Source: Limnoglobus roseus
Lineage (GTDB): Bacteria > Planctomycetota > Planctomycetia > Gemmatales > Gemmataceae
Length of the DNA stretch: 64,000 bases
Reading direction: 5' to 3'
Assembly (NCBI RefSeq): GCF_008254045.1
Contig: NZ_CP042425.1
Coordinates: 8,694,163-8,758,162 of the forward strand
Shown here: positions 1-64,000 of the stretch, piece by piece
Layout: every line of letters starts with the position of its first letter
How positions within the stretch are numbered: position 1 is the first letter of the stretch
Notes under the pieces: model-generated
The model's input: only the letters and a program-made list of their open reading frames with translations
What the model was told of the DNA's origin: nothing
Databases searched by the model: none
Program-made: the position numbers and the translations under genes

Positions 1-732
1 AGAAAATCGTCGCGGTCGTACCGGGGCAAGGTGATGACGACCTCGGTCCCCTTGCCGTCGTCCGACGTGACGGTCATCGTGCCCCCGCTCTGCCGGAGGA
101 GCAACCGCACGACGGGCAGGCCGACGCCCAGGCCGGCGTCGCGGACGGGGGCGGCCCGGGACAGGAGTTCGAACTCGTCGGCCGAATGCCACGCCGGAAG
201 GCCCATCCCGTTGTCGGACACCCGGACCTCGTAGTCCTCGGCCCGCGCCGCCACCGCGACCCGGACCCACGACTCGGCCTTGACCGGGTCGCGGTACCGG
301 AGGGCGTTCGAGAACAGGTTCTCGACGACGTTCCGCAGCCGGGCCGGGAACCAGTCCACGGCCTCGCACGCGAGGTCCAACCGGAGGGCGACGTTCGGCC
401 GGCCGGTCATCAGTTGCTGCCACCGGAAGACCTTCTCCAGGAGCGGGCGGACGGCGATCGTCACGACCTGGTCGAACGCCGGGTGGAACGCCGGGGCGTC
501 GCGCAACTCGCGGAGGGTCCCGATCAGGCCGCCGACCACGGCGGCGGCCTTCTCCAGCCCGCCCGGCGTCGGCGACGGGTCGTGGCAGAAGGCGCTTCAG
601 CCCGTCGCCCAACTCTTGCCGGAGGAACCCGGTCTGCTTCCGCAGGCGGCCGACCTCCATTTCGAGGTCGGCGACGTACGCCAGGACGCGGTGCAGGTCG
701 GGCGGTCGGGCGGTCTGGTCGGCGGGATTCAC
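1..732 (-). pseudogene. Frameshifted sensor-kinase ATPase (left-edge paralogue)
   Basis: This is a near-identical copy of the intact 248-aa kinase-like gene at 53,607-54,353. It would start at the equivalent GTG (732) and runs off the left edge. Around position 591 it lacks 8 bp that are present in the intact copy: GGCG here against GGCGAGGAGGCG there. The loss lies between two GGCG repeats and shifts the frame, so the N-terminal coiled part and the C-terminal HATPase part lie in different frames. The HATPase half still encodes the N-box (NVVENLF) and G-boxes in its own frame. The stop codon lies just outside the window. The gene is probably inactive; a sequencing error is less likely because the change is 8 bp. 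Confidence 0.8.
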
Positions 733-819
733 GGGGGCCTCGGGGCAAGGAATGCCATGCAGATGTGGCGGCTCAAGGGCCGCCGGTGGTTTGGCGATCA
801 CACGGGCACCGGGGCCGGG

Positions 820-1035
820 TTAGGGGGGCGAGGGGAGCCGATCGAAGGGCGCGGGGCGGTTGGGGCACGGTGGGAGGGCAACGGCCGACGGCGAGGGTAC
901 CGCAGCCGGGGGCCGCGGGCTCCGGCGGGCGAGGTTGTCGCACACGTCGGCCCACCGCTGTTTCGTCTCAAGTTCGTCGAGAATGATCTGCCAGTGAGGG
1001 GTGGGGACGTAGTCGGGGGTCACGGGATGGGACAC
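820..1035 (-). CDS. 71-aa duplicated companion protein, function unknown
   Basis: I do not recognise the family. The core ILDELETKQRWADVCDNLAR is identical in the second copy at 54,442-54,657, and both copies have the same length from homologous GTG starts, while flanking residues differ. That pattern suggests the reading frame is under selection. The C-terminal half is proline-rich. It lies 87 bp upstream of the (broken) kinase in the same orientation, as in the other copy, so the two genes were duplicated as a unit. An in-frame GTG at 1044 is an alternative start. Confidence 0.5.
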   Translation of the reverse strand: MSHPVTPDYVPTPHWQIILDELETKQRWADVCDNLARRSPRPPAAVPSPSAVALPPCPNRPAPFDRLPSPP

Positions 1036-1231
1036 ATGGCACACTTTCCGGAGGCGGGGTCGTGGCGGAAGTTCCGACCATCGGCCCACGCCTTTATCAT
1101 ACGGCCGCGCGGTCGCGCCCGGTGGCGTGCCGCCTTCGAATGGCCCAAGAATGCCCGCGGGCGGACGCGCGGAACGGTCACGGTCGTGATCGCCAAGCGG
1201 TTGGTGGACACGATTCCTCACGCCCGCCCTT

Positions 1232-1610
1232 TCACCCCTTCCCCAGCACCCCATCGACGACCCAGCACCCGCGGACGTGCGGCCCGTCGCCGCGGCAGTG
1301 GCCGAGGATGTCGGCGTCCTCGCACCCCGCGTCTTGCAGCGCGTCGGCGAGGATCGGCAGCCGGTCGAACGCCCGGTCGGCGTAGATGCCTTCCGCGAGG
1401 CCGACGGCGGTCGGGGTAAGTCATGACGGGGAGAACGTCCCGGGACGGAACGGGTTGCCGAAGATATCGCGCACTAACTGGCATTGGGCAACTTCTTCGG
1501 GCTGGGAATGGGTCTCGAACGTCCCTTCCCTCATCTTTGTCATTGCCTCGACGGCATAGAAGTCCGTCAGCTGGTGGGCCTCACTGCTTACGGCTTTCGC
1601 CGTCTCCTCG
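1232..1610 (-). pseudogene. Broken C-terminal half of an MTEAEW-family planctomycete protein
   Basis: The reverse strand reads CQLVRDIFGNPFRP, then ADRAFDRLPILADALQDAGC and HVRGCWVVDGVLGKG before a stop at 1232. This is the C-terminal signature of the intact 216-aa gene at 61,704-62,354. A TGA stands where the family has the Trp codon after FSPS, and the N-terminal part is missing: the frame runs back to about 1610, where it abuts a kinase fragment. A third, frameshifted fragment lies at 56,330-56,520. The function of the family is not known to me. Confidence 0.75.
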
Positions 1611-1626
1611 CCGCACCGGGAGCCGT

Positions 1627-1985
1627 GCCGCCCTTGAGCCGGTCCGAGAGCGTGCCGCCGGGGAGGTACTCCATCGCGAGGAAGGGGCCGGCGTTCGACT
1701 CGCCGAAGTCGTACACCGCGACGACGTGCGGATGTTCCACCGTCGCGATGACCTGCCCTTCGGCGAGGAACCGGGCCGTGTTCAGCGGGTCGCGGCCCAT
1801 CATCAGCTTGAGGGCGACGACGCGGTCGAGCTTCGTCTGGCGCGCTTCGTACACGACGCCCATCCCGCCGCGACCGAGTTCACGGAGAATGTCGTGGCCG
1901 GGGATCGTGGGAAGTCCGGGGGCGGTGACGCTCGGGCGGCCGACCTGCACCTGGGTGGGGTCGGTAGGCGGTTCGTCGGGGTGAG
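1627..1985 (-). pseudogene. N-terminal fragment of a Hanks-type Ser/Thr protein kinase
   Basis: The reverse strand encodes a short acidic and Pro-rich lead-in, then the start of a kinase domain: glycine loop LGRGGMGVVYEA, ATP-binding Lys in VVALKLM, and the hinge region AMEYLPGGTLSDRLKGG. The catalytic loop and everything after it are gone; similarity stops where the MTEAEW-family fragment begins. The frame is continuous with the upstream IS982-like transposase, so one open frame spans both. The fragment cannot be an active kinase, because HRD and DFG motifs are absent. Confidence 0.85.
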
Positions 1986-2218
1986 GAGTTCGTACCCGAA
2001 GCCCGTGTCGAACGCCAATTCCGGCCTCCGTATGCAACGCTCCAATGCGACCGTGTGAACCGCCCCAGTCATCGGCCACGGCCGGGGACCTCGTCCGGGG
2101 GTCGAGTGGCGGGCCCGGTCCGGCATCACCCCGTCGCGGTTCGCGTCCGGGCTCGCCGCCCAATTTTAGAATTCTTGCCACTTCCTCGCACCTCTTCGTC
2201 TCCGTTTTGCGAAGTAAG

Positions 2219-3126
2219 TAACGCGGTGTGCGAGTTTTGTCGGTGACGAGGCCGTCGAAGTCGAGCGGCGGTCGTCCGGCGGTGACGTTCAGCCAGGCCG
2301 CGATCGTGTGGCCCAAGACCTTGCGGATCACCCGGTGGCTCAGATGCCAAATGTCCCGCGCCCACGTCCGCTCGATGTGGAAGCGTCCGGCCAGTTGGCC
2401 GAACGCCGTCTCGATGATCCACCGGAACCGGCTGATCCGCCGCGACCGCCTCGGGCCCGGATCCTTCGACTTCGAGCGGAACGGGGCGACGAGTTTCACC
2501 CCTTGCTCGGCGAGTCGGGCGGCGGCCTTCGGGGACCAGTAGTTGCGGTCGCCCACGACGGCCGACCCGGGCGGCGGGCCGAGTGGATCGACCATCGCTT
2601 GGTCGGACACGTTGGCGGGAGCCAAGTCGAAGGCCACGAGGATGCCCGTCGGGGTGGCCCGGGCGTGGAACCGGAACCCGTACATGGTGTTCCGGCGGGT
2701 GTGGTCGTAGCCGAAGGCCGCGTCGCCGGCGAACCGGCGGCAGGACTTGGCCCGGCCGAAGGCACACGCGGGGACGGGCAGGCTGTCCACGATGAACACG
2801 CGATCCCAGACCGCCAGCCGCTCGGCCAAGTGGGCGTGGAGTTGCTTCTTCACGGCGAACAGGTTGGCGGCCTGGCGGGCGAAGGTGGTGCGGTGGACGC
2901 CGGCGAGGGCCGGGAACTCGGCCGCGTGGTACCGGCGGAAGTGGGCGAACAGCCCCTTGTCGTGGTCGAGACCGAGGAACTCGCCGGCGAGCTCGATGGT
3001 GATGAATTCGGGGTCCGTCATGGCCGTGTGCCGTGGCCCGCGGGACCGGAGCGGGGTGCGAACGAGTTGGCGGTACAGGTCATCGACCAAGACGAAGACG
3101 TGGAGTAGAAAGTCGTTGAGGGTCAC
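2219..3126 (-). CDS. IS982-family transposase without its own stop codon
   Basis: This is a DDE transposase of the IS982 type. Visible catalytic blocks are VFIVDSLPVPAC (first Asp), AVVGDRNYW (second Asp) and RWIIETAFGQL (Glu). The chosen start is GTG 3126, which gives the usual N-terminus LNDFLLHVFVLVDDLY. The frame enters the left inverted repeat and leaves the element inside a codon whose first two bases, TA, are the end of the IS. The next genomic base is C, giving TAC, so translation runs on into the kinase fragment to a stop at 1588. Had the target base been A or G, a stop would have formed. Confidence 0.8.
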
Positions 3127-3210
3127 GGCGGGTCCTCCGGCGGCGCGGGAGTGTGGCAACTCCACGATACCGACCCCGCCGCGGCCCCACCAAACTTGCA
3201 CACCGCGTTA
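2219..3210 (-). mobile_element. IS982-like insertion sequence, about 1 kb
   Basis: Terminal inverted repeats of 22 bp match at 20 positions: 3189-3210 on the + strand (core GCACACCGCGTTA) and the reverse complement of 2219-2240. They enclose a single transposase gene on the - strand. I see no convincing target duplication: the flanks are GAAGTAAG on the left and ACTAGGTA on the right. The left repeat overlaps the 3' end of the transposase reading frame. Loss of the duplication, together with the fused kinase fragment, suggests an old insertion or a later rearrangement. Confidence 0.75.
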
Positions 3211-3291
3211 ACTAGGTAGGGGGCCTTCTTCGCCCCCGTCAGCTCACCGGCCGCGCCGCGGAGGTTGCTGGAACACTCACTGGAGGTTCCC

Positions 3292-3498
3292 GTGCGACCC
3301 GACCTCGACCCCGCCCATTTTTCCCCGGACGATCGCTTCCGCGAACTCGCCGCCATCCTCGCCCGCGGCCTGATCCGCCTCCGCGACAAAGTCGCCCTCA
3401 CGCCCCGCCACACTTCTGCCCCGCAGATACTCCCGAAATCGAGCGATTCTTCCGTTGCAGTTCATCCCGACACGTGGCTCACTGTCCACACCGGTTAA
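3292..3498 (+). CDS. Small ORF preceding the DUF2924/recombinase module
   Basis: This is a 68-aa protein with a helical core, RFRELAAILARGLIRLRDK, and no recognised domain. From memory, planctomycete DUF2924/recombinase modules often carry such a small first gene. The GTG start at 3292 follows TGGAGG at 3281-3286 with 5 bp spacing; a TTG at 3265 is an alternative. It is followed at 42 bp by the DUF2924 gene on the same strand. The similarity is recalled and not searched. Confidence 0.5.
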   Translation: MRPDLDPAHFSPDDRFRELAAILARGLIRLRDKVALTPRHTSAPQILPKSSDSSVAVHPDTWLTVHTG

Positions 3499-3540
3499 CG
3501 GACCGGAGACGACCCCCATTCCCGCAACGAAGGAGACCCC

Positions 3541-4050
3541 ATGGACCCATACCCGACGATCGCGCAACAACTGGCCGCCCTGCCCCGGCTCACGGTGAAG
3601 GACCTGCAGCGGCGGTACGCCGAGGCGTTCGGCGACGAGACGGCCGCGCGGAACAAGGCGTGGCTCGTCAAGCGGATCGCCTGGAAGCTCCAGGCCAACG
3701 CCCACGGCGGGCTGACCGACCGCGCCCGCCAACGCGCGGCCGAGTTGGCCGCCGGGGCCGAACTCCGCACGACCATCCCGGCGAAGCGAGCGACGCCCGC
3801 GCCGGTCGCCGCCCCGGCCGAGCCCGAGGCCGCAACGCTCCCCTTCCCGGCGGACCGCCGACTACCCCCGCCGGGGTCCGTCCTCACCCGCGCGTACAAG
3901 GGCCAGACCCTCCAGGTGCGGGTGCTGACGCACGGGTTCGAGCACGCCGGCCTCGTCTACCCGTCCCTCTCCGCCGTCGCCAAGGCCGTGACCGGCAGCC
4001 ACTGCAACGGGTACCTGTTATTCCGACTCACGAACGGCGGTGACGCATGA
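3541..4050 (+). CDS. DUF2924 domain protein
   Basis: This 169-aa protein resembles the DUF2924 family, which usually lies directly before large serine recombinases in planctomycetes and proteobacterial prophage-like regions. Its biochemical role is unknown. The N-terminal half is helical (LKVKDLQRRYAEAFG-like segment, then NKAWLVKRIAWKLQ). The C-terminal half has the conserved block beginning PPPGSVLTRAYKGQ and ending with NGYLLFRL. AAGGAGA lies just upstream of the ATG. Its stop overlaps the recombinase start (ATGA at 4047-4050), so the two are translationally coupled. Confidence 0.8.
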   Translation: MDPYPTIAQQLAALPRLTVKDLQRRYAEAFGDETAARNKAWLVKRIAWKLQANAHGGLTDRARQRAAELAAGAELRTTIPAKRATPAPVAAPAEPEAATLPFPADRRLPPPGSVLTRAYKGQTLQVRVLTHGFEHAGLVYPSLSAVAKAVTGSHCNGYLLFRLTNGGDA

Positions 4051-5630
4051 CGAAGCGAGCCAAGGCCGCCGCCGACACCCGGCCCGTGGTCCGGTGCGCG
4101 ATCTACACGCGGAAGTCGAGCGAGGAAGGGCTCGAGCAGGAGTTCAACTCGCTGGACGCCCAGCGGGAGGCCGGCGAGGCGTACGTCCGCAGCCAGGCCG
4201 GCGAGGGGTGGACGTGCCTCGCGGAGAGGTACGACGACGGCGGGTTCACCGGCGGCAACACCGACCGCCCCGGCCTCCGCCGCCTCCTCCACGACATCGC
4301 CGCCGGCCGCGTCCACTGCGTCGTCGTGTACAAGGTCGACCGCCTGTCCCGGTCCCTCCTCGACTTCGCCGAGATGATGCGGACGTTCGAACAGCATCAG
4401 GTCGGGTTCGTGTCCGTCACCCAGCAGTTCAACACGGCCAGCTCCATGGGCCGGCTAGTCCTGAACGTGCTGCTGAGTTTCGCGCAGTTCGAGCGGGAGA
4501 TCGTCTCCGAACGCACCCGCGACAAGATCGCGGCCACCCGGCGGAAGGGCAAGTGGGCCGGCGGGTGGCCCGTCCTCGGGTACGACGTCGACCCGGCCGG
4601 GTTCAAACTCCGCGTCAACGACGCCGAGGCCGACCGCGTGCGGGCCGTCTACGGGCTCTACCTCGACCGCGGGTCCCTCCTCCCCGTCGTCGAGGAACTC
4701 GCGTCGCGGGGGTGGGCCAACAAGCGGTGGGAACTCCGCAAGGGCGGGTTCAAGGGCGGCGGCCCGTTCACCCGCACGTCCCTGTACGGCCTGCTCACCA
4801 ACCCCGTGTACGTCGGCAAGGTCCGGTACAAGGACGAGGTCCACGCCGGCGAGCACGCCGCGATCGTCGACCCGGCCGTGTGGCAGCGGGTCCAGGCCCA
4901 CCTGGCCGGGAACGGGCGGGGCGGCGGGTTCAGTCGCGGCGGCCCCGCCGCGTTGCTCAAGGGCGTTCTGCGGTGCACGGCGTGCGACGCCGCCATGTCG
5001 CCGACGAGCACGACCAAGGGGGCCAAGAGCTACCGGTACTACACGTGCACGGCCGCCGCCAAGAAGGGGTGGAAGACGTGCCCGGCCAAGTCCGTCCCCG
5101 CCCACTCGATCGAACAGGTCCTCCTCCGCCAGGTCCGGGCCATCGGCACCGACGCCCGCCTCCGCGGCGAGGTCCTCGCCCAGGCCCGAGCCCAAGACGA
5201 GGCCCGGACGGGGGAACTCGGGAAGGAGCAGAAGGCGTTGGAGCGCGACCTGACGGGCTGGCACGGCGAACTCCGGCACCTGTCCGGCCTCCTGCGGCCC
5301 GGCAACGGGAACGAGCCGGTCATCCGCCGCCTGGCCGAGCTCCAGGAGCGGATCGCGGCCGTCGAGGGCCGCGGCCGGGCGATCCGCGACCAGCTCGCCG
5401 TCGTCGGCCGGAACCTCATCGCCGACGACGACGCGGCGACCGCCCTGTCCGTGTTCGACCCCGTGTGGGAGGCGCTCAACCCGCGGGAGCAATCGCGGGT
5501 GGTCAACCTGCTGGTGGAGACGGTCGGGTACGACGGCGGGCGGGGGAAGGTGACCATCCGGTTCCGGTCGGCCGGCGTGCGGACGCTCGCCCGGGAACTG
5601 GCCGATAAACGCGAGGGGATGCGGGCATGA
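4047..5630 (+). CDS. Large serine recombinase
   Basis: The 527-aa protein has the layout of a large serine integrase or resolvase. A resolvase catalytic domain comes first, with CAIYTRKSSEEG carrying the nucleophilic Ser near residue 25, Arg in VVYKVDRLSRS, and RERTRDKI-like helices. The 'recombinase' DNA-binding domain follows, with TNPVYVGKVRYK. A zinc ribbon with CTACDAAM and a later YYTC...C, and a coiled region, complete it. It would integrate or excise DNA by site-specific strand exchange. It heads the accessory island and overlaps both neighbours by 4 bp, so the three genes form one operon. I could not find paired att sites. Confidence 0.9.
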   Translation: MTKRAKAAADTRPVVRCAIYTRKSSEEGLEQEFNSLDAQREAGEAYVRSQAGEGWTCLAERYDDGGFTGGNTDRPGLRRLLHDIAAGRVHCVVVYKVDRLSRSLLDFAEMMRTFEQHQVGFVSVTQQFNTASSMGRLVLNVLLSFAQFEREIVSERTRDKIAATRRKGKWAGGWPVLGYDVDPAGFKLRVNDAEADRVRAVYGLYLDRGSLLPVVEELASRGWANKRWELRKGGFKGGGPFTRTSLYGLLTNPVYVGKVRYKDEVHAGEHAAIVDPAVWQRVQAHLAGNGRGGGFSRGGPAALLKGVLRCTACDAAMSPTSTTKGAKSYRYYTCTAAAKKGWKTCPAKSVPAHSIEQVLLRQVRAIGTDARLRGEVLAQARAQDEARTGELGKEQKALERDLTGWHGELRHLSGLLRPGNGNEPVIRRLAELQERIAAVEGRGRAIRDQLAVVGRNLIADDDAATALSVFDPVWEALNPREQSRVVNLLVETVGYDGGRGKVTIRFRSAGVRTLARELADKREGMRA

Positions 5631-6050
5631 GTGAGAACGGCGTGTTGACCGTGGAGTGCGACGTGCACGTGGACCGGCGGGGGCGGGGGGGCGCGGAAGG
5701 AAGTGCTCCCGGGGCCCGACCCGCGGCGGGGCCAGCCGCCGGGCCGGGTGCCGCGGGTCGCCCGGTGGATGGCCCTCGCGATCCGGTGCGACGAACTCAT
5801 CCGCGACGGCGTGGTGGAGCGATACGCCGACCTGGCGGAGCTGGGGGATGTGTCGCGGGCCCGGGTCAGCCAGATCATGAACCTGTTGGGCCTCGCCCCG
5901 GACATCCAGGAGGCGGTGCTCCACTTGCCGCGGACGACGACCGGCCGTGACCCGATCCTCCTCCGCGACCTGCAGCCGATCGTCACCGCCCTCGACTGGG
6001 GGCGGCAGCGGAAATTGTGGCGGGCGTTGCGTTGCCGGCACGGCGGGTGA
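5627..6050 (+). pseudogene. HTH protein of the recombinase operon, frameshifted in a G7 run
   Basis: The gene starts at the ATG overlapping the recombinase stop and reads NGVLTVECDVHVDRRGRG. It then shifts frame in a run of seven G at 5685-5691. Removing one G joins this start to the downstream frame (ARKEVLPGPDPRR, then VARWMALAIRCDELI). The C-terminal part contains a helix-turn-helix-like stretch, DLAELGDVSRARVSQIMNLL, and GLAPDIQEAVLHLP, as in ParB- or sigma-like HTH domains. Full length would be about 140 aa. The shift may be a true mutation, a sequencing error in the homopolymer, or a slippage site. Confidence 0.65.
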
Positions 6051-6226
6051 CTGGGGAGCACGCGGACGCCGGTCCCGCCGTCGGCGCGGCGCGTGGCCGG
6101 GGGGGCCGCCCCCGGCGCCGCGTCCGGTTCGGGCACGGGGCGTCCGCCGGGGCGGGGCCGTTCGGGGCGGGGGTATGATCAGGTCGTGGGCCGCATCAGG
6201 TCGCGGCCGGCGGGGAGGGTGGCGTG

Positions 6227-6553
6227 ATGGTGGCGAGCGACAAGGCGGGTCTGTCCGCGCCGCGGCGGGCCCTGGTGGAATTGGTCCAGGAGCGGAACTT
6301 CGGCCGCGTCGAGCACCTCCCGGTCCGCGGCGGGGAGCCGGTCCTCGACCCGCCGCCGCGGGTCGTCCGGGAGGTCAAGCTGGGCGGGGAGAACGACCCC
6401 CGGCCGGAGCGGGCGTTGGCGAACTTCCGGCTGAAGCGGCAGTGGGTCGAGCTGTTCGAGTTGTTCGACGCGGTCGGGGACGGCACGGTCGACGTGCTCG
6501 AGTTCAAGAACGGTTTGCCGTTCAAGGCCCTCGTCGCCGACCCCGCCCGCTGA
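6227..6553 (+). CDS. Small conserved protein, function unknown
   Basis: This 108-aa protein has no catalytic motif I can name. Conserved-looking blocks are EPVLDPPPRVVREVKLGGEN and an acidic C-terminal half ending VLEFKNGLPFKALVAD. I recall similar small proteins near mobile DNA in Gemmata-type genomes, but cannot assign a function. A strong purine-rich site (GGGGAGGG at 6212-6219) precedes the ATG at 6227. A GTG at 6224 is also in frame. It ends 344 bp before the ParB-fusion gene. Confidence 0.55.
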   Translation: MVASDKAGLSAPRRALVELVQERNFGRVEHLPVRGGEPVLDPPPRVVREVKLGGENDPRPERALANFRLKRQWVELFELFDAVGDGTVDVLEFKNGLPFKALVADPAR

Positions 6554-6774
6554 CGGGTCCCGCCGACAGCGGGAAAGTCTCGCCTGGGCCGGCCGGCCGC
6601 GGCCCGCCGCTCGGACGGCCGCGGGCCGTGTTCGGCCGGGCGTCCCAAGTCGGGCGACGAATAGAGTGTGCCGCAGGCGCCCGCCGGCGGCGCCCCACAC
6701 CTCCCCGCGCGGCACCCCTCTGTTTCCGCACCCGCATCGCACACACCTCGGTCCGGTTGCGACCGCGGGCCCGC

Positions 6775-6825
6775 GGCGATAATATCGGCCCGAAAATTTT
6801 GATGGACATATTTACACTTGCGCCG
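6775..6825 (+). promoter_or_regulatory. AT-rich palindrome and likely promoter of the ParB-fusion operon
   Basis: A short AT-rich island stands out in very GC-rich DNA. It holds the perfect palindrome CGATAATATCG (6777-6787) and then AAAATTTTGATGGACATATTTACACTTG, here described by position 6792-6820. It lies 75-120 bp upstream of the first gene of the replication-type pair. Its placement suggests an operator and promoter; no transcription start can be read from sequence alone. The rest of 6554-6897 shows nothing else. Confidence 0.35.
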
Positions 6826-6897
6826 TAGCCTGTGAGCGGACTTGAACATTTTTCCACCCCACGCGCCCGGCCGGGCCGGGTCAACACCGGTGACGCC

Positions 6898-8385
6898 ATG
6901 ACCGACGAAGACGACGAAGTCGATGCGAACGATGAATGCGACGAGGGCGAAGAATCGGACGACGACGGGGGCGGGCCGGCGGCCGCGATCGTGCACTCGC
7001 TGGCCGTCGAGTGGGCCGCCCTCGAGGGCCTGACCCCGGCGGCCGTCAACGACCGGCTGTACCGGCCGGTCCGGGACGACGACCCGGGCGTCGTCGCCTT
7101 GGCCGAAGCGATGGGCCGGGACGGCGGCGTGCTCGAGCCCATCGTCGTCACTCTCGACCGGGTGGTCCTGTCCGGCCACCGCCGGCGGGCGGCCGCCCGC
7201 CTGGCCGGGTTCGACCCGGTGCCCGTCCGCGTGTACCCCATCTGGTCCGCCGACCCGGCCTTCGTCCGCCTACTCCGCACGTTCAACCAGCAGCGGGTGA
7301 AGACGTTCGACGAGCAGATCCGGGAGGCCGTCATCGACGCCGACCCGCACACCACCGCCCTCGAGGTCGAGGCGTACGAGGCCGAGCGGGACGCCACCTA
7401 CCGCCGCCGCGTGGCCGCGGCCGACATCGCCCCCATCGCCGTGACCGCGGCCCGCCGGCGGAACGACATCTCGGCGGCCAAGCGGCCGATGCTCGACGCC
7501 GTCATCCGGGTGGTCCAGGAGAACCGGGAGTACTGGCCGCTGTCCAACCGCCAGGTGCACTACCGGCTGCTCAACGACCCGCCGCTCAAGCACGCCCGCA
7601 AGCCGGGCAGCCGGTATCGCAACGACCTGGCGTCGTACAAGGACCTGTGCGACGTGCTGACCCGGGCCCGGCTGGCCGGGGTGGTGCCGTTCGACGCCAT
7701 CTCGGACACCACCCGGCCGAGCACCCAGTGGCGGAGCTGGGGCCACGCCCAGGCGTTCGTCCGGGAGGCGACGGCGAAGCTCCTGAGCGGGTACGCCCGG
7801 GACCCCCTTCAGTCCCAGCCGGCGTACGTCGAGGTGCTGGTCGAGAAGCTGACGGCCGAGACGCCGGTCGAGCGGGCGGCCGCCCCGTACCTGGTGCCGT
7901 ACTGCGTCGGCCGCGGGTACCCGTCGCTGGACGCCCGGTACCAGCTGGCCGAGCGGTTCCGGGCGTCCGGCAAGCGGCGGTTCGTGCTGCTGGTGCTCAG
8001 CGACTTCGACCCGGAGGGGGAGAACATCGCGGAGACGCTGTGCGCGTCCCTGCGGGACGAGTTCGACGTGCCCGACATCACCCCGTTCAAGGTGGCCCTG
8101 ACGGAGGACCAGGTCGGGCGATTCGGCCTGGTGCCGAGCATGGAGGTGAAGCGGTCGTCGAGCCGGGCCAAGGGTTTCGTCGGCAAGCACGGCAGCCAGG
8201 TGTACGAGCTGGAGGCCCTGCCGCCGGCCCGGCTGCAGCAGCTGGTGACGGACGCCATCGAGTCGGTGCTCGACCTCGGGGCGTACCGCCGGGAGCGGGC
8301 GGAGGAGGCCCGCGAACTCCAGGAGTTGGTGGCCCGCCGGCGGGTGCTGCTCGACGCCGTCGGCGGCCTGGGGGGCGGGGCGTGA
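6898..8385 (+). CDS. ParB-domain protein fused to a Spo11/topoisomerase VI-A-like core
   Basis: This 495-aa protein starts at ATG 6898, just before an acidic tract of about 25 residues. Residues about 30-125 are a ParB/Srx-like domain with LSGHRRRAAARLAG at 91-104. Residues about 200-285 look like a winged helix, PLSNRQVHYRLL, followed by LTRARLAGVVPFDAISDTTR. Tyr222 sits where Spo11/TopoVI-A enzymes have the catalytic Tyr (R-x-x-x-Y pattern). Residues about 308-400 resemble a Toprim fold: Glu at 312 or 316 in VEVLVEKL and the DxD of LSDFDPEGEN at 369-371. The C-terminus is a charged helix. The gene overlaps the primase gene by 4 bp. The ParB call is firm; the Spo11-like call is inference from motif order. 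Confidence 0.75.
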   Translation: MTDEDDEVDANDECDEGEESDDDGGGPAAAIVHSLAVEWAALEGLTPAAVNDRLYRPVRDDDPGVVALAEAMGRDGGVLEPIVVTLDRVVLSGHRRRAAARLAGFDPVPVRVYPIWSADPAFVRLLRTFNQQRVKTFDEQIREAVIDADPHTTALEVEAYEAERDATYRRRVAAADIAPIAVTAARRRNDISAAKRPMLDAVIRVVQENREYWPLSNRQVHYRLLNDPPLKHARKPGSRYRNDLASYKDLCDVLTRARLAGVVPFDAISDTTRPSTQWRSWGHAQAFVREATAKLLSGYARDPLQSQPAYVEVLVEKLTAETPVERAAAPYLVPYCVGRGYPSLDARYQLAERFRASGKRRFVLLVLSDFDPEGENIAETLCASLRDEFDVPDITPFKVALTEDQVGRFGLVPSMEVKRSSSRAKGFVGKHGSQVYELEALPPARLQQLVTDAIESVLDLGAYRRERAEEARELQELVARRRVLLDAVGGLGGGA

Positions 8386-9623
8386 CGGCGGCCCTGACGA
8401 CCAGGGACTACTTGCAGGCCGCCCTGTGGTACCGGTCGTGGGGGTGGGCGTGCCTGCCGGTGTCGCACGCCGTCGCGGACAAGCGGCCGACGGTCCGGTG
8501 GAAGGCCCTCCAGCGGCGGAAGCCGACGGACCGGGAGCTCGGCCGCCTGTTCGCCGTCCGGCCGGACCGGGTGACCGGGCTGGCGGTGCTGCTCGGGCGG
8601 GCGTCCGGCGGGCCGCCGGCCGGGTGCCTGGCGTGCCGGGACTTCGACGCGGCGGCGGCGTACTTCCGGTGGGCGAGCCTCCGGCCGCGGCTGGCCGCCG
8701 CCCTGCCCACGGTCCGGACGCGGCGGGGGTTCCACGTGTACTGCTACCTGCCGGCCGAGGTGTTCGTCGACTTCGGGCCGGGGGACGGGGACCTGCGGTG
8801 CGTCGCGACGCGGTACGCCGTGCTCCCGCCGTCGGCCCACCCGTCGGGCGTGCGGTACGCCTGGGTGCGGGGCGACCCGGCCCGCCCGGACTTCCCGCTC
8901 CTGACCGTCGAGGCGACCGGTTTCCTGGCCGACCGGGCGGACAAGGCGCGGTCGCCCGGTCGGCCGCGCACAGCCCTCACACCTGCGGCCCAACCCGCCC
9001 GGAAGGCGGATAAAGACAAAGATCTCTTGTGTCCGCCCCGGGGCGTTTCGGACGCGGCCGGCGGGTCGCCCGGACCGGACGCGCGGTGGGCGTCGCTGCC
9101 GGCCGCGGAACGGGAGGCGGTCCTCAAGACGCTGCCGCGGCGGGCCGGAGAACGGCACCGCCGCTTGTTCGAGCTCGCCCGCCGGCTGGCCGACGTGCGG
9201 CCGGGCGTCCCGGCGGGCCACTGGGCTGGCGTCGTGCGGGCGTGGTGGCGGCGGGCGGAGCCGGTCGTCCGGACGAAGGACTGGGCGGTGACGTGGGCGG
9301 ACTTCCGGGCCGCGTGGGGGCGGGTTCGCACGCCGGCGAGCCGGTCCCCGCCGGCGGTCGCGTTGGCGGCGGCCCGTGGGGCGGACGTGCCCCCGCGGGA
9401 CCGACTCCGACTGGCTTGCCGTTCGCTGGCCGGCCTGACGGGCGGGACGTTCTACCTGTCGGCCCGTGGGGCGGCGGCGGCGACCGGGCTGGGAAAGACG
9501 CGGGCGGCCGAACTCTTGGCCGGACTCGTGGCGGCCGGCGAACTGATCGTCCGCGTGCCGGGCCGGCGGTCGGCGTCCGCCCGGCTGGCCACCCGGTACG
9601 CCCTCGGGTCGCTCGGCGACTGA
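8382..9623 (+). CDS. Primase-polymerase (Prim-Pol domain)
   Basis: This 413-aa protein starts at GTG 8382 inside the preceding stop (GTGA). The N-terminal 165 residues match the bifunctional primase/polymerase domain of plasmids and phages. They contain YRSWGWACLPVSH, GLAVLLG at 66-72, the acidic pair in CRDFD (87 and 89), RRGFHVY at 114-120 with the motif His, and YAVLPPSAHPSGVRYAW. The C-terminal part holds a helical region and a winged-helix-like end (LSARGAAAATGLGKTRAAELL). It would prime DNA replication. Its coupling to the ParB fusion and the palindromes just downstream suggest a replication module. Confidence 0.85.
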   Translation: MTAALTTRDYLQAALWYRSWGWACLPVSHAVADKRPTVRWKALQRRKPTDRELGRLFAVRPDRVTGLAVLLGRASGGPPAGCLACRDFDAAAAYFRWASLRPRLAAALPTVRTRRGFHVYCYLPAEVFVDFGPGDGDLRCVATRYAVLPPSAHPSGVRYAWVRGDPARPDFPLLTVEATGFLADRADKARSPGRPRTALTPAAQPARKADKDKDLLCPPRGVSDAAGGSPGPDARWASLPAAEREAVLKTLPRRAGERHRRLFELARRLADVRPGVPAGHWAGVVRAWWRRAEPVVRTKDWAVTWADFRAAWGRVRTPASRSPPAVALAAARGADVPPRDRLRLACRSLAGLTGGTFYLSARGAAAATGLGKTRAAELLAGLVAAGELIVRVPGRRSASARLATRYALGSLGD

Positions 9624-9630
9624 AGGGCCT

Positions 9631-9773
9631 CGAATCCCGAACATGTCCGGGATTCGGGCAGACGCGGGTCGCACGCCGAAAACCCGATCATGTCCGGGTT
9701 TCAGGTGAGGCGCCGGAAGCGAACAGCCGGGGGGCTCACGCGGGAGAACCCGATCATGTCCGGGTTCTCCCGC
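9631..9773. repeat. Three palindromes with one core, candidate iterons or ParB/primase binding sites
   Basis: Site 1 (9631-9656) has arms CGAATCCCG and CGGGATTCG around AACATGTC. Site 2 (9680-9701) has arms AAACCCG and CGGGTTT around ATCATGTC. Site 3 (9740-9773) has 13-bp arms GCGGGAGAACCCG and CGGGTTCTCCCGC around ATCATGTC. All share CCCGA(A/T)CATGTCCGGG. Centres are 47 and 66 bp apart. They begin 8 bp after the primase stop, in a 530-bp stretch without a gene. The outer arms differ in sequence yet stay complementary, which argues for selection on the inverted symmetry. One site may also act as a terminator. I saw no further copy in the window. Confidence 0.75.
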
Positions 9774-10153
9774 CGGCCTTGATTTCGCAGCCGACTGGCC
9801 CGGTCGTTTGCGCGAAAGAGCGGTCGCCGTGAACACCACGAGCGGCGACCGTGGCCTCCGCTAGCCGGCATTCGTCGGCCGCCCGGCCCGCACGATTTCA
9901 CGGGTCCTTCCTGGCGACTTTCAGTGTTGCCCCCACGCGGAAAGGTCCAACTGTTAGACAGACTTTATTTCTTCAGCCCCCGCCCCCAACCGCCGACACG
10001 TTCGCCAGTTGTGCGGTCATGTGGCCTGTGGTAGAATCCCTTCAGCAACTCGCCGCACGTCCTTGTGGGAGGACGGGGTGGCGGGCCGGCGGCCAAGCAC
10101 CCGGCATCACGGCCGGGCCGAACGAACGTCCCTGTTCCTTCGAGGCCCCGCCG

Positions 10154-11332
10154 ATGCTCGTCCAGATGCGCGACATCTCCTCCATCACCCCATACGAACA
10201 CAACCCCCGGATCAACGCCGCCGCCGTCGACCCCGTCGCCGAGTCCATCGCCACGTTCGGGTGGCAGCAGCCGCTCGTTTTGGACGCCCACGGCGTCATC
10301 GTCGTCGGCCACACGCGGTACAAGGCCGCCCTCAAGCTCGGCCTGACCGTCGTGCCCGTGCACGTCGCCGCCGATCTGACGCCGGCCCAGGCCCGGGCGT
10401 ACCGCCTGGCCGACAACCGCACCGCCGCCATCGCCACGTGGGACGACGGCAAACTGGTGGCCGAGCTGCTCGCCCTCCAGGGCACCGACGTCGACCTCGC
10501 GTCCATCGGGTTCACGGCCGACGAACTGGCCGACCTGCTGAAAGCCGACGAGCCCGCACATCCCGGCGACCCGGACGCCGTCCCCGATCCGCCGGCCGAA
10601 CCCGTCACCCGCCCGGGCGACCTGTGGCTCCTCGGCCGCCACCGCCTCCTGTGCGGCGACGCCACCAACCCCGCCGACCTGGCGAAGGTCCTCGATGGCG
10701 CCCCGGCCGACCTGCTCCTCACCGACCCGCCGTACAACGTCGCCTACGAGGGGAAGACGGCCGACCGGCTGACCATCGCCAACGACGCCATGGCCGGGGA
10801 CGACTACCGCCGGTTCCTCGCCCGCGCCCTGGCCGCGGCCAAGGGCGTCCTCCGCCCGGGGGCGGGATTCTACCTGTGGCACGCCGACCTCGAGGGGCTC
10901 ACGGTGCGAACCGCCTGTGTCGACGCCGGCCTCCATGTCCGCCAGTGCCTCGTCTGGGTCAAGTCGGCGTTCGCCCTCGGCCGGTTCGACTACCACTGGC
11001 GGCACGAGCCGTGCCTGTACGGGTGGGCCGACGGGGCCGCCCACACCTGGCTCTCCGACCGCGCCCAGACGACCGTCCTCGAATTCGACCGCCCCGCCAA
11101 GAACGACGTCCACCCGACCATGAAGCCCGTCGGCCTGTTCGCCTACCTGATCGGCAACTCGTGCCACGCGGGCGGCGTCGTCCTCGACCCGTTCGCCGGG
11201 TCCGGGACCACCCTCGTCGCGAGTGAACACACGGGACGAACGGCCGCCCTCGTCGAACTCGACCCGCGGTACTGCGACGTCATCTGCACCAGGTGGCGCG
11301 TGATGACCGGAAAGGAGGCCGTCCGTGGGTAA
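10154..11332 (+). CDS. ParB-domain DNA methyltransferase (N6-adenine/N4-cytosine type)
   Basis: This 392-aa protein starts at ATG 10154. Residues 1-95 are a ParB-like domain (EHNPRIN, VVGHTRYKAALKLG, RLADNRTA). After a Pro-rich linker comes GRHRLLCGDAT and a methyltransferase with the catalytic DPPY at 191-194 and, near the C-terminus, the SAM-binding LDPFAGSGTTLVA. Motif order (DPPY before FAGSGTT) is the beta class. Such fusions are common in phages and integrated elements, where they modify element or host DNA without a paired restriction enzyme. No restriction gene is adjacent. AAAGGAGG near its 3' end serves the next gene, which overlaps it. Confidence 0.88.
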   Translation: MLVQMRDISSITPYEHNPRINAAAVDPVAESIATFGWQQPLVLDAHGVIVVGHTRYKAALKLGLTVVPVHVAADLTPAQARAYRLADNRTAAIATWDDGKLVAELLALQGTDVDLASIGFTADELADLLKADEPAHPGDPDAVPDPPAEPVTRPGDLWLLGRHRLLCGDATNPADLAKVLDGAPADLLLTDPPYNVAYEGKTADRLTIANDAMAGDDYRRFLARALAAAKGVLRPGAGFYLWHADLEGLTVRTACVDAGLHVRQCLVWVKSAFALGRFDYHWRHEPCLYGWADGAAHTWLSDRAQTTVLEFDRPAKNDVHPTMKPVGLFAYLIGNSCHAGGVVLDPFAGSGTTLVASEHTGRTAALVELDPRYCDVICTRWRVMTGKEAVRG

Positions 11333-11852
11333 CCTGCATGAAACCCGACGGCCCGATCCGAGCGGTTCGCGGGGCACCGAGCCTGCCGCCCGCAAGAGCC
11401 GGCCTCGGACCTGGGCGGTGTGCCCGGTCTGCTCGGTCGCGTTTCCGGTGCCCCGCCTGTCCCAGCGGCACTGCTCGCTCGCGTGTAAATTCAAAGCCCA
11501 GACCACCGGCCGGAAGGTGGTCCGACGAACCGTCACGAAGGCGAGGAGCGCGCAGAGCCTGCTGCGATACCACGTCCAGGCCGGGAACGTCGTCCGCCCG
11601 AGCACCTGCGAGGAATGTGGGCGGACGGACTGCCGAATCGAGGGGGCCCACTTCAACTACGACGAGCCGCTCCGCGTCCGCTGGCTGTGCGTCCCCTGCC
11701 ATCGGCGGTGGGACATGCGGGAGCCGAAGGGCGCGACGTACCGGCTGGAAGCCCCGCGCCCCGATCCCGCGCCCGGGGAGGGGGCGCCCGCGCGATCGAC
11801 CGCGACGGCTCTGGCAGCCTTCTTGGACCAGCGGTCCGCAGGCACGGTTTAG
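11325..11852 (+). CDS. HNH-like zinc-finger protein
   Basis: This 175-aa protein starts at GTG 11325, with AAAGGAGG at 11311-11318. It has two Cys clusters. The first is CPVCSVAFPVPRLSQRHCSLAC, written here as a C-x2-C ... C-x3-C finger. The second is CEECGRTDC followed by GAHFNYDEPLRVRWLCVPCH. The second matches the tail of phage-type HNH endonucleases, but the first His pair is reduced to one His, so cleavage activity is doubtful. The gene overlaps the methyltransferase by 8 bp and may form a modification unit with it. The C-terminus is low-complexity. Confidence 0.6.
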   Translation: MGNLHETRRPDPSGSRGTEPAARKSRPRTWAVCPVCSVAFPVPRLSQRHCSLACKFKAQTTGRKVVRRTVTKARSAQSLLRYHVQAGNVVRPSTCEECGRTDCRIEGAHFNYDEPLRVRWLCVPCHRRWDMREPKGATYRLEAPRPDPAPGEGAPARSTATALAAFLDQRSAGTV

Positions 11853-11964
11853 GACAGAGCCAGGATTCCCGCGACGGCGTGATCCCGGAACGCCGGAACC
11901 GCCGTATCACCGACCAAAACCCACCAAAAGTGACTACTCCGCCCCCCCCCGAGGAGGCCCGCCC

Positions 11965-12354
11965 GTGGCCAACGCCACCACCCGCCGCACGGCCGACGAC
12001 CACCTGATCCTCGCCCTCGCCTGCGGGGCCACCCAGGAGGCCGCCGCCACCAAGGCCGGCCTCGGCGTCACCACCGTCCGCCGCCGCCTCCAGGACCCCG
12101 ACTTCGTCCGCCGCCTCCGGGCCGTCCAGGCCGACATCGTCGCCCGCACGGCCGCCGCCCTCACCGCCGCCGCCACCGAGTCCGTCCGCACCCTCCTCGA
12201 CCTCCAGAAGCCGGGCACCCCGCCGGCCACCCGACTCGGGGCCGCCCGGGCCGTCCTCGAACTCGGACTGAAGGTCCGCGAGGTCGTCGAACTCGAGGCC
12301 CGCATCGCCGCCCTCGAGGCCCAGGTCGACGGCGACCCCCGAGGGGGGCCGTGA
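11965..12354 (+). CDS. Small HTH protein, terminase-small-subunit-like
   Basis: This 129-aa protein starts at GTG 11965, 7 bp after GAGGAGG. The N-terminus has an HTH-like stretch, GATQEAAATKAGLGVTTVRR, then RLQDPDFVRRL. A long alanine-rich helix and a coiled tail (VVELEARIAALEAQ) follow. This layout resembles phage small terminase subunits or HTH adaptors; the match is one of form, not of a diagnostic motif. The stop overlaps the next gene (TGATG). Confidence 0.5.
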   Translation: MANATTRRTADDHLILALACGATQEAAATKAGLGVTTVRRRLQDPDFVRRLRAVQADIVARTAAALTAAATESVRTLLDLQKPGTPPATRLGAARAVLELGLKVREVVELEARIAALEAQVDGDPRGGP

Positions 12355-12587
12355 TGCGGTTCCACCGGCGGGTCGACCGATTGGCGAAGCGGGTCCGGGC
12401 GGGGAATCGAGACGCCGGCCCCTTCACGATCTTCCTCGTCGAGGCGACGGCCGATCGGCCGGTCGGCGTGCGGGTCGTGTGGGGCGGGATCGCCCGCGAG
12501 GTCACCTACGACCCGGCCCACGGCCCGCCGCCGTTGCCCCCGGGCGGGCCGCACAAACTCATCCTCGGCCCCGCGTTCGACGTGTGA
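12354..12587 (+). CDS. Small island protein, first of a tandem pair
   Basis: A 77-aa protein. It shares with the following gene a basic start (RRVDRL here, RRVRKL there), then an I/V-F-L/V-x-EATxDRPxG block and a YDP element. The pair therefore looks like tandem paralogues that diverged. No function is recognised. The ATG overlaps the preceding stop. Confidence 0.45.
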   Translation: MRFHRRVDRLAKRVRAGNRDAGPFTIFLVEATADRPVGVRVVWGGIAREVTYDPAHGPPPLPPGGPHKLILGPAFDV

Positions 12588-12599
12588 AAGGGAAACCCG

Positions 12600-12932
12600 A
12601 TGTCGGCGCGACTGCGGCGGGTGAGGAAGCTCGAGGCGGCGGTCCGGCGGGAGAACCCGCCCCCGGCGTGGCCGGGCGTCGTGTTCGTCCTCGAGGCCAC
12701 CCCCGACCGACCGCCGGGCCGGTGGGTCCGCCCGGACGGGGCGACCGAAGTCCTCGTCTACGACCCGGACGGGCCCAAGCCGGATTTCCGGTTCCCCGGC
12801 AACCCCCTCGTCCTCGGCGGCGAGATCGATCCGTTCGCCCGCGACCCGGCTCTACGCGCCGGGTGCCGGTTCGTACCAGCCCGACCGGCCAGTCCAGAAA
12901 GATGTGTGACAGAGATCTTGGAAGGTCGATAA
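12600..12932 (+). CDS. Small island protein, second of a tandem pair
   Basis: A 110-aa protein, paralogous to the preceding ORF (VFVLEATPDRPPGRW against IFLVEATADRPVG). It has extra C-terminal residues with FRFPGNPLVLGGEIDPF. Function unknown. It starts 12 bp after its neighbour, behind GAAAGGGAAA, and is the last gene of the accessory island before a 237-bp gap in which I see nothing. Confidence 0.45.
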   Translation: MSARLRRVRKLEAAVRRENPPPAWPGVVFVLEATPDRPPGRWVRPDGATEVLVYDPDGPKPDFRFPGNPLVLGGEIDPFARDPALRAGCRFVPARPASPERCVTEILEGR

Positions 12933-13169
12933 GCGATCGGCCCACCGCGTGGATTTGATACGATCACCGGCCGGAAGCGTACGGCGTCCGCATCACCGCG
13001 ATTGCGACGCCCATCGCGGCGAACGAGATGGGAACCGCCAACCTCGATTTTGTGAATCCGTGAAGGTGCCGTTGGCGGGGTCGGGGAACTCAGGCCGTTG
13101 AACGGGAGCTGTTCAAACTGTAAGTTGCCACTCGGATGACCGACGGTCCTGTTGCCGCGTGCCCTTCCC

Positions 13170-13434
13170 ATGACCGACCCGACCCCCGCCAGCCTTCTCG
13201 ATCGCCTCCGCGGGGGCGGGGCCCCGACCGACTGGGTCCGGTTCGTCGAACTGTACACGCCGCTCCTCCGCCGCTGGGCCGCCCGCCTCGGGGCCGCGGA
13301 CGACGCGGTCGACGACTTCGTGCAGGACGTGCTCGTGGCCCTCGTCCGGGCGCTGCCGGACTTCCGGTACCGGGCCGGCGGGCGGTTCCGCGGGTGGCTG
13401 TGGACCGTGACCGCGAACAAGTGGCGGGAGGGCC
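13170..13434 (+). pseudogene. ECF sigma factor, N-terminal part (split by an IS)
   Basis: The region codes for sigma region 2 of a planctomycete-type ECF sigma factor: DWVRFVELYTPLLRRWA, DDAVDDFVQDVLVALVR, FRYRAGGRFRGWLWTVTANKW. At 13,434 the frame meets an ISL3-like element. AGGGCC at 13429-13434 is repeated at 15275-15280. Deleting the element plus one copy restores one frame through the junction NKWREGRRRAAAR to the region 4 part at 15,281-15,591. As it stands the gene gives only a truncated protein. Confidence 0.85.
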
Positions 13435-15274
13435 TGGTGTTCGGCCTTGAGACGGGGTTGTCCCGCAGAGTTGGTGGAGGCTCTCCCCTCGCACGTCGCG
13501 GACCATTTTTCGTTCGCCGGGCCTGCTACCCCTTGTGCCGCACGCGTGCGCGGAGCAGTTTCATCCCGGCGCGACCGAACATTTGTCGCTTAATCGCCTT
13601 CAACCGGCCGACCTGTCCTTCCACTTGGCCATTGCTCCACGGCTCGGTCAACGCCGCCTGCACAGCGGCCGCGTCCGACGCCAGGCTGGCGGCCAGGTTC
13701 GACAGATCCCGGTCGCCGAGGGCGGTCGCCTTGGTGATCCACTCGGCCAGGGGCGTCGCGCTCGTCTTGCGAATCATGGCCATCAACTCCTCGGCCGTCG
13801 CCAGAGCCGCGTGGACGGACGGGTTCCCCGCCCGCAACGCCGTCAGCACTTTTGCCGAGTGCCCGTCCGGCTTCGGGTTCGCCACCCGGAACGACAGCTT
13901 CCGGGCCGACGGCGGCGTCCGTTCGGCCGGCGTCGCGACGGCCGTGGGGGCGCGGCGGCCCGGCCGCCCGGTGCTCCCGATCCGCCGGTTCAGGTACCGC
14001 CGGGCGGCGTCGTACCCGCCGGCGAACCCCTTCGCCCGGAGGGCCCGGTACAGGTCCCGGCTGTTCCGGTTCCCGGCCGCGATCCAGTCGGCGACGAATC
14101 CCGTAAATGGGTCGAGGGCAGACGGCCGGGCCTGTCCGGCTTCCCAGTCCGGGCACCGGTCCTGCCGCCGGTAGCGGAGGATGGCCTTGTAACTCATGCG
14201 GAGCCGGCGGGCGATTTGGCGAACCGACAGCCCCTCGGCTGTCAACACCTTGACCCGCCGGAATCGCTCCTCCCGCGCCTGGCGTTTGGCGGCCTTGCGT
14301 TGCTGCGTGTCCGTGAGAGGGACCGCCGGCTCGGGACTGGCGGGCGGGACCGCGGGCTCGGCCAACGCCGGGGCGTTCATCGTGGCGTTGGCCGCTCGGA
14401 CGTCGGAGGCGACCCGCGACAGGATCTTCTCCACCGCCTCCCGCACGTTCGTCAGCAGGTGGAAGCGGTCGGCCACCTGCTTCGCCTGCGGCGCGGCGGA
14501 CGTGGCGGCCTGGATGTACGCCGGCCACCGGTCGCGGGTGATGACCTCGACCTGCGGGTTGGCCGCCAGCCACGCCTTGACGGCCTCGCCGTCGCGACCG
14601 GGCAACAGGTCGATGACGGTGCCGCGTTCCAGGTCGACGAGGATGGTGCCGTACGTGTGCCCCTTCCGCGTCGCCCAGTCGTCGAGGCCGACGTACCGCG
14701 GCCGCGGGGCCGGCTCGTCGGGTCCGCTCTGGACGCGGCAGAGGATCGTATCCGGGCTGGTCGGCAGGCCGAGGGCGGCGGCCAACCGCGCCCCGGCCTC
14801 GCCGCCCAACGCCAAACCGATCCGGCGGTGGGCCTCGGTCAGTTCACTGGTGGTGCGGGCGTGCGGCTCGGTCAGTTCCGGGAGCCGCTCGCAGAACACC
14901 CGCCGCGGGCAATCGGTTCGGCGGCAGAAGAACCTGCGGGCGGTGACCGCGAACGCGACGGGGAGGCCGAGGCACGGCCGGTCATGCAGGGTGCGGCGGT
15001 ATCGCCCGTGGACGGCGGTTGTGACCGATCCGCACCTCGGGCAGGCCGCCCCGTCACCCGTGGCGACGAGCGTGGGGACACGAGACCGGACGCGACAGTC
15101 ACGGCGGTGATGCGAACGCCGGCGTCGGCTGGCAGAAGGGTTCGGAGGAAGGCGGCATCCATGACGACGGAGGGCCGGCGGCCAATGGGTGAAAAATGGG
15201 ATTGGGGGTGTCGGGGATTGTACGCCTGTCCCCACCAAAAGTGCTGAAGAGCCCCTTCTCAATGCCGATTACCA
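13435..15274 (-). mobile_element. ISL3-like insertion sequence, 1,840 bp
   Basis: Ends are set by the direct repeat AGGGCC on both sides and by imperfect terminal inverted repeats. The left begins TGGTGTTCGGCCTTGAGACG, the right (reverse complement) begins TGGTAATCGGCATTGAGAAG, and similarity continues for over 40 bp to TTGGTGG. It carries one transposase gene on the - strand. The insertion splits an ECF sigma factor gene. A 28-bp match to the right end lies alone at 51,591-51,618. Confidence 0.85.
13526..15162 (-). CDS. ISL3-family transposase, possibly frameshifted near its N-terminus
   Basis: The protein has the ISL3 layout. A zinc finger (CPRCG ... CRRTDCPRRVFCERLP) comes first, then an HTH, the DDE domain with YVGLDDWATRKGHTYGT and ITRDRWPAY, an inserted second HTH (GLSVRQIARRLRMSYKAILR), and the C-terminal EPWSNGQVEGQVGRLK. 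A natural N-terminus, MDAAFLRTLLPADAGVRI, begins at ATG 15162 but lies in another frame than the zinc finger. The finger's own frame opens only from an ATG at 15262 inside the terminal repeat. A one-base shift around 15,070-15,100 would explain this, so the copy may be inactive. Confidence 0.8.
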
Positions 15275-15280
15275 AGGGCC

Positions 15281-15591
15281 GGCGGCGGGCGGCCGCCCGG
15301 CCCGTGAGCGTGACTGACGCCTTCGTCGAGGAACCGGCGGTCACGGACCCGGCCGAGGCGATCGACGCCGCCGAGTACCGCCGGTACCTCGTCGGCCGCG
15401 CCGTCCGGTTCATGCGAGGTGAGTTCCAACCCGCCACCTGGCAGGCCTTCGTCGAGATGGTCAGCGAGGACCGACCGGCGGCCGCCGTCGCCGCGGACCT
15501 GGGCCTGTCGGTGGCGGCCGTCTACGCCGCCAAGGCCCGCGTCCTCCGCCGCGTCCGGCAGGAACTCGACGGCCTGGCGGATTGGGACTGA
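15281..15591 (+). pseudogene. ECF sigma factor, C-terminal part (split by an IS)
   Basis: This is the second half of the interrupted sigma gene. It begins RRRAAARPVSV and carries a linker, AEYRRYLVGRAVRFMRGEF, and region 4 with the HTH of AAAVAADLGLSVAAVYAAKARVLRRVRQEL. The family pairs such sigma factors with a Ser/Thr kinase gene directly downstream; the N-terminal stub of one follows at 15,653. Whether this half is expressed from the IS is unknown. Confidence 0.85.
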
Positions 15592-15652
15592 ATCGGCCGA
15601 AAGAATCGCGACGAAATCCACCAATCCCGCGCATAGGAGATGGTAGCCCGCC

Positions 15653-15745
15653 GTGCCCCGCCAAACCGAGTCCGCCATGCCCCCGCCGGTACCGCCCCCG
15701 TGCCCCACGCCGCAGGACCTGGCCGACTTCGCCCAGGGGCGGAAA
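15653..15745 (+). pseudogene. N-terminal stub of a Ser/Thr protein kinase
   Basis: A GTG start is followed by a Pro-rich lead and CPTPQDLADFAQGR, the usual first block of kinases encoded next to planctomycete ECF sigma factors. After this the frame joins unrelated sequence, and no kinase domain is present. It was probably the partner of the split sigma factor and was lost by deletion. Confidence 0.55.
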
Positions 15746-15805
15746 TCGCGGGTGGTTGGACGGGCTGGTCGCACGGGTAAGGAGCCTCCCGGCCCGACGC
15801 CCGGC

Positions 15806-16095
15806 CGATACCGGCACGGCCTGCGGATGCAGGGCGACGCGGCCGAGGACGACGTGCTGCGGAAGGCCGGCGTCGAGCGGGCGGCGGCCCTGATCGCCGT
15901 AGTCGATTCGGACGCGACCAACCTGTACATTACACTCAGTGCCCGGCTTCTGAACCCGAGGCTGTTGATCGTGGCCCGACCGAGGAGCGGCAGGCCGGGG
16001 CGAAGCTGCGGAAGGTCGGGGCGAACCGCGTCGTGTGGCCGTACCTGGCCGGCAGCCACGTGGCGGTTCGAGCCGTGGCGTATCCCGGCGGATAG
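15806..16095 (+). pseudogene. TrkA-type NAD-binding domain fragment, frameshifted
   Basis: The stretch codes GDAAEDDVLRKAGVERA, ALIAVVDSDATNLYITL and ARLLNPRLLIVA, typical of the Rossmann domain of potassium channels and TrkA uptake regulators. After IVAR the frame must shift by one base to continue as EERQAGAKLRKVGANRVVWP and YLAGSHVAVRAVAYPGG before the stop at 16,095. The pore or upstream half is missing, so this is a remnant. Confidence 0.8.
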
Positions 16096-16101
16096 AAGTG
16101 G

Positions 16102-17496
16102 TCACGCCTGCGGCTTGTCGGCCGCCTTGCCGTCGAGGGCGTACTTATCGAGCAGGCGGTACAGCGTGCGTCGGCTGACGCCGAGGGCCTTCGCCGCCTG
16201 CACCTTGTTCCGGCCGTGCCGCTTGAGTACCTCGCGAATGTGCTGCCGCTCCACCGTCTCGATCGCGTCCGGGGCGGTGACGACCGCCTCGTCGGTCGGC
16301 GTGACGATCCCGTGCAAGCCTTCCGGCAGGTCGTCCAGGGTGAGGACGCTCCCCTCGGCCAGGATTTGCCCCCGCTCGATCACGTTGGCCAGCTCGCGGA
16401 CGTTACCCGGCCAGTCGTACCGAACCAGGGCGGCCAGCGCGCTCGGTTCGACCCGCAACGGCACGGCCCCGATCTGCCGCGTCCGCAGGAAGTGCTCGAC
16501 GAGCAGCGGCACGTCCTCCCGCCGGTCCTTGAGGGCCGGCAGGTCCACGGCGATGACGTTCAGCCGGAAGAATAGATCTTCGCGGAACCGCCCGGCCTTC
16601 TGTTCGGCCTCCAGTGGCTTGTTCGTGGCGGCCACGATCCGCACGTCCGCCGTCCGTTCCTGCGTCGAGCCGACCCGCCGATAGTGGCCGTTCTCCAGCA
16701 CCCGCAGCAGCTTTGCCTGGAGGGCCGGCGACATCTCGGCCACCTCGTCGACGAACAGCGTGCCCCCCTCGGCCACCTCGAACAGCCCGGCCTTCGCCCG
16801 GTCGGCCCCGGTGAACGACCCCTTCTCGTGGCCGAACAGCTCGCTCTCCAGCAGGCTTTCCTGGAGCGTCGCGCAGTTGACCGTCACGAGCGGCTTGTCC
16901 CGCCGCGGGCTGTTGCCGTGCAGGGCCCGGGCGATCAGTTCCTTGCCGGTGCCGCTCGGCCCGCGGACGAGCACGGTGGCGTCCGTCCCGGACACCTTCT
17001 CGACCAGGTGCAGTACCTTCCGCAGGGCCGGGCTGTTTCCCACCATCTGGTACCGCGGGCTTTCGTAGGTGAGCCGCTCGACGTACCGCTTGAGCCGCAG
17101 GTTCTCCAGCCTTAGGCGACGGACCTCCATCGCCCGGTCGAGGACCGGCAGCACCTGCTGTAGGCGGAACGGCTTGAGCACGTAGTCAAACGCCCCGGCC
17201 TTCATGGCCTCCACGGCCGTCTGGATGCTTCCCTGGCCGGTCATGATGACGCCGACCAGGTTGGGGGCGATTTGCAGGGCCTGCTTCAGCAACTGGATGC
17301 CGTCGGTGCCGGGCATCATCAGGTCGGACAGGAGCACGTCGAACTCGCCCCGGCCGAGGGCGTCCAGCCCGGCGGCCGGGGCGGAAAAGCCGGCCGCCTC
17401 GAACCCCTCGTCGCCGAGCGATTCGCACAGGGCCGTCATCAGTTCCACCTCGTCGTCGACTACTAGCAGGCGGCCCTTGCGTGCGGGTTCAGTCAC
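16102..17496 (-). CDS. NtrC-family sigma-54-dependent response regulator
   Basis: The 464-aa protein has a receiver domain with phospho-acceptor Asp58 (LLSDLMMPGTDG). The AAA+ domain has Walker A GPSGTGKE, the sigma-54 contact loop as GSFTGA (Ser in place of the usual Ala), Walker B GGTLFVDEVAEM, and the arginine-finger region FREDLFFRLNV. A Fis-type HTH closes it (NKVQAAKALGVSRRTLYRLL). It would activate sigma-54 promoters when phosphorylated. Its start overlaps the end of the upstream PAS kinase by 8 bp, which makes that kinase the likely partner. Confidence 0.93.
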   Translation of the reverse strand: MTEPARKGRLLVVDDEVELMTALCESLGDEGFEAAGFSAPAAGLDALGRGEFDVLLSDLMMPGTDGIQLLKQALQIAPNLVGVIMTGQGSIQTAVEAMKAGAFDYVLKPFRLQQVLPVLDRAMEVRRLRLENLRLKRYVERLTYESPRYQMVGNSPALRKVLHLVEKVSGTDATVLVRGPSGTGKELIARALHGNSPRRDKPLVTVNCATLQESLLESELFGHEKGSFTGADRAKAGLFEVAEGGTLFVDEVAEMSPALQAKLLRVLENGHYRRVGSTQERTADVRIVAATNKPLEAEQKAGRFREDLFFRLNVIAVDLPALKDRREDVPLLVEHFLRTRQIGAVPLRVEPSALAALVRYDWPGNVRELANVIERGQILAEGSVLTLDDLPEGLHGIVTPTDEAVVTAPDAIETVERQHIREVLKRHGRNKVQAAKALGVSRRTLYRLLDKYALDGKAADKPQA

Positions 17497-19186
17497 CGGA
17501 GCCTCCCGTGTTCGGGAGCGCGACGGACGGCTTGGGGCCGAGGCCGGCGACGTTCGTGTCCGGGCGAACCGGCAACGTGATGCGGACCGTCGTGCCGGCG
17601 CCGGGCTGGCTCTCGACCTGGAGCGTGCCCTGGTGCTGCTGGACGATCCGCCGGCAGATGGCCAGCCCGAGGCCGGTCCCCTTGCCCTCCTCCTTGGTTG
17701 TGAAGAACGGCTCGCACACCCGCGGCAGCAGGTCCGGGGGGATGCCGACGCCGGTGTCGGAGACCTCGACGACGACGGCCGGGCGGCCCGTCGGCAGCAG
17801 CCCGGTCCGGACCCGCGGGGCCAGCCGGCCGCCGGCCGTCATGGCGTCGGCGGCGTTGGTGAACAGGTTCAGGAACACCTGCCGGAGCTGCTGTCTGTCG
17901 GCCTGGATGTGCGGCACGCCGAGGGCGATCTCGGGTTCCACCCGCACCTGCCGCTTCCGCAAGTGGTGGCCGACCAGTTCGAGCGTCTTGGCGATCTCCT
18001 CCGGCACGTCCACAGTGGACACCTGGTCGCGGCCGGCCCGGCTAAATTGCAGCAAGTTGCTGACCAGCCCGGCCATCCGCTCGACCTCTTGGCCGACGAC
18101 CTCGAGCGGCTTTCGGCGGGGGTCGTCGGCCGGCGTCTTCGAGAGCAGTCGCTCGACCCGCAGGCTGACCGTGCCGAGCGGGTTGTTCAGTTCGTGCGCG
18201 ATGCTAGCGGCCAGTTCGCCGACGCCGGCCAGGCGGGCTGCCTGCCACAGTTGCCGGGTCGTCTCCTTCAGGTTGTCCTCGGCCTGCCGGCGGCCGGTCA
18301 CCTCGTAGTTGACGCCGTGCATCGCCCGCGGCTGGCCGTCCGACCCGCCGGACACTTGCCCCCGGCCGGCCAGCCACCGCACCTCGCCGTCCGGCCGCAC
18401 GATGCGGAACTCGGCCTCGAACTGGCCTCCCGGGGCGACGGCCGCGGCCAACTGCCCACGGAGGGCTGTCCGGTCGTCCGGGTGTACCCGCTCGAAGAAT
18501 GTCTCGGTGGTGAGGGGGTGAGGGATTTCGGGTAGCCCGACTAAGGCGGCTAACGCCCCGTCCCAGCGGACGCGGTCGGACTCCAAGTCCCAGTCCCAGG
18601 TGCCCATCCCCCCGGCGTCGAGGGCCAGCCGCAGGCGATCCTCGCTCGACTTCAAGGCCGCCTCGGCCCGCAGCCGGGTCAGCTCCCGCTCGACCGCCTC
18701 GTACCGCTTCCGCTCGGCTACGTTCCGGACGATGGCGGTGAACAGTAGGTCGCCGCCGACGACGAACTTGGAGATGGACACCTCGGCCGGGAACTCCGTG
18801 CCGTCCTTGCGGAGGCCGTAGACCTCCCGCCGGTGCCCCATCGTGCGGGCGACCTCGGTACTGCGGCCGAACCCGGCCACCTGGTCCCGGTGGGCGCCGC
18901 GGAATCGCCCCGGCAAGAGCAGGTCGAGCGTCCGCCCGGCCACTTCATCCGGCTCGTACCCGAACAGCTTGGCCGCCCCGCGGTTGAACAGGACGATCTC
19001 GTGTCGGGCATCGACGGTGATGACCCCGTCCTCGGCGATGTCGAGGATGTCGGCCAGTCGCTCGGGCGGGATGTTGGCGAGCACGGCGGCATTCCCCCGC
19101 GGCCGACTCGACCGGGCGACGCCCGCCCGGCTGGTGAATGCGAACTCTCGTCCGGCCGCTCTCGTGGGATTATCGCTCTTCAACAT
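17489..19186 (-). CDS. PAS sensor histidine kinase (NtrB-like)
   Basis: This 565-aa soluble kinase has two PAS domains. One lies at about residues 45-165 (GVITVDARHEIVLFNRGAAKLFGY), the other at about 190-305 (GTWDWDLESDRVRWDGAL). A HisKA domain with phospho-His in SIAHELNNPLG follows, then HATPase with N-box FTNAADAM, DTGVGIP, FFTTKEEGKGTGLGLAI. There is no transmembrane segment, so the signal is probably cytoplasmic. It is co-transcribed with the NtrC-type regulator (8-bp overlap). Confidence 0.92.
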   Translation of the reverse strand: MLKSDNPTRAAGREFAFTSRAGVARSSRPRGNAAVLANIPPERLADILDIAEDGVITVDARHEIVLFNRGAAKLFGYEPDEVAGRTLDLLLPGRFRGAHRDQVAGFGRSTEVARTMGHRREVYGLRKDGTEFPAEVSISKFVVGGDLLFTAIVRNVAERKRYEAVERELTRLRAEAALKSSEDRLRLALDAGGMGTWDWDLESDRVRWDGALAALVGLPEIPHPLTTETFFERVHPDDRTALRGQLAAAVAPGGQFEAEFRIVRPDGEVRWLAGRGQVSGGSDGQPRAMHGVNYEVTGRRQAEDNLKETTRQLWQAARLAGVGELAASIAHELNNPLGTVSLRVERLLSKTPADDPRRKPLEVVGQEVERMAGLVSNLLQFSRAGRDQVSTVDVPEEIAKTLELVGHHLRKRQVRVEPEIALGVPHIQADRQQLRQVFLNLFTNAADAMTAGGRLAPRVRTGLLPTGRPAVVVEVSDTGVGIPPDLLPRVCEPFFTTKEEGKGTGLGLAICRRIVQQHQGTLQVESQPGAGTTVRITLPVRPDTNVAGLGPKPSVALPNTGGSGD

Positions 19187-19374
19187 GACTACTTCAAGGG
19201 GCTAGGGGAGCGGAGGCCGGGGCGGGGTCGATCCCGTGACCCGTTCGGGCGACGACCTGGAGAAGTTCGCCGCGAATCGTTCGACGCTCCGGGCGCCAGG
19301 CGCCGGCGGCGTCCGGGCCTCGCGGCGGGGTCGGTGGGCTAGCACCCGACGGCCGCGGGCTTGGGGGTCGGGGT

Positions 19375-19700
19375 TCACGGCCGCAGGTGTTGAAGGATCT
19401 CGAACAGCCCGATCACGCCGACGAGTCCGCCGCCCGGGTCCACCACGAACATGCGGTGGGATCGGTCACGCGGTGCGGTCAGTGGGTTCGCATCATGCCG
19501 ACGACCCGGCCGGCCGGCGTCGCCGATGTCCGGGGTTCGGGGGAACCCGCGGACGGTCAGCGACGTTATCGCCTCCCGGCCGGTGGCGTTGTGGCGGATC
19601 GACGCCGGGTTGGGTTCATCAGGTCGGCGGCCGTGGCGGCTTGCAGCGTCGTGCGGGTCGAGGAGGTCGGGCATGTTCAGCTTCGCGTGTTGGCGGTGAT
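19375..19700 (-). pseudogene. Decayed CBS-domain protein
   Basis: The reverse strand ends with HRMFVVDPGGGLVGVIGLFEI and LQHLRP before a stop, a clear second half of a CBS domain. Just upstream TGREAITSLTVRGFPRTPDI recalls another CBS stretch, but the residues between do not fit and the start is not visible. I read it as a degenerate gene. The rest of the 0.8 kb between the PAS kinase and cheY shows nothing. Confidence 0.4.
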
Positions 19701-19993
19701 GCGGCCAGTGGAGATCGACCCCGATTCGGGCGGACGAGAGAAAAGCAAGCCGGATGCCACGGCCTCTTGCCTTGCGGCAGAGTTCCTGGTCGGCAACGAT
19801 GGACGGGGGTTCGTCCGCAAAAATCACTTCCGACCGTGCCGGCCGGGGGGTCGCAACGTGAGCGGGCTGTGAGCCGTTCTGACACACCGCCGTGCGGTTC
19901 TGGCACGCCAAAAAATTAAGGCAAATATCGGATCGCCTTCTCGATATTCTTGCTGTCCTAGAACTACGTGCGATTCACAGAAGAGGGGTAGAT

Positions 19994-20476
19994 ATGGCCG
20001 CACTCAAGACGCTTATCGTGGACGATTCCGGCATCATGCGGAAGATGGTCATGAACACGCTGGGCGAAGCGAACCTCGCGGAATTCGACTTCGTCGAAGC
20101 GGAAGACGGGCAGTCCGCTTTGACCAAGCTGAAGGACTCCAAATTCGATCTGGCGTTCGTCGACTGGAACATGCCCAACATGACGGGCATCGACATGATC
20201 AAAGCCGTCCGGAAGCTCGAGCGGGCCAACGACGACGACCCGCTGGTGCTGGTGATGATCACCAGCGAGAAGACGATGGGCAAAATGCAAGAGGCCCTCG
20301 ACGTCGCCCGGGCCGACCACTTCATCTCGAAGCCGTTCACAACCGAGGAGTTCCAGGTCAAGTTGAAGAAGGTCATCGAGAAGGCGCAGATGCTGCGGAT
20401 GCGGCGGAACCGCGTCCAGGTCCAGGTGGCCGCCGAGGCGGAGCCGGCGAAGAAGGGGTGGGGTTGGTTCAACTGA
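19994..20476 (+). CDS. cheY: CheY-like response regulator
   Basis: This 160-aa protein is a receiver domain with acid pocket DD at 10-11, phospho-acceptor Asp57 (AFVDWNMPN), Ser/Thr of MITSEKT and Lys of HFISKPF. A short basic tail (MRMRRNRVQVQV, KKGWGWFN) extends beyond the usual 120-125 residues. The ATG at 19,994 follows GAAGAGGGG. It precedes a CheX-type phosphatase gene by 45 bp, which suggests that the phosphatase acts on this regulator. Confidence 0.9.
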   Translation: MAALKTLIVDDSGIMRKMVMNTLGEANLAEFDFVEAEDGQSALTKLKDSKFDLAFVDWNMPNMTGIDMIKAVRKLERANDDDPLVLVMITSEKTMGKMQEALDVARADHFISKPFTTEEFQVKLKKVIEKAQMLRMRRNRVQVQVAAEAEPAKKGWGWFN

Positions 20477-20521
20477 GCCGCACCCGATCGGTCGTCCTTA
20501 CTCAATCTCAACAGGTGAATT

Positions 20522-21007
20522 ATGTCCGCGACGCTCATACCCGTCTCGCCCCCGGCCGTCGTTCTCGCAGCGGTCCAAGCGGCCGTCGAGCAAACATACA
20601 CCCGCTTCTGCGGCGACAAGCCAACGGTCGAGTCCGAAATGCAGGCCGACCACGACTGCGAGTGTGTGGCCGGTATCATTTCGTTCTTCGGCGACGCAGC
20701 GATCTCGCTGGCGTGGGTCCTGGACGCCGCCGTGGCGCCCGTCCTGGCCCAGAAGTTCGCCCGGTTCCCGATCCCGTTCGACAGCTCGGAAATGGGTGAC
20801 GTGACCGGTGAACTGGTGAACGTCATCGCCGGCGATGTGGTCGCTTACCTTGAGGCCCGCAAGTTTCACGTGAAAATGTCCCTGCCGACCGTCGCCCGCG
20901 GAGCGCGGCTGCGGCTGATGCCCGACAAGGGCGTGTCCGTGTCGCACGTCAACTACGCCACCCGGGCGGGCAAGTTCTGGCTGCGGTTGGCGGCGCAAGT
21001 CGACTGA
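20522..21007 (+). CDS. cheX: CheX-like CheY-P phosphatase
   Basis: This 161-aa protein carries the CheX/CheC active-site pattern E-x-x-N in GDVTGELVNVIAGDV (Glu97, Asn100), followed by the usual strand KMSLPTVARG. The family removes phosphate from CheY. It sits directly behind cheY on the + strand and ends before a strong hairpin. The N-terminal half is less conserved and contains two Cys. Confidence 0.8.
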   Translation: MSATLIPVSPPAVVLAAVQAAVEQTYTRFCGDKPTVESEMQADHDCECVAGIISFFGDAAISLAWVLDAAVAPVLAQKFARFPIPFDSSEMGDVTGELVNVIAGDVVAYLEARKFHVKMSLPTVARGARLRLMPDKGVSVSHVNYATRAGKFWLRLAAQVD

Positions 21008-21040
21008 CGCCCTGCCCGGCCGGGCGGTAAAACGGGTCAA

Positions 21041-21086
21041 ACGAGTTGGGGGGCGGTCGCAGTTGGGCGACCGCCCCCCAACTCGT
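21041..21086. terminator. Bidirectional terminator hairpin between convergent che genes
   Basis: A perfect 20-bp inverted repeat (ACGAGTTGGGGGGCGGTCGC and its complement) encloses the 6-base loop AGTTGG. It lies between the stop of cheX (+) and the stop of cheB (-), so it can end both transcripts. There is only a short T run, as often in GC-rich genomes. Confidence 0.8.
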
Positions 21087-21113
21087 TTCCGCCGACCGAG
21101 CCGCGGCGTGCGG

Positions 21114-22145
21114 TCAATCGGCGGCGTGCTTTAGCAGTTGGGCCGCGACGCGGCCGACCGGCACAACCTCGTCCACGCCGCCCAAAGCGATCGCCTCCTT
21201 GGGCATGCCGAACACGACGCAGGTGGCCTCGTTCTGTGCGACAGTCTTGGCCCCGGCGTGCCGCATGGCCAGCAGGCCGCGTGCCCCGTCGTCGCCCATG
21301 CCGGTGAGGATCGCCCCCACGGCGTTCGGCCCTAGTTCCTTCGCACACGAGTGGAACAGCACGTCCACCGACGGACGGTGGCGGTTGACCGGCTCGCCAC
21401 CGACGATGCGGACCTTCGTCATGGCCCCGCTCCGGGCGACCGTCAGGTGGTGGTTGCCGGGGGCGATGAGGACGTGGCCGGGCATGACTTGGTCGCCGTC
21501 GCGGGCCTCCGACACGCGGACGGCGCACGACTTATTCAGCCGGTCGGCGAACGACCGGGTGAAGCCTTCGGGCATGTGGATGACGGCCACCACGCCGGGG
21601 GCGTAGGCGGGCATCCCTCCGAGGACGGTGGCTAGTGCCTCGCATCCGCCGGTGGACGCGCCGATGGCAATGACCTTGTGAGTGGTGCGGAACGTCGCGG
21701 CCGCTGCCGCCGGCCGCACCGCCCGTGCCGCCCCCGCCCGCGGCCGCGACTTGGCGGCCGCCTTCACCTTGGTCACGATTTCATCGGCCAGGGCCATCGT
21801 CCCGGTCGTCAGGTCGAGTTTCGGTTTGGTGACGAAGTCAACCGCTCCAAGTTCGAGCGCTCGGAACGTGATGTCACAACTCCGCTGGGTGAGCGACGAC
21901 ACCATTAGAACTGGTAGCGGGCGGTTGGCCATCAGCCGCTCCAGGAACGTGATGCCGTCCATCCGCGGCATTTCCACGTCGAGCGTGAGCACGTCGGGGG
22001 CGAGTTGCTTCAGCTTGTCCCAGGCCATATACGGGTCGCCGGCCGTGCCGACGACTTCCAGGGCGGGGTCGGCCGACAGGAGGTCGGTGAGCAACTGTCG
22101 CATGAGCGCGGAGTCGTCGATCACGAGCACTTTCGTCTTCGCCAC
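21114..22145 (-). CDS. cheB: CheB protein-glutamate methylesterase
   Basis: The 343-aa protein has a receiver domain (Asp56 in LTLDVEMPRMDG) and a methylesterase domain. The catalytic Ser is in IGASTGG, His in VIHMPEGF and Asp in GMGDDG. It removes methyl groups from receptor glutamates under control of CheA phosphorylation. The GTG start at 22,145 (AKTKVLVIDDS) was chosen because the upstream extension overlaps the cheR-cheD gene and has no conserved sequence. It is the last gene of cluster 1. Confidence 0.93.
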   Translation of the reverse strand: MAKTKVLVIDDSALMRQLLTDLLSADPALEVVGTAGDPYMAWDKLKQLAPDVLTLDVEMPRMDGITFLERLMANRPLPVLMVSSLTQRSCDITFRALELGAVDFVTKPKLDLTTGTMALADEIVTKVKAAAKSRPRAGAARAVRPAAAAATFRTTHKVIAIGASTGGCEALATVLGGMPAYAPGVVAVIHMPEGFTRSFADRLNKSCAVRVSEARDGDQVMPGHVLIAPGNHHLTVARSGAMTKVRIVGGEPVNRHRPSVDVLFHSCAKELGPNAVGAILTGMGDDGARGLLAMRHAGAKTVAQNEATCVVFGMPKEAIALGGVDEVVPVGRVAAQLLKHAAD

Positions 22146-22152
22146 GGGAACC

Positions 22153-23664
22153 TCAGAACAGGGTGACGCCGTCGTCCGCCGGCGGGGCCTCGGCCCTCGT
22201 GCGGAGCCGGCGGCCGAACTCTTCCTCGTCGCAGACCACGACGGACTCGTCGCGGGTGGGCAACGGCTTGGCCAGCGCCCGCCCGGTGCTCGGGTGAAAC
22301 CGCACCAGCAGCCCCTTCGTGCCGCCCAGGCACTGGCCGTCAATCGGGATGCCTTCGGTGTTCAGGAAGTCCGTCACGAACGCGACGTTCTTGGCCCCGA
22401 CGTTGAGGGCCTCGGAGTGGACCTGTAGAACCTTCGCCCCGCCGAACACCTTGGCCCGCAGTCGGTCCCGGTCGCCGCCCTTCTTCATGATGGACGTGAT
22501 GAGCATCTCCATCGCGTGCGCCCCGTACCGCGTGTTCAGCCCATCGTCGGTCCCGCCGGGCAGGGAGAAGTGGTTCATCCCGCCGACGCCCGTCGTCGGG
22601 TCGTACAGGCAGGCCGACACGCACGACCCGAGCAGCGTCTTCAGCACCGCCGGCCCGCGGACGGACTTCACGTCGCCGAGGACGATCGTGTGCTCCTGGC
22701 GGGCGGCATCCTTGGCCGCCGGTGCCTTTACGGCCGCGTGCGCCCTGACGGCCGCCTGCATCCGGCGGGCCGGCGGGGGCGTGTCGTTCGGGTTCCGCAG
22801 CCGGTACACGGTGCCGCCGAGCGGGGCGAACGTGTCCGCCATCCAGTGGATGTTCTCCGAGTGGCCGAGGAACAGGTGGCCGTCCGGGGCCAGCAACCGG
22901 GCGAACCGGCCGAGCAGTTCCTGTTGTGTTTCGCGGGTGAAGTAGATGACCACGTTGCGGCAGAAGATGCAGTCGAAGGGGCCGGCGAACGGCCACGTGT
23001 CGCCGATCAGGTTGACCTGCCGGAAGGTGATCAGGTCCTTGAGTTGCGGCCGGGCGGCCACCTTGCCGGCGTTCGCCCCCATGCCCTTGAGGAAGTGCTT
23101 GTGCAGCAGGTTCGGCGGCACGTCGCGGAGGCGGTCGGCGTCGTAGACGCCGCGGACGGCCGTCGCCAGTACGGCCGTGTCGATGTCCGTCGCCGTGATC
23201 TTCACGTCCCACCCCTCGGCCGCCGGCAGGCACTCGCGGAGGGTCATGGCCAGGGTGTACGGTTCCTCGCCGGTCGAACACCCGGCGCTCCACACGTGCA
23301 GCCGCCGGCTCTTTTTCGCCCGCAGGGCCGGGACCACGTGGTCCCGCAGGTAGTCGAAGTGGTGCGGCTCGCGGAAGAAGTCGGTCTTGTTCGTCGTCAG
23401 GCAGTTAATGAACTCCTGCCGCTCGGCCCCGTCCGGGTCGCCGGTCGTCAGCAGGTCGTGGTAGTCGGCGAACGAGGTGAACCCGTGGAACCGCATCCGC
23501 CGGGCCAGCCGGGAACAAATCATGTCCCGCTTGGCATCGCCCAGCGCGATGCCGGTTTCACCGAACAGGTACGTTCGCAGGATCTCGAACTCCCGGTCCC
23601 GGATGCGGAAGCCCCCGCGATCGTCGGCCGGTTGGGGATTGGAATCGTCTGGCACAGCAGTCAC
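22153..23664 (-). CDS. CheR-CheD fusion (receptor methyltransferase and deamidase)
   Basis: In this 503-aa protein residues about 20-290 are a CheR methyltransferase: SAM motif WSAGCSTGEEPYTLA, TDIDTAVL, FCRNVVIYF, LGHSEN. After an Ala-rich linker, residues about 325-470 are CheD, with the catalytic Cys in LLGSCVSACLYD and the conserved His in GGMNHFSLP. CheR adds methyl groups to receptor glutamates, and CheD deamidates receptor glutamines and can bind CheC-type phosphatases. Both are normally separate proteins. The fusion lies between the receptor gene and cheB. Confidence 0.93.
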   Translation of the reverse strand: MTAVPDDSNPQPADDRGGFRIRDREFEILRTYLFGETGIALGDAKRDMICSRLARRMRFHGFTSFADYHDLLTTGDPDGAERQEFINCLTTNKTDFFREPHHFDYLRDHVVPALRAKKSRRLHVWSAGCSTGEEPYTLAMTLRECLPAAEGWDVKITATDIDTAVLATAVRGVYDADRLRDVPPNLLHKHFLKGMGANAGKVAARPQLKDLITFRQVNLIGDTWPFAGPFDCIFCRNVVIYFTRETQQELLGRFARLLAPDGHLFLGHSENIHWMADTFAPLGGTVYRLRNPNDTPPPARRMQAAVRAHAAVKAPAAKDAARQEHTIVLGDVKSVRGPAVLKTLLGSCVSACLYDPTTGVGGMNHFSLPGGTDDGLNTRYGAHAMEMLITSIMKKGGDRDRLRAKVFGGAKVLQVHSEALNVGAKNVAFVTDFLNTEGIPIDGQCLGGTKGLLVRFHPSTGRALAKPLPTRDESVVVCDEEEFGRRLRTRAEAPPADDGVTLF

Positions 23665-23732
23665 CGTAGGGAAGGGGGAGGGGTCGGGGTCCCGCCCCGG
23701 CAGTCGGCCGGGGCGGGAAGAAAAGGCTGTGA

Positions 23733-26700
23733 TCAGAACTCGGTAAACCCGTCGTCACCGCCGCCGCCGAGTTGGTCCAGTTCGTGGACGCCGTTGCGAG
23801 CCGCCTTCGCGGCCGCGGCGACCGGCCGCGGCTTGGCCTTCGGCCGGCTCGGGGCCGGCCGACCGACCTTCACCAGCTGGGCGGCGGCCGCGGGCGTGCC
23901 GCCGGACAGCTTGAACCGCCGCACCAGGTCGTTCAGCTGCGCCGCCTGGTCGTTGAGGGCCTGGGCGGTCGCCGACATCTCTTCCGTCTGCGACGCGTTC
24001 CGCTGCGTCACCGAGTCCATCTGGGTGACGGCCTTGTTCACTTGGTCGATGCCGGTGGACTGCTCGCGGCTGGCGGCCGCGATCTCGGTAACGATGTCCG
24101 TCACCCGCTTGACCGACGTCACGATCTCGGTCAGCGTTGCTCCGGACTTGTTCACCAGGTCGGTGCCGGCGTCCACCTTCTTGACCGAGTCCTGGATGAG
24201 GGCCTTGATCTCCTTGGCCGCCGTCGCCGACCGCTGAGCCAGGTTGCGAACTTCCGCGGCGACCACGGCGAACCCGCGTCCCTGCTCGCCGGCCCGGGCG
24301 GCTTCCACCGCCGCGTTCAGGGCCAACAGGTTTGTCTGGAAGGCGATCTCGTCGATGGCCGTGATGATTTCGGCGATCTTCTTCGACGACTGGTTGATGG
24401 CGTCCATCGCCGACACCGCGTTGCCGACCACCTGCCCGCCCTTCTCGGCCACGTCCCGCGACCCGCTGGCCAGTTGCCGGGCCTGCTGGGCCGAGTCCGA
24501 ATTCTGCCGCACCGTGGCGGTGATCTCTTCGAGGGTGGACGCCGTCTCCTCCAGGCTGCTCGCCTGCTCCTGGGCGCCGCTGGAGATTTCCTCGGACGCG
24601 GCCGCCAGTTGGGTGGACGCGTCGTTGAGTTGCTCGGACACGTCGCGGACGCCCTCCAAGGTGGTGCGGACGGTGACGACGGCCTTGTTCAGCGCCGCCG
24701 CCATGCTGCCGACCACGTCGCTGCCGAGGTCCGGGATGGTCTGCGTGAAGTCGCCGGCGGCCAACGCATCCACCGACACCTGGATGGCCGCGATCTTCGT
24801 CCGCAGCTCCTCCGCCTGGGCCTTCTCCTTCTCGGTCGCCTCCTTGATCTGTTTCTCCATGGCCAGTTTTTCGGTGATAATCGACCACGTCACCATCGCG
24901 CCAATGTACGTCCGGGTGTGGTCGAAGACTGGTGCGATGTTCAACTCCAACGTTTCCGGGCCGAGCGGGATCTTGGCGGTGTGCGGCAGGTTCTTGGCGT
25001 CGCCAATCATTTGCCGCTGGTGCTCCGGGCGCTTGTGGAACACGTCGATCGACTGACCGAGCAAGTTGTCCGCCTTGATTGGGATGTACTTCTCAACGGT
25101 CCGCAGCGTCTGGAAGGTCGCGGCGTTCGCGTACCGGATTTTGAACTCGCGGTCGGCGAACATGACGTTGATCGGGGCCGAGTCGAGCATCGACTTGGTG
25201 CGGGCCCCGTCGAGCTGCATTGCCTTGGCGGCGGTGATGTCGGTGGCGTACTTGACCACCTTGTACGGCTTGCCGTTTAAGTCGAGGATGGGGTTGTACG
25301 ACGCCTGGAGCCACACCTCCTTGCCGCCTTTGCCCACCCGTTTGAACTCGGCCGCGAAGTGCTCTCCCCGGCACAGCCGCGCCCAGAATTCCCTATACTC
25401 GTGTCCAGCCGCGAACGCCGGGTCCACGAGCATGCTGTGATTTCGGCTTTGGACTTCGTCCAGCCGGTAGCCGGTGACGCTCAGGAAGTTCTCGTTGGCC
25501 GCGACGATCGTCCCGTCCAGCCGGAACTCGATGATTGCCTGGGCCCGCGAGATCGCGGCGAGCTGGCCCTCGATGTCGGCGTTCCGGACGACGGCGGCCG
25601 TGTGGTCGCTGACGTACTTGATGATCTTCACCACCTTGCCTTCGAAGTCGAGGATCGGGTTATAGCTGCCGTGCAGCCACACCTCCCGGCCGCCCTTGGC
25701 GAGGCGCTTGTACGAGGAGATTTCAAACTCGCCGCGGTTCAACTTCTCCCAGAACGTCCGGTACTCGGCGCTGTTCGCGTAGTCGGCGTCAACGAACATG
25801 CGGTGGTGTTGGCCCTTGATCTCGTTGAGCGTGTACCCCATCGTCTTGCAAAAGTTCTCGTTCGCCGAGAGGATGCGGCCGTCGGTGCCCAGTTCGACGA
25901 ACGCCATGCTCCGGGAGATCGCCTCGAGGCGGCTGTTGAATTCGAGCTGCTGGACCTTCACGTCGGTGATGTTCGCCTGGACGGAGATGAACTTCACCAC
26001 GTTCTTCTTGTCGTCGAAGATCGGGTTGATCGCCACCGAGGTCCAGTACACCTCGCCGTTCTTCTTGTAGTTGAGGATTTCTTCGTAGAACGGCTTGCCC
26101 GAGTCGAGCTTAGCGCGGATGCGGAGCTTGGTCTTGGCGTCCGTCATCGGCCCCTGGAGGAAGTGGCCGGGCTTCTTGCCGCGGGCGTCCTCCAGGCTGT
26201 ACCCGGTCAGTTTGGTGAACCCGGGGTTCACATACTCGATCGACCCCTTCACGTCGGTGATGATGACCGAGTTGTCCGTCTCGTTGGCGACGAGGGACAG
26301 GGTCTTCGTCATCTCGCGGAGCTTGTACTGCTCGGTGATGTCTTTCGCGAACTTGACGACCTTGAACGGCTTGCCGGCCTTGTCCAGGATCGGGTTGTAG
26401 GTCGCCTGAATCCAAACTTCCCGGCCGCCCTTCGCGACCAACTGGCGCTCGACCGACTGGAACTCCCCGCGGTTGAGGGCGGCCCAGAAGTCCTTGTATT
26501 CGTGGGCCGACGATTGTGCCGCCGGAACGAACAGGCTGTGGTGCCGGCCGCTCACCTCGGCGTGCGAGTACCCCATCATGGCCAGGAACTGGTCGTTCGC
26601 CTTCAGGACGGTGCCGTCGAGGGCGAACTCGACCACCGGCTGCGACCGGCTGATGCCGTCCACCAGGCGGGCGTGTTCGGCCGCCAGTTCGAGGGCGGCG

Positions 26701-27374
26701 TTCGTCTTCCCCGTGACCTTGCGGACGATCAAGACGGCCAGAATGCCGGCTATTAAGGGCACGATGGCGAGGACGGCGTACATGATCCGGTTGTTCTTCT
26801 GGACGGACTCGGCGGCCTCCTTCGACTTCGCCTCGTTGTCGGCGGTCATGAGGGCGACGACCTGATCCACAACGGCCCGCTGCTGGGCGTACTTCTCGCG
26901 GAGGACGCCGTTCGCCAGTTCGTGGGCCGTCTCGACGTCCTTCTTCTTGACCGCCGGGAGGAGCTGCTTCTCGCAGATGTCGAAGTACGCCGTGGCCGAC
27001 TTGTTCAGCGGCCCGGTCACCATGTCGCGGGCCGCACCGGGCGGGAGCGTCTTCAACCAGTACGCCTGCCGCTCGTCGTACTCCTTCTTGAGGACCGTGT
27101 ACTTGTCGAGGAACCGATCGACCTGCGTCTGATCGCCGGCGCCGGCCAACTCCTGCACGGACAGGTGCGTCTCCACCAGGTACAGCGGGGGCGGCAGGAC
27201 GTCGGACATGAGGTCCTTGCCGTTGATGATCTCGGCGTCGATCGGGCCGCCGACCTTGACCCGATCGATGGTGACCATGCTAAGCCATCCGATGATGGCG
27301 AGCGCGAGCACGCAGAGAACAAGTGGGGAGAGTAATTTTTCCCGGTCGCTGATCCGCTTGAGAAACGAGGGCAT
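23733..27374 (-). CDS. Transmembrane chemoreceptor with five PAS domains
   Basis: The 1,213-aa protein starts at ATG 27,374. TM1 is at about 13-35 and TM2 at about 197-218, with a helical periplasmic domain between. Five PAS units follow (about 235-800); four share the block KGG(R/K)EVWxxxxYNPILD. A HAMP-like helix ([20 protein letters not shown]) comes next, then the signalling hairpin with the tip [31 protein letters not shown], given here as the conserved E-interface, and a long C-terminus. Cluster 1 CheA and CheW are the likely partners. PAS duplication suggests redox or small-ligand sensing; the ligand cannot be read. Confidence 0.92.
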
Positions 27375-27414
27375 GGCAGTCCTTAGTGGTATGGGGGTTT
27401 CGGGTTGGAGGGAG

Positions 27415-27903
27415 TTACACGGCCAGGGAAGCGGTCGAACTGACGTTTCCCACAAGGTGTTCGATGTTCAGCAGCGTCACCAGCCGCTCGCCGATGCGGG
27501 CCATGCCGGACATGAAGCTGGTGTCCAGCCCGCCGCCGAACTCCGGGGTCGGGACGGCCTCGCTGGCGGACACGTTCAGCACGTCCGACACGGCGTCCAC
27601 CACCAGGCCGATGATCCGCTTGCCGACGGTGACGACGATGATGACCGTGAACCGGTCGTACTCCGTCTCCCGCAGGCCGAGCTTGGTCCGCAGGTCGATG
27701 ATCGGCACCACCGCCCCGCGGAGGTTCATCACCCCCTTCACCTCGGGCGGGGTGTTCGGCAGCGGGGTGATCCGCGAGTACCCCTTGATCTCCTGCACCC
27801 GCAGGATCTCCAGGCCGTACTCCTCTTCGCCCAGGCAGAACGTCAGGTACTGGCTGGTGCCAACGGCGTCCGCCGGGCGGTCAGTCGCGGTCGATTCGGA
27901 CAT
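27415..27903 (-). CDS. cheW: CheW adaptor
   Basis: This 162-aa protein is a CheW fold with [42 protein letters not shown] and [12 protein letters not shown]. It couples receptors to CheA. The end GTSQ...SLAV shows no extra domain. It lies between the receptor gene (40 bp) and cheA (159 bp) in cluster 1. Confidence 0.93.
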
Positions 27904-28062
27904 GGGTCGTCTCCACGGTGAGGTAAGCGTTCGGGGAAAGGGTGACCCAGCTCATCCAGGCGGCCCCGAACAACTCAAGGGCCGATAACAGGAGAGGCCA
28001 CGGGTCGAAGGCCGGGCGGCCGACGACCGGTCGCTTCAGATGCAGGTTTCGTTTCGAACCGA

Positions 28063-30882
28063 TCACGGGACACATCCTGTCGCAAGTAAGGGAAGGGGCC
28101 GTTCGACCGCCGGATATCGGCCGGTCCGCTGGTGCAGGCCGGCGAGGCCGTGCACGTCCAGAATCATGGCCACCCGGCCGTTGCCGAGAATCGTGGCCCC
28201 GGCGAGGCCCTCGATGGACTGGTAGTTGGCGTCGAGGCTCTTCACGACGGCCTGCATTTGCCCCAACAGGTCGTCAATCAGCAGGGCGTACTTGTTGCCG
28301 GAGTCTTCGACCAGCACGACCAGCCCCTCGCACGGGTCGGTCTGCTTAGTCGGCGTGTTCAGCAGCCGGTGCAGCCGCAGCAGCGGGACCGTCTCGCCGC
28401 GGACGGCCACCAACTCGCCCCGGCCGGCGACGGTGTGCAGGTCCGACCGCTTCGGCCGGAACGATTCCACGACGGACAGGAGCGGCAGCAGGAACACGTC
28501 GTCGCCCAGTTCCACCAGCAGGCCGTCCATGATGGCCAGCGTCAGCGGCAGGCGGATGGTGAACGTCGTCCCTTTGCCCACGGCGGTGCGGATGTGGATG
28601 CTGCCCTGCAGCGTCTCGACGTTCCGCCGGACCACGTCCATGCCCACCCCGCGGCCGGACACGTCGGTGACGGCCGCCGCGGTCGAGAAGCCCGGTTCGA
28701 AGATGAGGGCGTACACTTCCGCGTCCGACAGCCGCTGGTCCTCGGCCACGATGCCCTTCTCGACCGCCTTCTTCAGAATCCGGTCGCGGTCGAGCCCCTT
28801 GCCGTCGTCGGTCAGCTCGATGTACACGCTGCCGCCCTGGTGGTACGCCCGCAGGCCGACGTGCCCCTCGGCCGGCTTGCCGGCGGCCGCCCGCTCGTCG
28901 GGCGACTCCAGCCCGTGGTCGACGGCGTTGCGGACCATGTGCATGAGCGGGTCGCCGAGTTGGTCCACCACCGTCTTGTCGAGTTCCGTCTCCTCCCCGT
29001 GGAGGGCCATGTGCACCGGCTTGTGCATCTTGCGGGACAGGTCGCGGACCAGTCGGGCCATCTTCTGGAAGATGCCCTGCAGGGGAATCATTCGCAGCGA
29101 CAGGCCGAGTTCCTGGATGTCGCGGGAGATCTTGCTCAGTTCCGGCAGGGCGAGCGAGTGGCCGCCCGTCTTGCGGGTCAGGTCGATGAACTCCTGCTCG
29201 GCCATCGCCTGGGCGATGACCAACTCGCCGATGCTGTTGATGAGCTTGTCCAGCCGCCCTTTGTCGACGCGGACGGTTTCCTTGTCGCCGCCGGCGGCGC
29301 GGCCGGCCGTCGGCGCGTGTTCCTCGGGGGCGGATTCGGCGGGCACGGAAGCGGATGGCGGGACATCGCTTCGGCCGGTGACCGGGTCGAAGGTCCGCAA
29401 CTCTGCCATCAGCGCGGGCAGCGCAGGGTCGGTTTCCAGCTCCTCGTGGTCGGCCAGCCAGCGCCGCAGGAACCCGACCTGCCGCTTGAGAGCGTCGGTG
29501 CTGGCGAAGGCTAGGTCCAGGGCCTTGGCGTGGAGCGTCACCTTCCCCTCGCGGGCCAGGTTGAGCAGGTTCTCGGCCTCGTGGGCGAGGTTCTTGACGG
29601 TCGTCAGGGTCAGCATCCCGGCCCCGCCCTTGAGCGTGTGGTAGGCACGGTAGACGGCGTTGAGAGCCTCCGCGTCGGTCGGGTTGGCGTCGAGCACGAG
29701 CAGCAGCCGGTCGGCCGTCTCCAAGTGCTCCTCGTTCTCCGTGCAGAACTCGGCCAACAGTTCCGCCATTTCCGGCTTCAGCGTGGTGACGGCCACCTCA
29801 ACGGCCGGGGCGGGCACGTCGGGTTCCTCGCCCGCGATCCGGGCCGGCGGGACGGGTGGCGGTAGCTTGGCGAACGCCGCCCACTCGCGGTCGGCGTCGG
29901 CCCGACCGATCGCGCCGGCGGACACGAGGCAGTCACGAAGGGACGGGGTCTGCCGCCGCTGCATCTTCAGTAAGTCTTGCAGGTGGTTTGCCCGCAGGAG
30001 CCGGTAGCTGACGGCCGTGTCGCCGAACAACTCACCCGGCTCGACTCGGCTAAGAGCCTCGTACACGTCCTCGGGGATCATGTATCCGGCTTGGATGGCT
30101 AAGCGACCGAGTAGCGGCCGGGTCGCCCGCTGGCCGTCGAGTGCGGCGAGTGCGGCTTCCGGCCGGACCATCCCGCGGTCGGTCAGGAACCGAGCAAAGC
30201 GAAGGGCCTCGGCGTCCGTCTCACCACCGTCGTCGGCCAGTCGCTCGCCGGGCACCGCAACCGTGACGGCCACGTTGTCACCGACGAAGGCGAATACGTC
30301 GCGGACGGCCGCGTCGGTCGCCGGCGTGTCGAGTTCGACCGCCCACCCCAGGTAGCACGTCTCCGGGTCGAGGTCGGCGAGCGGCGGCAGGTGCGCCGCC
30401 CGCAGGCCGACGCGGCGGACCGTGCCGAGGGCGGCCAGCTCCCGCAGCAGCGGTATCGGGTCCAGCCCGGCCCGGAAGGCGTCGGGGGCCGGCGTCACGG
30501 TGACGACGACGGTCCGCGTGGGCACGGGCGACGCGGTCGCGGTCGGCAACTTGGCCGGTGTGCCGGTCCTCTCCGTGGCCACCATTTCGGCCAGCGCGTC
30601 GGCCCCGGCGAGCAGGGCGTCCAGTTCCGCCCCGTTCACTGCGGTCCCGGCCCGATGCAGGTCCAGTTTGGTTTCCAGCGCGTGGGCGGCCTGCGCGATG
30701 CCTTCGAAGCCGACGGCGTCGGCCCCGCCCTTGAGCGAGTGGACGGCCCGGAAGGCGTCGGCGACGGCTTCCGGGTTGGCCGCCCGGGCGTCGAGCGTTA
30801 GCAGCGCGGCCTCGAGGGCGACGAGCAACTCGGCCGCCTCTTCGAAGAACGCGAGATGGTAAATAGTGGGGTCGAACGACAT
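28063..30882 (-). CDS. cheA: CheA histidine kinase with two Hpt domains
   Basis: This 939-aa CheA starts at ATG 30,882. Hpt1 has His48 (FRAVHSLKGGADAVG). A P2-like region follows, then an insert of two related helical repeats at about 240-330 (LGRLAIQAGYMIPEDV; FGDTAVSYRLLRANHL). A second Hpt has His415 (YRAYHTLKGGAGML). The dimerisation domain (LDKLINSIGELVIAQ), HATPase (HMVRNAVDHGLES, DDGKGLD, GRGVGMDVV) and CheW-like C-terminus complete it. Both Hpt His residues are intact. It is 14 bp behind cheY and probably phosphorylates that protein and CheB. Confidence 0.93.
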   Translation of the reverse strand: MSFDPTIYHLAFFEEAAELLVALEAALLTLDARAANPEAVADAFRAVHSLKGGADAVGFEGIAQAAHALETKLDLHRAGTAVNGAELDALLAGADALAEMVATERTGTPAKLPTATASPVPTRTVVVTVTPAPDAFRAGLDPIPLLRELAALGTVRRVGLRAAHLPPLADLDPETCYLGWAVELDTPATDAAVRDVFAFVGDNVAVTVAVPGERLADDGGETDAEALRFARFLTDRGMVRPEAALAALDGQRATRPLLGRLAIQAGYMIPEDVYEALSRVEPGELFGDTAVSYRLLRANHLQDLLKMQRRQTPSLRDCLVSAGAIGRADADREWAAFAKLPPPVPPARIAGEEPDVPAPAVEVAVTTLKPEMAELLAEFCTENEEHLETADRLLLVLDANPTDAEALNAVYRAYHTLKGGAGMLTLTTVKNLAHEAENLLNLAREGKVTLHAKALDLAFASTDALKRQVGFLRRWLADHEELETDPALPALMAELRTFDPVTGRSDVPPSASVPAESAPEEHAPTAGRAAGGDKETVRVDKGRLDKLINSIGELVIAQAMAEQEFIDLTRKTGGHSLALPELSKISRDIQELGLSLRMIPLQGIFQKMARLVRDLSRKMHKPVHMALHGEETELDKTVVDQLGDPLMHMVRNAVDHGLESPDERAAAGKPAEGHVGLRAYHQGGSVYIELTDDGKGLDRDRILKKAVEKGIVAEDQRLSDAEVYALIFEPGFSTAAAVTDVSGRGVGMDVVRRNVETLQGSIHIRTAVGKGTTFTIRLPLTLAIMDGLLVELGDDVFLLPLLSVVESFRPKRSDLHTVAGRGELVAVRGETVPLLRLHRLLNTPTKQTDPCEGLVVLVEDSGNKYALLIDDLLGQMQAVVKSLDANYQSIEGLAGATILGNGRVAMILDVHGLAGLHQRTGRYPAVERPLPLLATGCVP

Positions 30883-30896
30883 GGCGGCACCGGCGG

Positions 30897-31262
30897 TCAG
30901 GGGAGGAGGCGGTTGACGATCTGAACCAGCCGCGGCGGGTCGAACGGCTTGACCATCCACCCAGTCGCCCCGGCCGCCTTACCCTCCTGTTTGCGGGCGT
31001 CCTCGGTCTCGGTGGTCAGCACCAGGATCGGCGTGAACCGGTAGTCCGGCCGCTCGCGGATGCGGCGGATCAGCGCCGGCCCGTTCATCCGGGGCATGTT
31101 GAAGTCGGTAATCACCATCTGCACCGGCTGCCGGTCGAGCTGCACCAGGCCGTCCGACCCGTTTGCCCCCTCGACGACGGCGAACCCGGCGGCCCGCAGC
31201 GTCTCGCCGAGCATCTTCCGCATCATCGCGGAGTCGTCGACAATCAACACGGTCTTGGTCAT
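30897..31262 (-). CDS. cheY: CheY-like response regulator
   Basis: A 121-aa single receiver domain with acid pocket IVDD, phospho-acceptor Asp53 (VITDFNMPRMNG), Thr in VLTTETE and Lys in WMVKPFDPP. The start is ATG 31,262. It is the second gene of the cluster 1 - strand operon, 14 bp before cheA, and is a likely direct phosphate acceptor of that kinase. Confidence 0.93.
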   Translation of the reverse strand: MTKTVLIVDDSAMMRKMLGETLRAAGFAVVEGANGSDGLVQLDRQPVQMVITDFNMPRMNGPALIRRIRERPDYRFTPILVLTTETEDARKQEGKAAGATGWMVKPFDPPRLVQIVNRLLP

Positions 31263-31297
31263 CGCAACAACACCTCTCGCGAAGGGAGTGAGCGGGG

Positions 31298-31618
31298 TCA
31301 GTCGCCCGTCAGGACGTGGCCCAGTCCGAGCAGGACGAGGTCGTCCCGGACCGGCCCGCGGACTCCGGTCAACTCGCACCGGCGGCCGCCGGCATCCAGT
31401 TCCCGCCCGAGGCCGATGACCACCTGAACGACCGCCGGGTGCAGGTACTCAGCCGCCCCACAGCAGATCACCACGTCGTGGGCCTGCCGGGCGAGTTTGA
31501 CCGCGGCTCGGTGCAGTTCGGTCACCCGGCCGACGTCGATCCGGCCGGCGAGGGTGATGCGACGACCGCCGGTCGGCGTGTCGCACGAGGTCACATCGAT
31601 GGTGCCGGTCTGGCCCAT
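31298..31618 (-). CDS. STAS-domain protein
   Basis: The 106-aa protein has the fold pattern of anti-sigma-factor antagonists: RRITLAGRIDVGRVTELHRAA, DVVICCGAAEYLHPAVVQVV and GRRCELTGV. The segment that normally holds the phosphorylated Ser (D-S-S-G/A) reads LHPAVVQ, so the switch residue is missing and regulation by phosphorylation is unlikely. It opens the cluster 1 - strand operon, 35 bp before cheY; STAS proteins are found in some chemosensory systems. The precise role is not visible. Confidence 0.7.
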   Translation of the reverse strand: MGQTGTIDVTSCDTPTGGRRITLAGRIDVGRVTELHRAAVKLARQAHDVVICCGAAEYLHPAVVQVVIGLGRELDAGGRRCELTGVRGPVRDDLVLLGLGHVLTGD

Positions 31619-31724
31619 GGTTCACTCACATTCGGGGAAGTCCATTCGGCGGTCCTCGGGGTCATCGTGGAAGTCGGTAGCACGTTTGCCCCAATCCGAC
31701 GACTTTTTCAAAGTAAATCAGGTC

Positions 31725-31840
31725 AACAGGTTACGCACACTGGCGGTGTGTGTCGCTCTCGTCACACGCGTGTGTCAGAGTCGCCCACCGCTGTACAGGG
31801 ATTGTCACACTCGGAGACTCGGCCGGGGGGTATACTGGGC
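31725..31840. promoter_or_regulatory. Divergent regulatory region with CACAC palindromes
   Basis: Between the STAS gene (-) and the eight-PAS kinase (+) lie several inverted or repeated CACAC/GTGTG elements. These are GCACACTGGCGGTGTGTG, the perfect 12-bp palindrome CACACGCGTGTG at 31763-31774, and TTGTCACAC at 31802-31810. TATACT at 31831-31836 could be a -10 element for the + strand kinase. The cluster suggests an operator for one or both operons. This is a visual call. Confidence 0.4.
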
Positions 31841-31924
31841 GAGAACGCGAACCGAATTGGAACAGGCTGCCGCCCCGGCCGAGGGCCCACATCCCCTCGC
31901 CTCCCCACGACCGCGGAGTTCGCC

Positions 31925-34900
31925 ATGCTCACTGCCCGACCCCAGGACTCGCCGTCGGCTGTCTTCCGAACGGGTACCACACTCCGAGACACGCCCGTGC
32001 GCATCGCCGCCGCGTACGTCACGTTCGGCGTCCTTTGGATCTGGCTGTCGGACACGGCCCTGGCGTGGCTGAAGTTGCCCGGCGACCTCGGCTACTGGGC
32101 GGCGACCGGCAAGGGGACGGCGTTCGTCCTGCTTTCGGCCGCCGTCGTGTTCCTGACGGCCCGCCGAGAGGTGCGGGCCCTCCTCCACGCGGCCTGCCTG
32201 CTCGACGCGGTGGCCAAGGCGACGACGGACGCGGTGGTCGTAAAGGACGCTGCCGGCCGTTACCTGTTCTGCAACGCCGCGGCCGCCCAGATCGTCGGCC
32301 GGCCGGTGGCGGAAATCGTCGGCCGCGATCAAGTGGCCGTGTTTGGCGCGGCCGGTGGCCGGATGACGGAGCGGGACCAGCGGATCATGCAGTCGGGGGT
32401 CGGGGAAGAGTACGAGGAGCCGTTGACCGTGGGCGGCCGCGAGCGGACTTACCATGTCGTCAAGGCCCCGTACCTCGACGCCCGGGGGAGCGTCGCCGCC
32501 ATGGTCGGCGTCTACCGGGACGTGACCGAACGCAACCGCGCGGAGGCCGAGGTGCGGCACGCCCGCCTGATGCTCCGGCTGGTGCTGGACACGGTCCCGC
32601 AAGGGGTGTTCTGGAAGGACGCCCAGTCCCGGCACCTGGGGTGTAACGCAGTCGTCGCTCGGGCACTCGGGTTCGACTCCCCCGAGCAACTCGTCGGGCG
32701 GACCGACGCGGAGATTCCGTCTCTCGGTCCGGGGCAAGCCGCCCGCTACATGCGGGACGACCAGGAGGTGATCCGGACCGGCACCGCCCGCCTGCGGGGC
32801 CGCGAGCAGTTAACGCGGGCCGACGGTTCGACCGTCTGGCTGGAGACGCACAAGCTGCCCCTCCGCGACGACACCGGCCGGGTGGTCGGCGTCATCGGCA
32901 CGTGGGAGGACGTGACCGAGCGGCGGCAGACCGAGGAGGCGCTGCGGGAGAGCGAAGGGCAGTTCCGGGCCACGTTCGAGCAGGCGGCCGTCGGCATGGC
33001 GCACGTCGGCCTGGACGGCCGATTCGTGCGGGCGAACGAGCGGTTCGCCGCGATCACAGGATTGACCCGCGAGGAACTTTTGGCCGCCACCTTCCAGGGC
33101 ATCACCCACCCGGACGACCTAGCCGCCGACCTGTCGCTAGTCGGCCGCTTGCTCGCCGGGGAAGTGCCCTTCTACTCGCTGGAGAAGCGGTATCTGCAGA
33201 AGGGCGGAGGTGTCGTATGGGTCAACCTCACGGTGTCTTTGCGGCGGGACGAGCGCGGGGAACCGATTTACTTCATCTCCGTCGTCGAGGACATCACCGC
33301 CCGTAAGTGGACGGAGGCGGCTCTGAGGGACAGCGAGCGGCGGTTCCGGGCGACGGCCGCCGCCGCCCCGGTGGCCTTCTGGGAGACGGACCCGGACATG
33401 CTTTGCACCTTCCTGTCCTGCGGCTGGCAGGAGCTAACGGGCCAAGACCCGGCGGACGGCCTCGGGCTGGGCTGGCTGGCCATGACCCACTCGGACGACG
33501 CGGCCGCCGCCGAGGCCGCATTCCGGGCGGCCAACGACCGGCGGCAGGCGGTGGACATCGACTACCGGGTGCGGCGGGCGGACGGCCGGTACGCATGGGT
33601 GGTCGACCGTGCCCGGCCACGGTTCGGGCCGGCCGGCGAGTTTCTGGGGATGGTCGGGGCGGTGATCGACATCGACGCCCGAAAGCAGGCGGTGGCAGCC
33701 CTGCGGGCGAGCGAGGGGCGGCTGCGGCTGTTTGTCGAACACGCCCCGGCGGCGCTGGCCATGTTCGACCGGGACATGCGGTACCTTGTGGCCAGCCGGC
33801 GATGGATTTCCGACTACCGGTTGCAGGATACCGACCTCACCGGGCGGTCGCACTACGACCTCTTCCCCGAGATTCCCGACGAGTGGCGGGCCGTCCACGC
33901 CCGCGGCCTGGCAGGCGAGGTGGTGCGGGCCGACCGCGACTCCTTCCGGCGGGCCGACGGGTCGGTGCAGTGGCTGCGGTGGGAGGTGCGGCCGTGGCAC
34001 GACGCGGCCTGGGCGGTGGCCGGGATCGTCATGTTCGCCGACGACATCACGGCCGGCGTTGAGGCCGAGGCCGCCCTGCGAGAGAGCGAGGAGCGGGTGC
34101 GGGCGACGTTCGAGCAGGCGGCCGTTGGCATCGCCCACATCGACCCGGCCGGGCGGTTCGTCTGGGTGAACGAGCGGTACGCCGCCCTGACCGGGTACAC
34201 CCGAGCGGAGCTGGTCGCCGGCCTCACGCTTGACGCCGTCACCCACCCTGACGACCGCCCGCGGGACGCCGAAGGGATCGCCCGGCTGACGGCCGGCGAG
34301 ACCCAGGCCTACGCCCCGGAAAAGCGGTTCGTCCGGAAGGACGGTAGCCTCTGCTGGGTGCAGGTGACGGTGTCGGCCCCGCGCCTGCCCGACGGCCGGG
34401 TGGTTCACCTGATCGGGGTGGCCCAGGACATTACCGACCGCAAGCGGGCCGAGGCCGCCCTGCGGGAGAGCGAGGAGCGGTTCCGCAACCTCGTCGAGTT
34501 CCTCCCGGACGCCGTCTTCCTCAACGTGGGCGGCCGGGTCGCGTTCTGTAACCCGGCCTGCGTCCGCCTGTTCGGGGCGGCCGACGCGACCGACCTGATC
34601 GGCAAGACGCCCTTCGACCTGCACCCGCCGGAGTGGCACGACATCCTTCGCCGGCGGGTCACGTCTCAGGAGGCGACCGGCGAGCCGGTCCCCGGAATCG
34701 AGGAGGAGGTGCTCCGGCTCGACGGCCGGCGGGTGCCCGTGTACGTGGCCGCCTTGCCTGTCATGGACCGCGGCGTCCGAGCCTTGCTAGTCGTCCTCCA
34801 CGACCTGACCGAGCGGAAGCGGGCGGAGGCCCAATTGCATCAGCAGGAGTTGATGATCCGCGAGGCGGGCGAACTGGCGCACGTCGGCGGGTGGGGGTTC

Positions 34901-35953
34901 GACCCGGCCACCGGGCGGGGCGACTGGACCGAGGAGACGGCCCGCATACACACCTTGCCGCCGGCGGCGGAGGCCAGCGTGGCGGAGGGCCTGAGCTTCT
35001 ACGCCGGCGAGGATCGGGCCCGCATCGAGGCGGCCGTCGCGGCGGCCGCGGCCGACGGCACGCCCTACGACCTAGAACTGCGGCTGACCGCCGCGGACGG
35101 TCTGGAGAAGTGGGTCCGCACCATTTGCCGCCCAATCGTCGACGGCGGGAGGGTGGTTCGCGTCCGCGGGTCGATCCAGGACATCACCGACCGAAAGCGG
35201 ACTGAGGAGGAAATCCGGGCGTTGAACGCCGACTTGGAGCGGCGGGTCCGGGACCGGACGGCCGAACTGGTGGCGGCCAACGCGGAACTGGAGTCCTTCT
35301 CGTACTCCGTCTCCCACGACCTTCGATCGCCCATTCGGCACATCACCGGGTTCGCCGCCATCGTCCTCGAAGCGTGTGGTCCGCAACTGCCGCCGGAAAA
35401 CCACGGGCACCTGGAACAGGTGGTGAAGGCGGCTCGACGGATGGGCCAACTCGTGGACGACCTGCTCAAGTTCTCCCGGCTCGGCCGCCGGTCGCTCTGT
35501 CGCCAGGCCGTGGACACGGGAAGGCTGGTGGACGATTGTCTGCGGGAGGTTCTGCCGAATCCGGCGGGCCGGCGGATAGAAACCCGGGTGGGCGACCTGC
35601 CGGCGTGCTTCGGCGATCCCGGCTTACTCCGGCAGGTGTGGATCAACCTGCTATCCAACGCGGTCAAGTACACCGGCCGGCGGGACCCGGCCGTGATCCA
35701 GGTCGGGGCGACCGCCACCCCCGACGGGGTCGCCTACTTCGTCCAGGATAACGGGGCGGGGTTCGACATGCGGTACGCCCACAAGCTGTTCGGCGTCTTC
35801 CAGCGGTTGCACCGGGCCGAGGAGTTCGAGGGCACTGGCATCGGACTGGCCCTCGTGCAGCGGATCGTCCACCAGCACGGCGGTCGGGCATGGGCGGAGG
35901 CCGAACCCGGCAAGGGGGCAACCTTCTGGTTCACCCTCGGCCGGCCCGGCTGA
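31925..35953 (+). CDS. Sensor histidine kinase with eight PAS domains
   Basis: This 1,342-aa kinase starts at ATG 31,925. Two N-terminal hydrophobic helices (AAYVTFGVLWIWLSDTALAWL; FVLLSAAVVFLTA) anchor it. Eight PAS units follow up to about residue 1,110; the third and sixth are near-duplicates (ATFEQAAVG(M/I)AH). HisKA has phospho-His in SYSVSHDLRSPIRH, as in phytochrome-like kinases, and HATPase has NLLSNAVKYTG, DNGAGFD, GTGIGLALV. It has no receiver. The response regulator 171 bp downstream is of the type that partners such kinases. Confidence 0.92.
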   Translation: MLTARPQDSPSAVFRTGTTLRDTPVRIAAAYVTFGVLWIWLSDTALAWLKLPGDLGYWAATGKGTAFVLLSAAVVFLTARREVRALLHAACLLDAVAKATTDAVVVKDAAGRYLFCNAAAAQIVGRPVAEIVGRDQVAVFGAAGGRMTERDQRIMQSGVGEEYEEPLTVGGRERTYHVVKAPYLDARGSVAAMVGVYRDVTERNRAEAEVRHARLMLRLVLDTVPQGVFWKDAQSRHLGCNAVVARALGFDSPEQLVGRTDAEIPSLGPGQAARYMRDDQEVIRTGTARLRGREQLTRADGSTVWLETHKLPLRDDTGRVVGVIGTWEDVTERRQTEEALRESEGQFRATFEQAAVGMAHVGLDGRFVRANERFAAITGLTREELLAATFQGITHPDDLAADLSLVGRLLAGEVPFYSLEKRYLQKGGGVVWVNLTVSLRRDERGEPIYFISVVEDITARKWTEAALRDSERRFRATAAAAPVAFWETDPDMLCTFLSCGWQELTGQDPADGLGLGWLAMTHSDDAAAAEAAFRAANDRRQAVDIDYRVRRADGRYAWVVDRARPRFGPAGEFLGMVGAVIDIDARKQAVAALRASEGRLRLFVEHAPAALAMFDRDMRYLVASRRWISDYRLQDTDLTGRSHYDLFPEIPDEWRAVHARGLAGEVVRADRDSFRRADGSVQWLRWEVRPWHDAAWAVAGIVMFADDITAGVEAEAALRESEERVRATFEQAAVGIAHIDPAGRFVWVNERYAALTGYTRAELVAGLTLDAVTHPDDRPRDAEGIARLTAGETQAYAPEKRFVRKDGSLCWVQVTVSAPRLPDGRVVHLIGVAQDITDRKRAEAALRESEERFRNLVEFLPDAVFLNVGGRVAFCNPACVRLFGAADATDLIGKTPFDLHPPEWHDILRRRVTSQEATGEPVPGIEEEVLRLDGRRVPVYVAALPVMDRGVRALLVVLHDLTERKRAEAQLHQQELMIREAGELAHVGGWGFDPATGRGDWTEETARIHTLPPAAEASVAEGLSFYAGEDRARIEAAVAAAAADGTPYDLELRLTAADGLEKWVRTICRPIVDGGRVVRVRGSIQDITDRKRTEEEIRALNADLERRVRDRTAELVAANAELESFSYSVSHDLRSPIRHITGFAAIVLEACGPQLPPENHGHLEQVVKAARRMGQLVDDLLKFSRLGRRSLCRQAVDTGRLVDDCLREVLPNPAGRRIETRVGDLPACFGDPGLLRQVWINLLSNAVKYTGRRDPAVIQVGATATPDGVAYFVQDNGAGFDMRYAHKLFGVFQRLHRAEEFEGTGIGLALVQRIVHQHGGRAWAEAEPGKGATFWFTLGRPG

Positions 35954-35971
35954 CCCGCAAGGTGTGCGGGT
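35953..35971 (+). terminator. Short hairpin after the eight-PAS kinase
   Basis: ACCCGC and GCGGGT pair across a 7-base loop immediately after the kinase stop. It lacks a T tract and is short, so it may only attenuate. Its position directly behind the stop is the main support. Confidence 0.35.
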
Positions 35972-36067
35972 GCGGCACGGGAGTGTGTCGCGGTCGCACA
36001 CCTCCGGCCCGGTTCACGCCAGATTTCGGCGAAAAACACGCCCCGGCGATCGCGGAACGAACCGGCA

Positions 36068-36098
36068 CGGGACGTGCGATTGCGGTCGGCACGTCCCG
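36068..36098 (+). promoter_or_regulatory. 10-bp hairpin in the leader of the small response regulator
   Basis: CGGGACGTGC (36068-36077) and GCACGTCCCG (36089-36098) are perfectly complementary around an 11-base loop, 26 bp upstream of the ATG at 36,125. It could be an operator palindrome or an RNA hairpin in the leader. Nothing in the sequence decides between these. Confidence 0.45.
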
Positions 36099-36124
36099 AA
36101 TCGACCGCACAGACCAAACACCCG

Positions 36125-36558
36125 ATGACTACGCCCGTCGAACTCCTCCTGGCCGAAGACGACCCGGCCGACGTCGCACTCGTGCGGCACGCCTTCCAGA
36201 AGCACAACCTGTCGAACCCGATCCACGTGGTGCACGACGGGGCCCAGGCCCTGGAGTTCGTGTTCCGCACCGACCGGTACGCCGACCGGCCCCCCGGAAC
36301 GCCCTATGTGATCCTCCTGGACCTCAAGCTTCCCCTGGTGGACGGCGTCGAGGTCTTGCGGCGGATCAAAGGCGACCCCGACACGCGGTCGATCCCCGTG
36401 GTCATGCTCACCTCCTCGGGGGAGGACCGCGACTTGGACGAGTGCTACCGGCTCGGGGTGAACAGCTACATCGTCAAACCGGTAGACTTCGACCGGTTCG
36501 ACGAGGTCGTCCGTCAACTCGGCCTGTACTGGCTGCTGGTCAACCAACCCCCGCCCGG

Positions 36559-36562
<4 letters not shown>
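36125..36562 (+). CDS. Rcp1-type single-domain response regulator
   Basis: A 145-aa receiver of the phytochrome-partner type: LLAEDDPADVALVRHAF, an inserted loop before the phospho-acceptor (FRTDRYADRPPGTPYVILLDLKLP, acceptor Asp66), VVMLTSSGEDRD and SYIVKPVDF. Such regulators receive phosphate from kinases with HisKA domains like that of the upstream eight-PAS protein. Its stop overlaps the next start (ATGA), so it is coupled to the hybrid kinase. Confidence 0.9.
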
Positions 36563-38844
<2,282 letters not shown>

Positions 38845-39113
38845 GTCGAGGTCGGAGAATCGGTAGCGCGTCGCCGACGGGCCACGGACCCTCGATCCGG
38901 AAACCGAGGGTGCAGGAAAAAACTACGCACCGTCGGATCAGTTGCGATGGAGCGAGTGAACGAACCGATTTCACCATCCCGAACGCATTCCACTCGATCA
39001 AAGGCGTTCTAGGGTTTTCCGCCTTTGACGAATCGTTCACATTCTACCTGTGGATATAGTCCTCCGGCGGGCTAGGCGGCGGCCGGCGGCGGTTTGGAAA
39101 AGGATGCACTGGC

Positions 39114-41048
39114 GTGTCGCGCAAATCAATCCTTCAGGCGATCCTCCGTCACGCGCGGTTGGTCACCCCTTCCCCCATCGCCCTCCGCGTCGTGAACGTG
39201 GCGAGCCGGCCCGACTGTACCATCCCCGAGATCGCGGACATTCTCGGCCAGGACCCCGTCTTGTGCGGGAAGGTCTTGAAGACCGTCAACTCGTGCGTCT
39301 ACACGCCGGGCCGCCGGCCGGTCGCCACCGTGGAGGGGGCGGTCATGATGTTGGGGCTGAACCCCCTGCGGTCGCTCGTCCTGGGGCTGTCGTTGCCGAT
39401 CGCCCAGTCGGACGCGCGACCGGACTCCGTCCTCCGTGACTTCTGGGTCGACGCTGTCAGCGGCGGCATTCTGGCTAAGGAGCTGTCGCTCCACGCCCAA
39501 GGTCAGGCACCGGGGTACGACCTGGTGGCAGGCCTACTGCAGAACTTGGGGCTGCTGATGCTAGCGGAGCAGGACCCTGCCGGGTGGCGGCGGTATTCCG
39601 AGGTCCCCGCCGAGGAAGCGCTAACCGACCCGTTGGCGATCGAGGAGCGGATCTTTGGCGTGAACCACGTCGAAGTGACGTGCACATTGCTGACGAGTTG
39701 GAACCTGCCCGACGATGTGCTGGAGCCGGTCCGCCACCACCACGCGCCGGACGGGTTGCGGACATACAACCGAAGGTCCTGGCATACGCGAGCCGAGTTG
39801 CTGAACTTCGTGGACGCCCTCGTTCACCTCGACCGGGTCGCCGAGTCGCCGGTCCTGTTGAAAGACCTTTTGGCCCGGGCCGTCACGCTCTTCGGAATGG
39901 GGCAGCAGGCGCTGATCGAATTCCTCCAGCGGGTGGCCCCGAAAATTGAAGAGGTCAAAACCGTCTTCGAACTCGATGTGCACGGCTCGCAGGATTACTC
40001 GGCCGTCCTCGGCCGGGGGTGCGAGGCACTGGTCGACTTGTCGTTTCGCAATCAATTCGAATTCTTGACGGCTCCGCCCGACGCGCCGGCGGTAGGGCGT
40101 GAGCCGGCTACTCGCGCCACCCCGGTCCAGCCCCGCGTCCTCGTCGTTGGACCGGAAGCCACGATCGGATTGCCCCCATCGAGTCCGCCGGCGTTTCAGC
40201 CTGAGTTCATGACGCGGTTCCCGGCCGGCGGCTTCCGGATTGACCAGTTCGACGTCCGGCACGAGTTGGGCCGCGGGGCCATGGGAGTCGTGTACGCGGG
40301 GTACGACGAGGCGGTCTGCCGCGAGGTCGCGATCAAGGTTATGGCCCCGACCTACGCGACCTCGAACGACGCCCGGGCGCGGTTCGCCCGCGAGGCTCGG
40401 GCACTGGCCGCCATCCGCCACCCGAACATCGTCGGCGTCTACACGGTCGGCACCATAGATCGGCTGCCGTACATCGCCATGGAGCACGTCCGCGGCCTGC
40501 CGTTGGAGGAACTTGTTCAGCAAGTGGGCCCGCTGCCTATCGACCGAATCGTGGACTACGGCCGGCAGATCGCCGACGGTATGGCGGCCGCTCATCAAAA
40601 GGGGATCGTCCACCGCGATTTGAAGCCCGCCAACATTCTGGTTGACACGACCGAGAATCAGATTAAAGTCGGCGATTTCGGCCTGGCCCGGGGCCTCGAC
40701 AACTTGGGCATTACCCAGGCCGGTACGCTCATCGGCAGCCCGCTCTACATGTCCCCCGAACAGATCGACGGCCAGCCCGCCGACGCGCGGTCCGACCTCT
40801 TCTCGCTCGGCAGCGTCTTCTATTACATGTGCACGGGCCGGCTGCCGTTCGACTCGCCCACGATCACCGGCTTGCTGAGACAGATCGGCAACTGCGACCC
40901 GGTCCCGCCGAAGCACCTCCGGGCCGTCCTGCCGGAAGAGTTAGACGTGGTGGTGATGAACCTGTTGAAAAGAGACCCGGCCGACCGCATTCAGACCGCC
41001 ACCGACCTGCGTGCCCGACTGGAACTGCTCGACAGCGTGTCAGCCTGA
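39114..41048 (+). CDS. HDOD domain fused to a Ser/Thr protein kinase
   Basis: The 644-aa protein starts at GTG 39,114 behind AAAAGGA. Residues about 10-210 are an HDOD domain: PSPIALRVVNVASRPDCTIPE, DPVLCGKVLKTVNS, AVMMLGLNPLRSLVL, AGLLQNLGLLML, with H-containing HHHAPD later. Residues about 375-640 are a complete Hanks-type kinase: LGRGAMGVVYAG, VAIKVM, HRDLKPANIL, DFGLARG, GSPLYMSPEQ. No transmembrane segment follows, unlike many bacterial kinases. HDOD proteins signal in regulation and chemotaxis-linked pathways; this fusion would join such input to Ser/Thr phosphorylation. Confidence 0.92.
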   Translation: MSRKSILQAILRHARLVTPSPIALRVVNVASRPDCTIPEIADILGQDPVLCGKVLKTVNSCVYTPGRRPVATVEGAVMMLGLNPLRSLVLGLSLPIAQSDARPDSVLRDFWVDAVSGGILAKELSLHAQGQAPGYDLVAGLLQNLGLLMLAEQDPAGWRRYSEVPAEEALTDPLAIEERIFGVNHVEVTCTLLTSWNLPDDVLEPVRHHHAPDGLRTYNRRSWHTRAELLNFVDALVHLDRVAESPVLLKDLLARAVTLFGMGQQALIEFLQRVAPKIEEVKTVFELDVHGSQDYSAVLGRGCEALVDLSFRNQFEFLTAPPDAPAVGREPATRATPVQPRVLVVGPEATIGLPPSSPPAFQPEFMTRFPAGGFRIDQFDVRHELGRGAMGVVYAGYDEAVCREVAIKVMAPTYATSNDARARFAREARALAAIRHPNIVGVYTVGTIDRLPYIAMEHVRGLPLEELVQQVGPLPIDRIVDYGRQIADGMAAAHQKGIVHRDLKPANILVDTTENQIKVGDFGLARGLDNLGITQAGTLIGSPLYMSPEQIDGQPADARSDLFSLGSVFYYMCTGRLPFDSPTITGLLRQIGNCDPVPPKHLRAVLPEELDVVVMNLLKRDPADRIQTATDLRARLELLDSVSA

Positions 41049-41190
41049 ATGACCATCGATAGGGAGCAAGACGGACAGCCGTTCGGTTGTGCTCTCTCGT
41101 TGAGGCTCTCACGCAGAAGTTCGAAATCAGTTCCCGCCGGGGAGTTCGTTAGGCCGGTCGCGGAACTTTGGACCGGCGGGTTAACGGAAA

Positions 41191-41216
41191 CGGCCGAGAG
41201 TGTACGCTCTCGGCCG
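41191..41216 (+). terminator. Hairpin after the HDOD-kinase gene
   Basis: CGGCCGAGAG and CTCTCGGCCG form a perfect 10-bp stem with loop TGTACG, 142 bp after the kinase stop. A second perfect stem, GTTCGTCTCG/CGAGACGAAC around CACCC, lies at 41322-41346. CGGGTTAAC occurs three times nearby (41177, 41368, 41385). The 458 bp between kinase and transposase hold no gene that I can support. Confidence 0.5.
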
Positions 41217-41506
41217 TCCGCATTTCCCGGCTTGTTTCCAAGCCTTTCGCGCGTTTATCAAGTCTCGGCTAGAGTCTCCAGTTCGCGAAACGCAATCGAG
41301 GGTGCGAGGCGAAACGCTTGGGTTCGTCTCGCACCCCGAGACGAACGGAGAAAAACTCTCGCCGCCTCGGGTTAACAGTACCCGCGGGTTAACACTATTC
41401 CGTTGGACTTGGAATGGCGGCAAGCGTGAGTCTTGTCAGTAGGGGCAGTTAGGTCTGGCTGGCGGCACCCATGGGCGTTGGATGGCGCGGCGGATGGCCG
41501 GTAGAG

Positions 41507-42268
41507 TCAGCGGCCGCGGGAGACCCCCTTGTATGTTCTTGATGGCCGATCAGTCCTGGTGATTGCAACGTGATCAGACGCGGTGGGAGGTCGTGGCCCC
41601 CAGGGCGATTGAGGCCGGGAAAAAGCGCTGACACCCACCGCGTCCTCGTCCGGGCTGAAGGCCCCGTCGGCGACCACCCACAGCGGCTTGCCCAGGAACC
41701 CCAGCCGGCACCGCGCCCACCGCATCAACTCGACGGCCAGTTCCAACTTGGTTCGGAACGCCGGCCGGTCGGCCGCGGGGATGCCGGGGAGGGTCTTCTC
41801 CCGGACGTACAGCCGCGCCATCAGCGGCAGGGCGACGACGCCCCACGCCGGGTGGGTGACGAGGAGGCCGAGGACGACCCACACGTGCCCGTACACGAAC
41901 GGCCCGCCGGCCGGGCCGGGCGTCGGGTTGTGGTGAACGCCGGCCCCTTGCACGTGCCGCCCGTACCGCGGGGTCGGCGTGTCGTCGAGGGCGAATGTCA
42001 ACCGCGTGGCCCCGGCCACCAACGGCTTCACGACCCCATGCACCAGCCGCGCGGCGACAGGATCGGCCCGGCGGCCGCCACCGTCGTATAGCAAGGGGCG
42101 GTACTCGCCGCTCAGCCCGGCCGCCCGGATCCAACTCGTCACCGTCCGCCGGCCGCGGGCCCGGACGGCCCCGACCAGCAGCCACGCCAGGCGGGGAGCC
42201 GACCGCGGGTCAAAGACCGACGCGAGGGCGGGGTTCCGTCCGGGGCGAGGGTCGTGTGGTAACGCCAT
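41507..42268 (-). pseudogene. N-terminal part of an IS701-like DDE transposase
   Basis: The ATG at 42,268 begins MALPHDPRPGRNP, then SAPRLAWLLVGAVRARGRRT, TSWIRAAGLSGEY, LTFALDDTPTPRYG, GAGVHHNPTPGP, VYGHVWVVLGLL and FRTKLELAVELMRWA. This is the usual start of a planctomycete DDE transposase family that I recall as IS701-like. Coding similarity stops at KPLWVVADGAF; the second half, with the later catalytic residues, is absent. It separates the two chemosensory clusters and is inactive. Confidence 0.65.
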
Positions 42269-42512
42269 CGTCTCGGATGGGCCGACCTTCGTCTACCCGC
42301 GAGCCGTCAGTCGCTCAGCTATAGAAAGTCGCGGAAAGTGCAGATAGGATCGAACGCTTTAGTTATGCCACTCATGCCGGTCGCGAAGGCTGGTTTCATG
42401 TATATTCGGTGCTAGGGAGAGAGACTTCTGACGAAATGGAGAACTGAATGGGTAGGCTGGAAATGTCGTAACGATTGTATTTCGTTCTTCCGTTGTCGAA
42501 AAATGCGGTCGA

Positions 42513-44519
42513 ATGCACTGGTGCTTGACTCCCGTGACCCCTGAATTTGAAGAATCATTCGCAGAAGATCTTGAGGACTATGTCGCGGAATGCGCCGATC
42601 ACCTCTCGGCGGCCCGCGAAATCCTTCTCGACCAGGAGACCTCGTCGAACCCTACTCAGATCTCGAAAGATCAACTCGATGGGCTTTTCAGGAACTTTCA
42701 CACGATCAAGGGCCTCTCCGGAATGGTGGGGGCCAGGGTCGTCGAGGAAATTTCACATCGCCTCGAATCGTATCTCGGCATCGTGCGGAAGGACAGTTCG
42801 CTCCTGACAATGGTGGGTGTCGATGTTCTGATCAATGGCCTCGGCGTTGTCGAATCGGCCATCGCGGCGTTCCGCGACGGGCGGCCGGAACCGAACGTGG
42901 CCGCTTTGGTCCAGCGAATTACGGCTCTGAGCTCCAGCCTGCCCACAGGTAGAAATACGGCGGAATCGCCGCGGGTCGCCGATGTTCCAATGGCCCGGAA
43001 GGCGAAGTTCACGGCCGCTTTAGGGCGGGGTGACCGACTTTGTATCGTGACATTCTCACCGGCTCCCGACGTGGCGGCCCGTGGTGTGGACGTCAATGTG
43101 GTCCGCAGCCGCCTTCAAGCTGTCGGCGAGATCCTCCATGCAGAGCCCAAGTCCGTTGCAGGCGGTTTGCAGTTCTTGTTCGTCTTGGCGGTGAACCCTG
43201 CGGCCGATTTTACGGGATGGCCAGCCGACAACATCCGCGTCGAGCCGTACTCGCCGGCGGCCGAACTCGCGGAGGTTTCCGATCCCGGCCAAACGGCCTT
43301 GCCGCTGACGTCGGTCAACCTGGTTCGCGTGGACCTCGCGCGGCTCGACGACATCATGCGGTCGCTCGGCGAAATGGTCTTGACCCGCGCACGCCTAGAA
43401 AACAGCCTCGGCCGAGCAGCCCAGTTCCTTCCCCCGGGAGAACGGCGGGATTTGGAAGAAACCGTTCAGGGCCTCGACCGCCAGTTGCGCGACCTGCGGG
43501 AAGGGGTGATGAGGGTCCGCCTTGTGCCGATCCGCGACCTGTTCAGTCGAATGCGGCTGGTCGTCCGCGACCTCACCCGCGAGACGGGCAAGGACATCGA
43601 CCTGGTCGTTTCGGGCGAAGAGACCGAGATCGACAAGTTCGTCGTCGAGCGGTTGGCCGACCCGCTGTTGCACCTCGTGCGGAACGCCGTCAGCCACGGG
43701 CTGGAGTCGGCGGCGGATCGGGTGGCGGCGGGCAAGCCGCCGCGCGGGCGGCTCGCGTTGCGGGCCGCGGCGGTCGGGGGCACGATCGTTTTGGAGGTGG
43801 AGGACGACGGCCGCGGGGTGCAATTCGAGGCGGTCTTCGCCCGCGCGCGATCCGCCGGGTTGATTGCAGTCGACGCGACGACCGATCCGATGGCCGTCCT
43901 CGATCTGATTTGCGCGCCGGGCTTTTCGACCCGTGACGAGGTCGACCGGGGCAGCGGCCGCGGGGTCGGCCTGGACGTGGCCCGCCGGGCGATCGAACAG
44001 GGACTGGCCGGCAGTCTCACGCTCGACAGCCGGCAGGGAGCGGGGACTCGATTCACCGCCCGCCTGCCGTTGACGCTGATCGTGGCCGACGTGCTGACGG
44101 TGTCGGTCGGTGGGCAGACGTATGCGGTGCCGCAGACGGTGGTGCGCGAGGTGATTCCGGTGGAAGCGGGTTCGACCATCGTGTTGGAGAACAACGAACT
44201 GATCCGGCACCACGGCGGCGTATTGCCGCTCCTCCGACTAGACGATCTCTTCCATCACCCACGGCCGGTCGGGTCATACGTGGCGCTCGTCGTTGGCGAT
44301 GGAACCTCGGCGATGGCTCTCGCCGTCGACCGGGCGGTCGGTATGCGCGAAGTCGTCGTTCGTCCGCTCACTGATCTACTGGTGCAAGCACCGGGGATTG
44401 GCGGGGCCACCGAGTTGGGCGACGGCCGGCCCGTTCTGATCCTGGACCCCGCCGGGTTGGCCCGGTACAACCGCCGCCGCGTGGCGGGTTCGCCCGTTCG
44501 GGCCGGAGGGCTGTCGTGA
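42513..44519 (+). CDS. cheA: CheA histidine kinase (cluster 2)
   Basis: This 668-aa CheA has one Hpt domain (His63 in FRNFHTIKGLSGMVG). A linker or P2-like region (about 165-265) follows, then a dimerisation helix pair (LDDIMRSLGEMVLTRARLENS), HATPase (LLHLVRNAVSHGLES, DDGRGVQ, GRGVGLDVA) and a CheW-like regulatory domain. The start is ATG 42,513; GTG 42,534 is an alternative. It is the first gene of cluster 2 and overlaps cheW by GTGA. The 244 bp before it include a less GC-rich stretch that could hold the promoter, but I cannot name elements. Confidence 0.93.
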   Translation: MHWCLTPVTPEFEESFAEDLEDYVAECADHLSAAREILLDQETSSNPTQISKDQLDGLFRNFHTIKGLSGMVGARVVEEISHRLESYLGIVRKDSSLLTMVGVDVLINGLGVVESAIAAFRDGRPEPNVAALVQRITALSSSLPTGRNTAESPRVADVPMARKAKFTAALGRGDRLCIVTFSPAPDVAARGVDVNVVRSRLQAVGEILHAEPKSVAGGLQFLFVLAVNPAADFTGWPADNIRVEPYSPAAELAEVSDPGQTALPLTSVNLVRVDLARLDDIMRSLGEMVLTRARLENSLGRAAQFLPPGERRDLEETVQGLDRQLRDLREGVMRVRLVPIRDLFSRMRLVVRDLTRETGKDIDLVVSGEETEIDKFVVERLADPLLHLVRNAVSHGLESAADRVAAGKPPRGRLALRAAAVGGTIVLEVEDDGRGVQFEAVFARARSAGLIAVDATTDPMAVLDLICAPGFSTRDEVDRGSGRGVGLDVARRAIEQGLAGSLTLDSRQGAGTRFTARLPLTLIVADVLTVSVGGQTYAVPQTVVREVIPVEAGSTIVLENNELIRHHGGVLPLLRLDDLFHHPRPVGSYVALVVGDGTSAMALAVDRAVGMREVVVRPLTDLLVQAPGIGGATELGDGRPVLILDPAGLARYNRRRVAGSPVRAGGLS

Positions 44520-44956
44520 CCACAACCGCCGCCGAGTCGTACATCCTCTTTGAACTCGCCGGGACCGCTTACGCCATCGCCAGCCGGGACGTGCAGCGAA
44601 TGGAGATGGTCGAACACGTCACGCCGGTGCCCAACGCGCCGGCGTTCGTGGAGGGCGTCGTGTTCTCGCGGGGCAAGGTCGTGCCGGCGATCAACCTCCG
44701 CCGCCGATTCGGCTTTCAGGCCACGGCCTTTGACCTGCGAACGCGACTCATCGTGGTGGCCCACGCGGACCGCTCGGTCGGCCTGATCGTGGACTCGGCC
44801 CGCGAATTCGTGTCCATTCCCGCAGACGCCATCCAGCCGCCGCCGGAGACGCTGGCCGGCACGAGCGGGCGGTACCTCAAGGGCGTCGCCACGGCCGACG
44901 ACCGCGTGATTTTGGTCCTTGACATTGGCGGGGTGATTGACGCCCCGGAAACTTAA
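44516..44956 (+). CDS. cheW: CheW adaptor (cluster 2)
   Basis: A 146-aa Che[59 protein letters not shown] and [11 protein letters not shown]. The GTG start lies inside the cheA stop, so the two are translated together. It would connect the soluble receptor just downstream with CheA. Confidence 0.93.
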
Positions 44957-44990
44957 ACCCACACCTGTGACCGATTCGAGAGGGCCGTAC

Positions 44991-47075
44991 ATGGCCGCCG
45001 ATGAGAACGCCGAGATTGCCCGCCTTCGTCAAGAAGCCGACGGGCTGGCCGCCGCGACCGAGGAACTGGCCCGCAACGCCGACCAGTCGCTGGCCGGGAC
45101 GAAGACGCAAATTCGCTCGCTCGATCAGGCGGTCGAGACGGTCATCAAGACGGCGGCCTCGCTGAAGGACACGGCGAGCCAGGCCACGAGCGTGGCCGAG
45201 GCGACGGAGGAAGTCGTATCCGCCACGAACGAGATGGCAGCCTCCATCGAGCAGGTGAGCGGCAATGCGGTCCGGTTCAGCGCCGCCCTCGGCGAGACGG
45301 CGGTGGCGGTTGGGCAGACGGCCGCGTCCGTGCAGGCCGTTAGCGGGAAGACCCAAGAACTGGCGACCTCGACCACCGAGGTGCGGGCCGCGATCACCGA
45401 AATGGCGGCATCGTTCCGGGGGGTGAGCGATGATACCTCAAGCCTCGCGGCGGCGGTCGAAGAGAGCGCGACTTCCGTCGAGCAGATGGCTCGCTCCATT
45501 CAGGGCGTGGCTCGCAACGCGAACGACCTGACCGCGTCCGCCGAATCCACGGCGGCGGCCATCAATGAGATGGCGGCCACCACGGAAGAGATGGCCGCCA
45601 CCGGCGAAAGCTTGACCGCCGAGGTTGAGAGTGTGGCCACTGGGATCGAGCAAGTCTCTCGTTCGGCGGCGGCCGTGGCTCAGAACGCAGAGCGGATTAC
45701 CGAGGCCGTAACAGCGGCGGCGACCAGCGCGACGGAGTTGGACCGCTCGATCCATAGCGTGGCCGGGCTAGCCAAGCAGGCCGACGAGACGAGTCGGAAG
45801 GCTGCCCGCGATGCCGAGGAGGGCGGTGCGGTCGTGCAGAAGTCGATCCACGGGCTGGGCCGCGTGCGCGAGGCGATGAGCCAGTCGGCGGGCGTTATCA
45901 AGGACATGGGGAAGCGGGCCGGCGAAATTGGTGGTATCGTTAACACGATCAACCTGATCGCGGAGCGGACTAACCTGCTCTCTCTGAACGCCTCGATCGA
46001 GGCGGCGCGGGCCGGGGACGCGGGCCGGGGGTTCGCCGTTGTCGCGGAGGAGATTCGCAACCTCGCGAACCGGGCGGCCCAAGCGACCGCGGAGATCGCC
46101 GGAATCGTACGGGGCCTTCAAGAAGCCGTTCAAGAAGCGGTCGCCGCATCCACCGAGGGCGTCAAAGTGGCCGAGGAGAGCGGGCGCCTAGCCGAGGACG
46201 GGCTGAGCGGATTGAGCAAAATCCTGACCGGCGTGCGGGAAACCAACCAGCACGTAGGCCAGATCGCCTGCGCGACCGGCGAACAACTGACGGCCGGCCA
46301 TCAGGTGGTGACGACGATCACAACGGCCGCCACGCAAGCCCGGCAGGTGGCCGTCGCCGCCGCAGAACAAACCACGGCGACGCAGGGCATCGTCCGTTCG
46401 ACGGCCCAGATGCGGACCATCGCGCGGCAGGTTTCGCAAGCGATGGCCGAGCAAGGGCGAGCAAGCCGCGACATCATCAAGGCCGGCCAGTCCACGCGGT
46501 CATTGGCCGAGCAACTGCGGAAGGCCACCACAGAGCAAGCCACCGGAGCTGGCCAGATCACGCAGGCGCTGGCGGACATGCGCAAGGGAGCGGCCAGCGT
46601 TGCCCGTGCCGTCGGCGAACAGTCGAAGGCGGCCGACGAAGTCGCCCGCGAGACAGACCGGGTGGCCCGCCTGACCGCGGAGGTGGCCAAGGCGATGACT
46701 GAGCAGGCCGGAACGACCACGCAGATTGCGAAGGCGGTGGACGGCATGCGCAAGCAGAGCACTCAAGTCACGCAGGCGATCTCGGAACAGACGCGGGCCA
46801 TGAAGGAGATTTCGACGAACACCTCGAATGTATCCCGACAGATCGGCCTCGTCACGCGGGCGAACCGGGAACACTCGACCGCGGCCGAGATGATTCTGAA
46901 AGCCCTGGAAGAAGTCCGCGTCATCACAGACCGAGCCGGCCGCGGAGTCGAAGCCGTGCGACGCACGGCTGACGGCATCCGCACTCAGGGCCAGGCTCTG
47001 GCAGCGATCGCCAACCGGTTAGCGACGGCCGGCGGGACGCGGCGAGGAGGCCGGCGGCCGAAGGGAAGCGCGTGA
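44991..47075 (+). CDS. Soluble methyl-accepting chemotaxis protein (cluster 2)
   Basis: This 694-aa receptor starts at ATG 44,991 and has no transmembrane segment and no recognisable ligand domain. It is almost entirely coiled coil with repeated heptad blocks such as ATxEEMAAT and [11 protein letters not shown]. The signalling tip reads [20 protein letters not shown], followed by [17 protein letters not shown]. The coiled coil on both sides is much longer than in common receptors. It may sense through partners or through its own helices in a cytoplasmic array. Its stop overlaps cheR (GTGA). Confidence 0.9.
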
Positions 47076-47911
47076 CGCCAAACGACTCCGCGGCTAATCC
47101 GTTGACGCTCGGCGTATTCTTGCTCCTGCGGGACCTGATCCGTGAACGCCTGGGCGTTTGGTTCGAGGAAGAGAAACGCGACCTCTTGGCCTCCAAGCTA
47201 TCGGACCGGATCGCGGCGTTGGGGTTGCGTTCGTTCCTCGACTATTACTACCTGCTCAAATACGGCCCAGGTTCTGAAGTCGAATGGCCGCGGCTGACCG
47301 ACGCTCTCTCGGTTCAAGAAACCTACTTCTGGCGAGAGTACGACCAGATAAAGGCCCTCATTGACATCTTGCTGCCGCAACACGTCGCTGACAACCGAGG
47401 GCCGATCCGCATCTGGTCGGCGGCGTGCGCGACGGGCGAAGAGCCGCTAACTCTCGTGATGGCGCTCGAAGAATCCGGGTGGTTCGGCCGGGCCGACGTC
47501 CAAGTTTGGGCCAGTGACTTTAGCCCGGCCGCGCTCGCTCATGCGGAACAAGGATTGTACCGGGAGCGATCGTTTCGGGCCATTCCCACCCACCTCCGAG
47601 CCAGATACTTCACATCCGAAGGCAACCGTTGGCGCGTAGCCCCACGGATTCAGTCCCGCGTCCGATATGCGAAAGCCAACTTGCTCGACCAGGTCGAAAT
47701 CGGACGGCTCGCGACGGCACCGTTCATCTTCTGTCGGAATGTGTTCATTTACTTCTCGCTCACCACGATCTCACAGGTGGTCGCCAGTTTCGCCGCGCGG
47801 ATGCCGCGACCTGCACACCTGTTTGTCGGAACGTCCGAATCGTTGCTACGGGTGAAAACGGCTTTCGAGTTGCAAGAAGTCGGCCAGGCGTTTGTCTACG
47901 TCGTTAAATGA
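47072..47911 (+). CDS. cheR: CheR receptor methyltransferase (cluster 2)
   Basis: A 279-aa CheR with the all-alpha N-terminal domain ([21 protein letters not shown]) and the SAM fold: [46 protein letters not shown] and VGTSESLL. It methylates receptor glutamates. The GTG start overlaps the receptor stop. The start of the cheB gene lies 8 bp downstream. Confidence 0.93.
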
Positions 47912-47918
47912 GGCAACG

Positions 47919-48950
47919 ATGGACCGTGTCTTGCGGGTGTTGGTCGTGGACGACTCGGCCTACGTCCGCAAGGTCGTGCGGCGGATGCTCTCCCGCAGTC
48001 CGTTCATTGAGGTCGTGGGGGCGGCCCATGACGGCGAGGAAGCACTCGAATTGGTCGAGCAGTTGCAACCGGACGTGGTGACGCTGGACCTGAACATGCC
48101 ACGGATGGACGGCTTGGACTTTCTCCGCCGGCAGATGGCCAAACGGCCTTTACCGGTCGTCCTCCTGAGTATCGCCAGCGAGAGAGGCGACCTGGTCATG
48201 CAAGCCCTGGAAGCCGGCGCGGTCGATGTCGTTCGCAAGCCGACGGCCCTGGCGACTGAGAAGGTGATGGAAATAGCCGACGATCTGATCGCCAAGGTGA
48301 AGGCGGCGGCAGTCGCACGGGTCCGCGCTGTGCCAATAGAAGTGGCCAAGCCGCTCCCGACCGTTTCGCCTCCAGCCGGACAGACCAGCATCGTGGTGAT
48401 TGGCGTTTCTACGGGTGGCCCCCAAGCGTTAAAACACTTGATTTCTCAGTTCCCGGCAGACTTCCCGGTGCCCATCGCCATCGTCCTTCACATGCCGGTC
48501 GGCTACACGGAACTGTTCGCCCGTAATCTGGGGGAAGCTTCACGGCTGACCGTAACCGAGGCGCACGACGGGGAAATCGTCCGCCCCGGTCTGGTGTTAC
48601 TGGCGCCAGCCGGATACCATTTAACATTCAACCCTCGCCCAGATGGGCAGGTCGTAACCCGCCTGGGACTTCAACCGTTCGATACCGTCCACCGGCCGGC
48701 CGTCGACGTCCTGTTCCAATCGGCGGCCGACATTTACGGCGACCGGACGTTGGCAGTCGTTCTAACGGGCATGGGCTCTGACGGCACCCGCGGGGCCGCC
48801 TGGGTGAAAGCTCAGGGTGGCCGCGTCTTCACCGAAGCCGAGGAATCCTGCGTGGTGTACGGCATGCCGCGGTCCGTGGCCGAAGCGGGTTTGAGCGACG
48901 CGAGCCTCCCCCTATTTGGTATGGCTCGCGCGATCATGGAGGCACTCTGA
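47919..48950 (+). CDS. cheB: CheB methylesterase (cluster 2)
   Basis: A 343-aa CheB: receiver with Asp57 (VTLDLNMPRMDG), linker, and methylesterase with GVSTGGPQ, VLHMPVGY and LTGMGSDG. It is the same length as the cluster 1 CheB but clearly different in sequence, so the two are not a recent duplication. It ends directly at the cheY start. Confidence 0.93.
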   Translation: MDRVLRVLVVDDSAYVRKVVRRMLSRSPFIEVVGAAHDGEEALELVEQLQPDVVTLDLNMPRMDGLDFLRRQMAKRPLPVVLLSIASERGDLVMQALEAGAVDVVRKPTALATEKVMEIADDLIAKVKAAAVARVRAVPIEVAKPLPTVSPPAGQTSIVVIGVSTGGPQALKHLISQFPADFPVPIAIVLHMPVGYTELFARNLGEASRLTVTEAHDGEIVRPGLVLLAPAGYHLTFNPRPDGQVVTRLGLQPFDTVHRPAVDVLFQSAADIYGDRTLAVVLTGMGSDGTRGAAWVKAQGGRVFTEAEESCVVYGMPRSVAEAGLSDASLPLFGMARAIMEAL

Positions 48951-49319
48951 ATGGCAAAAATTTTAGTAGTCGACGATTCAAACCTGTCCCGCAAGACTTC
49001 CCGCCGCATGTTGGAAGCGGCCGGTCATATTGTTGCGGACGTAGCCGACGGCTTCACGGCCATCGAACGCTACTCCCTCGATCGATTCGATGTCGTATTG
49101 CTCGACGTGACGATGTCGGAAATGGACGGGCTGGAAGTTCTGCGACAATTGCGGATCATTGACCCCTCGGCGTGCGTGGTGATGGCCACGGCCGATGTGC
49201 AAAGTTCGACGCGTGAACTGGCTCTTGCGGCCGGGGCTGTCGGGTTCGTGACCAAGCCACTGACCGGCAGCGTCGTCCAGACAGCGGTTATCGCAGCCCT
49301 CAACGGAGTGGCCCCGTGA
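48951..49319 (+). CDS. cheY: CheY-like response regulator (cluster 2)
   Basis: A 122-aa receiver with VVDDS, acceptor Asp52 (VLLDVTMSEMDG), MATAD and VTKPLTG. It is directly abutted by cheB upstream, and its stop overlaps the GTG of cheC. It is the probable substrate of both cluster 2 CheA and the CheC-type phosphatase. Confidence 0.93.
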   Translation: MAKILVVDDSNLSRKTSRRMLEAAGHIVADVADGFTAIERYSLDRFDVVLLDVTMSEMDGLEVLRQLRIIDPSACVVMATADVQSSTRELALAAGAVGFVTKPLTGSVVQTAVIAALNGVAP

Positions 49320-49939
49320 TCCTGACGGCCGATCAAAAGGACGCCATAAACGAGTTGGTGAACATCGCGTTCTCGCGCACGGCAGCCGCGCTCTCGGACT
49401 TAACGGGCAACCGCGTAGACCTCAGCGTTCCGACGGTCAGTTCGCACCGCATTGAGGACCTCCAACCCGCGCTCGGCCAGTACGTTCGGGGCGACGTGGC
49501 CACCGTTCACCAAATTTTCGGCGGCCCAGTTGCAGGCGACGCGTTTCTCTTACTCGACGTGGAAGGCGCCAGCCGCCTGGTTGGCCTCTTAACTGATGCG
49601 GACGCTCCTACCCCGCAGATGGGCACCTCGGCGAAAGAAGTTCTCACCGAAGTCGGAAACATCCTTCTCAATGCTTGCCTTGGTGTGTTCGGCGACCTGC
49701 TCCAGGTACGGTTCACGTTCGCGGTTCCCAGGTTGCAGCTGGAATCGCTCGGCTCGATGCTCGGCTCCCTCGTGGTTGAGGACCACGAGATTCGTCACGC
49801 ACTACTGGTCGGGGCGAGATTCAGCATCCGGGCATCGAAAGTGACAGGGTGCATGGTTCTGGTGTTGGGCGTCACGTCCTTGGGGAAATTCGTCGACGCC
49901 GTAGATGTGTGGGCATCGCAACTGGCCGGTGGCGGCTGA
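49316..49939 (+). CDS. cheC: CheC-like CheY-P phosphatase
   Basis: This 207-aa protein has both active-site helices of CheC. They have the pattern E-x2-N at Glu13-Asn16 (DAINELVNIAFSRTA) and Glu112-Asn115 (EVLTEVGNILLNACLG). CheC family proteins dephosphorylate CheY-P and often bind CheD. No cheD is in this cluster, but the cluster 1 CheR-CheD fusion could be a partner. The GTG overlaps the cheY stop. Confidence 0.88.
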   Translation: MILTADQKDAINELVNIAFSRTAAALSDLTGNRVDLSVPTVSSHRIEDLQPALGQYVRGDVATVHQIFGGPVAGDAFLLLDVEGASRLVGLLTDADAPTPQMGTSAKEVLTEVGNILLNACLGVFGDLLQVRFTFAVPRLQLESLGSMLGSLVVEDHEIRHALLVGARFSIRASKVTGCMVLVLGVTSLGKFVDAVDVWASQLAGGG

Positions 49940-49975
49940 CCCGAGGCACCGTGGTGAGGAACGAAGGGGAGACGG

Positions 49976-51520
49976 ATGGGGTTCACGCTCGGACTCGTCA
50001 AAGAACTCGACGCGGTCGGAGACTGGGGCTTGTTGACCACCGACGCCCGTCTCACCATCACGGGCTGGAATCGGTGGCTGGAGCGGCACGCGGGCATGGC
50101 CGCTGGTGCCGTGATCGGCCGCAAATTGTATGAGGTCTTCCCTGCCCTACTGACCCGCAAGTTGGATCGCTACTACCAACAGGCCCTTGGCGGGCAAATT
50201 GCAATCCTGTCTCAGCGTTTTCACAAGTACGTGCTCCCCATGTCGGTAGGGGCCGGCGGAACTGGCTTCGTCCAGATGCAACAAACGACCCGCATCGTCC
50301 CGCTGCTCAACGGCGAAGAGGTCAGCGGCACGGTCACAGTGATTGAGGACGTGACCGAGCGGATCGCGTACGAGACGGAACTCCAGGAACGGGTCGAAGC
50401 CCTCCGGGAAGCAGACCGGCGGAAAGACGAGTTCCTAGCCACGCTCGCACATGAACTTCGAAACCCGCTCGCGCCCATTCGCAACTCGCTCGCCATCATG
50501 AGCCTCACCAGCGACCCCGCAATCGCGAATCGGGCCAGGGATTTGATCGACCGACAAGTCGTGCACATGGTTCGCTTGGTGGACGATCTGATGGAAGTCA
50601 GCCGCATCACTCGCGGCAAGGTTGATCTCCAGAAACGTCGTCTCGACTTACGGGTAGCCGTCGAGAGTGCGATCGAAACGAGTCGGCCTCATATTGAAGC
50701 GGCCAACCACGCCTTCAAGATCACTCTTCCGCCCGAACCGCTCTACATCGAGGGCGATCTCACCCGGATGGCGCAAATAGTGGCCAATCTGTTGAATAAC
50801 GCTGCCAAATATACGCCTGCGAATGGAGCGATAGCCATCACGGCCGAGCGAGACGGCAGACAAGCGACCGTACGGGTGGAAGACAACGGCCTCGGAATAC
50901 CTCCGGAGATGTTGACCCGTGTTTTCGACCTATTTACGCAAGTCGATCGGCACCTGGAACGGGCGCAAGGCGGTCTGGGGATCGGCCTCTCATTAGTGCG
51001 TAAACTCCTGGATCTGCACGGCGGCACGATCGAAGCCCACAGCGACGGGGTGGGCCAAGGGAGCGCGTTCACCATCCGCCTGCCCCTCGCCGATGACCCA
51101 CTCATGCCCCCAGCCGAGTCCGTGAAGGCAGTCTCCCCCACGTTACCCATCACGCCCCGGAGCATTTTGGTCGTAGACGACAACCTCGATTCAGCAACAA
51201 GTCTCGCCACCGTTCTCGAACTCTTGGGACACAACGTCCGCACCGTTCATGACGGCCTCGCCGCCATCTCCGCGGCCACCGAATTTCGCCCTCACGTCAT
51301 TCTGATGGACATTGGCATGCCGGGTCTAAATGGATACGATGCCTGCCTCCGAATTCGATCCGAACCTTGGGGAGCGGACATGGTACTTGTGGCCCTCACG
51401 GGGTGGGGCCAAGATGACGATCGTCGACGGGCTTTGGAGGTCGGTTTCGATATGCACATGGTTAAGCCTGTTGATCTTCTCGCGCTTGGCGAATTTCTCG
51501 AAAATCACCCACATCGTTGA
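49976..51520 (+). CDS. PAS histidine kinase with C-terminal receiver
   Basis: The 514-aa protein has a PAS domain (WGLLTTDARLTITGWNRWLER), HisKA with phospho-His in TLAHELRNPLAPI, HATPase (VANLLNNAAKYT, DNGLGIP, GGLGIGLSLV) and a receiver at about 395-510 (ILMDIGMPGLNG, VKPVDL). It lies 36 bp after cheC and closes cluster 2. It may feed or drain phosphate of the chemosensory pathway, or form a separate hybrid system. Confidence 0.92.
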   Translation: MGFTLGLVKELDAVGDWGLLTTDARLTITGWNRWLERHAGMAAGAVIGRKLYEVFPALLTRKLDRYYQQALGGQIAILSQRFHKYVLPMSVGAGGTGFVQMQQTTRIVPLLNGEEVSGTVTVIEDVTERIAYETELQERVEALREADRRKDEFLATLAHELRNPLAPIRNSLAIMSLTSDPAIANRARDLIDRQVVHMVRLVDDLMEVSRITRGKVDLQKRRLDLRVAVESAIETSRPHIEAANHAFKITLPPEPLYIEGDLTRMAQIVANLLNNAAKYTPANGAIAITAERDGRQATVRVEDNGLGIPPEMLTRVFDLFTQVDRHLERAQGGLGIGLSLVRKLLDLHGGTIEAHSDGVGQGSAFTIRLPLADDPLMPPAESVKAVSPTLPITPRSILVVDDNLDSATSLATVLELLGHNVRTVHDGLAAISAATEFRPHVILMDIGMPGLNGYDACLRIRSEPWGADMVLVALTGWGQDDDRRRALEVGFDMHMVKPVDLLALGEFLENHPHR

Positions 51521-51590
51521 ATAGAGCGGTAGAGAGCTTCGCCAAAAAATGCTGACACAAAAGGTTCCGACCTAACTGAATGGCATTCCG

Positions 51591-51618
51591 GAAGAGCCCC
51601 TTCTCAATGCCCTTACCA
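51591..51618 (-). repeat. Orphan end of an ISL3-like element
   Basis: The 21 bases GAAGAGCCCCTTCTCAATGC plus C are identical to the right terminus of the ISL3-like element at 15,246-15,274, and the outermost TTACCA also matches with one small indel. No partner end or transposase lies within the flanking sequence. It is a solo terminus left by deletion, or the end of a small derivative. Confidence 0.55.
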
Positions 51619-51668
51619 TGCGTTCGAGCCGAATAGTGGAATTACTTTCAGTTCGGCCCCTGGATCGG

Positions 51669-51719
51669 TTATAATTACAGGTTCACCGCGTCGGACGCAT
51701 TCCGCGGAAGCCGGTGAAC
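51669..51719 (+). promoter_or_regulatory. Promoter with structured leader upstream of the 118-aa gene
   Basis: TATAAT at 51670-51675 is a good -10 element; the -35 is weak. Directly behind it GTTCACCG (51681-51688) pairs with CGGTGAAC (51712-51719). The enclosed bases can form GCGT-CGG-ACGC and TTC-CGCG-GAA, or alternatively CCGCG with CGCGG. The ribosome site GAAGGGA and the ATG at 51,732 follow at once. This looks like a folded 5' leader that could control translation. Confidence 0.5.
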
Positions 51720-51731
51720 TGAAGGGACTTG

Positions 51732-52088
51732 ATGAGCAATCAAAATCGAATCGTGGCCCACATCCGCATCAGCAACCGCGAAGACGTGCCGGTGAAGTAC
51801 GTCCGAAAATACAACGCCCTCAATGCGAAGTCGCAGGAATCGATCCGGGGCGGGGACGGGATGTTGCTCCACGCGATGGCTCAGAAACTCTCCTACGTCC
51901 ACAACGTCGGCGGCAGCATCGTGACGTTCGGGCCGAAGGCGACCAAGCGGGTCGTGGCCAAGCTCGATGAGATGGGGCTGAACGCCGTCGTCGAGTTCGG
52001 CCGCGTTCAAGAGAAGGCCGAGGGCGAAGTGATCGTGACGGAGAATGTGAACCAGAAGCGGTACGCGGCGATCATCGCCGGGGCATAA
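51732..52088 (+). CDS. 118-aa protein of unknown function
   Basis: I do not recognise the family. The protein begins MSNQNRIVAHIRISNRED and has a central Lys/Arg-rich part (KYVRKYNALNAKSQESIRGG), VTFGPKATKRVVAKLDEMGL and an acidic end. The ATG follows GAAGGGA. It has its own promoter and leader upstream and a strong terminator downstream, so it is a single-gene unit. The length and lack of membrane segments fit a small soluble, perhaps nucleic-acid-binding, protein; this is a guess from charge only. Confidence 0.65.
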   Translation: MSNQNRIVAHIRISNREDVPVKYVRKYNALNAKSQESIRGGDGMLLHAMAQKLSYVHNVGGSIVTFGPKATKRVVAKLDEMGLNAVVEFGRVQEKAEGEVIVTENVNQKRYAAIIAGA

Positions 52089-52112
52089 CCGACGGGATCA
52101 CAGCATGCAGGG

Positions 52113-52147
52113 TGGGGGCGGCGACTTGGCCGCCCCCACTTCATTTC
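52113..52147 (+). terminator. Rho-independent terminator
   Basis: GTGGGGGCGGC and GCCGCCCCCAC form an 11-bp perfect stem around GACTTG, followed by TTCATTT. It lies 25 bp after the stop of the 118-aa gene. Confidence 0.85.
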
Positions 52148-52394
52148 CAGACTCACACAACTTCCCTCCCGACCCTCACCGGCCGCTCTATTTCGCCGAA
52201 CTCCAATAGGCCCGTCCGCATTTGGGGCGCAGGATGAGAGGACACCAGATCGATCGCCAGGGGTAGGGGCGGGTCGAATTGCTGGGGCAGCCCGCTGTAG
52301 ACCGACGGGTGAGGAGAGGAAAAAAACTCACGGGAGTTTCGAGTGGACGGGGTATTCGCCGCCCCTCCACGCACGGGGCTGAGTGGGCCGCTGG

Positions 52395-52592
52395 TCAGTC
52401 CGCTCCATCGTCGCCCGCCGGCATCTTCACCTGCTCCCGCCGTTTCTTCTCTTCGGCCATCGCGTCGGCGATCGCGTACGCCTCTTTGGCCAAGAGGTGG
52501 GTTGGTGCCGTCCGGATCTTCTCCACGGCCGGCCCGCTCAGCAGCCCCTGCATCGCCCGGGCCGCCAGTTCGTCGATCTGCGACATGGTCAT
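52395..52592 (-). CDS. Small acidic/basic helical protein, unknown
   Basis: A 65-aa protein, MTMSQIDELAARAMQGLLSG then AYAIADAMAEEKKRREQVKM. It appears to be two helices with mixed charge. An internal ATG two codons in is equally possible. No family is recognised. It lies 55 bp downstream of the EF-hand gene on the same strand and may share its transcript. Confidence 0.45.
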   Translation of the reverse strand: MTMSQIDELAARAMQGLLSGPAVEKIRTAPTHLLAKEAYAIADAMAEEKKRREQVKMPAGDDGAD

Positions 52593-52647
52593 GGTCGGTC
52601 CCCGTGTGCGGAGTGTGACGGCCGGGCGGGCGGCCGACCTCGTGGCG

Positions 52648-52932
52648 TTACCCGCCGGTCGGTTGGAACACGGCTTCGAACTCGGCCCAGTCGATCACCC
52701 CGTCGCGGTTCGTGTCCACCGCCTCAATGATCCCGTTCGCCCACGCCCACCGCGTCAGGCCGCTGCCGATCCCCGCGTCCGCCAGCAACGCCTTCAACTC
52801 GTCCTTGCTAATTACCCCGTCCCCGTTCGCGTCGTAGCGTGCGAACGCCGCCCGATAATCCCCGCCGAACCGGATCGCGACCAGGGCCGTGACCTTCTCG
52901 TCCAGTTCCCGCCGGTTCTCTTCGCTCGCCAT
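52648..52932 (-). CDS. EF-hand calcium-binding protein
   Basis: This 94-aa protein has two canonical EF-hand loops: DANGDGVISKDE and DTNRDGVIDWAE, with Asp at positions 1 and 3-5 and Glu at 12. It would bind two calcium ions. There is no signal peptide from the chosen ATG at 52,932. The same frame continues upstream to 53,157 and contains HEHRCCRKC, which may be a separate small zinc-binding ORF or just open sequence. The partner protein is unknown. Confidence 0.8.
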   Translation of the reverse strand: MASEENRRELDEKVTALVAIRFGGDYRAAFARYDANGDGVISKDELKALLADAGIGSGLTRWAWANGIIEAVDTNRDGVIDWAEFEAVFQPTGG

Positions 52933-53227
52933 AACTCCCCCTCGCAGTTCGTCCGCGGACGGTGTCCGAATCGCGGGCGGGTTGAACCTAGGCCACGGCC
53001 CCTTCGATCGCCCGGACCCGCCCCGCTGGCGGCTGCACTTCCGGCAGCATCGGTGCTCGTGGCGCACGACCCCGAAGGAGCCCCACTCGTTGGCGTGCTG
53101 CGTGTACCAATGGAACCGGTGAAAGATGACGCAGGTCAAGATCTGAATCGTTCGCATCGGGTGATCGACCTCGTTCGGCGGACGTTTTCAGTAACCGGGC
53201 CTTCGGCCCGTGGCGGGCGGGGGACGC

Positions 53228-53512
53228 TCACGCGGACGCTCCGCCCTCGGGGTCGGTCCCGAAATCGACGGCCGGGAACTCGTCGCCCGTCGTGCCGACG
53301 TACAGCAACCGGGCCACAGACCCGCCGGGGGCGGGAACCCGCTCGACGAAGTTCGCGAGCGGACGAACCCACGTCAGGCGGTCGCCGTAGAGGGCGCGGT
53401 AGACGACGACCTCCTCGTGCGTCTCGTGGTGCCGGGCGACGTCCACGACCTCGTACTCCTGCCCCTTGCAGTGGCGGTAGCGCCCGCGTGGGATTTCGGT
53501 GCCGGCCTTCAT
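53228..53512 (-). CDS. DUF1653 domain protein
   Basis: A 94-aa protein with the DUF1653 pattern: PRGRYRHCKGQEYEVVDVARH, VVVYRALYGDRLTWVRPLANF. The family is small and widespread, and of unknown function. The ATG at 53,512 follows AAAGAAAGG at a suitable distance. It lies 94 bp downstream of the intact duplicated kinase on the same strand. Confidence 0.85.
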   Translation of the reverse strand: MKAGTEIPRGRYRHCKGQEYEVVDVARHHETHEEVVVYRALYGDRLTWVRPLANFVERVPAPGGSVARLLYVGTTGDEFPAVDFGTDPEGGASA

Positions 53513-53606
53513 GTCGCGGGTGCCTTTCTTTGCTGCAGTGGACGTCGCCCGCCGAGCGGCGGTGAACAAGCTCTATGTCAGTTTCTGCGGACATCACCCG
53601 GCCCTG

Positions 53607-54353
53607 TCACGTCAGAAAGTCGTCGCGGTCGTATCGGGGCAAGGTGATGACGACCTCGGTCCCCCTGCCGTCGTCCGACGTGACGGTCATCGTGCCCCCG
53701 CTCTGCCGGAGGAGCAACCGCACGACGGGCAGCCCGACGCCCAGCCCGGCATCGCGGACGGGGGCGGCCCGGGACAGGAGTTCGAACTCGTCGGCCGAAT
53801 GCCACGCCGGAAGGCCCATCCCGTTGTCGGACACCCGGACCTCGTAGTCCTCGGCCCGAGCCGCCACCGCGACCCGAACCCACGACTCGGCCTTGACCGG
53901 GTCGCGGTACCGGAGGGCGTTCGAGAACAGGTTCTCGACGACGTTCCGCAGCCGGGCCGGGAACCAGTCCACGACCTCGCAGCCCAGGTCCAACTGGAGG
54001 GCGACGTTCGGCCGGCCGGTCATCAGTTGCTGCCACCGGAAGACCTTCTCCAGCAGCGGGCGGACGGCGATCGCCACGACCTGGTCGAACGCCGGGTGGA
54101 ACGCCGGGGCGTCGCGCAACTCGCGGAGGGTCCCGATCAGACCGCCGACCACGGCGGCCGCCTTCTCCAGCCCGCCCGGCGTCGGCGACGGGTCGTGGCA
54201 GAAGGCGAGGAGGCGCTTCAGCCCGTCGCCCAACTCTTGCCGGAGGAACCCGGTCTGCTTCCGCAGGCGGTCGACCTCCATCTCGAGGTCGGCGACGTAG
54301 GCCAGGACGCGGTGCAGGTCCGGCGGTCGTTCGGTCGGGTCGGCGGGATTCAC
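53607..54353 (-). CDS. Sensor-kinase-like HATPase protein (intact copy)
   Basis: This 248-aa protein starts at GTG 54,353 (NPADPTERPPDL). A coiled N-terminus (RVLAYVADLEMEVDRLRKQ) is followed by a helical region that has no standard HisKA H-box. The HATPase domain has NVVENLFSNALRYRD, VSDNGMGLP and GLGVGLPVVRLLL. It could be a kinase with a divergent phospho-acceptor or an ATPase that acts on a separate protein. A frameshifted copy is at 1-732, and the 71-aa gene lies 88 bp upstream in both copies. Confidence 0.85.
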   Translation of the reverse strand: MNPADPTERPPDLHRVLAYVADLEMEVDRLRKQTGFLRQELGDGLKRLLAFCHDPSPTPGGLEKAAAVVGGLIGTLRELRDAPAFHPAFDQVVAIAVRPLLEKVFRWQQLMTGRPNVALQLDLGCEVVDWFPARLRNVVENLFSNALRYRDPVKAESWVRVAVAARAEDYEVRVSDNGMGLPAWHSADEFELLSRAAPVRDAGLGVGLPVVRLLLRQSGGTMTVTSDDGRGTEVVITLPRYDRDDFLT

Positions 54354-54441
54354 GGGAGCCTCGGGGCAAGAAATGCCATGCGGGTACGTGGCGGCTTTTA
54401 CGCCGAGCGTGGTTTGGCGATCACACGGACACCGGAGGCGG

Positions 54442-54657
54442 TTAGGGGGACGAGCGGAGTTGATCGAAGGGCGCGTGAGGATTGGGCCGCGGTAGGAGGG
54501 TAACGGCCGAGGGCGAGTGTACCGCCGGCGGGGGCTGCGCGTTCCGCCGGGCGAGGTTATCGCACACGTCGGCCCACCGTTGTTTCGTCTCAAGTTCGTC
54601 GAGGATGATCAGCCAATGGGACGAGGGGATGTTGTCGGGAATCACAGCATGGGGCAC
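54442..54657 (-). CDS. 71-aa duplicated companion protein (second copy)
   Basis: This is the same length and core (ILDELETKQRWADVCDNLAR) as the gene at 820-1,035, with substitutions in the flanks such as HAVIPDNIPSSHW against HPVTPDYVPTPHW. The GTG start at 54,657 is homologous to that of the first copy. It precedes the intact kinase, and the tail is Pro-rich. Function is unknown. Confidence 0.5.
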   Translation of the reverse strand: MPHAVIPDNIPSSHWLIILDELETKQRWADVCDNLARRNAQPPPAVHSPSAVTLLPRPNPHAPFDQLRSSP

Positions 54658-54899
54658 ATGGCACACTTTTCCGGCGGCGGGGTCGTGGCGGAGGTTCCGG
54701 CCATCGGCCCACGCCACCATCATACGGCCGCGCCCGGGGTCCGGGGGGCATTCCGTCCCGGAATCGTCCAACTATCCCCCGCACGGGCACCCGTGCGGGG
54801 GATCCATCGGAACGACACCATGGGGTGATCAAGCCCTCATCGCGGCTCCTGACCGGGGTCCCGCTCCGCCCGGGGCGGAGGCAGAGAGTTCGACCGTCC

Positions 54900-55063
54900 C
54901 GACGCGGAACGATTCCAACCGGTTCCCCCCGAAGGCCGTCGTCAGGGCCACGCCGACCGCGTCCTGCCCGTGGGCCGACGGACGGGTGTAGGTTCAGGAT
55001 CAGCACAACCGCGGCCGGTTCGGGGAACGTCAGGGCAATCTCGCAGTCGACTTGGATGAACAT
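54900..55063 (-). pseudogene. Possible N-terminal remnant of a transglutaminase-like protein
   Basis: The reverse strand from ATG 55,063 reads FIQVDCEIALTFPEPAAVVL and then ILNLHPSV, which resembles the first strand pair of bacterial transglutaminase-type proteins as I remember them. After HPSV the similarity is lost and the frame runs on without conserved sequence. The remaining bases of the 54,658-55,327 gap show no gene I can support. Confidence 0.3.
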
Positions 55064-55327
55064 TTCGAACTTTCTTCCCGGCAGGTGTACGGCGGTTGCA
55101 TTCGGGAGCGAAAAGGAGGCCCGTCCCCGGGTCGGTGATTGTGACGGAACCCGGGTGCGGACGGGAGGTGAGGCTCGGGAGGGGTCGGGAAATGATCGGC
55201 GGGTTTGCGCGTCTGCCGCCGGGAAGGCGTTGCGTCGGTTGTCCTTCGCTCCACTCGGCGAGGGCCACCGGGGATGATGTCGTAGGATGAAGGGGACCGA
55301 ACCCGCCGGCCGTACGGAGTCATTCGC

Positions 55328-56248
55328 TTGAGTTCGATCCCGCACCCGAAGAACCATGGCCGCCTCTCCCTCGGCGGGCGGATCGGAACCCTCCTCGGCG
55401 TCACCGTCCCGATCGCCGGCCTGCTCGCCGCCGCGGCGGCCGCGTGGGGGTGGGGCTTTCTCCACTGGGCCGACGTCGCCATGTTCCTCGGCATGTACGC
55501 GGCCACGGTCGTCGGCCTGACCGTCGGGTTCCACCGCCTCTTCGTCCACCGGTCGTTCGAAACGTCCCTGCCGGTCAAAGTCGTCCTGACCGCCCTCGGG
55601 TCGATGGGCGTGCAGGGCACGATGATCCACTGGGTCGGCCTGCACCGGTGGCACCACCGGCACAGCGACGCCCCCGAGGACGTCCACTCCCCGCACCACC
55701 AGGGCCGCGGCGTCGCCGGGTTCCTCCGGGGCTTCTGGCACGCGCACATCGGGTGGGCCTTCCACGCCGACCCGCCCGCCCTCGACCGGTACGTTCGCGA
55801 CCTGCACAGGAGCCCGACACTGCGGGCGGCGAGCGCCCTGTTCCCGGTGTGGGCGGCCCTCGGGCTGGCGATCCCCGCGGCCGGCGGCGCGTTGCTGACG
55901 GGCACGTGGGTCGGGGCCGGGACCGGCCTGCTGTGGGGCGGGCTGGTGCGAATCCTCGCCGTCCACCACGTGACGTGGAGTATCAACTCGGTGTGCCACC
56001 TCTGGGGTCGGCGGCCGTACGCGACCGGCGACGGGAGTCGGGACAACCTCGTGATGGGCTTCCTGGCGTTCGGCGAGGGGTGGCACAACACCCACCACGC
56101 CTTCCCGACGTCGGCCCGGCACGGCCTGCGGTGGTGGCAGCCGGACCTGAGTTACTGGGTGATTCGGAACCTGTCGCTCGTCGGCCTGGCATGGAACGTG
56201 AAACTGCCGTCGCGGCAGGCGCAAGCGGCCAAGCGTCGCTCGAATTGA
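55328..56248 (+). CDS. Acyl-CoA/acyl-lipid delta-9-type fatty-acid desaturase
   Basis: The 306-aa membrane enzyme has the three His boxes of desaturases: HRLFVH, HRWHH and HNTHH (in EGWHNTHHAFPTS). Four or more hydrophobic segments separate them (VPIAGLLAAAAAAWGWGF and others). It inserts a double bond into fatty acyl chains, using di-iron and electrons from a partner. The start is TTG 55,328; no better start is in frame before the first conserved residues. It appears to stand alone. Confidence 0.9.
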   Translation: MSSIPHPKNHGRLSLGGRIGTLLGVTVPIAGLLAAAAAAWGWGFLHWADVAMFLGMYAATVVGLTVGFHRLFVHRSFETSLPVKVVLTALGSMGVQGTMIHWVGLHRWHHRHSDAPEDVHSPHHQGRGVAGFLRGFWHAHIGWAFHADPPALDRYVRDLHRSPTLRAASALFPVWAALGLAIPAAGGALLTGTWVGAGTGLLWGGLVRILAVHHVTWSINSVCHLWGRRPYATGDGSRDNLVMGFLAFGEGWHNTHHAFPTSARHGLRWWQPDLSYWVIRNLSLVGLAWNVKLPSRQAQAAKRRSN

Positions 56249-56329
56249 ACGCCGTGTTCTTCGCGCGCCGTGTCGAATTGGAACACATTCGGGAATCGGC
56301 CCGAGGGATATAGCGAGAGCCACTCCCCT

Positions 56330-56520
56330 TCACCCCTTGCCGAGCACGCCGTCCACGACCCAGCACCCGCGCGCGTGAACTCCGTCGCCCCGGGGGGCTC
56401 AACACGACCACATTCTCGCACCCGGCGTCCTGCAACGCATCGGCCAGGATCAGCAGGCGGTCGAACGCACGGTCGGCGTAGGTCGCTTCCGCTAAGCCGA
56501 CGGCGGTGTGCGTGCGTCAG
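56330..56520 (-). pseudogene. Frameshifted C-terminal fragment of the MTEAEW family
   Basis: The reverse strand reads TAVGLAEATYADRAFDRLLI, then LADALQDAGCENVVVLS. A frameshift after this (in CCCCCCGGGG) is needed to reach HARGCWVVDGVLGKG. Only about the last 65 residues of the family are present. Compare the intact gene at 61,704-62,354 and the fragment at 1,232-1,610. Confidence 0.75.
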
Positions 56521-56648
56521 GGGAGATTCGGCGTACAAACCGCCTGACCGGACGGGCCTGTGACTAAAATGCCCGGGTTCGTGTCCCCCGCACCGCCTAA
56601 AGTGTTCGTCCGTTTGCCCCACCCACCGACTCATCACGAAAGTCTCAC

Positions 56649-56936
56649 ATGACCAAGAATTTGTACGTCGGCAACGTGGCCCTTTCGACGACCCGGGATG
56701 CACTGCGGGAAACGTTCGCCCAGTACGGGTCCGTGTCCAGGGTTCAACTCGTGAAGGACCGAGAAACCGGCCGCCCTCGCGGGTTCGCCTTCGTCGACAT
56801 GGCCGACGGCGGCGACGCCGCGATCCAGGGCCTGAACGGGGCACAACTCGACGGGCACACGCTGACCGTCAACGAGGCTAAGCCGCGGGGGAACCGGGGC
56901 GGTGGCATCAGCCGCGATGGGTTCGGCCCGCGTTAA
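56649..56936 (+). CDS. RRM RNA-binding protein
   Basis: A 95-aa single RNA-recognition motif with RNP2 LYVGNV and RNP1 RGFAFVDM, and a glycine/arginine-rich tail (PRGNRGGGISRDGFGPR). Such proteins bind RNA and resemble cyanobacterial cold-induced Rbp proteins in size and tail. It is a single-gene unit. TCACGAAAG precedes the ATG with no strong ribosome site. Confidence 0.93.
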   Translation: MTKNLYVGNVALSTTRDALRETFAQYGSVSRVQLVKDRETGRPRGFAFVDMADGGDAAIQGLNGAQLDGHTLTVNEAKPRGNRGGGISRDGFGPR

Positions 56937-57093
56937 GCCGACGGGATCTGGAAAGTTGCCGCCCGGCTGCAAGGGTCCGCTGGACCGGGTCTGCACTTGA
57001 CCGGAGCCGGGGAGGCCGGTGATACTCTCTGGCCCCTTCAAGCGGCGTCGCGATTTTTGGTCGCCGGGGCAGGCCCCGAACCGAAGGACTCCC

Positions 57094-57525
57094 GTGCTCT
57101 CGCCGACCGACCTGCGGAAACTAGCCGCGGCCATCCAAGTCGAGTTATTCGCCGCCCAACGCGGGGCGGTGCCGGTCGCGCGATCGCGGTCCGTCCTCGC
57201 CTTCGGGAACGAAGGGTATGGGCCGATGGCACGGAAGGCGGTCGAGGCCGCCCGCGCCCTTCTCACGGCCGGCGGGTACGCCCTCGGCCCGGTGATGACG
57301 GGAGGGGAGGAAAGGTACACGTGGGCCTTCGAGGCCGTGCCGCCGCCCTGCGGCCTTGGTCCGCCGGTGGATGTCGTCACGGGGTACGTGTGGGCCGGGT
57401 GGGCGGCGACGCGGGCGGGCGACCCATTAAGCCCGCCAACCGAGGCGGCGTCCTCCGATCTTCAGGCGGCCCTCGCCACACAAGTGTGCTCGGGGTTCGA
57501 CGCCGACGCGGTGTTAGCGGGCTAA
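57094..57525 (+). CDS. 143-aa protein of unknown function
   Basis: The start is GTG 57,094 behind GAAGGA. The sequence LSPTDLRKLAAAIQVELFAA is followed by VLAFGNEGYGPMARKAVEAA and RYTWAFEAVPPP. No catalytic motif is visible. Its 3' end overlaps the convergent gene by 12 bp, which leaves the exact extent uncertain. Confidence 0.4.
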   Translation: MLSPTDLRKLAAAIQVELFAAQRGAVPVARSRSVLAFGNEGYGPMARKAVEAARALLTAGGYALGPVMTGGEERYTWAFEAVPPPCGLGPPVDVVTGYVWAGWAATRAGDPLSPPTEAASSDLQAALATQVCSGFDADAVLAG

Positions 57526-57855
57526 AATGTGTTGCCCGCCCGCACGGAAACCACGGCGAAGGACGTTGCTCACGACTGGACCCGACTTGGACGCGAGGGA
57601 CTCGCCCGCGAAGGCGAGGAAGGCGTTTGCCGCCCAAAAGGTTGCGGCGTCGGCGAGCAGCCCGTCGAGGTGATCACTTTCGGCCATCGCGGCGAGTTGC
57701 CGGGCCGCGGTCCTGTTCTCGGCCCACGACCACGCCGCCCCGGCGGTCGTTGCGACGGCGAGCACGGCACACAGGGCGGCAGGGAAGTTTCCACGGTAAA
57801 ACGGTAACGACCCGCGGGCGAAGACCGTTACGAGCAGCGTTGGCCGAGTGCTCAC
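57514..57855 (-). CDS. Small membrane protein, unknown
   Basis: A 113-aa ORF from GTG 57,855 with one clear hydrophobic helix (FPAALCAVLAVATTAGAAWSW) and a C-terminal helical part (AAMAESDHLDGLLADAATFW). It is convergent and slightly overlapping with the + strand ORF. No family is known to me. It could be one of two competing ORFs. Confidence 0.35.
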   Translation of the reverse strand: MSTRPTLLVTVFARGSLPFYRGNFPAALCAVLAVATTAGAAWSWAENRTAARQLAAMAESDHLDGLLADAATFWAANAFLAFAGESLASKSGPVVSNVLRRGFRAGGQHILAR

Positions 57856-57917
57856 CCCGCCTTCATCTTCCCCTTTGCCCGCCGCCGCGAGACCCGCTCC
57901 GCAACGGGTCAAACCTT

Positions 57918-57940
57918 CCCTCCCCCTCAAGGGGGGAGGG
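57918..57940. repeat. G/C-rich hairpin CCCTCCCCC/GGGGGAGGG
   Basis: A 9-bp stem with loop TCAAG. Hairpins of this exact kind are, from memory, dispersed between genes in Gemmata-type genomes and may act as terminators. It lies about 90 bp after the stop of the ArsR-type gene on the - strand. Confidence 0.5.
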
Positions 57941-58029
57941 ATGTTGCACGATCCGCCGGGCGCCAGCGTGACGGGTTCCGGCGCCTGACCCGGGCCGGTC
58001 TCGGCCGCCGGCGCACAACCCGTCGGCCG

Positions 58030-58359
58030 TCACGTCTCGTCCGGGCCGATGCTCAACCGCCACGTGCCGAGGTTCAGCGTGCCCAGCTCGCCCGCGCGCT
58101 CGGGCGGCGCGAAGACGCCGGCCGCGAAGGTGTACTCGACCGTCCGGCCGACCTTCCGGTTCGCCAGCACGCCGACCCGCTTCATCAGCAGCAAGTGGTG
58201 CGAGACGCTCGCGACGGGGACGCCGACGAGTTCGGCGACGCGGCCGACGGTTTTCGGCCCGGCCGCGAGGTCGCGGATGATCCTCAGGCGGAGTTGCTCG
58301 GCGACGGCGACCAACTGGTCGGCCAGTCGCCGGTCGGGAATCGGGGTGGGGTCACTCAT
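58030..58359 (-). CDS. ArsR-family winged-helix regulator
   Basis: A 109-aa protein from ATG 58,359. The winged helix reads LRLRIIRDLAAGPKTVGRVA, ELVGVPVASVSHHLLLMKRV and GVLANRKVGRTVEYTF. No Cys-based metal site (such as ELCVCDL) is seen, so it may not sense metals. The C-terminal RAGELGTLNLGTWRLSI is unusual. The target is unknown, and no divergent gene is adjacent. Confidence 0.85.
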   Translation of the reverse strand: MSDPTPIPDRRLADQLVAVAEQLRLRIIRDLAAGPKTVGRVAELVGVPVASVSHHLLLMKRVGVLANRKVGRTVEYTFAAGVFAPPERAGELGTLNLGTWRLSIGPDET

Positions 58360-59026
58360 GGCGCTCCGGGACGTCGTTCGAAGGTCGGGCGGACGGCTGG
58401 CGGAGTTCGCCGGGAGTAGCGGATTCTGGGCCAAGGGGCAACCCCGTTGCCGAAAAGCCGGGAGTGAATCGAACGGTTGGGTTCGCTCATCACATGTACG
58501 TACACCGCCCTGGGCCCGAGCACCCACCGCGGAATCGCCCATGACCCTTCGCTCGCCGTACTAATGCTCCTGTCAACCGTCGCCGCCGCGGAACCGCCGC
58601 CCAATGCGGCTTACCAAAACCCCAATGACTTTTCCCACAGCGGTCCGCGATCCCAATTCGACCTCCCGACCCCGGGCCCCAGGTTGGCCGGTCCGTGCTC
58701 CCGTCGCCGACACTGACGCCGTCCTCGATCTGGGCACCGGGCTTCTCGTCACCGACCTGCACAATCACCTGCCCGGGACGATGCACACCGGAGACCGTAG
58801 TACGCCGTTTGGGCAGAACGAAGTGGTGCGGACGGCGGAGATGATCGTGAGGCCGGGACACGTCCTTCATCGGCCCTGACGCCACACCTGCCCCTCTCGC
58901 CCGCGATCTCGCCGCCGGGCGGGTGTGAAAAGTGCGGGCGGCGGCAGGGGCCGAGAAACGCGATTTTAGAGGGATGGGAAGGGACTGGCCGAGCAACGAT
59001 GCATCGCCCGGCTCGGTGTCCTTTTC
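58360..59026. other. 667-bp gap with no supported gene
   Basis: Two open frames run through this stretch on opposite strands (58,604-58,879 + and 58,490-58,996 -). Neither shows a known motif, a good ribosome site or sequence that recurs elsewhere in the window. I cannot choose between them or support either. Confidence 0.4.
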
Positions 59027-59344
59027 TTAAGTTTTGACTGGTAGTATCTTGAGAAGTTCTTGGCGGGCCGTGTCTCGGTTCTTGATGAGGCTTATGAGTT
59101 GGTCATTCTCGTCCCAATCGAGATTGCCCGATTTGCCCTGCGCCTCGATGCGCCGATGAAAGTTGAACCACTGCCAATAATCGTTGATGAAAGCCTCTAG
59201 CCGCTCACTGACCTGGTTGTTTTTTTGCTGCACGTGCTTCCGAATCTCATCGACGGAGTAGAGCTCCGCATCATCGACGTCTAGACGCGAACCCACGTTT
59301 CGGACCGCTTGTCCGAGGATCGCTTCGACTTCCGAAAGCTGCAT
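59027..59344 (-). CDS. 105-aa protein of unknown function behind an IS3 insertion
   Basis: The ORF begins MQLSEVEAILGQAVRNVGSR and has a Lys/Gln-rich helix (VDEIRKHVQQKNNQVSERL) and FINDYWQWFNFHRRIEAQGK. It is less GC-rich than its neighbours, which suggests recent arrival. The start codon lies 5 bp from the end of the IS3-like element. On the far side of the element the sequence GGAGGTAACGAT TATA would have placed a ribosome site 12 bp before this ATG. The family is unknown. Confidence 0.55.
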   Translation of the reverse strand: MQLSEVEAILGQAVRNVGSRLDVDDAELYSVDEIRKHVQQKNNQVSERLEAFINDYWQWFNFHRRIEAQGKSGNLDWDENDQLISLIKNRDTARQELLKILPVKT

Positions 59345-59410
59345 CTATAGTGGACCCCGAAACTGAGACCGCCAGGTAAGCTACTCTGGCGGCCCTCGGA
59401 GGTGGTCCTG

Positions 59411-59698
59411 ATGACGGCGAAGCGGAAGACCCACACGGCGGCGTTCAAAGCCCAGGTCGCTCTGGCCGCGGTGAAGGGCGACAAGACGGTCAACGAGTTG
59501 GCCGCCCACTTCGGCGTCCACCCGACCCTCATCCACGGGTGGAAGAAGCAACTCCTGGCCGGGGCCGAGGCCGTGTTCGCCGCCGGAGCGAAGGCGGTCG
59601 CCCCCGGCGACGACCAGACACCCGCGCTGTACGAGCAGATCGGCCGGCTCAAGGTCGAGCTCGACTGGGTGAAAAAAAAAGCTGCGACGTTCGGTTGA
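59411..59698 (+). CDS. IS3-family transposase OrfA
   Basis: A 95-aa OrfA with the HTH of IS3 elements: RKTHTAAFKAQVALAAVKGD, NELAAHFGVHPTLIHGWKKQ, and a leucine-zipper-like helix (LYEQIGRLKVELDWVKKK). GGAGGTGG precedes the ATG. The frame ends just after an A9 run at 59672-59680, where expression of OrfB must switch frame. Confidence 0.9.
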   Translation: MTAKRKTHTAAFKAQVALAAVKGDKTVNELAAHFGVHPTLIHGWKKQLLAGAEAVFAAGAKAVAPGDDQTPALYEQIGRLKVELDWVKKKAATFG

Positions 59699-60539
59699 CG
59701 ACCTGCGGCCGCTGATCGACCCCGGGCACGCCGACCTGAGCGTCCGTCGGCAGTGCCAACTGGTCGGGCTCGGCCGGGCCACGTACTACCGGGGGCCGGC
59801 CGAGGAGTCGGCCGACAACCTGGCCCTCATGCGGCGGATCGACGAGCAGTACACGGCCTGCCCGTTCTACGGCAGCCGGCGGATCGCCCGGTGGCTGGCC
59901 CGCAACGGCCACCCGGCGAACCGCAAGCGGGTCCAGCGGTTGCTCCGGGTCATGGGCCTGGAAGCCATCCACCCGAAGCCGAAGCTGTCGGCCGGGCGGG
60001 GCCACCCGGTGTACCCGTACCTCCTCCGCGGCGTGCCGATCGACCGCGTCGGGCAGGTGTGGAGTGCCGACATTACATACCTGCCGCTGCCCGGCGGGTT
60101 CATGTACTTGGCCGCCACCATCGACTGGTACAGCCGGTACGTGGTGGCCTGGCGGTTGTCGAACACGCTCGACGGGGCGTTCTGCCGGGACATGCTGGAC
60201 GAGGCGTTGGCGGCCGGCACCCCGGAGGTGTTCAACACCGATCAAGGGGTGCAGTTCACGGCCGGGGCGTGGGTCGAGCGGGTGGAGGCGGCCGGGGCGC
60301 GGGTGAGCATGGACGGCCGGGGGCGGTGCCTGGACAACGTGTTCGTCGAGCGGCTGTGGCGGACGGTGAAGTACGAGGACGTGTTCCTGCGGGGATACGA
60401 GACGGTGACCGAGTTGGAGCGGGGGTTGAAGGCGTACTTCACCTTCTACAACGAGGCCCGCTTGCACCAGTCACTGGGGTACAAGACCCCGGCCGAGGTG
60501 TACCGGGCCGGACGGTCAAAAGAGCCGGCGAAGGAGTAG
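59673..60539 (+). CDS. IS3-family transposase OrfB (reached by frameshift)
   Basis: From the A run the frame continues KKLRRSVDDLRPLIDPGHAD, then RRQCQLVGLGRATYYR and the integrase core. DDE residues lie in WSADITYLP, VFNTDQGVQF and DNVFVERLWRTVK. The first ATG is only at 59,829, inside the conserved region, so a fused OrfAB is expected. Counted directly, OrfB is +1 to OrfA here, not the -1 usual for IS3; with one A more or two fewer the usual -1 relation would hold. Confidence 0.85.
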   Translation, partial: KKKLRRSVDDLRPLIDPGHADLSVRRQCQLVGLGRATYYRGPAEESADNLALMRRIDEQYTACPFYGSRRIARWLARNGHPANRKRVQRLLRVMGLEAIHPKPKLSAGRGHPVYPYLLRGVPIDRVGQVWSADITYLPLPGGFMYLAATIDWYSRYVVAWRLSNTLDGAFCRDMLDEALAAGTPEVFNTDQGVQFTAGAWVERVEAAGARVSMDGRGRCLDNVFVERLWRTVKYEDVFLRGYETVTELERGLKAYFTFYNEARLHQSLGYKTPAEVYRAGRSKEPAKE

Positions 60540-60716
60540 CTTAAATTCGTCGGTTTTTGGTCTCGCAAATGGGGTCCACTATAATCGTTACCTCCGAACA
60601 TCAGGGACTTTCTTCGACCGCGTTGCTGAGTGGGCCGGTGGTCAGATGGTATCCGTACTCAAAAAGGATGCGCATTCAGCGGTATCGCTCGGGGCATTTC
60701 CCAGTATGGGGAACCG

Positions 60717-60947
60717 TCACGTCACCCCGTTGCCGGATTCCGGCCGTCGATCGAGGGCGCGGTCAACGAGGGCGGCGATGCGGTCGGTGGCCCCCAGAAT
60801 CTCGGCCACGTACTCCCGGCCGAGGTCGCCCGTCGGGAGATCCTCGGCCAGCAACAACGCGAACCCGCGCACCACGGTCAGCAGGTTGTTCAAGTCGTGC
60901 CGGACGGCATTCGGGTCGGAAGCGGCGGCGGGGAGGGCGTCGGGCAT
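60717..60947 (-). CDS. Minimal DHp-like (HisKA) protein
   Basis: A 76-aa protein that contains little more than a histidine-kinase dimerisation domain: the H-box-like AVRHDLNNLLTVVRGFALLL, then REYVAEILGATDRIAALVDR. The H-D-x-N-N-L-L pattern matches the hybrid kinase at 36,559 (AHDFNNLLTV). No ATPase domain follows. It could be a phosphotransfer protein or a kinase remnant. A lone receiver gene lies 324 bp away, divergently. Confidence 0.55.
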   Translation of the reverse strand: MPDALPAAASDPNAVRHDLNNLLTVVRGFALLLAEDLPTGDLGREYVAEILGATDRIAALVDRALDRRPESGNGVT

Positions 60948-61270
60948 AGACAGGGGCGGGAGTGCACGGGTGACGGGTAAGACTACGCCAAGTTTAACAC
61001 CATTCTTGGGTCCGCGTGCGACAGAAATTCCGACACTCAGCTCGGCTATTCGTCTGACAACTGTCGGATTGGCTCGGAATTCACCTCACACCACCGGAAA
61101 TACGGCCCGCACGTTCGGCCCATTTCGATACCATACCGCCATTCAACACCTGGCATCCCTTGAGGTCCTCGCCAACCCGCCTTCGTCCCGCGATTTCGAT
61201 TGCCCCCGCCCGCCCCCTTGCGAGCTAACCCGTTTCTCGCCCCCGTCAGTTGCTCCGGGAGACCGCCCCC

Positions 61271-61678
61271 TTGGCCGATCGTGAACCCCTGTCCGTCCTC
61301 GTCGTCGACGATAACACCGATGCCGCCGACTCCCTCGCACAGTTCTTGGCCCTGAAGGGGTACACCGTCCGCACGGCGTACAACGGCCCGGACGCCCTCA
61401 CCCTCGCGGCCGCGACCCCGCCCGACGTGGCCCTGCTCGACTTGATGATGCCCGTAATGGACGGGTGGGAAGTGGCCAAGCGACTCGACGCCGCCCGGCC
61501 CCGCCCGGTCCTCGTGGCCATCACCGGGAGCGACGGGGACGTGAGCCGCAACCGCTCGCAGTGGGCGCACATCCCGTTCCACCTCGTCAAGCCGGTCGCC
61601 CACGAGATCCTTCTGAACTTACTCGCCTGGGCCGATCGCACCCGGGAGGCCCGTCGGCGGATGGACGGCTCGGATTAA
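61271..61678 (+). CDS. Single-domain response regulator
   Basis: A 135-aa receiver: VLVVDDNTDAADSLAQFL, acceptor Asp57 (ALLDLMMPVMDG), AITGSDGD and HLVKPVAHE. It matches the receiver type found at the end of hybrid kinases. The start is TTG 61,271 after GGGAGA; a TTG at 61,250 is also in frame. The output domain is absent. The divergent 76-aa DHp-like protein may be its partner. Confidence 0.85.
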   Translation: MADREPLSVLVVDDNTDAADSLAQFLALKGYTVRTAYNGPDALTLAAATPPDVALLDLMMPVMDGWEVAKRLDAARPRPVLVAITGSDGDVSRNRSQWAHIPFHLVKPVAHEILLNLLAWADRTREARRRMDGSD

Positions 61679-61703
61679 GAGCCGGCTGCACCAGCCAGCC
61701 GGC

Positions 61704-62354
61704 TCACCCCTTGCCCAGCACGCCGTCCACGACCCAGCACCCGCGCACGTGAACCCCGTCGCCCCGGCAGTGGCCCAGAATCGCTTCGTCCTCGCACCCG
61801 GCGTCCTGCAAGGCGTCCGCGAGGATCGGCAGGCGGTCGAAAGCACGGTCCTCGTAGATGACGGTGGCGATGGCGACGGCCGTCGGGTTGAGCCAGGGCG
61901 GCGAAAACGTCACGGGGCGGAACGGGTTGCCGAAGACGCAGCGTAGGACCCGGCCAACAGGGAGCGGGCGGAGAACGTGTTTCGCATTGGTGGCGGCATC
62001 AACAGCCTCGCCGACCTTCCACCCGAGGGATGACGCATCCGCCACAGCGGCGCGGACGGCGGACCACGCCAAACGGCGGCGGAACATGCCCACCGGCCCG
62101 AGCAACTTGATCTGGGTCGCCGCACTCAGGGCGGCCCGACTCGCCCGACTCAATTCGGTGGCATTGGCCGCCCCTTCGACGTACCGCTCGGCAACCACGA
62201 CCGCCGAGCGGTACGGCCGGTACACCATCAAGTCCCGGACTCGGGCGCGGCACTCCAGGACGACCAGGCGGAGCTTTCGTTCAGTCGCACTTTTCGCCAC
62301 GTACTGAAGCAGCAGGCTCGGATTTGAAGATGTCTGCCACTCCGCTTCCGTCAT
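61704..62354 (-). CDS. MTEAEW-family planctomycete protein (intact)
   Basis: A 216-aa protein beginning MTEAEWQTSSNPSLLLQYVA and ending VHVRGCWVVDGVLGKG. Other hallmarks are KSATERKLRLVVLECRARVR, FGNPFRPVTFSPPW and AFDRLPILADALQDAGCED. From memory, this family occurs in many copies in Gemmataceae; its function is not known. The typical Cys-Cys-Arg of other members (ACCR) reads LECRAR here. Two broken relatives lie at 1,232-1,610 and 56,330-56,520. Confidence 0.8.
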   Translation of the reverse strand: MTEAEWQTSSNPSLLLQYVAKSATERKLRLVVLECRARVRDLMVYRPYRSAVVVAERYVEGAANATELSRASRAALSAATQIKLLGPVGMFRRRLAWSAVRAAVADASSLGWKVGEAVDAATNAKHVLRPLPVGRVLRCVFGNPFRPVTFSPPWLNPTAVAIATVIYEDRAFDRLPILADALQDAGCEDEAILGHCRGDGVHVRGCWVVDGVLGKG

Positions 62355-62489
62355 CGCCCACCCCCTCGCGGTGATACTACCCGACGACGCGACCGGACGC
62401 GAGGCGTTTACGACGCCGTGACTGTGGCCGGAATCCGACGGGCGAAACGAAGGGATAAAATGGCGGGTCAGAACGACCTCTGATATCAC

Positions 62490-63056
62490 GTCGCCACGAC
62501 AGGGCCGAGAAGCCGGTCTCGACGTGAACCGCCTGGTCTTCCTCGACGAGACGTGGGTGACGTCGAACATGACGCCGGGGTGCGGGTGGGGGCCGACCGA
62601 CCAACGGGTGGTCGAGGCGGTGCCGCACGGGCACTGGAAGACGATCACCTTCGTGGCCGCGTTACCGGCGGCCGGGCTGTTCGCCCCGGTGGTGGTGGAC
62701 GGGGCCATGAACTGGGCGTTGTTCCGGGCCTACGTCGAGCAGCACCTGGCCCCGGCCCTGCGGCCGGGGGACATCGTGGTGATGGACAACCTGCCCAGCC
62801 ATCAGGTGGCCCGCGTGGCCGCCGCGATCGAGCGGGCCGGGGCCACCCCCGCTCACTTGCCGCCGTACTCCCCGGACCTGAACCCGATCGAGCAGGTGTT
62901 CGCCAAGGCCAAGGCGGAGATCCGCAAGCGGAAGCCGCGGACGATCGCCGGGACCGAGCACCTGTGCGGCGAGGCCCTCGACTGGTTCCCCGCCGGCGAG
63001 TGCCAGAACGACATCCCGCACGCCGGCTACGGCTCACAAGGATCAGACTGAAGATG
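62490..63056 (+). mobile_element. IS630-family fragment
   Basis: Similarity to IS630 transposases begins with REAGLDVNRLVFLDETW at about 62,505, so the N-terminal HTH half and the left end are missing. The right end is near CAGACTGAAGATGCTCTAA, just before the next gene. No inverted repeat pair or TA duplication can be set. It is a truncated element. Confidence 0.6.
62524..63051 (+). CDS. IS630-family transposase, C-terminal DDE half
   Basis: A 175-aa ORF from GTG 62,524 with the DDE residues in FLDETWVTSNM, VVMDNLPSHQ and LPPYSPDLNPIEQVFAKAK. The DNA-binding half is absent unless the family uses a separate upstream ORF, and none is seen. It is probably not active alone. Confidence 0.8.
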   Translation: MNRLVFLDETWVTSNMTPGCGWGPTDQRVVEAVPHGHWKTITFVAALPAAGLFAPVVVDGAMNWALFRAYVEQHLAPALRPGDIVVMDNLPSHQVARVAAAIERAGATPAHLPPYSPDLNPIEQVFAKAKAEIRKRKPRTIAGTEHLCGEALDWFPAGECQNDIPHAGYGSQGSD

Positions 63057-63058
63057 CT

Positions 63059-63316
63059 CTAATGGGCGTGCCAGGTTTCTTCGGGCAACTCCGCGAACGA
63101 TTGAGTGTGGAAGCCGGAATAGACCCGGCCGCTCTTGTGGTCGGCAACCACGCAATGCCCCGGCATGTTCGGGATGTCGCCGAAGAACACGTACACGCCG
63201 TCCGGGGTGAACGGGTACCGGTCGTGGTACTCGACCGGTAGTTGATCGAACCGAAAGCGGACGAGGCTATATTGTCGGGGCACGGACTCGGGCATCTGTA
63301 ACTTCGCCTCCGCCAC
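63059..63316 (-). CDS. 85-aa protein of unknown function
   Basis: A small soluble ORF from GTG 63,316: RQYSLVRFRFDQLPVEYHDR, PFTPDGVYVFFGDIPNMPGH, CVVADHKSGRVYSGFH. The sequence looks like a folded domain and not random GC-rich coding. No family is recognised. Its stop abuts the IS630 fragment. An ATG 21 bp further in is an alternative start. Confidence 0.5.
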   Translation of the reverse strand: MAEAKLQMPESVPRQYSLVRFRFDQLPVEYHDRYPFTPDGVYVFFGDIPNMPGHCVVADHKSGRVYSGFHTQSFAELPEETWHAH

Positions 63317-63449
63317 CGAACGTCATCCGCTACCGTCCGAATATCGACCGCTCACTCCGCCCCTCACCCTACCCGCCCCCTCCCGCCGGGTCAACGACCT
63401 TCCCGCGAGGGGTGGCCACATCACTACCGACTAGGCGACTACTCTTCCG

Positions 63450-63905
63450 TCACGGCGTCGCGTCTGCACCCTTACCGGGGAAGAAAAGCACGACCAACCC
63501 GCCGAACGGGATGACGAAGACGAGCAGCAGGCAGACGCCCAACGACAATCCCTTGCCCAATCCGATCCCGAGTGTCCCGATGAACGACAGCACGTAGCCG
63601 GCCAGCAGCAGGACGGCCACGGCCATGATTACGCCCGTCGTCGGAGTGATGACACTGGGCAGCAGGAAAGCGACCAATTGACAGGCACACCCGGCGACGA
63701 GGATCAAAACGCCCCGCCACCACGCCCGCCAGTCATGTTGAATCAGTCGTGGGGACGTGGCCCGGCCCGCCTCCGCCGCCGATCGCCGCAACTCACCGAG
63801 GGTCGGGATGGGGACCGTTTGCCCGCACCCGCACGGGAGGGTCCCGCCGGCCTGCCCCGCCCGCACCGGGATCGTCTTCCCGCACGGACACGTAATGTTG
63901 AACAT
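63450..63905 (-). CDS. Zinc-ribbon membrane protein
   Basis: A 151-aa protein from ATG 63,905. The N-terminus ITCPCGKTIPVRAGQAGGTL PCGC is a short Cys-rich ribbon of the kind seen in planctomycete proteins. Three or four hydrophobic helices follow (GVLILVAGCACQLVAFLL, VIMAVAVLLLAGYVLSF, LGVCLLLVFVIPFGGLVVLFF). It is probably an inner-membrane protein; function unknown. The upstream 95 bp to the window end show nothing. Confidence 0.65.
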   Translation of the reverse strand: MFNITCPCGKTIPVRAGQAGGTLPCGCGQTVPIPTLGELRRSAAEAGRATSPRLIQHDWRAWWRGVLILVAGCACQLVAFLLPSVITPTTGVIMAVAVLLLAGYVLSFIGTLGIGLGKGLSLGVCLLLVFVIPFGGLVVLFFPGKGADATP

Positions 63906-64000
63906 GAGCGACCTTTGCGATGAGCCACGCGGCCCCACGGCCCCACGCGAGACGTTCAGACTTCCGCCCAAGAGTAACCGCCCGATCAGACCGGGTCAAC

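Follow-up and report, generated by a model that had tools for sequence, protein, structure and literature searches.

A predicted fusion of a ParB/CTPase-fold domain with a Mini-A core in integrated mobile elements of several bacterial phyla

We describe a gene of Limnoglobus roseus whose product combines a ParB/CTPase-fold N-domain with a Mini-A core, an undescribed domain combination. Dozens of elements, from several bacterial phyla, carry it intact. We hold this assignment of the two domains with high confidence. Type IIB topoisomerases are driven by an ATPase subunit. A stable family that joins a ParB clamp to Mini-A points to a testable answer to how Mini-A proteins would function in its absence, since the fusion could be a DNA-cleaving enzyme switched by nucleotide. 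If this is true, the ParB-CTPase switch would extend from segregation to the control of DNA breakage.

Results

The fusion gene and its product

The gene lies in a stretch of 64,000 nucleotides of the L. roseus genome, hereafter the window, whose features are collected in Table 1. We took the ATG at 6898 as the start, with an alternative GTG at 6832 in the same frame. The N-domain spans approximately residues 37-150 and the Mini-A domain approximately residues 186-495. All motifs on which a first-pass annotation had based its reading of the protein were located in the translation at the residues it gave: SGHRRRAAARLAG at residues 92-104, NRQVHYRLL with Tyr222, VEVLVEKL with E312 and E316, and LSDFDPEGEN with D369 and D371. 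Beyond the window protein, 47 full-length fusions were collected (48 in total). An assembly artefact or a chance fusion is ruled out by these 47 cases, which keep Y222, E312, E316, D369, D371, G93 and R96 without exception, and by the single group that the sampled fusions form in a tree (see below).

Table 1. Features of the fusion gene and of neighboring genes, in window coordinates
Feature	Position	Strand	Evidence
DUF2924 protein paired with recombinase	3541..4050	+	PF11149 7e-38; same pair in L035, L036, L039
Large serine recombinase/integrase of the element	4047..5630	+	PF00239 2e-36; phrog_95 integrase 4e-109; also near relatives L035, L036, L039
HTH protein, phrog_14161	5703..6050	+	E 2e-16; alongside recombinase in L036, L039
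ParB-Mini-A fusion protein	6898..8385	+	495 aa; ORF and translation, 47 full-length homologues of the same architecture, second identical copy
ParB/CTPase-fold N-domain (residues 37-150)	7006..7347	+	profile to 6sdk; Foldseek to ParB-CDP; relatives above PF02195 cut-off
P motif GHRR (residues 93-96), counterpart of ParB GERR	7174..7185	+	alignment to ParB/Spo0J; G93, R96 48/48, H94 47/48
NQQR (residues 130-133), counterpart of NLQR in ParB ENLQR	7285..7296	+	N130, R133 48/48; Q132 45/48
Winged-helix/5Y-CAP-like stretch (~residues 186-267)	7453..7698	+	AF2 helices 193-208, 217-226, 244-259 at pLDDT >90
Tyr222, predicted DNA-attacking tyrosine	7561..7563	+	invariant in 48/48 fusions, 7/7 standalones
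Predicted Toprim domain (~residues 308-400)	7819..8097	+	AF2 alternating strands and helices; TOP6A-Spo11_Toprim, Toprim, DUF2399 matches in relatives; top PDB fold match 9o0g
Toprim Glu316	7843..7845	+	invariant in fusions and standalones
Toprim D369-x-D371	8002..8010	+	invariant in fusions and standalones
Lys418, in stretch equivalent to topo VI-A DLPTHPLK	8149..8151	+	invariant; aligned to 1d3y
Prim-Pol primase-polymerase, directly downstream	8382..9623	+	PF09250 E 7e-12
ParB-domain DNA methyltransferase, phage type	10145..11332 (start estimated from homologous part of ORF 9851-11332)	+	phrog_498 E 2e-149; PF01555 1e-20 (whole ORF)

The C-terminal half belongs to the Mini-A subfamily

By homology, the C-terminal half is a Mini-A protein. 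Among the A subunits of type IIB topoisomerases, Mini-A is the subfamily of phages and plasmids. The family phrog_6247, 'DNA topoisomerase', covers residues 240-476 (E 2e-36), and phage NP1 was matched by tblastn over residues 205-463 (E 1e-17, 28.7%). The assignment follows from this match because Pseudomonas phage NP1 is the example of Mini-A in the figure of a review, for which Mini-A proteins are bacteriophage and archaeovirus homologues of Top6A in truncated form (PMC7614492).

Nine residues show no variation among the 48 fusions and seven standalone relatives: R218, Y222, E316, G340, S343, D369, D371, G374 and K418. Five of them (Y222, E316, D369, D371 and K418) are also invariant in a 56-row alignment (A4), and Tyr222 in all 14 rows of a further one (A3). 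Conservation of Tyr222 and of the DxD pair among homologues, on which the first-pass annotation had staked its reading, is complete in the fusions; a profile match, which it had asked for as well, was also obtained (see below). The Toprim set that it had proposed, E312/E316 with D369/D371, stood in part: E316, D369 and D371 are kept in fusions and standalones, whereas E312 is invariant in the 48 fusions only. Since the standalones keep E316 but not E312, we take E316 to be the Toprim glutamate.

The Spo11/TopoVI-A-like core recognized at first pass is therefore homologous to phage Mini-A; the deeper link to topo VI-A and Spo11 is remote and comes from several weak but concordant results. With a profile of standalone relatives plus the window protein, the topo VI-A structure 1d3y was the only PDB chain reached (E 0.03), and the alignment places TLRxxYY of the winged-helix stretch, D-x-DP-x-G and DLPxxPxK in register. 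Individual relatives match TP6A_N, in the winged-helix stretch, and TOP6A-Spo11_Toprim, both at about 2e-3. Structure prediction, proposed as a check, agreed: an AlphaFold model of residues 186-495 (pLDDT 94.7, pTM 0.88) has as its top match among 350,542 PDB chains the entry 9o0g, M. mazei topo VI-A in a DNA-cleavage state, though the match is weak (probability 1.00, E 5e-3, TM 0.33).

Relatives were needed to see this link, as single-protein Pfam and NCBIfam scans of the window protein returned no topoisomerase family and its Mini-A core matched no Pfam family at threshold. When a smaller alignment was compared by hhalign with three archaeal topo VI-A sequences, E was 1e-3 at 20% probability, against a template profile of three similar rows; a larger alignment gave nothing useful against the same three sequences, nor did it reach any chain when used as a profile against the PDB. 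A scan of viral sequences with an 88-residue piece found no true topo VI-A. As the query was the full-length model, ParB-domain proteins made up most of the matches in a BFVD fold search.

The N-domain has a ParB/CTPase fold

That the N-domain is of ParB type, as first called from its motif, was borne out by sequence profile and by fold. The family profile matches ParB/Spo0J (6sdk, E 1e-9), Noc, pNOB8-like ParB and sulfiredoxin, and the full-length AlphaFold model (pLDDT 87.4, pTM 0.65) matched ParB bound to CDP in Foldseek (7bnk and 6sdk, E 7e-5). Scanned alone against Pfam and NCBIfam, the window protein gave sub-threshold ParB matches; several relatives pass the Pfam ParB_N cut-off (PF02195), including those at loci L080 (6e-11) and L089 (3e-8).

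Two ParB motifs have recognizable counterparts in the fusions (Table 1), and K135 is invariant in all 48. The Glu that precedes NLQR in the ENLQR motif of ParB is not kept, position 129 being Y, H, F or C. CTP hydrolysis by ParB uses this Glu together with the Gln of the YQPR motif, which is likewise not conserved in the fusion N-domain. Because neither hydrolysis residue is conserved, the domain may bind nucleotide without hydrolyzing it, or may not bind it at all.

In the AF2 model, the ParB helices (121-173) pass straight to the 5Y-CAP helices, the next of which begins at 193. As the former end near 173 and the winged helix starts at 193, the central HTH with which ParB reads parS is absent from the window protein, and by the same element order so is the C-terminal dimer domain. 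A sub-architecture in which an HTH stands N-terminal to the ParB domain was seen at four loci (L036 9817-11421, L047 9764-11335, L089 9488-11398 and L094 7673-9598); there, the HTH could supply a sequence specificity that has no counterpart in the window protein. Inverted and direct repeats are abundant near the window gene but look like high-GC chance, and we claim no parS-like site among them.

Distribution and origin of the fusions

Fusion loci were found in Planctomycetota, Verrucomicrobiota, Lentisphaerota, deltaproteobacterial and betaproteobacterial genomes and in IMG/VR contigs. Nearly all of these genomes are MAGs, and host names are provisional because many of the loci lie on MAG contigs. 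In an even sample of the planctomycete phylum, the full fusion occurred in 4 of 392 genomes, a rarity that suits an accessory mobile gene. We placed 63 Mini-A domains in a maximum-likelihood tree, where the 30 fusions formed one group with 100/100 support, which needs a single change and spans five or more phyla; the nearest named relative of the window protein was a Fimbriiglobus sp. MAG of Gemmataceae. From this grouping we conclude that the pairing of ParB with Mini-A is, as far as sequences tell, maintained across phyla. The fusions probably go back to one fusion event followed by horizontal spread, although the tree cannot prove a single origin. The copy in Accumulibacter phosphatis (L096 10001-11241) is probably a broken gene, since it was matched in three separate pieces, the best of them in a 188-codon open frame.

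Standalone homologues were detected by tblastn in 66 phage records, among them Nipunavirus PaMx25, NP1, Chi-like SPN19, Brevundimonas Delta and Flavobacterium FPSV, and in 30 plasmid records. Many Streptomyces plasmids, and plasmids of Vibrio, Paenibacillus and Cupriavidus, carry standalone Mini-A genes annotated as hypothetical proteins.

The fusion genes sit in integrated mobile elements

The mobile elements that carry the fusion genes are integrated ones, be they prophages, satellites or integrative plasmids. The first-pass annotation had proposed that the protein may be an initiator or a nicking or segregation enzyme of an integrated replicon; of these roles, the gene context favors a part in a replication module. 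The gene order in the window is DUF2924, large serine recombinase, HTH, EF-hand-like ORF, fusion, Prim-Pol, ParB-methyltransferase and endonuclease-like ORF. The coupling to a primase-polymerase noted at first pass held, the GTG start of Prim-Pol overlapping the stop codon of the fusion. A Prim-Pol homologue lies directly downstream in nine other fusion loci (ten with the window), including those of betaproteobacteria, and other loci have D5-type primase-helicase, DnaB-like AAA, DUF3987 or Toprim-primase genes downstream; at L080, a small terminase and an integrase follow. Homologues of the ParB-methyltransferase also occur near fusion relatives. As lower bounds from tblastn, in raw counts without background control, an integrase is present in at least 27 of 46 loci and a primase or helicase in at least 21 of 46. 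In the PaMx25 and Delta genomes, the standalone relatives lie among genes for primase, ligase, helicase, thymidylate synthase and annealing proteins.

Upstream of the fusion, the DUF2924, recombinase and HTH genes (window 3541-6050) travel together in several planctomycete elements (L036, L039), also with standalone Mini-A. The EF-hand-like ORF (6224-6553) between the HTH gene and the fusion matches PF13405 below the cut-off (3.5e-4) and is identical in a second copy of the region.

This second copy is found in the same genome, a single contig of 9.38 Mb, about 76 kb upstream. Its fusion gene (G000:C1:8625471-8626955) is identical over 1,488 bp and lies inside a duplicated block that spans 7.8 kb with 98% identity overall (window 2171-9965 versus G000:C1:8620745-8628540, or L040 6746-14541). 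The block is a mosaic: the fusion gene has not a single difference, 3250-5000 and 6250-9500 have almost none, and more than 100 crowd into 5000-6000, which holds the recombinase C-terminus and the HTH gene; this pattern suggests recombination or a different attachment specificity. Between Prim-Pol and the ParB-methyltransferase, the second copy has about 4.8 kb (L040 14541-19359) that is missing from the window copy and reads as chromosomal genes, for a HEAT-repeat protein, a prepilin-like protein, a sensor kinase and a response regulator.

Discussion

Proposed activity of the fusion

The reading we favor, to which we give an even chance, is that the protein serves the replication module by cleaving DNA through a tyrosine, with the ParB fold as a nucleotide-operated gate. 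Two chains would dimerize through their Toprim domains, as in topo VI and MksG, and Tyr222, with a divalent metal at E316, D369 and D371, would break the element DNA, transiently or in a programmed way, through a 5'-phosphotyrosyl link. Nucleotide binding by the ParB domains would open or close a clamp around the DNA, so that the ParB fold would take the place of the GHKL ATPase gate (TopoVI-B), which is missing from Mini-A. The enzyme would manage DNA topology, or initiate the opening of strands, while the element replicates. More tentatively, and below an even chance, the protein could be a topoisomerase-like enzyme whose DNA gate is run by a ParB-type clamp (using CTP or another NTP) instead of a GHKL ATPase. 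With similar reserve, such a replacement of the gate could be seen as another way to power or time type II-like DNA cleavage, born once by fusion and spread on mobile elements.

The host genome gave 0 matches to TopoVI-A (PF21180) and 0 to TopoVI-B (PF09239) in searches whose controls worked; topoisomerase VI is defined as A2B2 with an A subunit over the PF21180 cut-off, and the fusion falls outside this definition. The lack of a strand-passage (B) subunit would also suit a Spo11-like double-strand-break or nicking enzyme, a rather doubtful reading in which the ParB clamp brings the Mini-A core to the origin or attachment region of the element and recombination-dependent replication or excision then begins from a single-turnover break, with no strand passage. 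Standalone relatives adjoin Sak4 annealing and exonuclease genes, integrases are frequent neighbors, and the N-terminal HTH of some relatives could target DNA. The replication-wide gene sets of the standalone Mini-A phages, however, fit topology control equally, and the surroundings of the window gene yielded no conserved target site.

A chain that combines a ParB fold, its P motif kept, with a topoisomerase-like domain could also be a partition or segregation protein, in which a ParB-type clamp works with a decatenase domain to separate sister copies of the element. We consider this unlikely: the parS-reading HTH is missing from the window protein, no ParA-type gene was found in 22 loci by a simple Walker pattern ([KR]GGx[GA]K[ST], ORFs >150 codons), and the elements carry integrases and reside in chromosomes.

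The related Toprim fold and weak DUF2399 and JetD_C matches in relatives bring to mind a nuclease like JetD or MksG that would cut competing DNA in defence or counter-defence. This, too, is improbable, as the gene sits in a replication/integration module and the CAP-domain tyrosine, missing from JetD (PMC10586767) and from MksG (PMC10123090), is invariant in the fusions; its invariance in fusions and standalones alike led us to reject a JetD-type reading. It is very improbable that the protein is a ParB-controlled DNA-binding regulator with a catalytically inactive Mini-A core, for although no Mini-A activity is documented in the literature searched, and we infer cleavage, religation and gating by the fusion, none of the five catalytic-type residues varies over 48 divergent fusions.

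Comparison with known systems

The fusions resemble Mini-A in their homologous C-terminal half, in the invariant Tyr, the Toprim Glu and DxD and the K418 stretch, in carriage by mobile elements and in a host genome with no B subunit gene. They differ in that Mini-A, as described, is an A subunit that is truncated and stands alone, whereas the fusions carry a ParB/CTPase-fold domain in front of it and are a deep branch of their own in the tree. The founding Mini-A paper, Takahashi et al. 2020, reportedly described a C-terminal motif specific to the subfamily.

With topo VI-A and Spo11, the fusions share the order of a winged helix with Tyr followed by Toprim, the TLRxxYY, DxDPxG and DLPxxPxK register and the top PDB fold match. 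The likeness is remote, and the fusions have no TopoVI-B, no Pfam TOP6A match and a different N-terminal part. The N-domain has the fold, the P motif (GxRR) and the box III NxQR of the ParB and Noc CTPases of ParABS systems, but GHRR replaces GERR, the hydrolysis Gln and Glu are unconserved, and the HTH, the C-terminal dimerization domain and, in 22 loci, a ParA neighbor are absent. The Wadjet nucleases JetD and MksG have the CAP-type winged helix and Toprim as well; Tyr222 and the ParB domain of the fusions are found in neither, and the missing CAP tyrosine sets the fusion family apart from them.

A ParB fold joined to an enzymatic domain in mobile elements is also what a PNAS 2025 survey of ParB-CTPase fusions describes in its main text, with HNH, methyltransferase, DUF3850 and others as partners; topoisomerase and Toprim are absent from that main text, and the partner domains considered there were Pfam domains, of which the Mini-A core matches none at threshold (PMC12704722). 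The first-pass annotation had known of no ParB fusion of this kind, and our full-text literature search likewise gave no description of Mini-A with ParB, or of ParB fused to topoisomerase VI or Spo11, though Takahashi et al. 2020 or supplements might mention one. Mini-A itself and ParB-CTPase fusions to other enzymes were already known; what appears to be new is a ParB/CTPase-fold domain joined to Mini-A.

Follow-up and report, generated by a model that had tools for sequence, protein, structure and literature searches.

The DNA analysed here, referred to as the window, is a stretch of 64,000 nucleotides from the planctomycete Limnoglobus roseus (contig NZ_CP042425.1, positions 8,694,163 to 8,758,162 of the forward strand). 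From a group of its genes encoding a DUF2924 protein, a serine recombinase, a ParB-topoisomerase fusion and a Prim-Pol primase we infer an integrative element that would be excised and replicated. The genes and the repeated block considered below are as follows:

3541 to 4050, + strand: DUF2924 protein, adjoining the recombinase (PF11149, E 7e-38)
4047 to 5630, + strand: large serine recombinase, 527 aa (PF00239, PF07508, PF13408)
At 6224: small protein of unknown function, between the recombinase and the ParB fusion
6832 to 8385, + strand: ParB-fold domain (approximately residues 56-160) fused to a DNA-topoisomerase-like C-terminus (phrog and profile matches)
8382 to 9623, + strand: Prim-Pol primase, 413 aa (Pfam PF09250, E 7e-12)
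9899 to 9997, + strand: repeated block in front of the methylase gene, present at six more genomic sites, there without hairpins
10154 to 11332, + strand: ParB_N/DNA methylase protein (PF01555, E 5e-21; phrog_498)

The best NCBIfam match of the serine recombinase is CcrB, with a score far under the CcrB cut-off, and the methylase protein is common to sibling elements of the same genome (73-91% identical). The ParB-topoisomerase gene overlaps the start of the Prim-Pol gene. The N-terminus of its product matches ParB family structures in a profile search (ParB NTP-binding fold) and the protein also matches ParB-like phrogs; residues 262-498 match phrog_6247 'DNA topoisomerase' (E 2.5e-36), an SDFDPEG motif is present at 390, and the C-terminal half has matches in 65 phage records. 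A ParB-type helix-turn-helix (HTH) was not found in the fusion in Pfam and phrog searches, and no ParA was seen among nine scanned window proteins. Four more genomes of the phylum encode near full-length relatives of the fusion (loci L097, L098, L099 and L102). A profile of five Prim-Pol homologues matches the pRN1 ORF904 structures 1rni and 3m1m (E 1e-4 and 2.5e-4, respectively), and the best plasmid relatives are the primases of archaeal pIT3 and pTI1. Residues D87/D89 and H118 are invariant, and the C-terminus from about residue 359 resembles an HTH segment when the sequence is read by eye. The 413-aa protein matched only Prim-Pol/primase families and no helicase domain, SF3 included, and none of the element's genes was recognised as coding for a helicase. 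Single-sequence structure predictions of the ParB fusion and Prim-Pol gave mean pLDDT values of 43 and 39.

Between the primase stop codon (9621-9623) and the methylase start (10154) there are three hairpins in one orientation:

9631 to 9656, + strand: hairpin 1, 9-bp stem CGAATCCCG/CGGGATTCG, loop AACATGTC
9680 to 9701, + strand: hairpin 2, 7-bp stem AAACCCG/CGGGTTT, loop ATCATGTC
9740 to 9773, + strand: hairpin 3, 13-bp stem GCGGGAGAACCCG/CGGGTTCTCCCGC, loop ATCATGTC

All three stems are perfect and close the same type of 8-nt loop, A(A/T)CATGTC. Only the loop and the inner CCCG/CGGG pairs are common to the three hairpins; the outer arms are unlike, yet they pair. Past the common 16-bp core the arms of hairpins 1, 2 and 3 gain 5, 3 and 9 further pairs, extensions that have probabilities of 0.002, 0.025 and 0.0001, respectively, at random places in the window. 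All three retain the same A/C mismatch beside the CCCG/CGGG clamp and hence share their orientation. An initial annotation made from the sequence alone had reported three inverted repeats of 26, 22 and 34 bp with a common centre, right behind the primase gene, whose outer arms differ and stay complementary; the sizes and coordinates are correct, the primase stop ends at 9623 with the first arm beginning 7 bp past it (at 9631), and the perfect stems bear out the complementarity. Its term "palindromes" needs amendment, as the inverted arms are real but they enclose a loop that is not self-complementary, i.e., these are hairpins and not true palindromes.

When the whole window was shuffled 40 times by a second-order Markov model, the largest same-loop cluster (stem of at least 7, loop of 8, within 200 bp) had one member, versus three observed. 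Folding of 9624-9800 gave z values of -5.25 (DNA, + strand), -5.02 (DNA, - strand) and -4.66 (RNA, + strand), none of 200 shuffles being equally stable in any of the three cases, and four other stretches of the window used as controls ranged from -1.75 to +0.12. The GC content of the hairpin region is 67-68%; the hairpins do not flank the GC minimum, which lies about 130 bp to their right (AT-richest stretch 9900-10049, part of the block that also occurs without hairpins).

The stability of the RNA fold, the start of the hairpins so close behind the stop codon, and a conserved loop on variable perfect stems, which is a common pattern of RNA motifs, would all suit hairpins at the 3' end of the ParB-fusion/primase transcript acting as a terminator or as a processing, stability or protein-binding element. 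Such a role is unlikely: a T-tract is absent, an intrinsic terminator scan of 9400-10250 (GC-rich stem followed by a T run) gave no hit and the accompanying promoter scan of the hairpin region none, the region has no match in Rfam, three copies of one loop are more than termination requires, and the sibling clusters described below, with both orientations and unrelated motifs, resemble DNA repeats.

The exact core occurs five times in the 9.38-Mb single-contig genome, three times in the window and twice elsewhere (at 8628258 and 8628324), and all five copies are located behind the two copies of the Prim-Pol primase gene. Four more sites with one mismatch are isolated, and the inner 12-mer occurs 12 more times, without comparable stems as judged by eye. 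The initial annotation predicted that the core would always lie next to ParB-fusion/primase genes and named many copies dispersed through the genome as its refutation. Within this genome the prediction holds for each exact core, and since these are confined to the two element copies the refutation fails; a dispersed REP-like repeat family is ruled out on the same count. The prediction did not extend to homologous genes in other genomes (148 relatives; 12 homologue loci): the exact core is found in three of 149 genomes (this one and its 148 relatives), and the other two hold one copy each, alone. A pair pattern search of viral contigs for related arrays returned 14 stretches, in none of which matching stems could be seen by eye, and a stricter pattern applied to GTDB contigs returned three, none of them a related array. 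Two of these, both from a single Pseudomonadales MAG, carry another kind of hairpin repeat with GTTCGGxC arms in a different register; the third, from a Verrucomicrobia MAG, is without such arms. Positions 9600-10000 had no BLAST match among phages and plasmids, and no relative of the Prim-Pol primase was confirmed in viral contigs.

The second copy of the element (locus L009), 75 kb away, matches window 2171-9965 at 98% identity. Its hairpin 1 has two extra bases, so that the loop reads AACATATGTC. The two copies have no differences over 6117-9608 and then three within 54 bp (9609-9662), over or beside hairpin 1; this patch after 3.5 kb of identity is a possible hot spot of mutation or conversion. 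Similarity ends at about window 9965; 4.8 kb of other genes follow (L009 10541 to 15359) before it returns at 9986, and this break suggests that the right end of the element may be near TTAGACAGACTT.

An autoregulatory operator of the ParB-fusion/primase operon, also proposed in the initial annotation, is poorly supported, as an operator is expected upstream of the operon, yet the hairpins are behind its last gene. An operator of the following gene fits no better, since the promoter-proximal block 9899-9997 is found without hairpins in the six other places.

These six places (L044-L049) allow a comparison among sibling elements. A methylase-type gene follows the block in four of them (L045-L048), and the recombinase is kept in four (L044, L047, L048 and L049; 91-94% identical over the matched part), where the replication genes are other than that of the window. 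The replication gene of L048 encodes a Prim-Pol with an AAA_25 domain, and L044 and L047 encode a large protein whose second half matches phage DNA polymerase/primase families (tested for L044); in L045 and L046 the methylase is present, and neither a recombinase nor a replication gene was recognised. In a motif-free scan, each 300-bp stretch of the eight loci was scored for repeated 9-mers on either strand. Six of the loci have a replication gene, and in five of these (window, L009, L044, L047 and L048; the window ties with a low-complexity stretch) the top or joint-top cluster was at the 3' end of that gene; in L049 this position ranked third. No comparable cluster was detected in L045 and L046. 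The repeat motif varies by type of replication gene: GAAACCTGC is present behind the replication gene in seven copies in L044 and ten in L047, CAACCGG in 11 copies within the 3' end of the Prim-Pol/AAA_25 gene (L048 11500-11900), and the AWCATGTC hairpins accompany the Prim-Pol/ParB fusion pair. Since siblings with another type of replication gene also have another motif, the gene and its neighbouring repeat cluster appear to be swapped together as a unit.

In L044 (10203-10480) and L047 (minus strand, 7520-7240) the GAAACCTGC repeats behind the primase-like gene are in both orientations, with an alternating purine-pyrimidine run of 18 nt (L044) or 16 nt (L047) between them, which might form Z-DNA; runs of this kind were reached by 0.2% of 500 base shuffles.

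The sibling loci bear on three other explanations. If the hairpins were a binding site of the ParB-topoisomerase fusion, they would serve partition and spreading (parS-like) or be the place of action of a type IIB-like topoisomerase, and not priming. The overlap of the fusion and primase genes, the match of the N-terminus to ParB family structures, the double-stranded core as a near-dyad (read on the opposite strand, it differs from itself at 2-3 positions), and the presence of exact cores only beside the ParB-fusion/Prim-Pol gene pair would be in keeping with such a site. Yet neither a ParB HTH nor ParA was found in the window proteins scanned, L044, L047 and L048 have clusters at their replication gene 3' ends although they lack the fusion, and a double-stranded dyad has no need of outer arms that are both differing and complementary. 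We therefore consider a fusion-binding site possible, though not likely.

Less probable still, indeed very unlikely, is a site of the serine recombinase, either res-like with three subsites or an attachment site. Tn3-type res sites contain three unequal dyads, which the window dyads, spanning 143 bp, resemble, and an end of the element may be near 9960, where the two copies cease to match. However, the recombinase is of the large type beside DUF2924 and is encoded 4 kb away. Crossover and accessory subsites are usually unlike each other, whereas the three cores here are alike. Moreover, siblings with nearly the same recombinase have no core: the recombinases of L044, L047 and L048 are 91-93% identical over the matched part, and the core is restricted to the two copies of the window element. 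Finally, the hairpins might be a functionless small palindromic repeat, duplicated locally, as could be argued from relatives without the cluster and from the unlikeness of hairpin 1 between the two element copies. Perfect stems with differing arms, and comparable clusters at the same place in siblings, make this highly improbable.

The closest homologues yielded contrary results. No same-loop cluster was found within 500 bp downstream of the closest Prim-Pol homologues (12 loci, 11 genes; the weakest homologues L025-L028, L032 and L033 were left out of this comparison), and within the collections searched the hairpins thus belong to this element alone. In the motif-free scan, none of seven close homologue loci (L100-L106) had its top cluster at the gene 3' end; with L097-L099 included, the count was two of ten loci, some of them on short contigs. 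The local GC skew flips from plus to minus at the hairpin cluster, the opposite of what is expected for a bidirectional origin, and the switch may be a property of the genes. A single 13-bp hairpin with a 6-nt loop is present upstream of Prim-Pol in L101 (4456-4487, 58 bp upstream) and L102 (3235-3266, 50 bp upstream), and these may be related to the window hairpins.

In the wider family, we analysed 20 of 30 loci with Prim-Pol, all from other family genomes and picked before scoring for having enough downstream sequence; the 30 loci are part of a longer match list with many more matches without loci. The best repeat cluster was at the Prim-Pol 3' end in eight of the 20 loci, versus approximately 1.5 expected, and away from it in the remaining 12. 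Repeat excess at the 20 Prim-Pol ends was higher than at 89 other gene ends of the same stretches (medians 12.4 vs 3.3; Mann-Whitney p 1.3e-5). The difference in folding was weaker than that in repeats (z below -4 at 10 of 20 Prim-Pol ends vs 19 of 89 other ends, p 0.003). Ten of 12 repeat clusters that were folded had z below -3.7, values that illustrate and do not test, as the 12 had been picked as clusters. In L166, L158, L174 and L165 the cluster and the coding end of Prim-Pol overlap, and the repeats there may thus be protein repeats; the origin of phage lambda is likewise found within the coding part of a gene, O.

L099, from the same class, encodes a ParB fusion 39% identical to that of the window and a Prim-Pol/D5 gene ending at 4944. 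A stem-loop of 121 nt (4992-5112) begins 48 bp behind this gene, with 34-nt arms that are 85% complementary and a 53-nt loop. TGTCGCGACA is present in both of its arms, and the loop contains a 36-nt alternating purine-pyrimidine run. In three Prim-Pol loci from the same genus or genome a short hairpin of the CCCCCT/AGGGGG type lies amid two repeat groups (L048 11711-11728, L158 5109-5127 and, in reverse, L166 5087-5107) as a central element common to otherwise unlike clusters.

We propose that the hairpin cluster is probably a cis-acting replication origin, or a primase-loading or priming site, of the integrative element. The proposal is built on the hairpin anatomy, the confinement of the core to the element, its adjacency to Prim-Pol, and a cluster that changes with the replication gene. 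The initial annotation had offered an origin, a partition site or an operator; the first is well supported by position and by sibling comparison, and support for the second is weak, for the third poor. We infer that the element excises and replicates, and that its hairpins are extruded, bound and used for priming. After excision, Prim-Pol would recognise the AWCATGTC loop and the CCCG/CGGG clamp behind its own gene by way of its C-terminal HTH-like segment and perhaps together with the ParB-topoisomerase fusion. The extruded hairpins would open the duplex and offer single-stranded loops on which Prim-Pol could start primers, and a host helicase and polymerase would carry on from there. A constant loop and orientation combined with variable stems lead us to favour recognition of the extruded hairpin over that of plain double-stranded iterons. 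More speculatively, and we think improbably, the two proteins might form a helicase-free initiator in which the fusion recognises or cleaves the extruded hairpins and Prim-Pol primes on the loop; no initiation of that kind is described for the pRN1, PICI and RSF1010 origins in the portions of the literature available to us.

The repeats at the origins of primase-driven mobile elements vary from one element to the next, which makes such origins difficult to spot. Here, related elements of one genome in which replication gene and repeat cluster change together provide candidate gene/origin pairs, and archaeal plasmids, phage satellites and planctomycete elements come under one positional rule, i.e., to check the 3' end of Prim-Pol. 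Should the hairpins prove to be the origin, this would be a case in which several small hairpins, and not one large stem-loop, serve a short Prim-Pol for which no helicase is recognised. No description of the three-hairpin arrangement, or of a ParB-topoisomerase fusion at an origin, was found in the open-access literature: topoisomerase and primase are absent from the main text of a survey of ParB folds (PMC12704722), and Planctomycet and ParB do not occur in an account of novel primase families (PMC5862659).

Analogy with pRN1, PICI and RSF1010 makes an origin or primase-loading site the likeliest role of the hairpins. In two studies of pRN1 (PMC4234260, PMC3869888), a stem-loop of about 100 nt, 54 bp past the Prim-Pol gene orf904, is required for replication; their authors disagree on the replication mode, and one of them points to a comparable stem-loop in phage BIP-1, 3' of its replication protein. 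The pRN1 type (Sulfolobales) and the window element share the order of a Prim-Pol gene followed by stem-loop DNA outside genes, and the primase profile matches ORF904. In contrast to the single large stem-loop of pRN1 there are three hairpins of 22-34 bp over 143 bp here, and ORF904 includes an SF3 helicase, whereas here none is recognised and a ParB-topoisomerase partner is present. The L099 stem-loop, 48 bp behind its gene, is strikingly like the pRN1 layout. Phage-inducible chromosomal islands (PICI) have a pri-rep-ori module in which the origin is directly 3' of the replication initiation gene (PMC6092414), and the window element is likewise integrative with origin-like repeats directly 3' of its replication gene; PICI have two iteron sets around an AT-rich region, unlike the three GC-rich hairpins here, and no helper link was seen for the window element. 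In RSF1010, according to a review (PMC4434180), the hairpin at ssiA is recognised by the primase RepB', which reads a 5' tail and the first stem pair. The ssiA/ssiB hairpins thus serve as primase recognition sites, as is proposed for binding here, but there is one ssi per strand and not three same-orientation hairpins with a conserved loop. ParB-parS systems also place a ParB-fold protein next to dyad sites, and they differ in that no ParA or ParB HTH was found here and the arms are variable. An origin behind the replication gene is thus known from elsewhere, and the arrangement of three hairpins with the same loop appears to be new.
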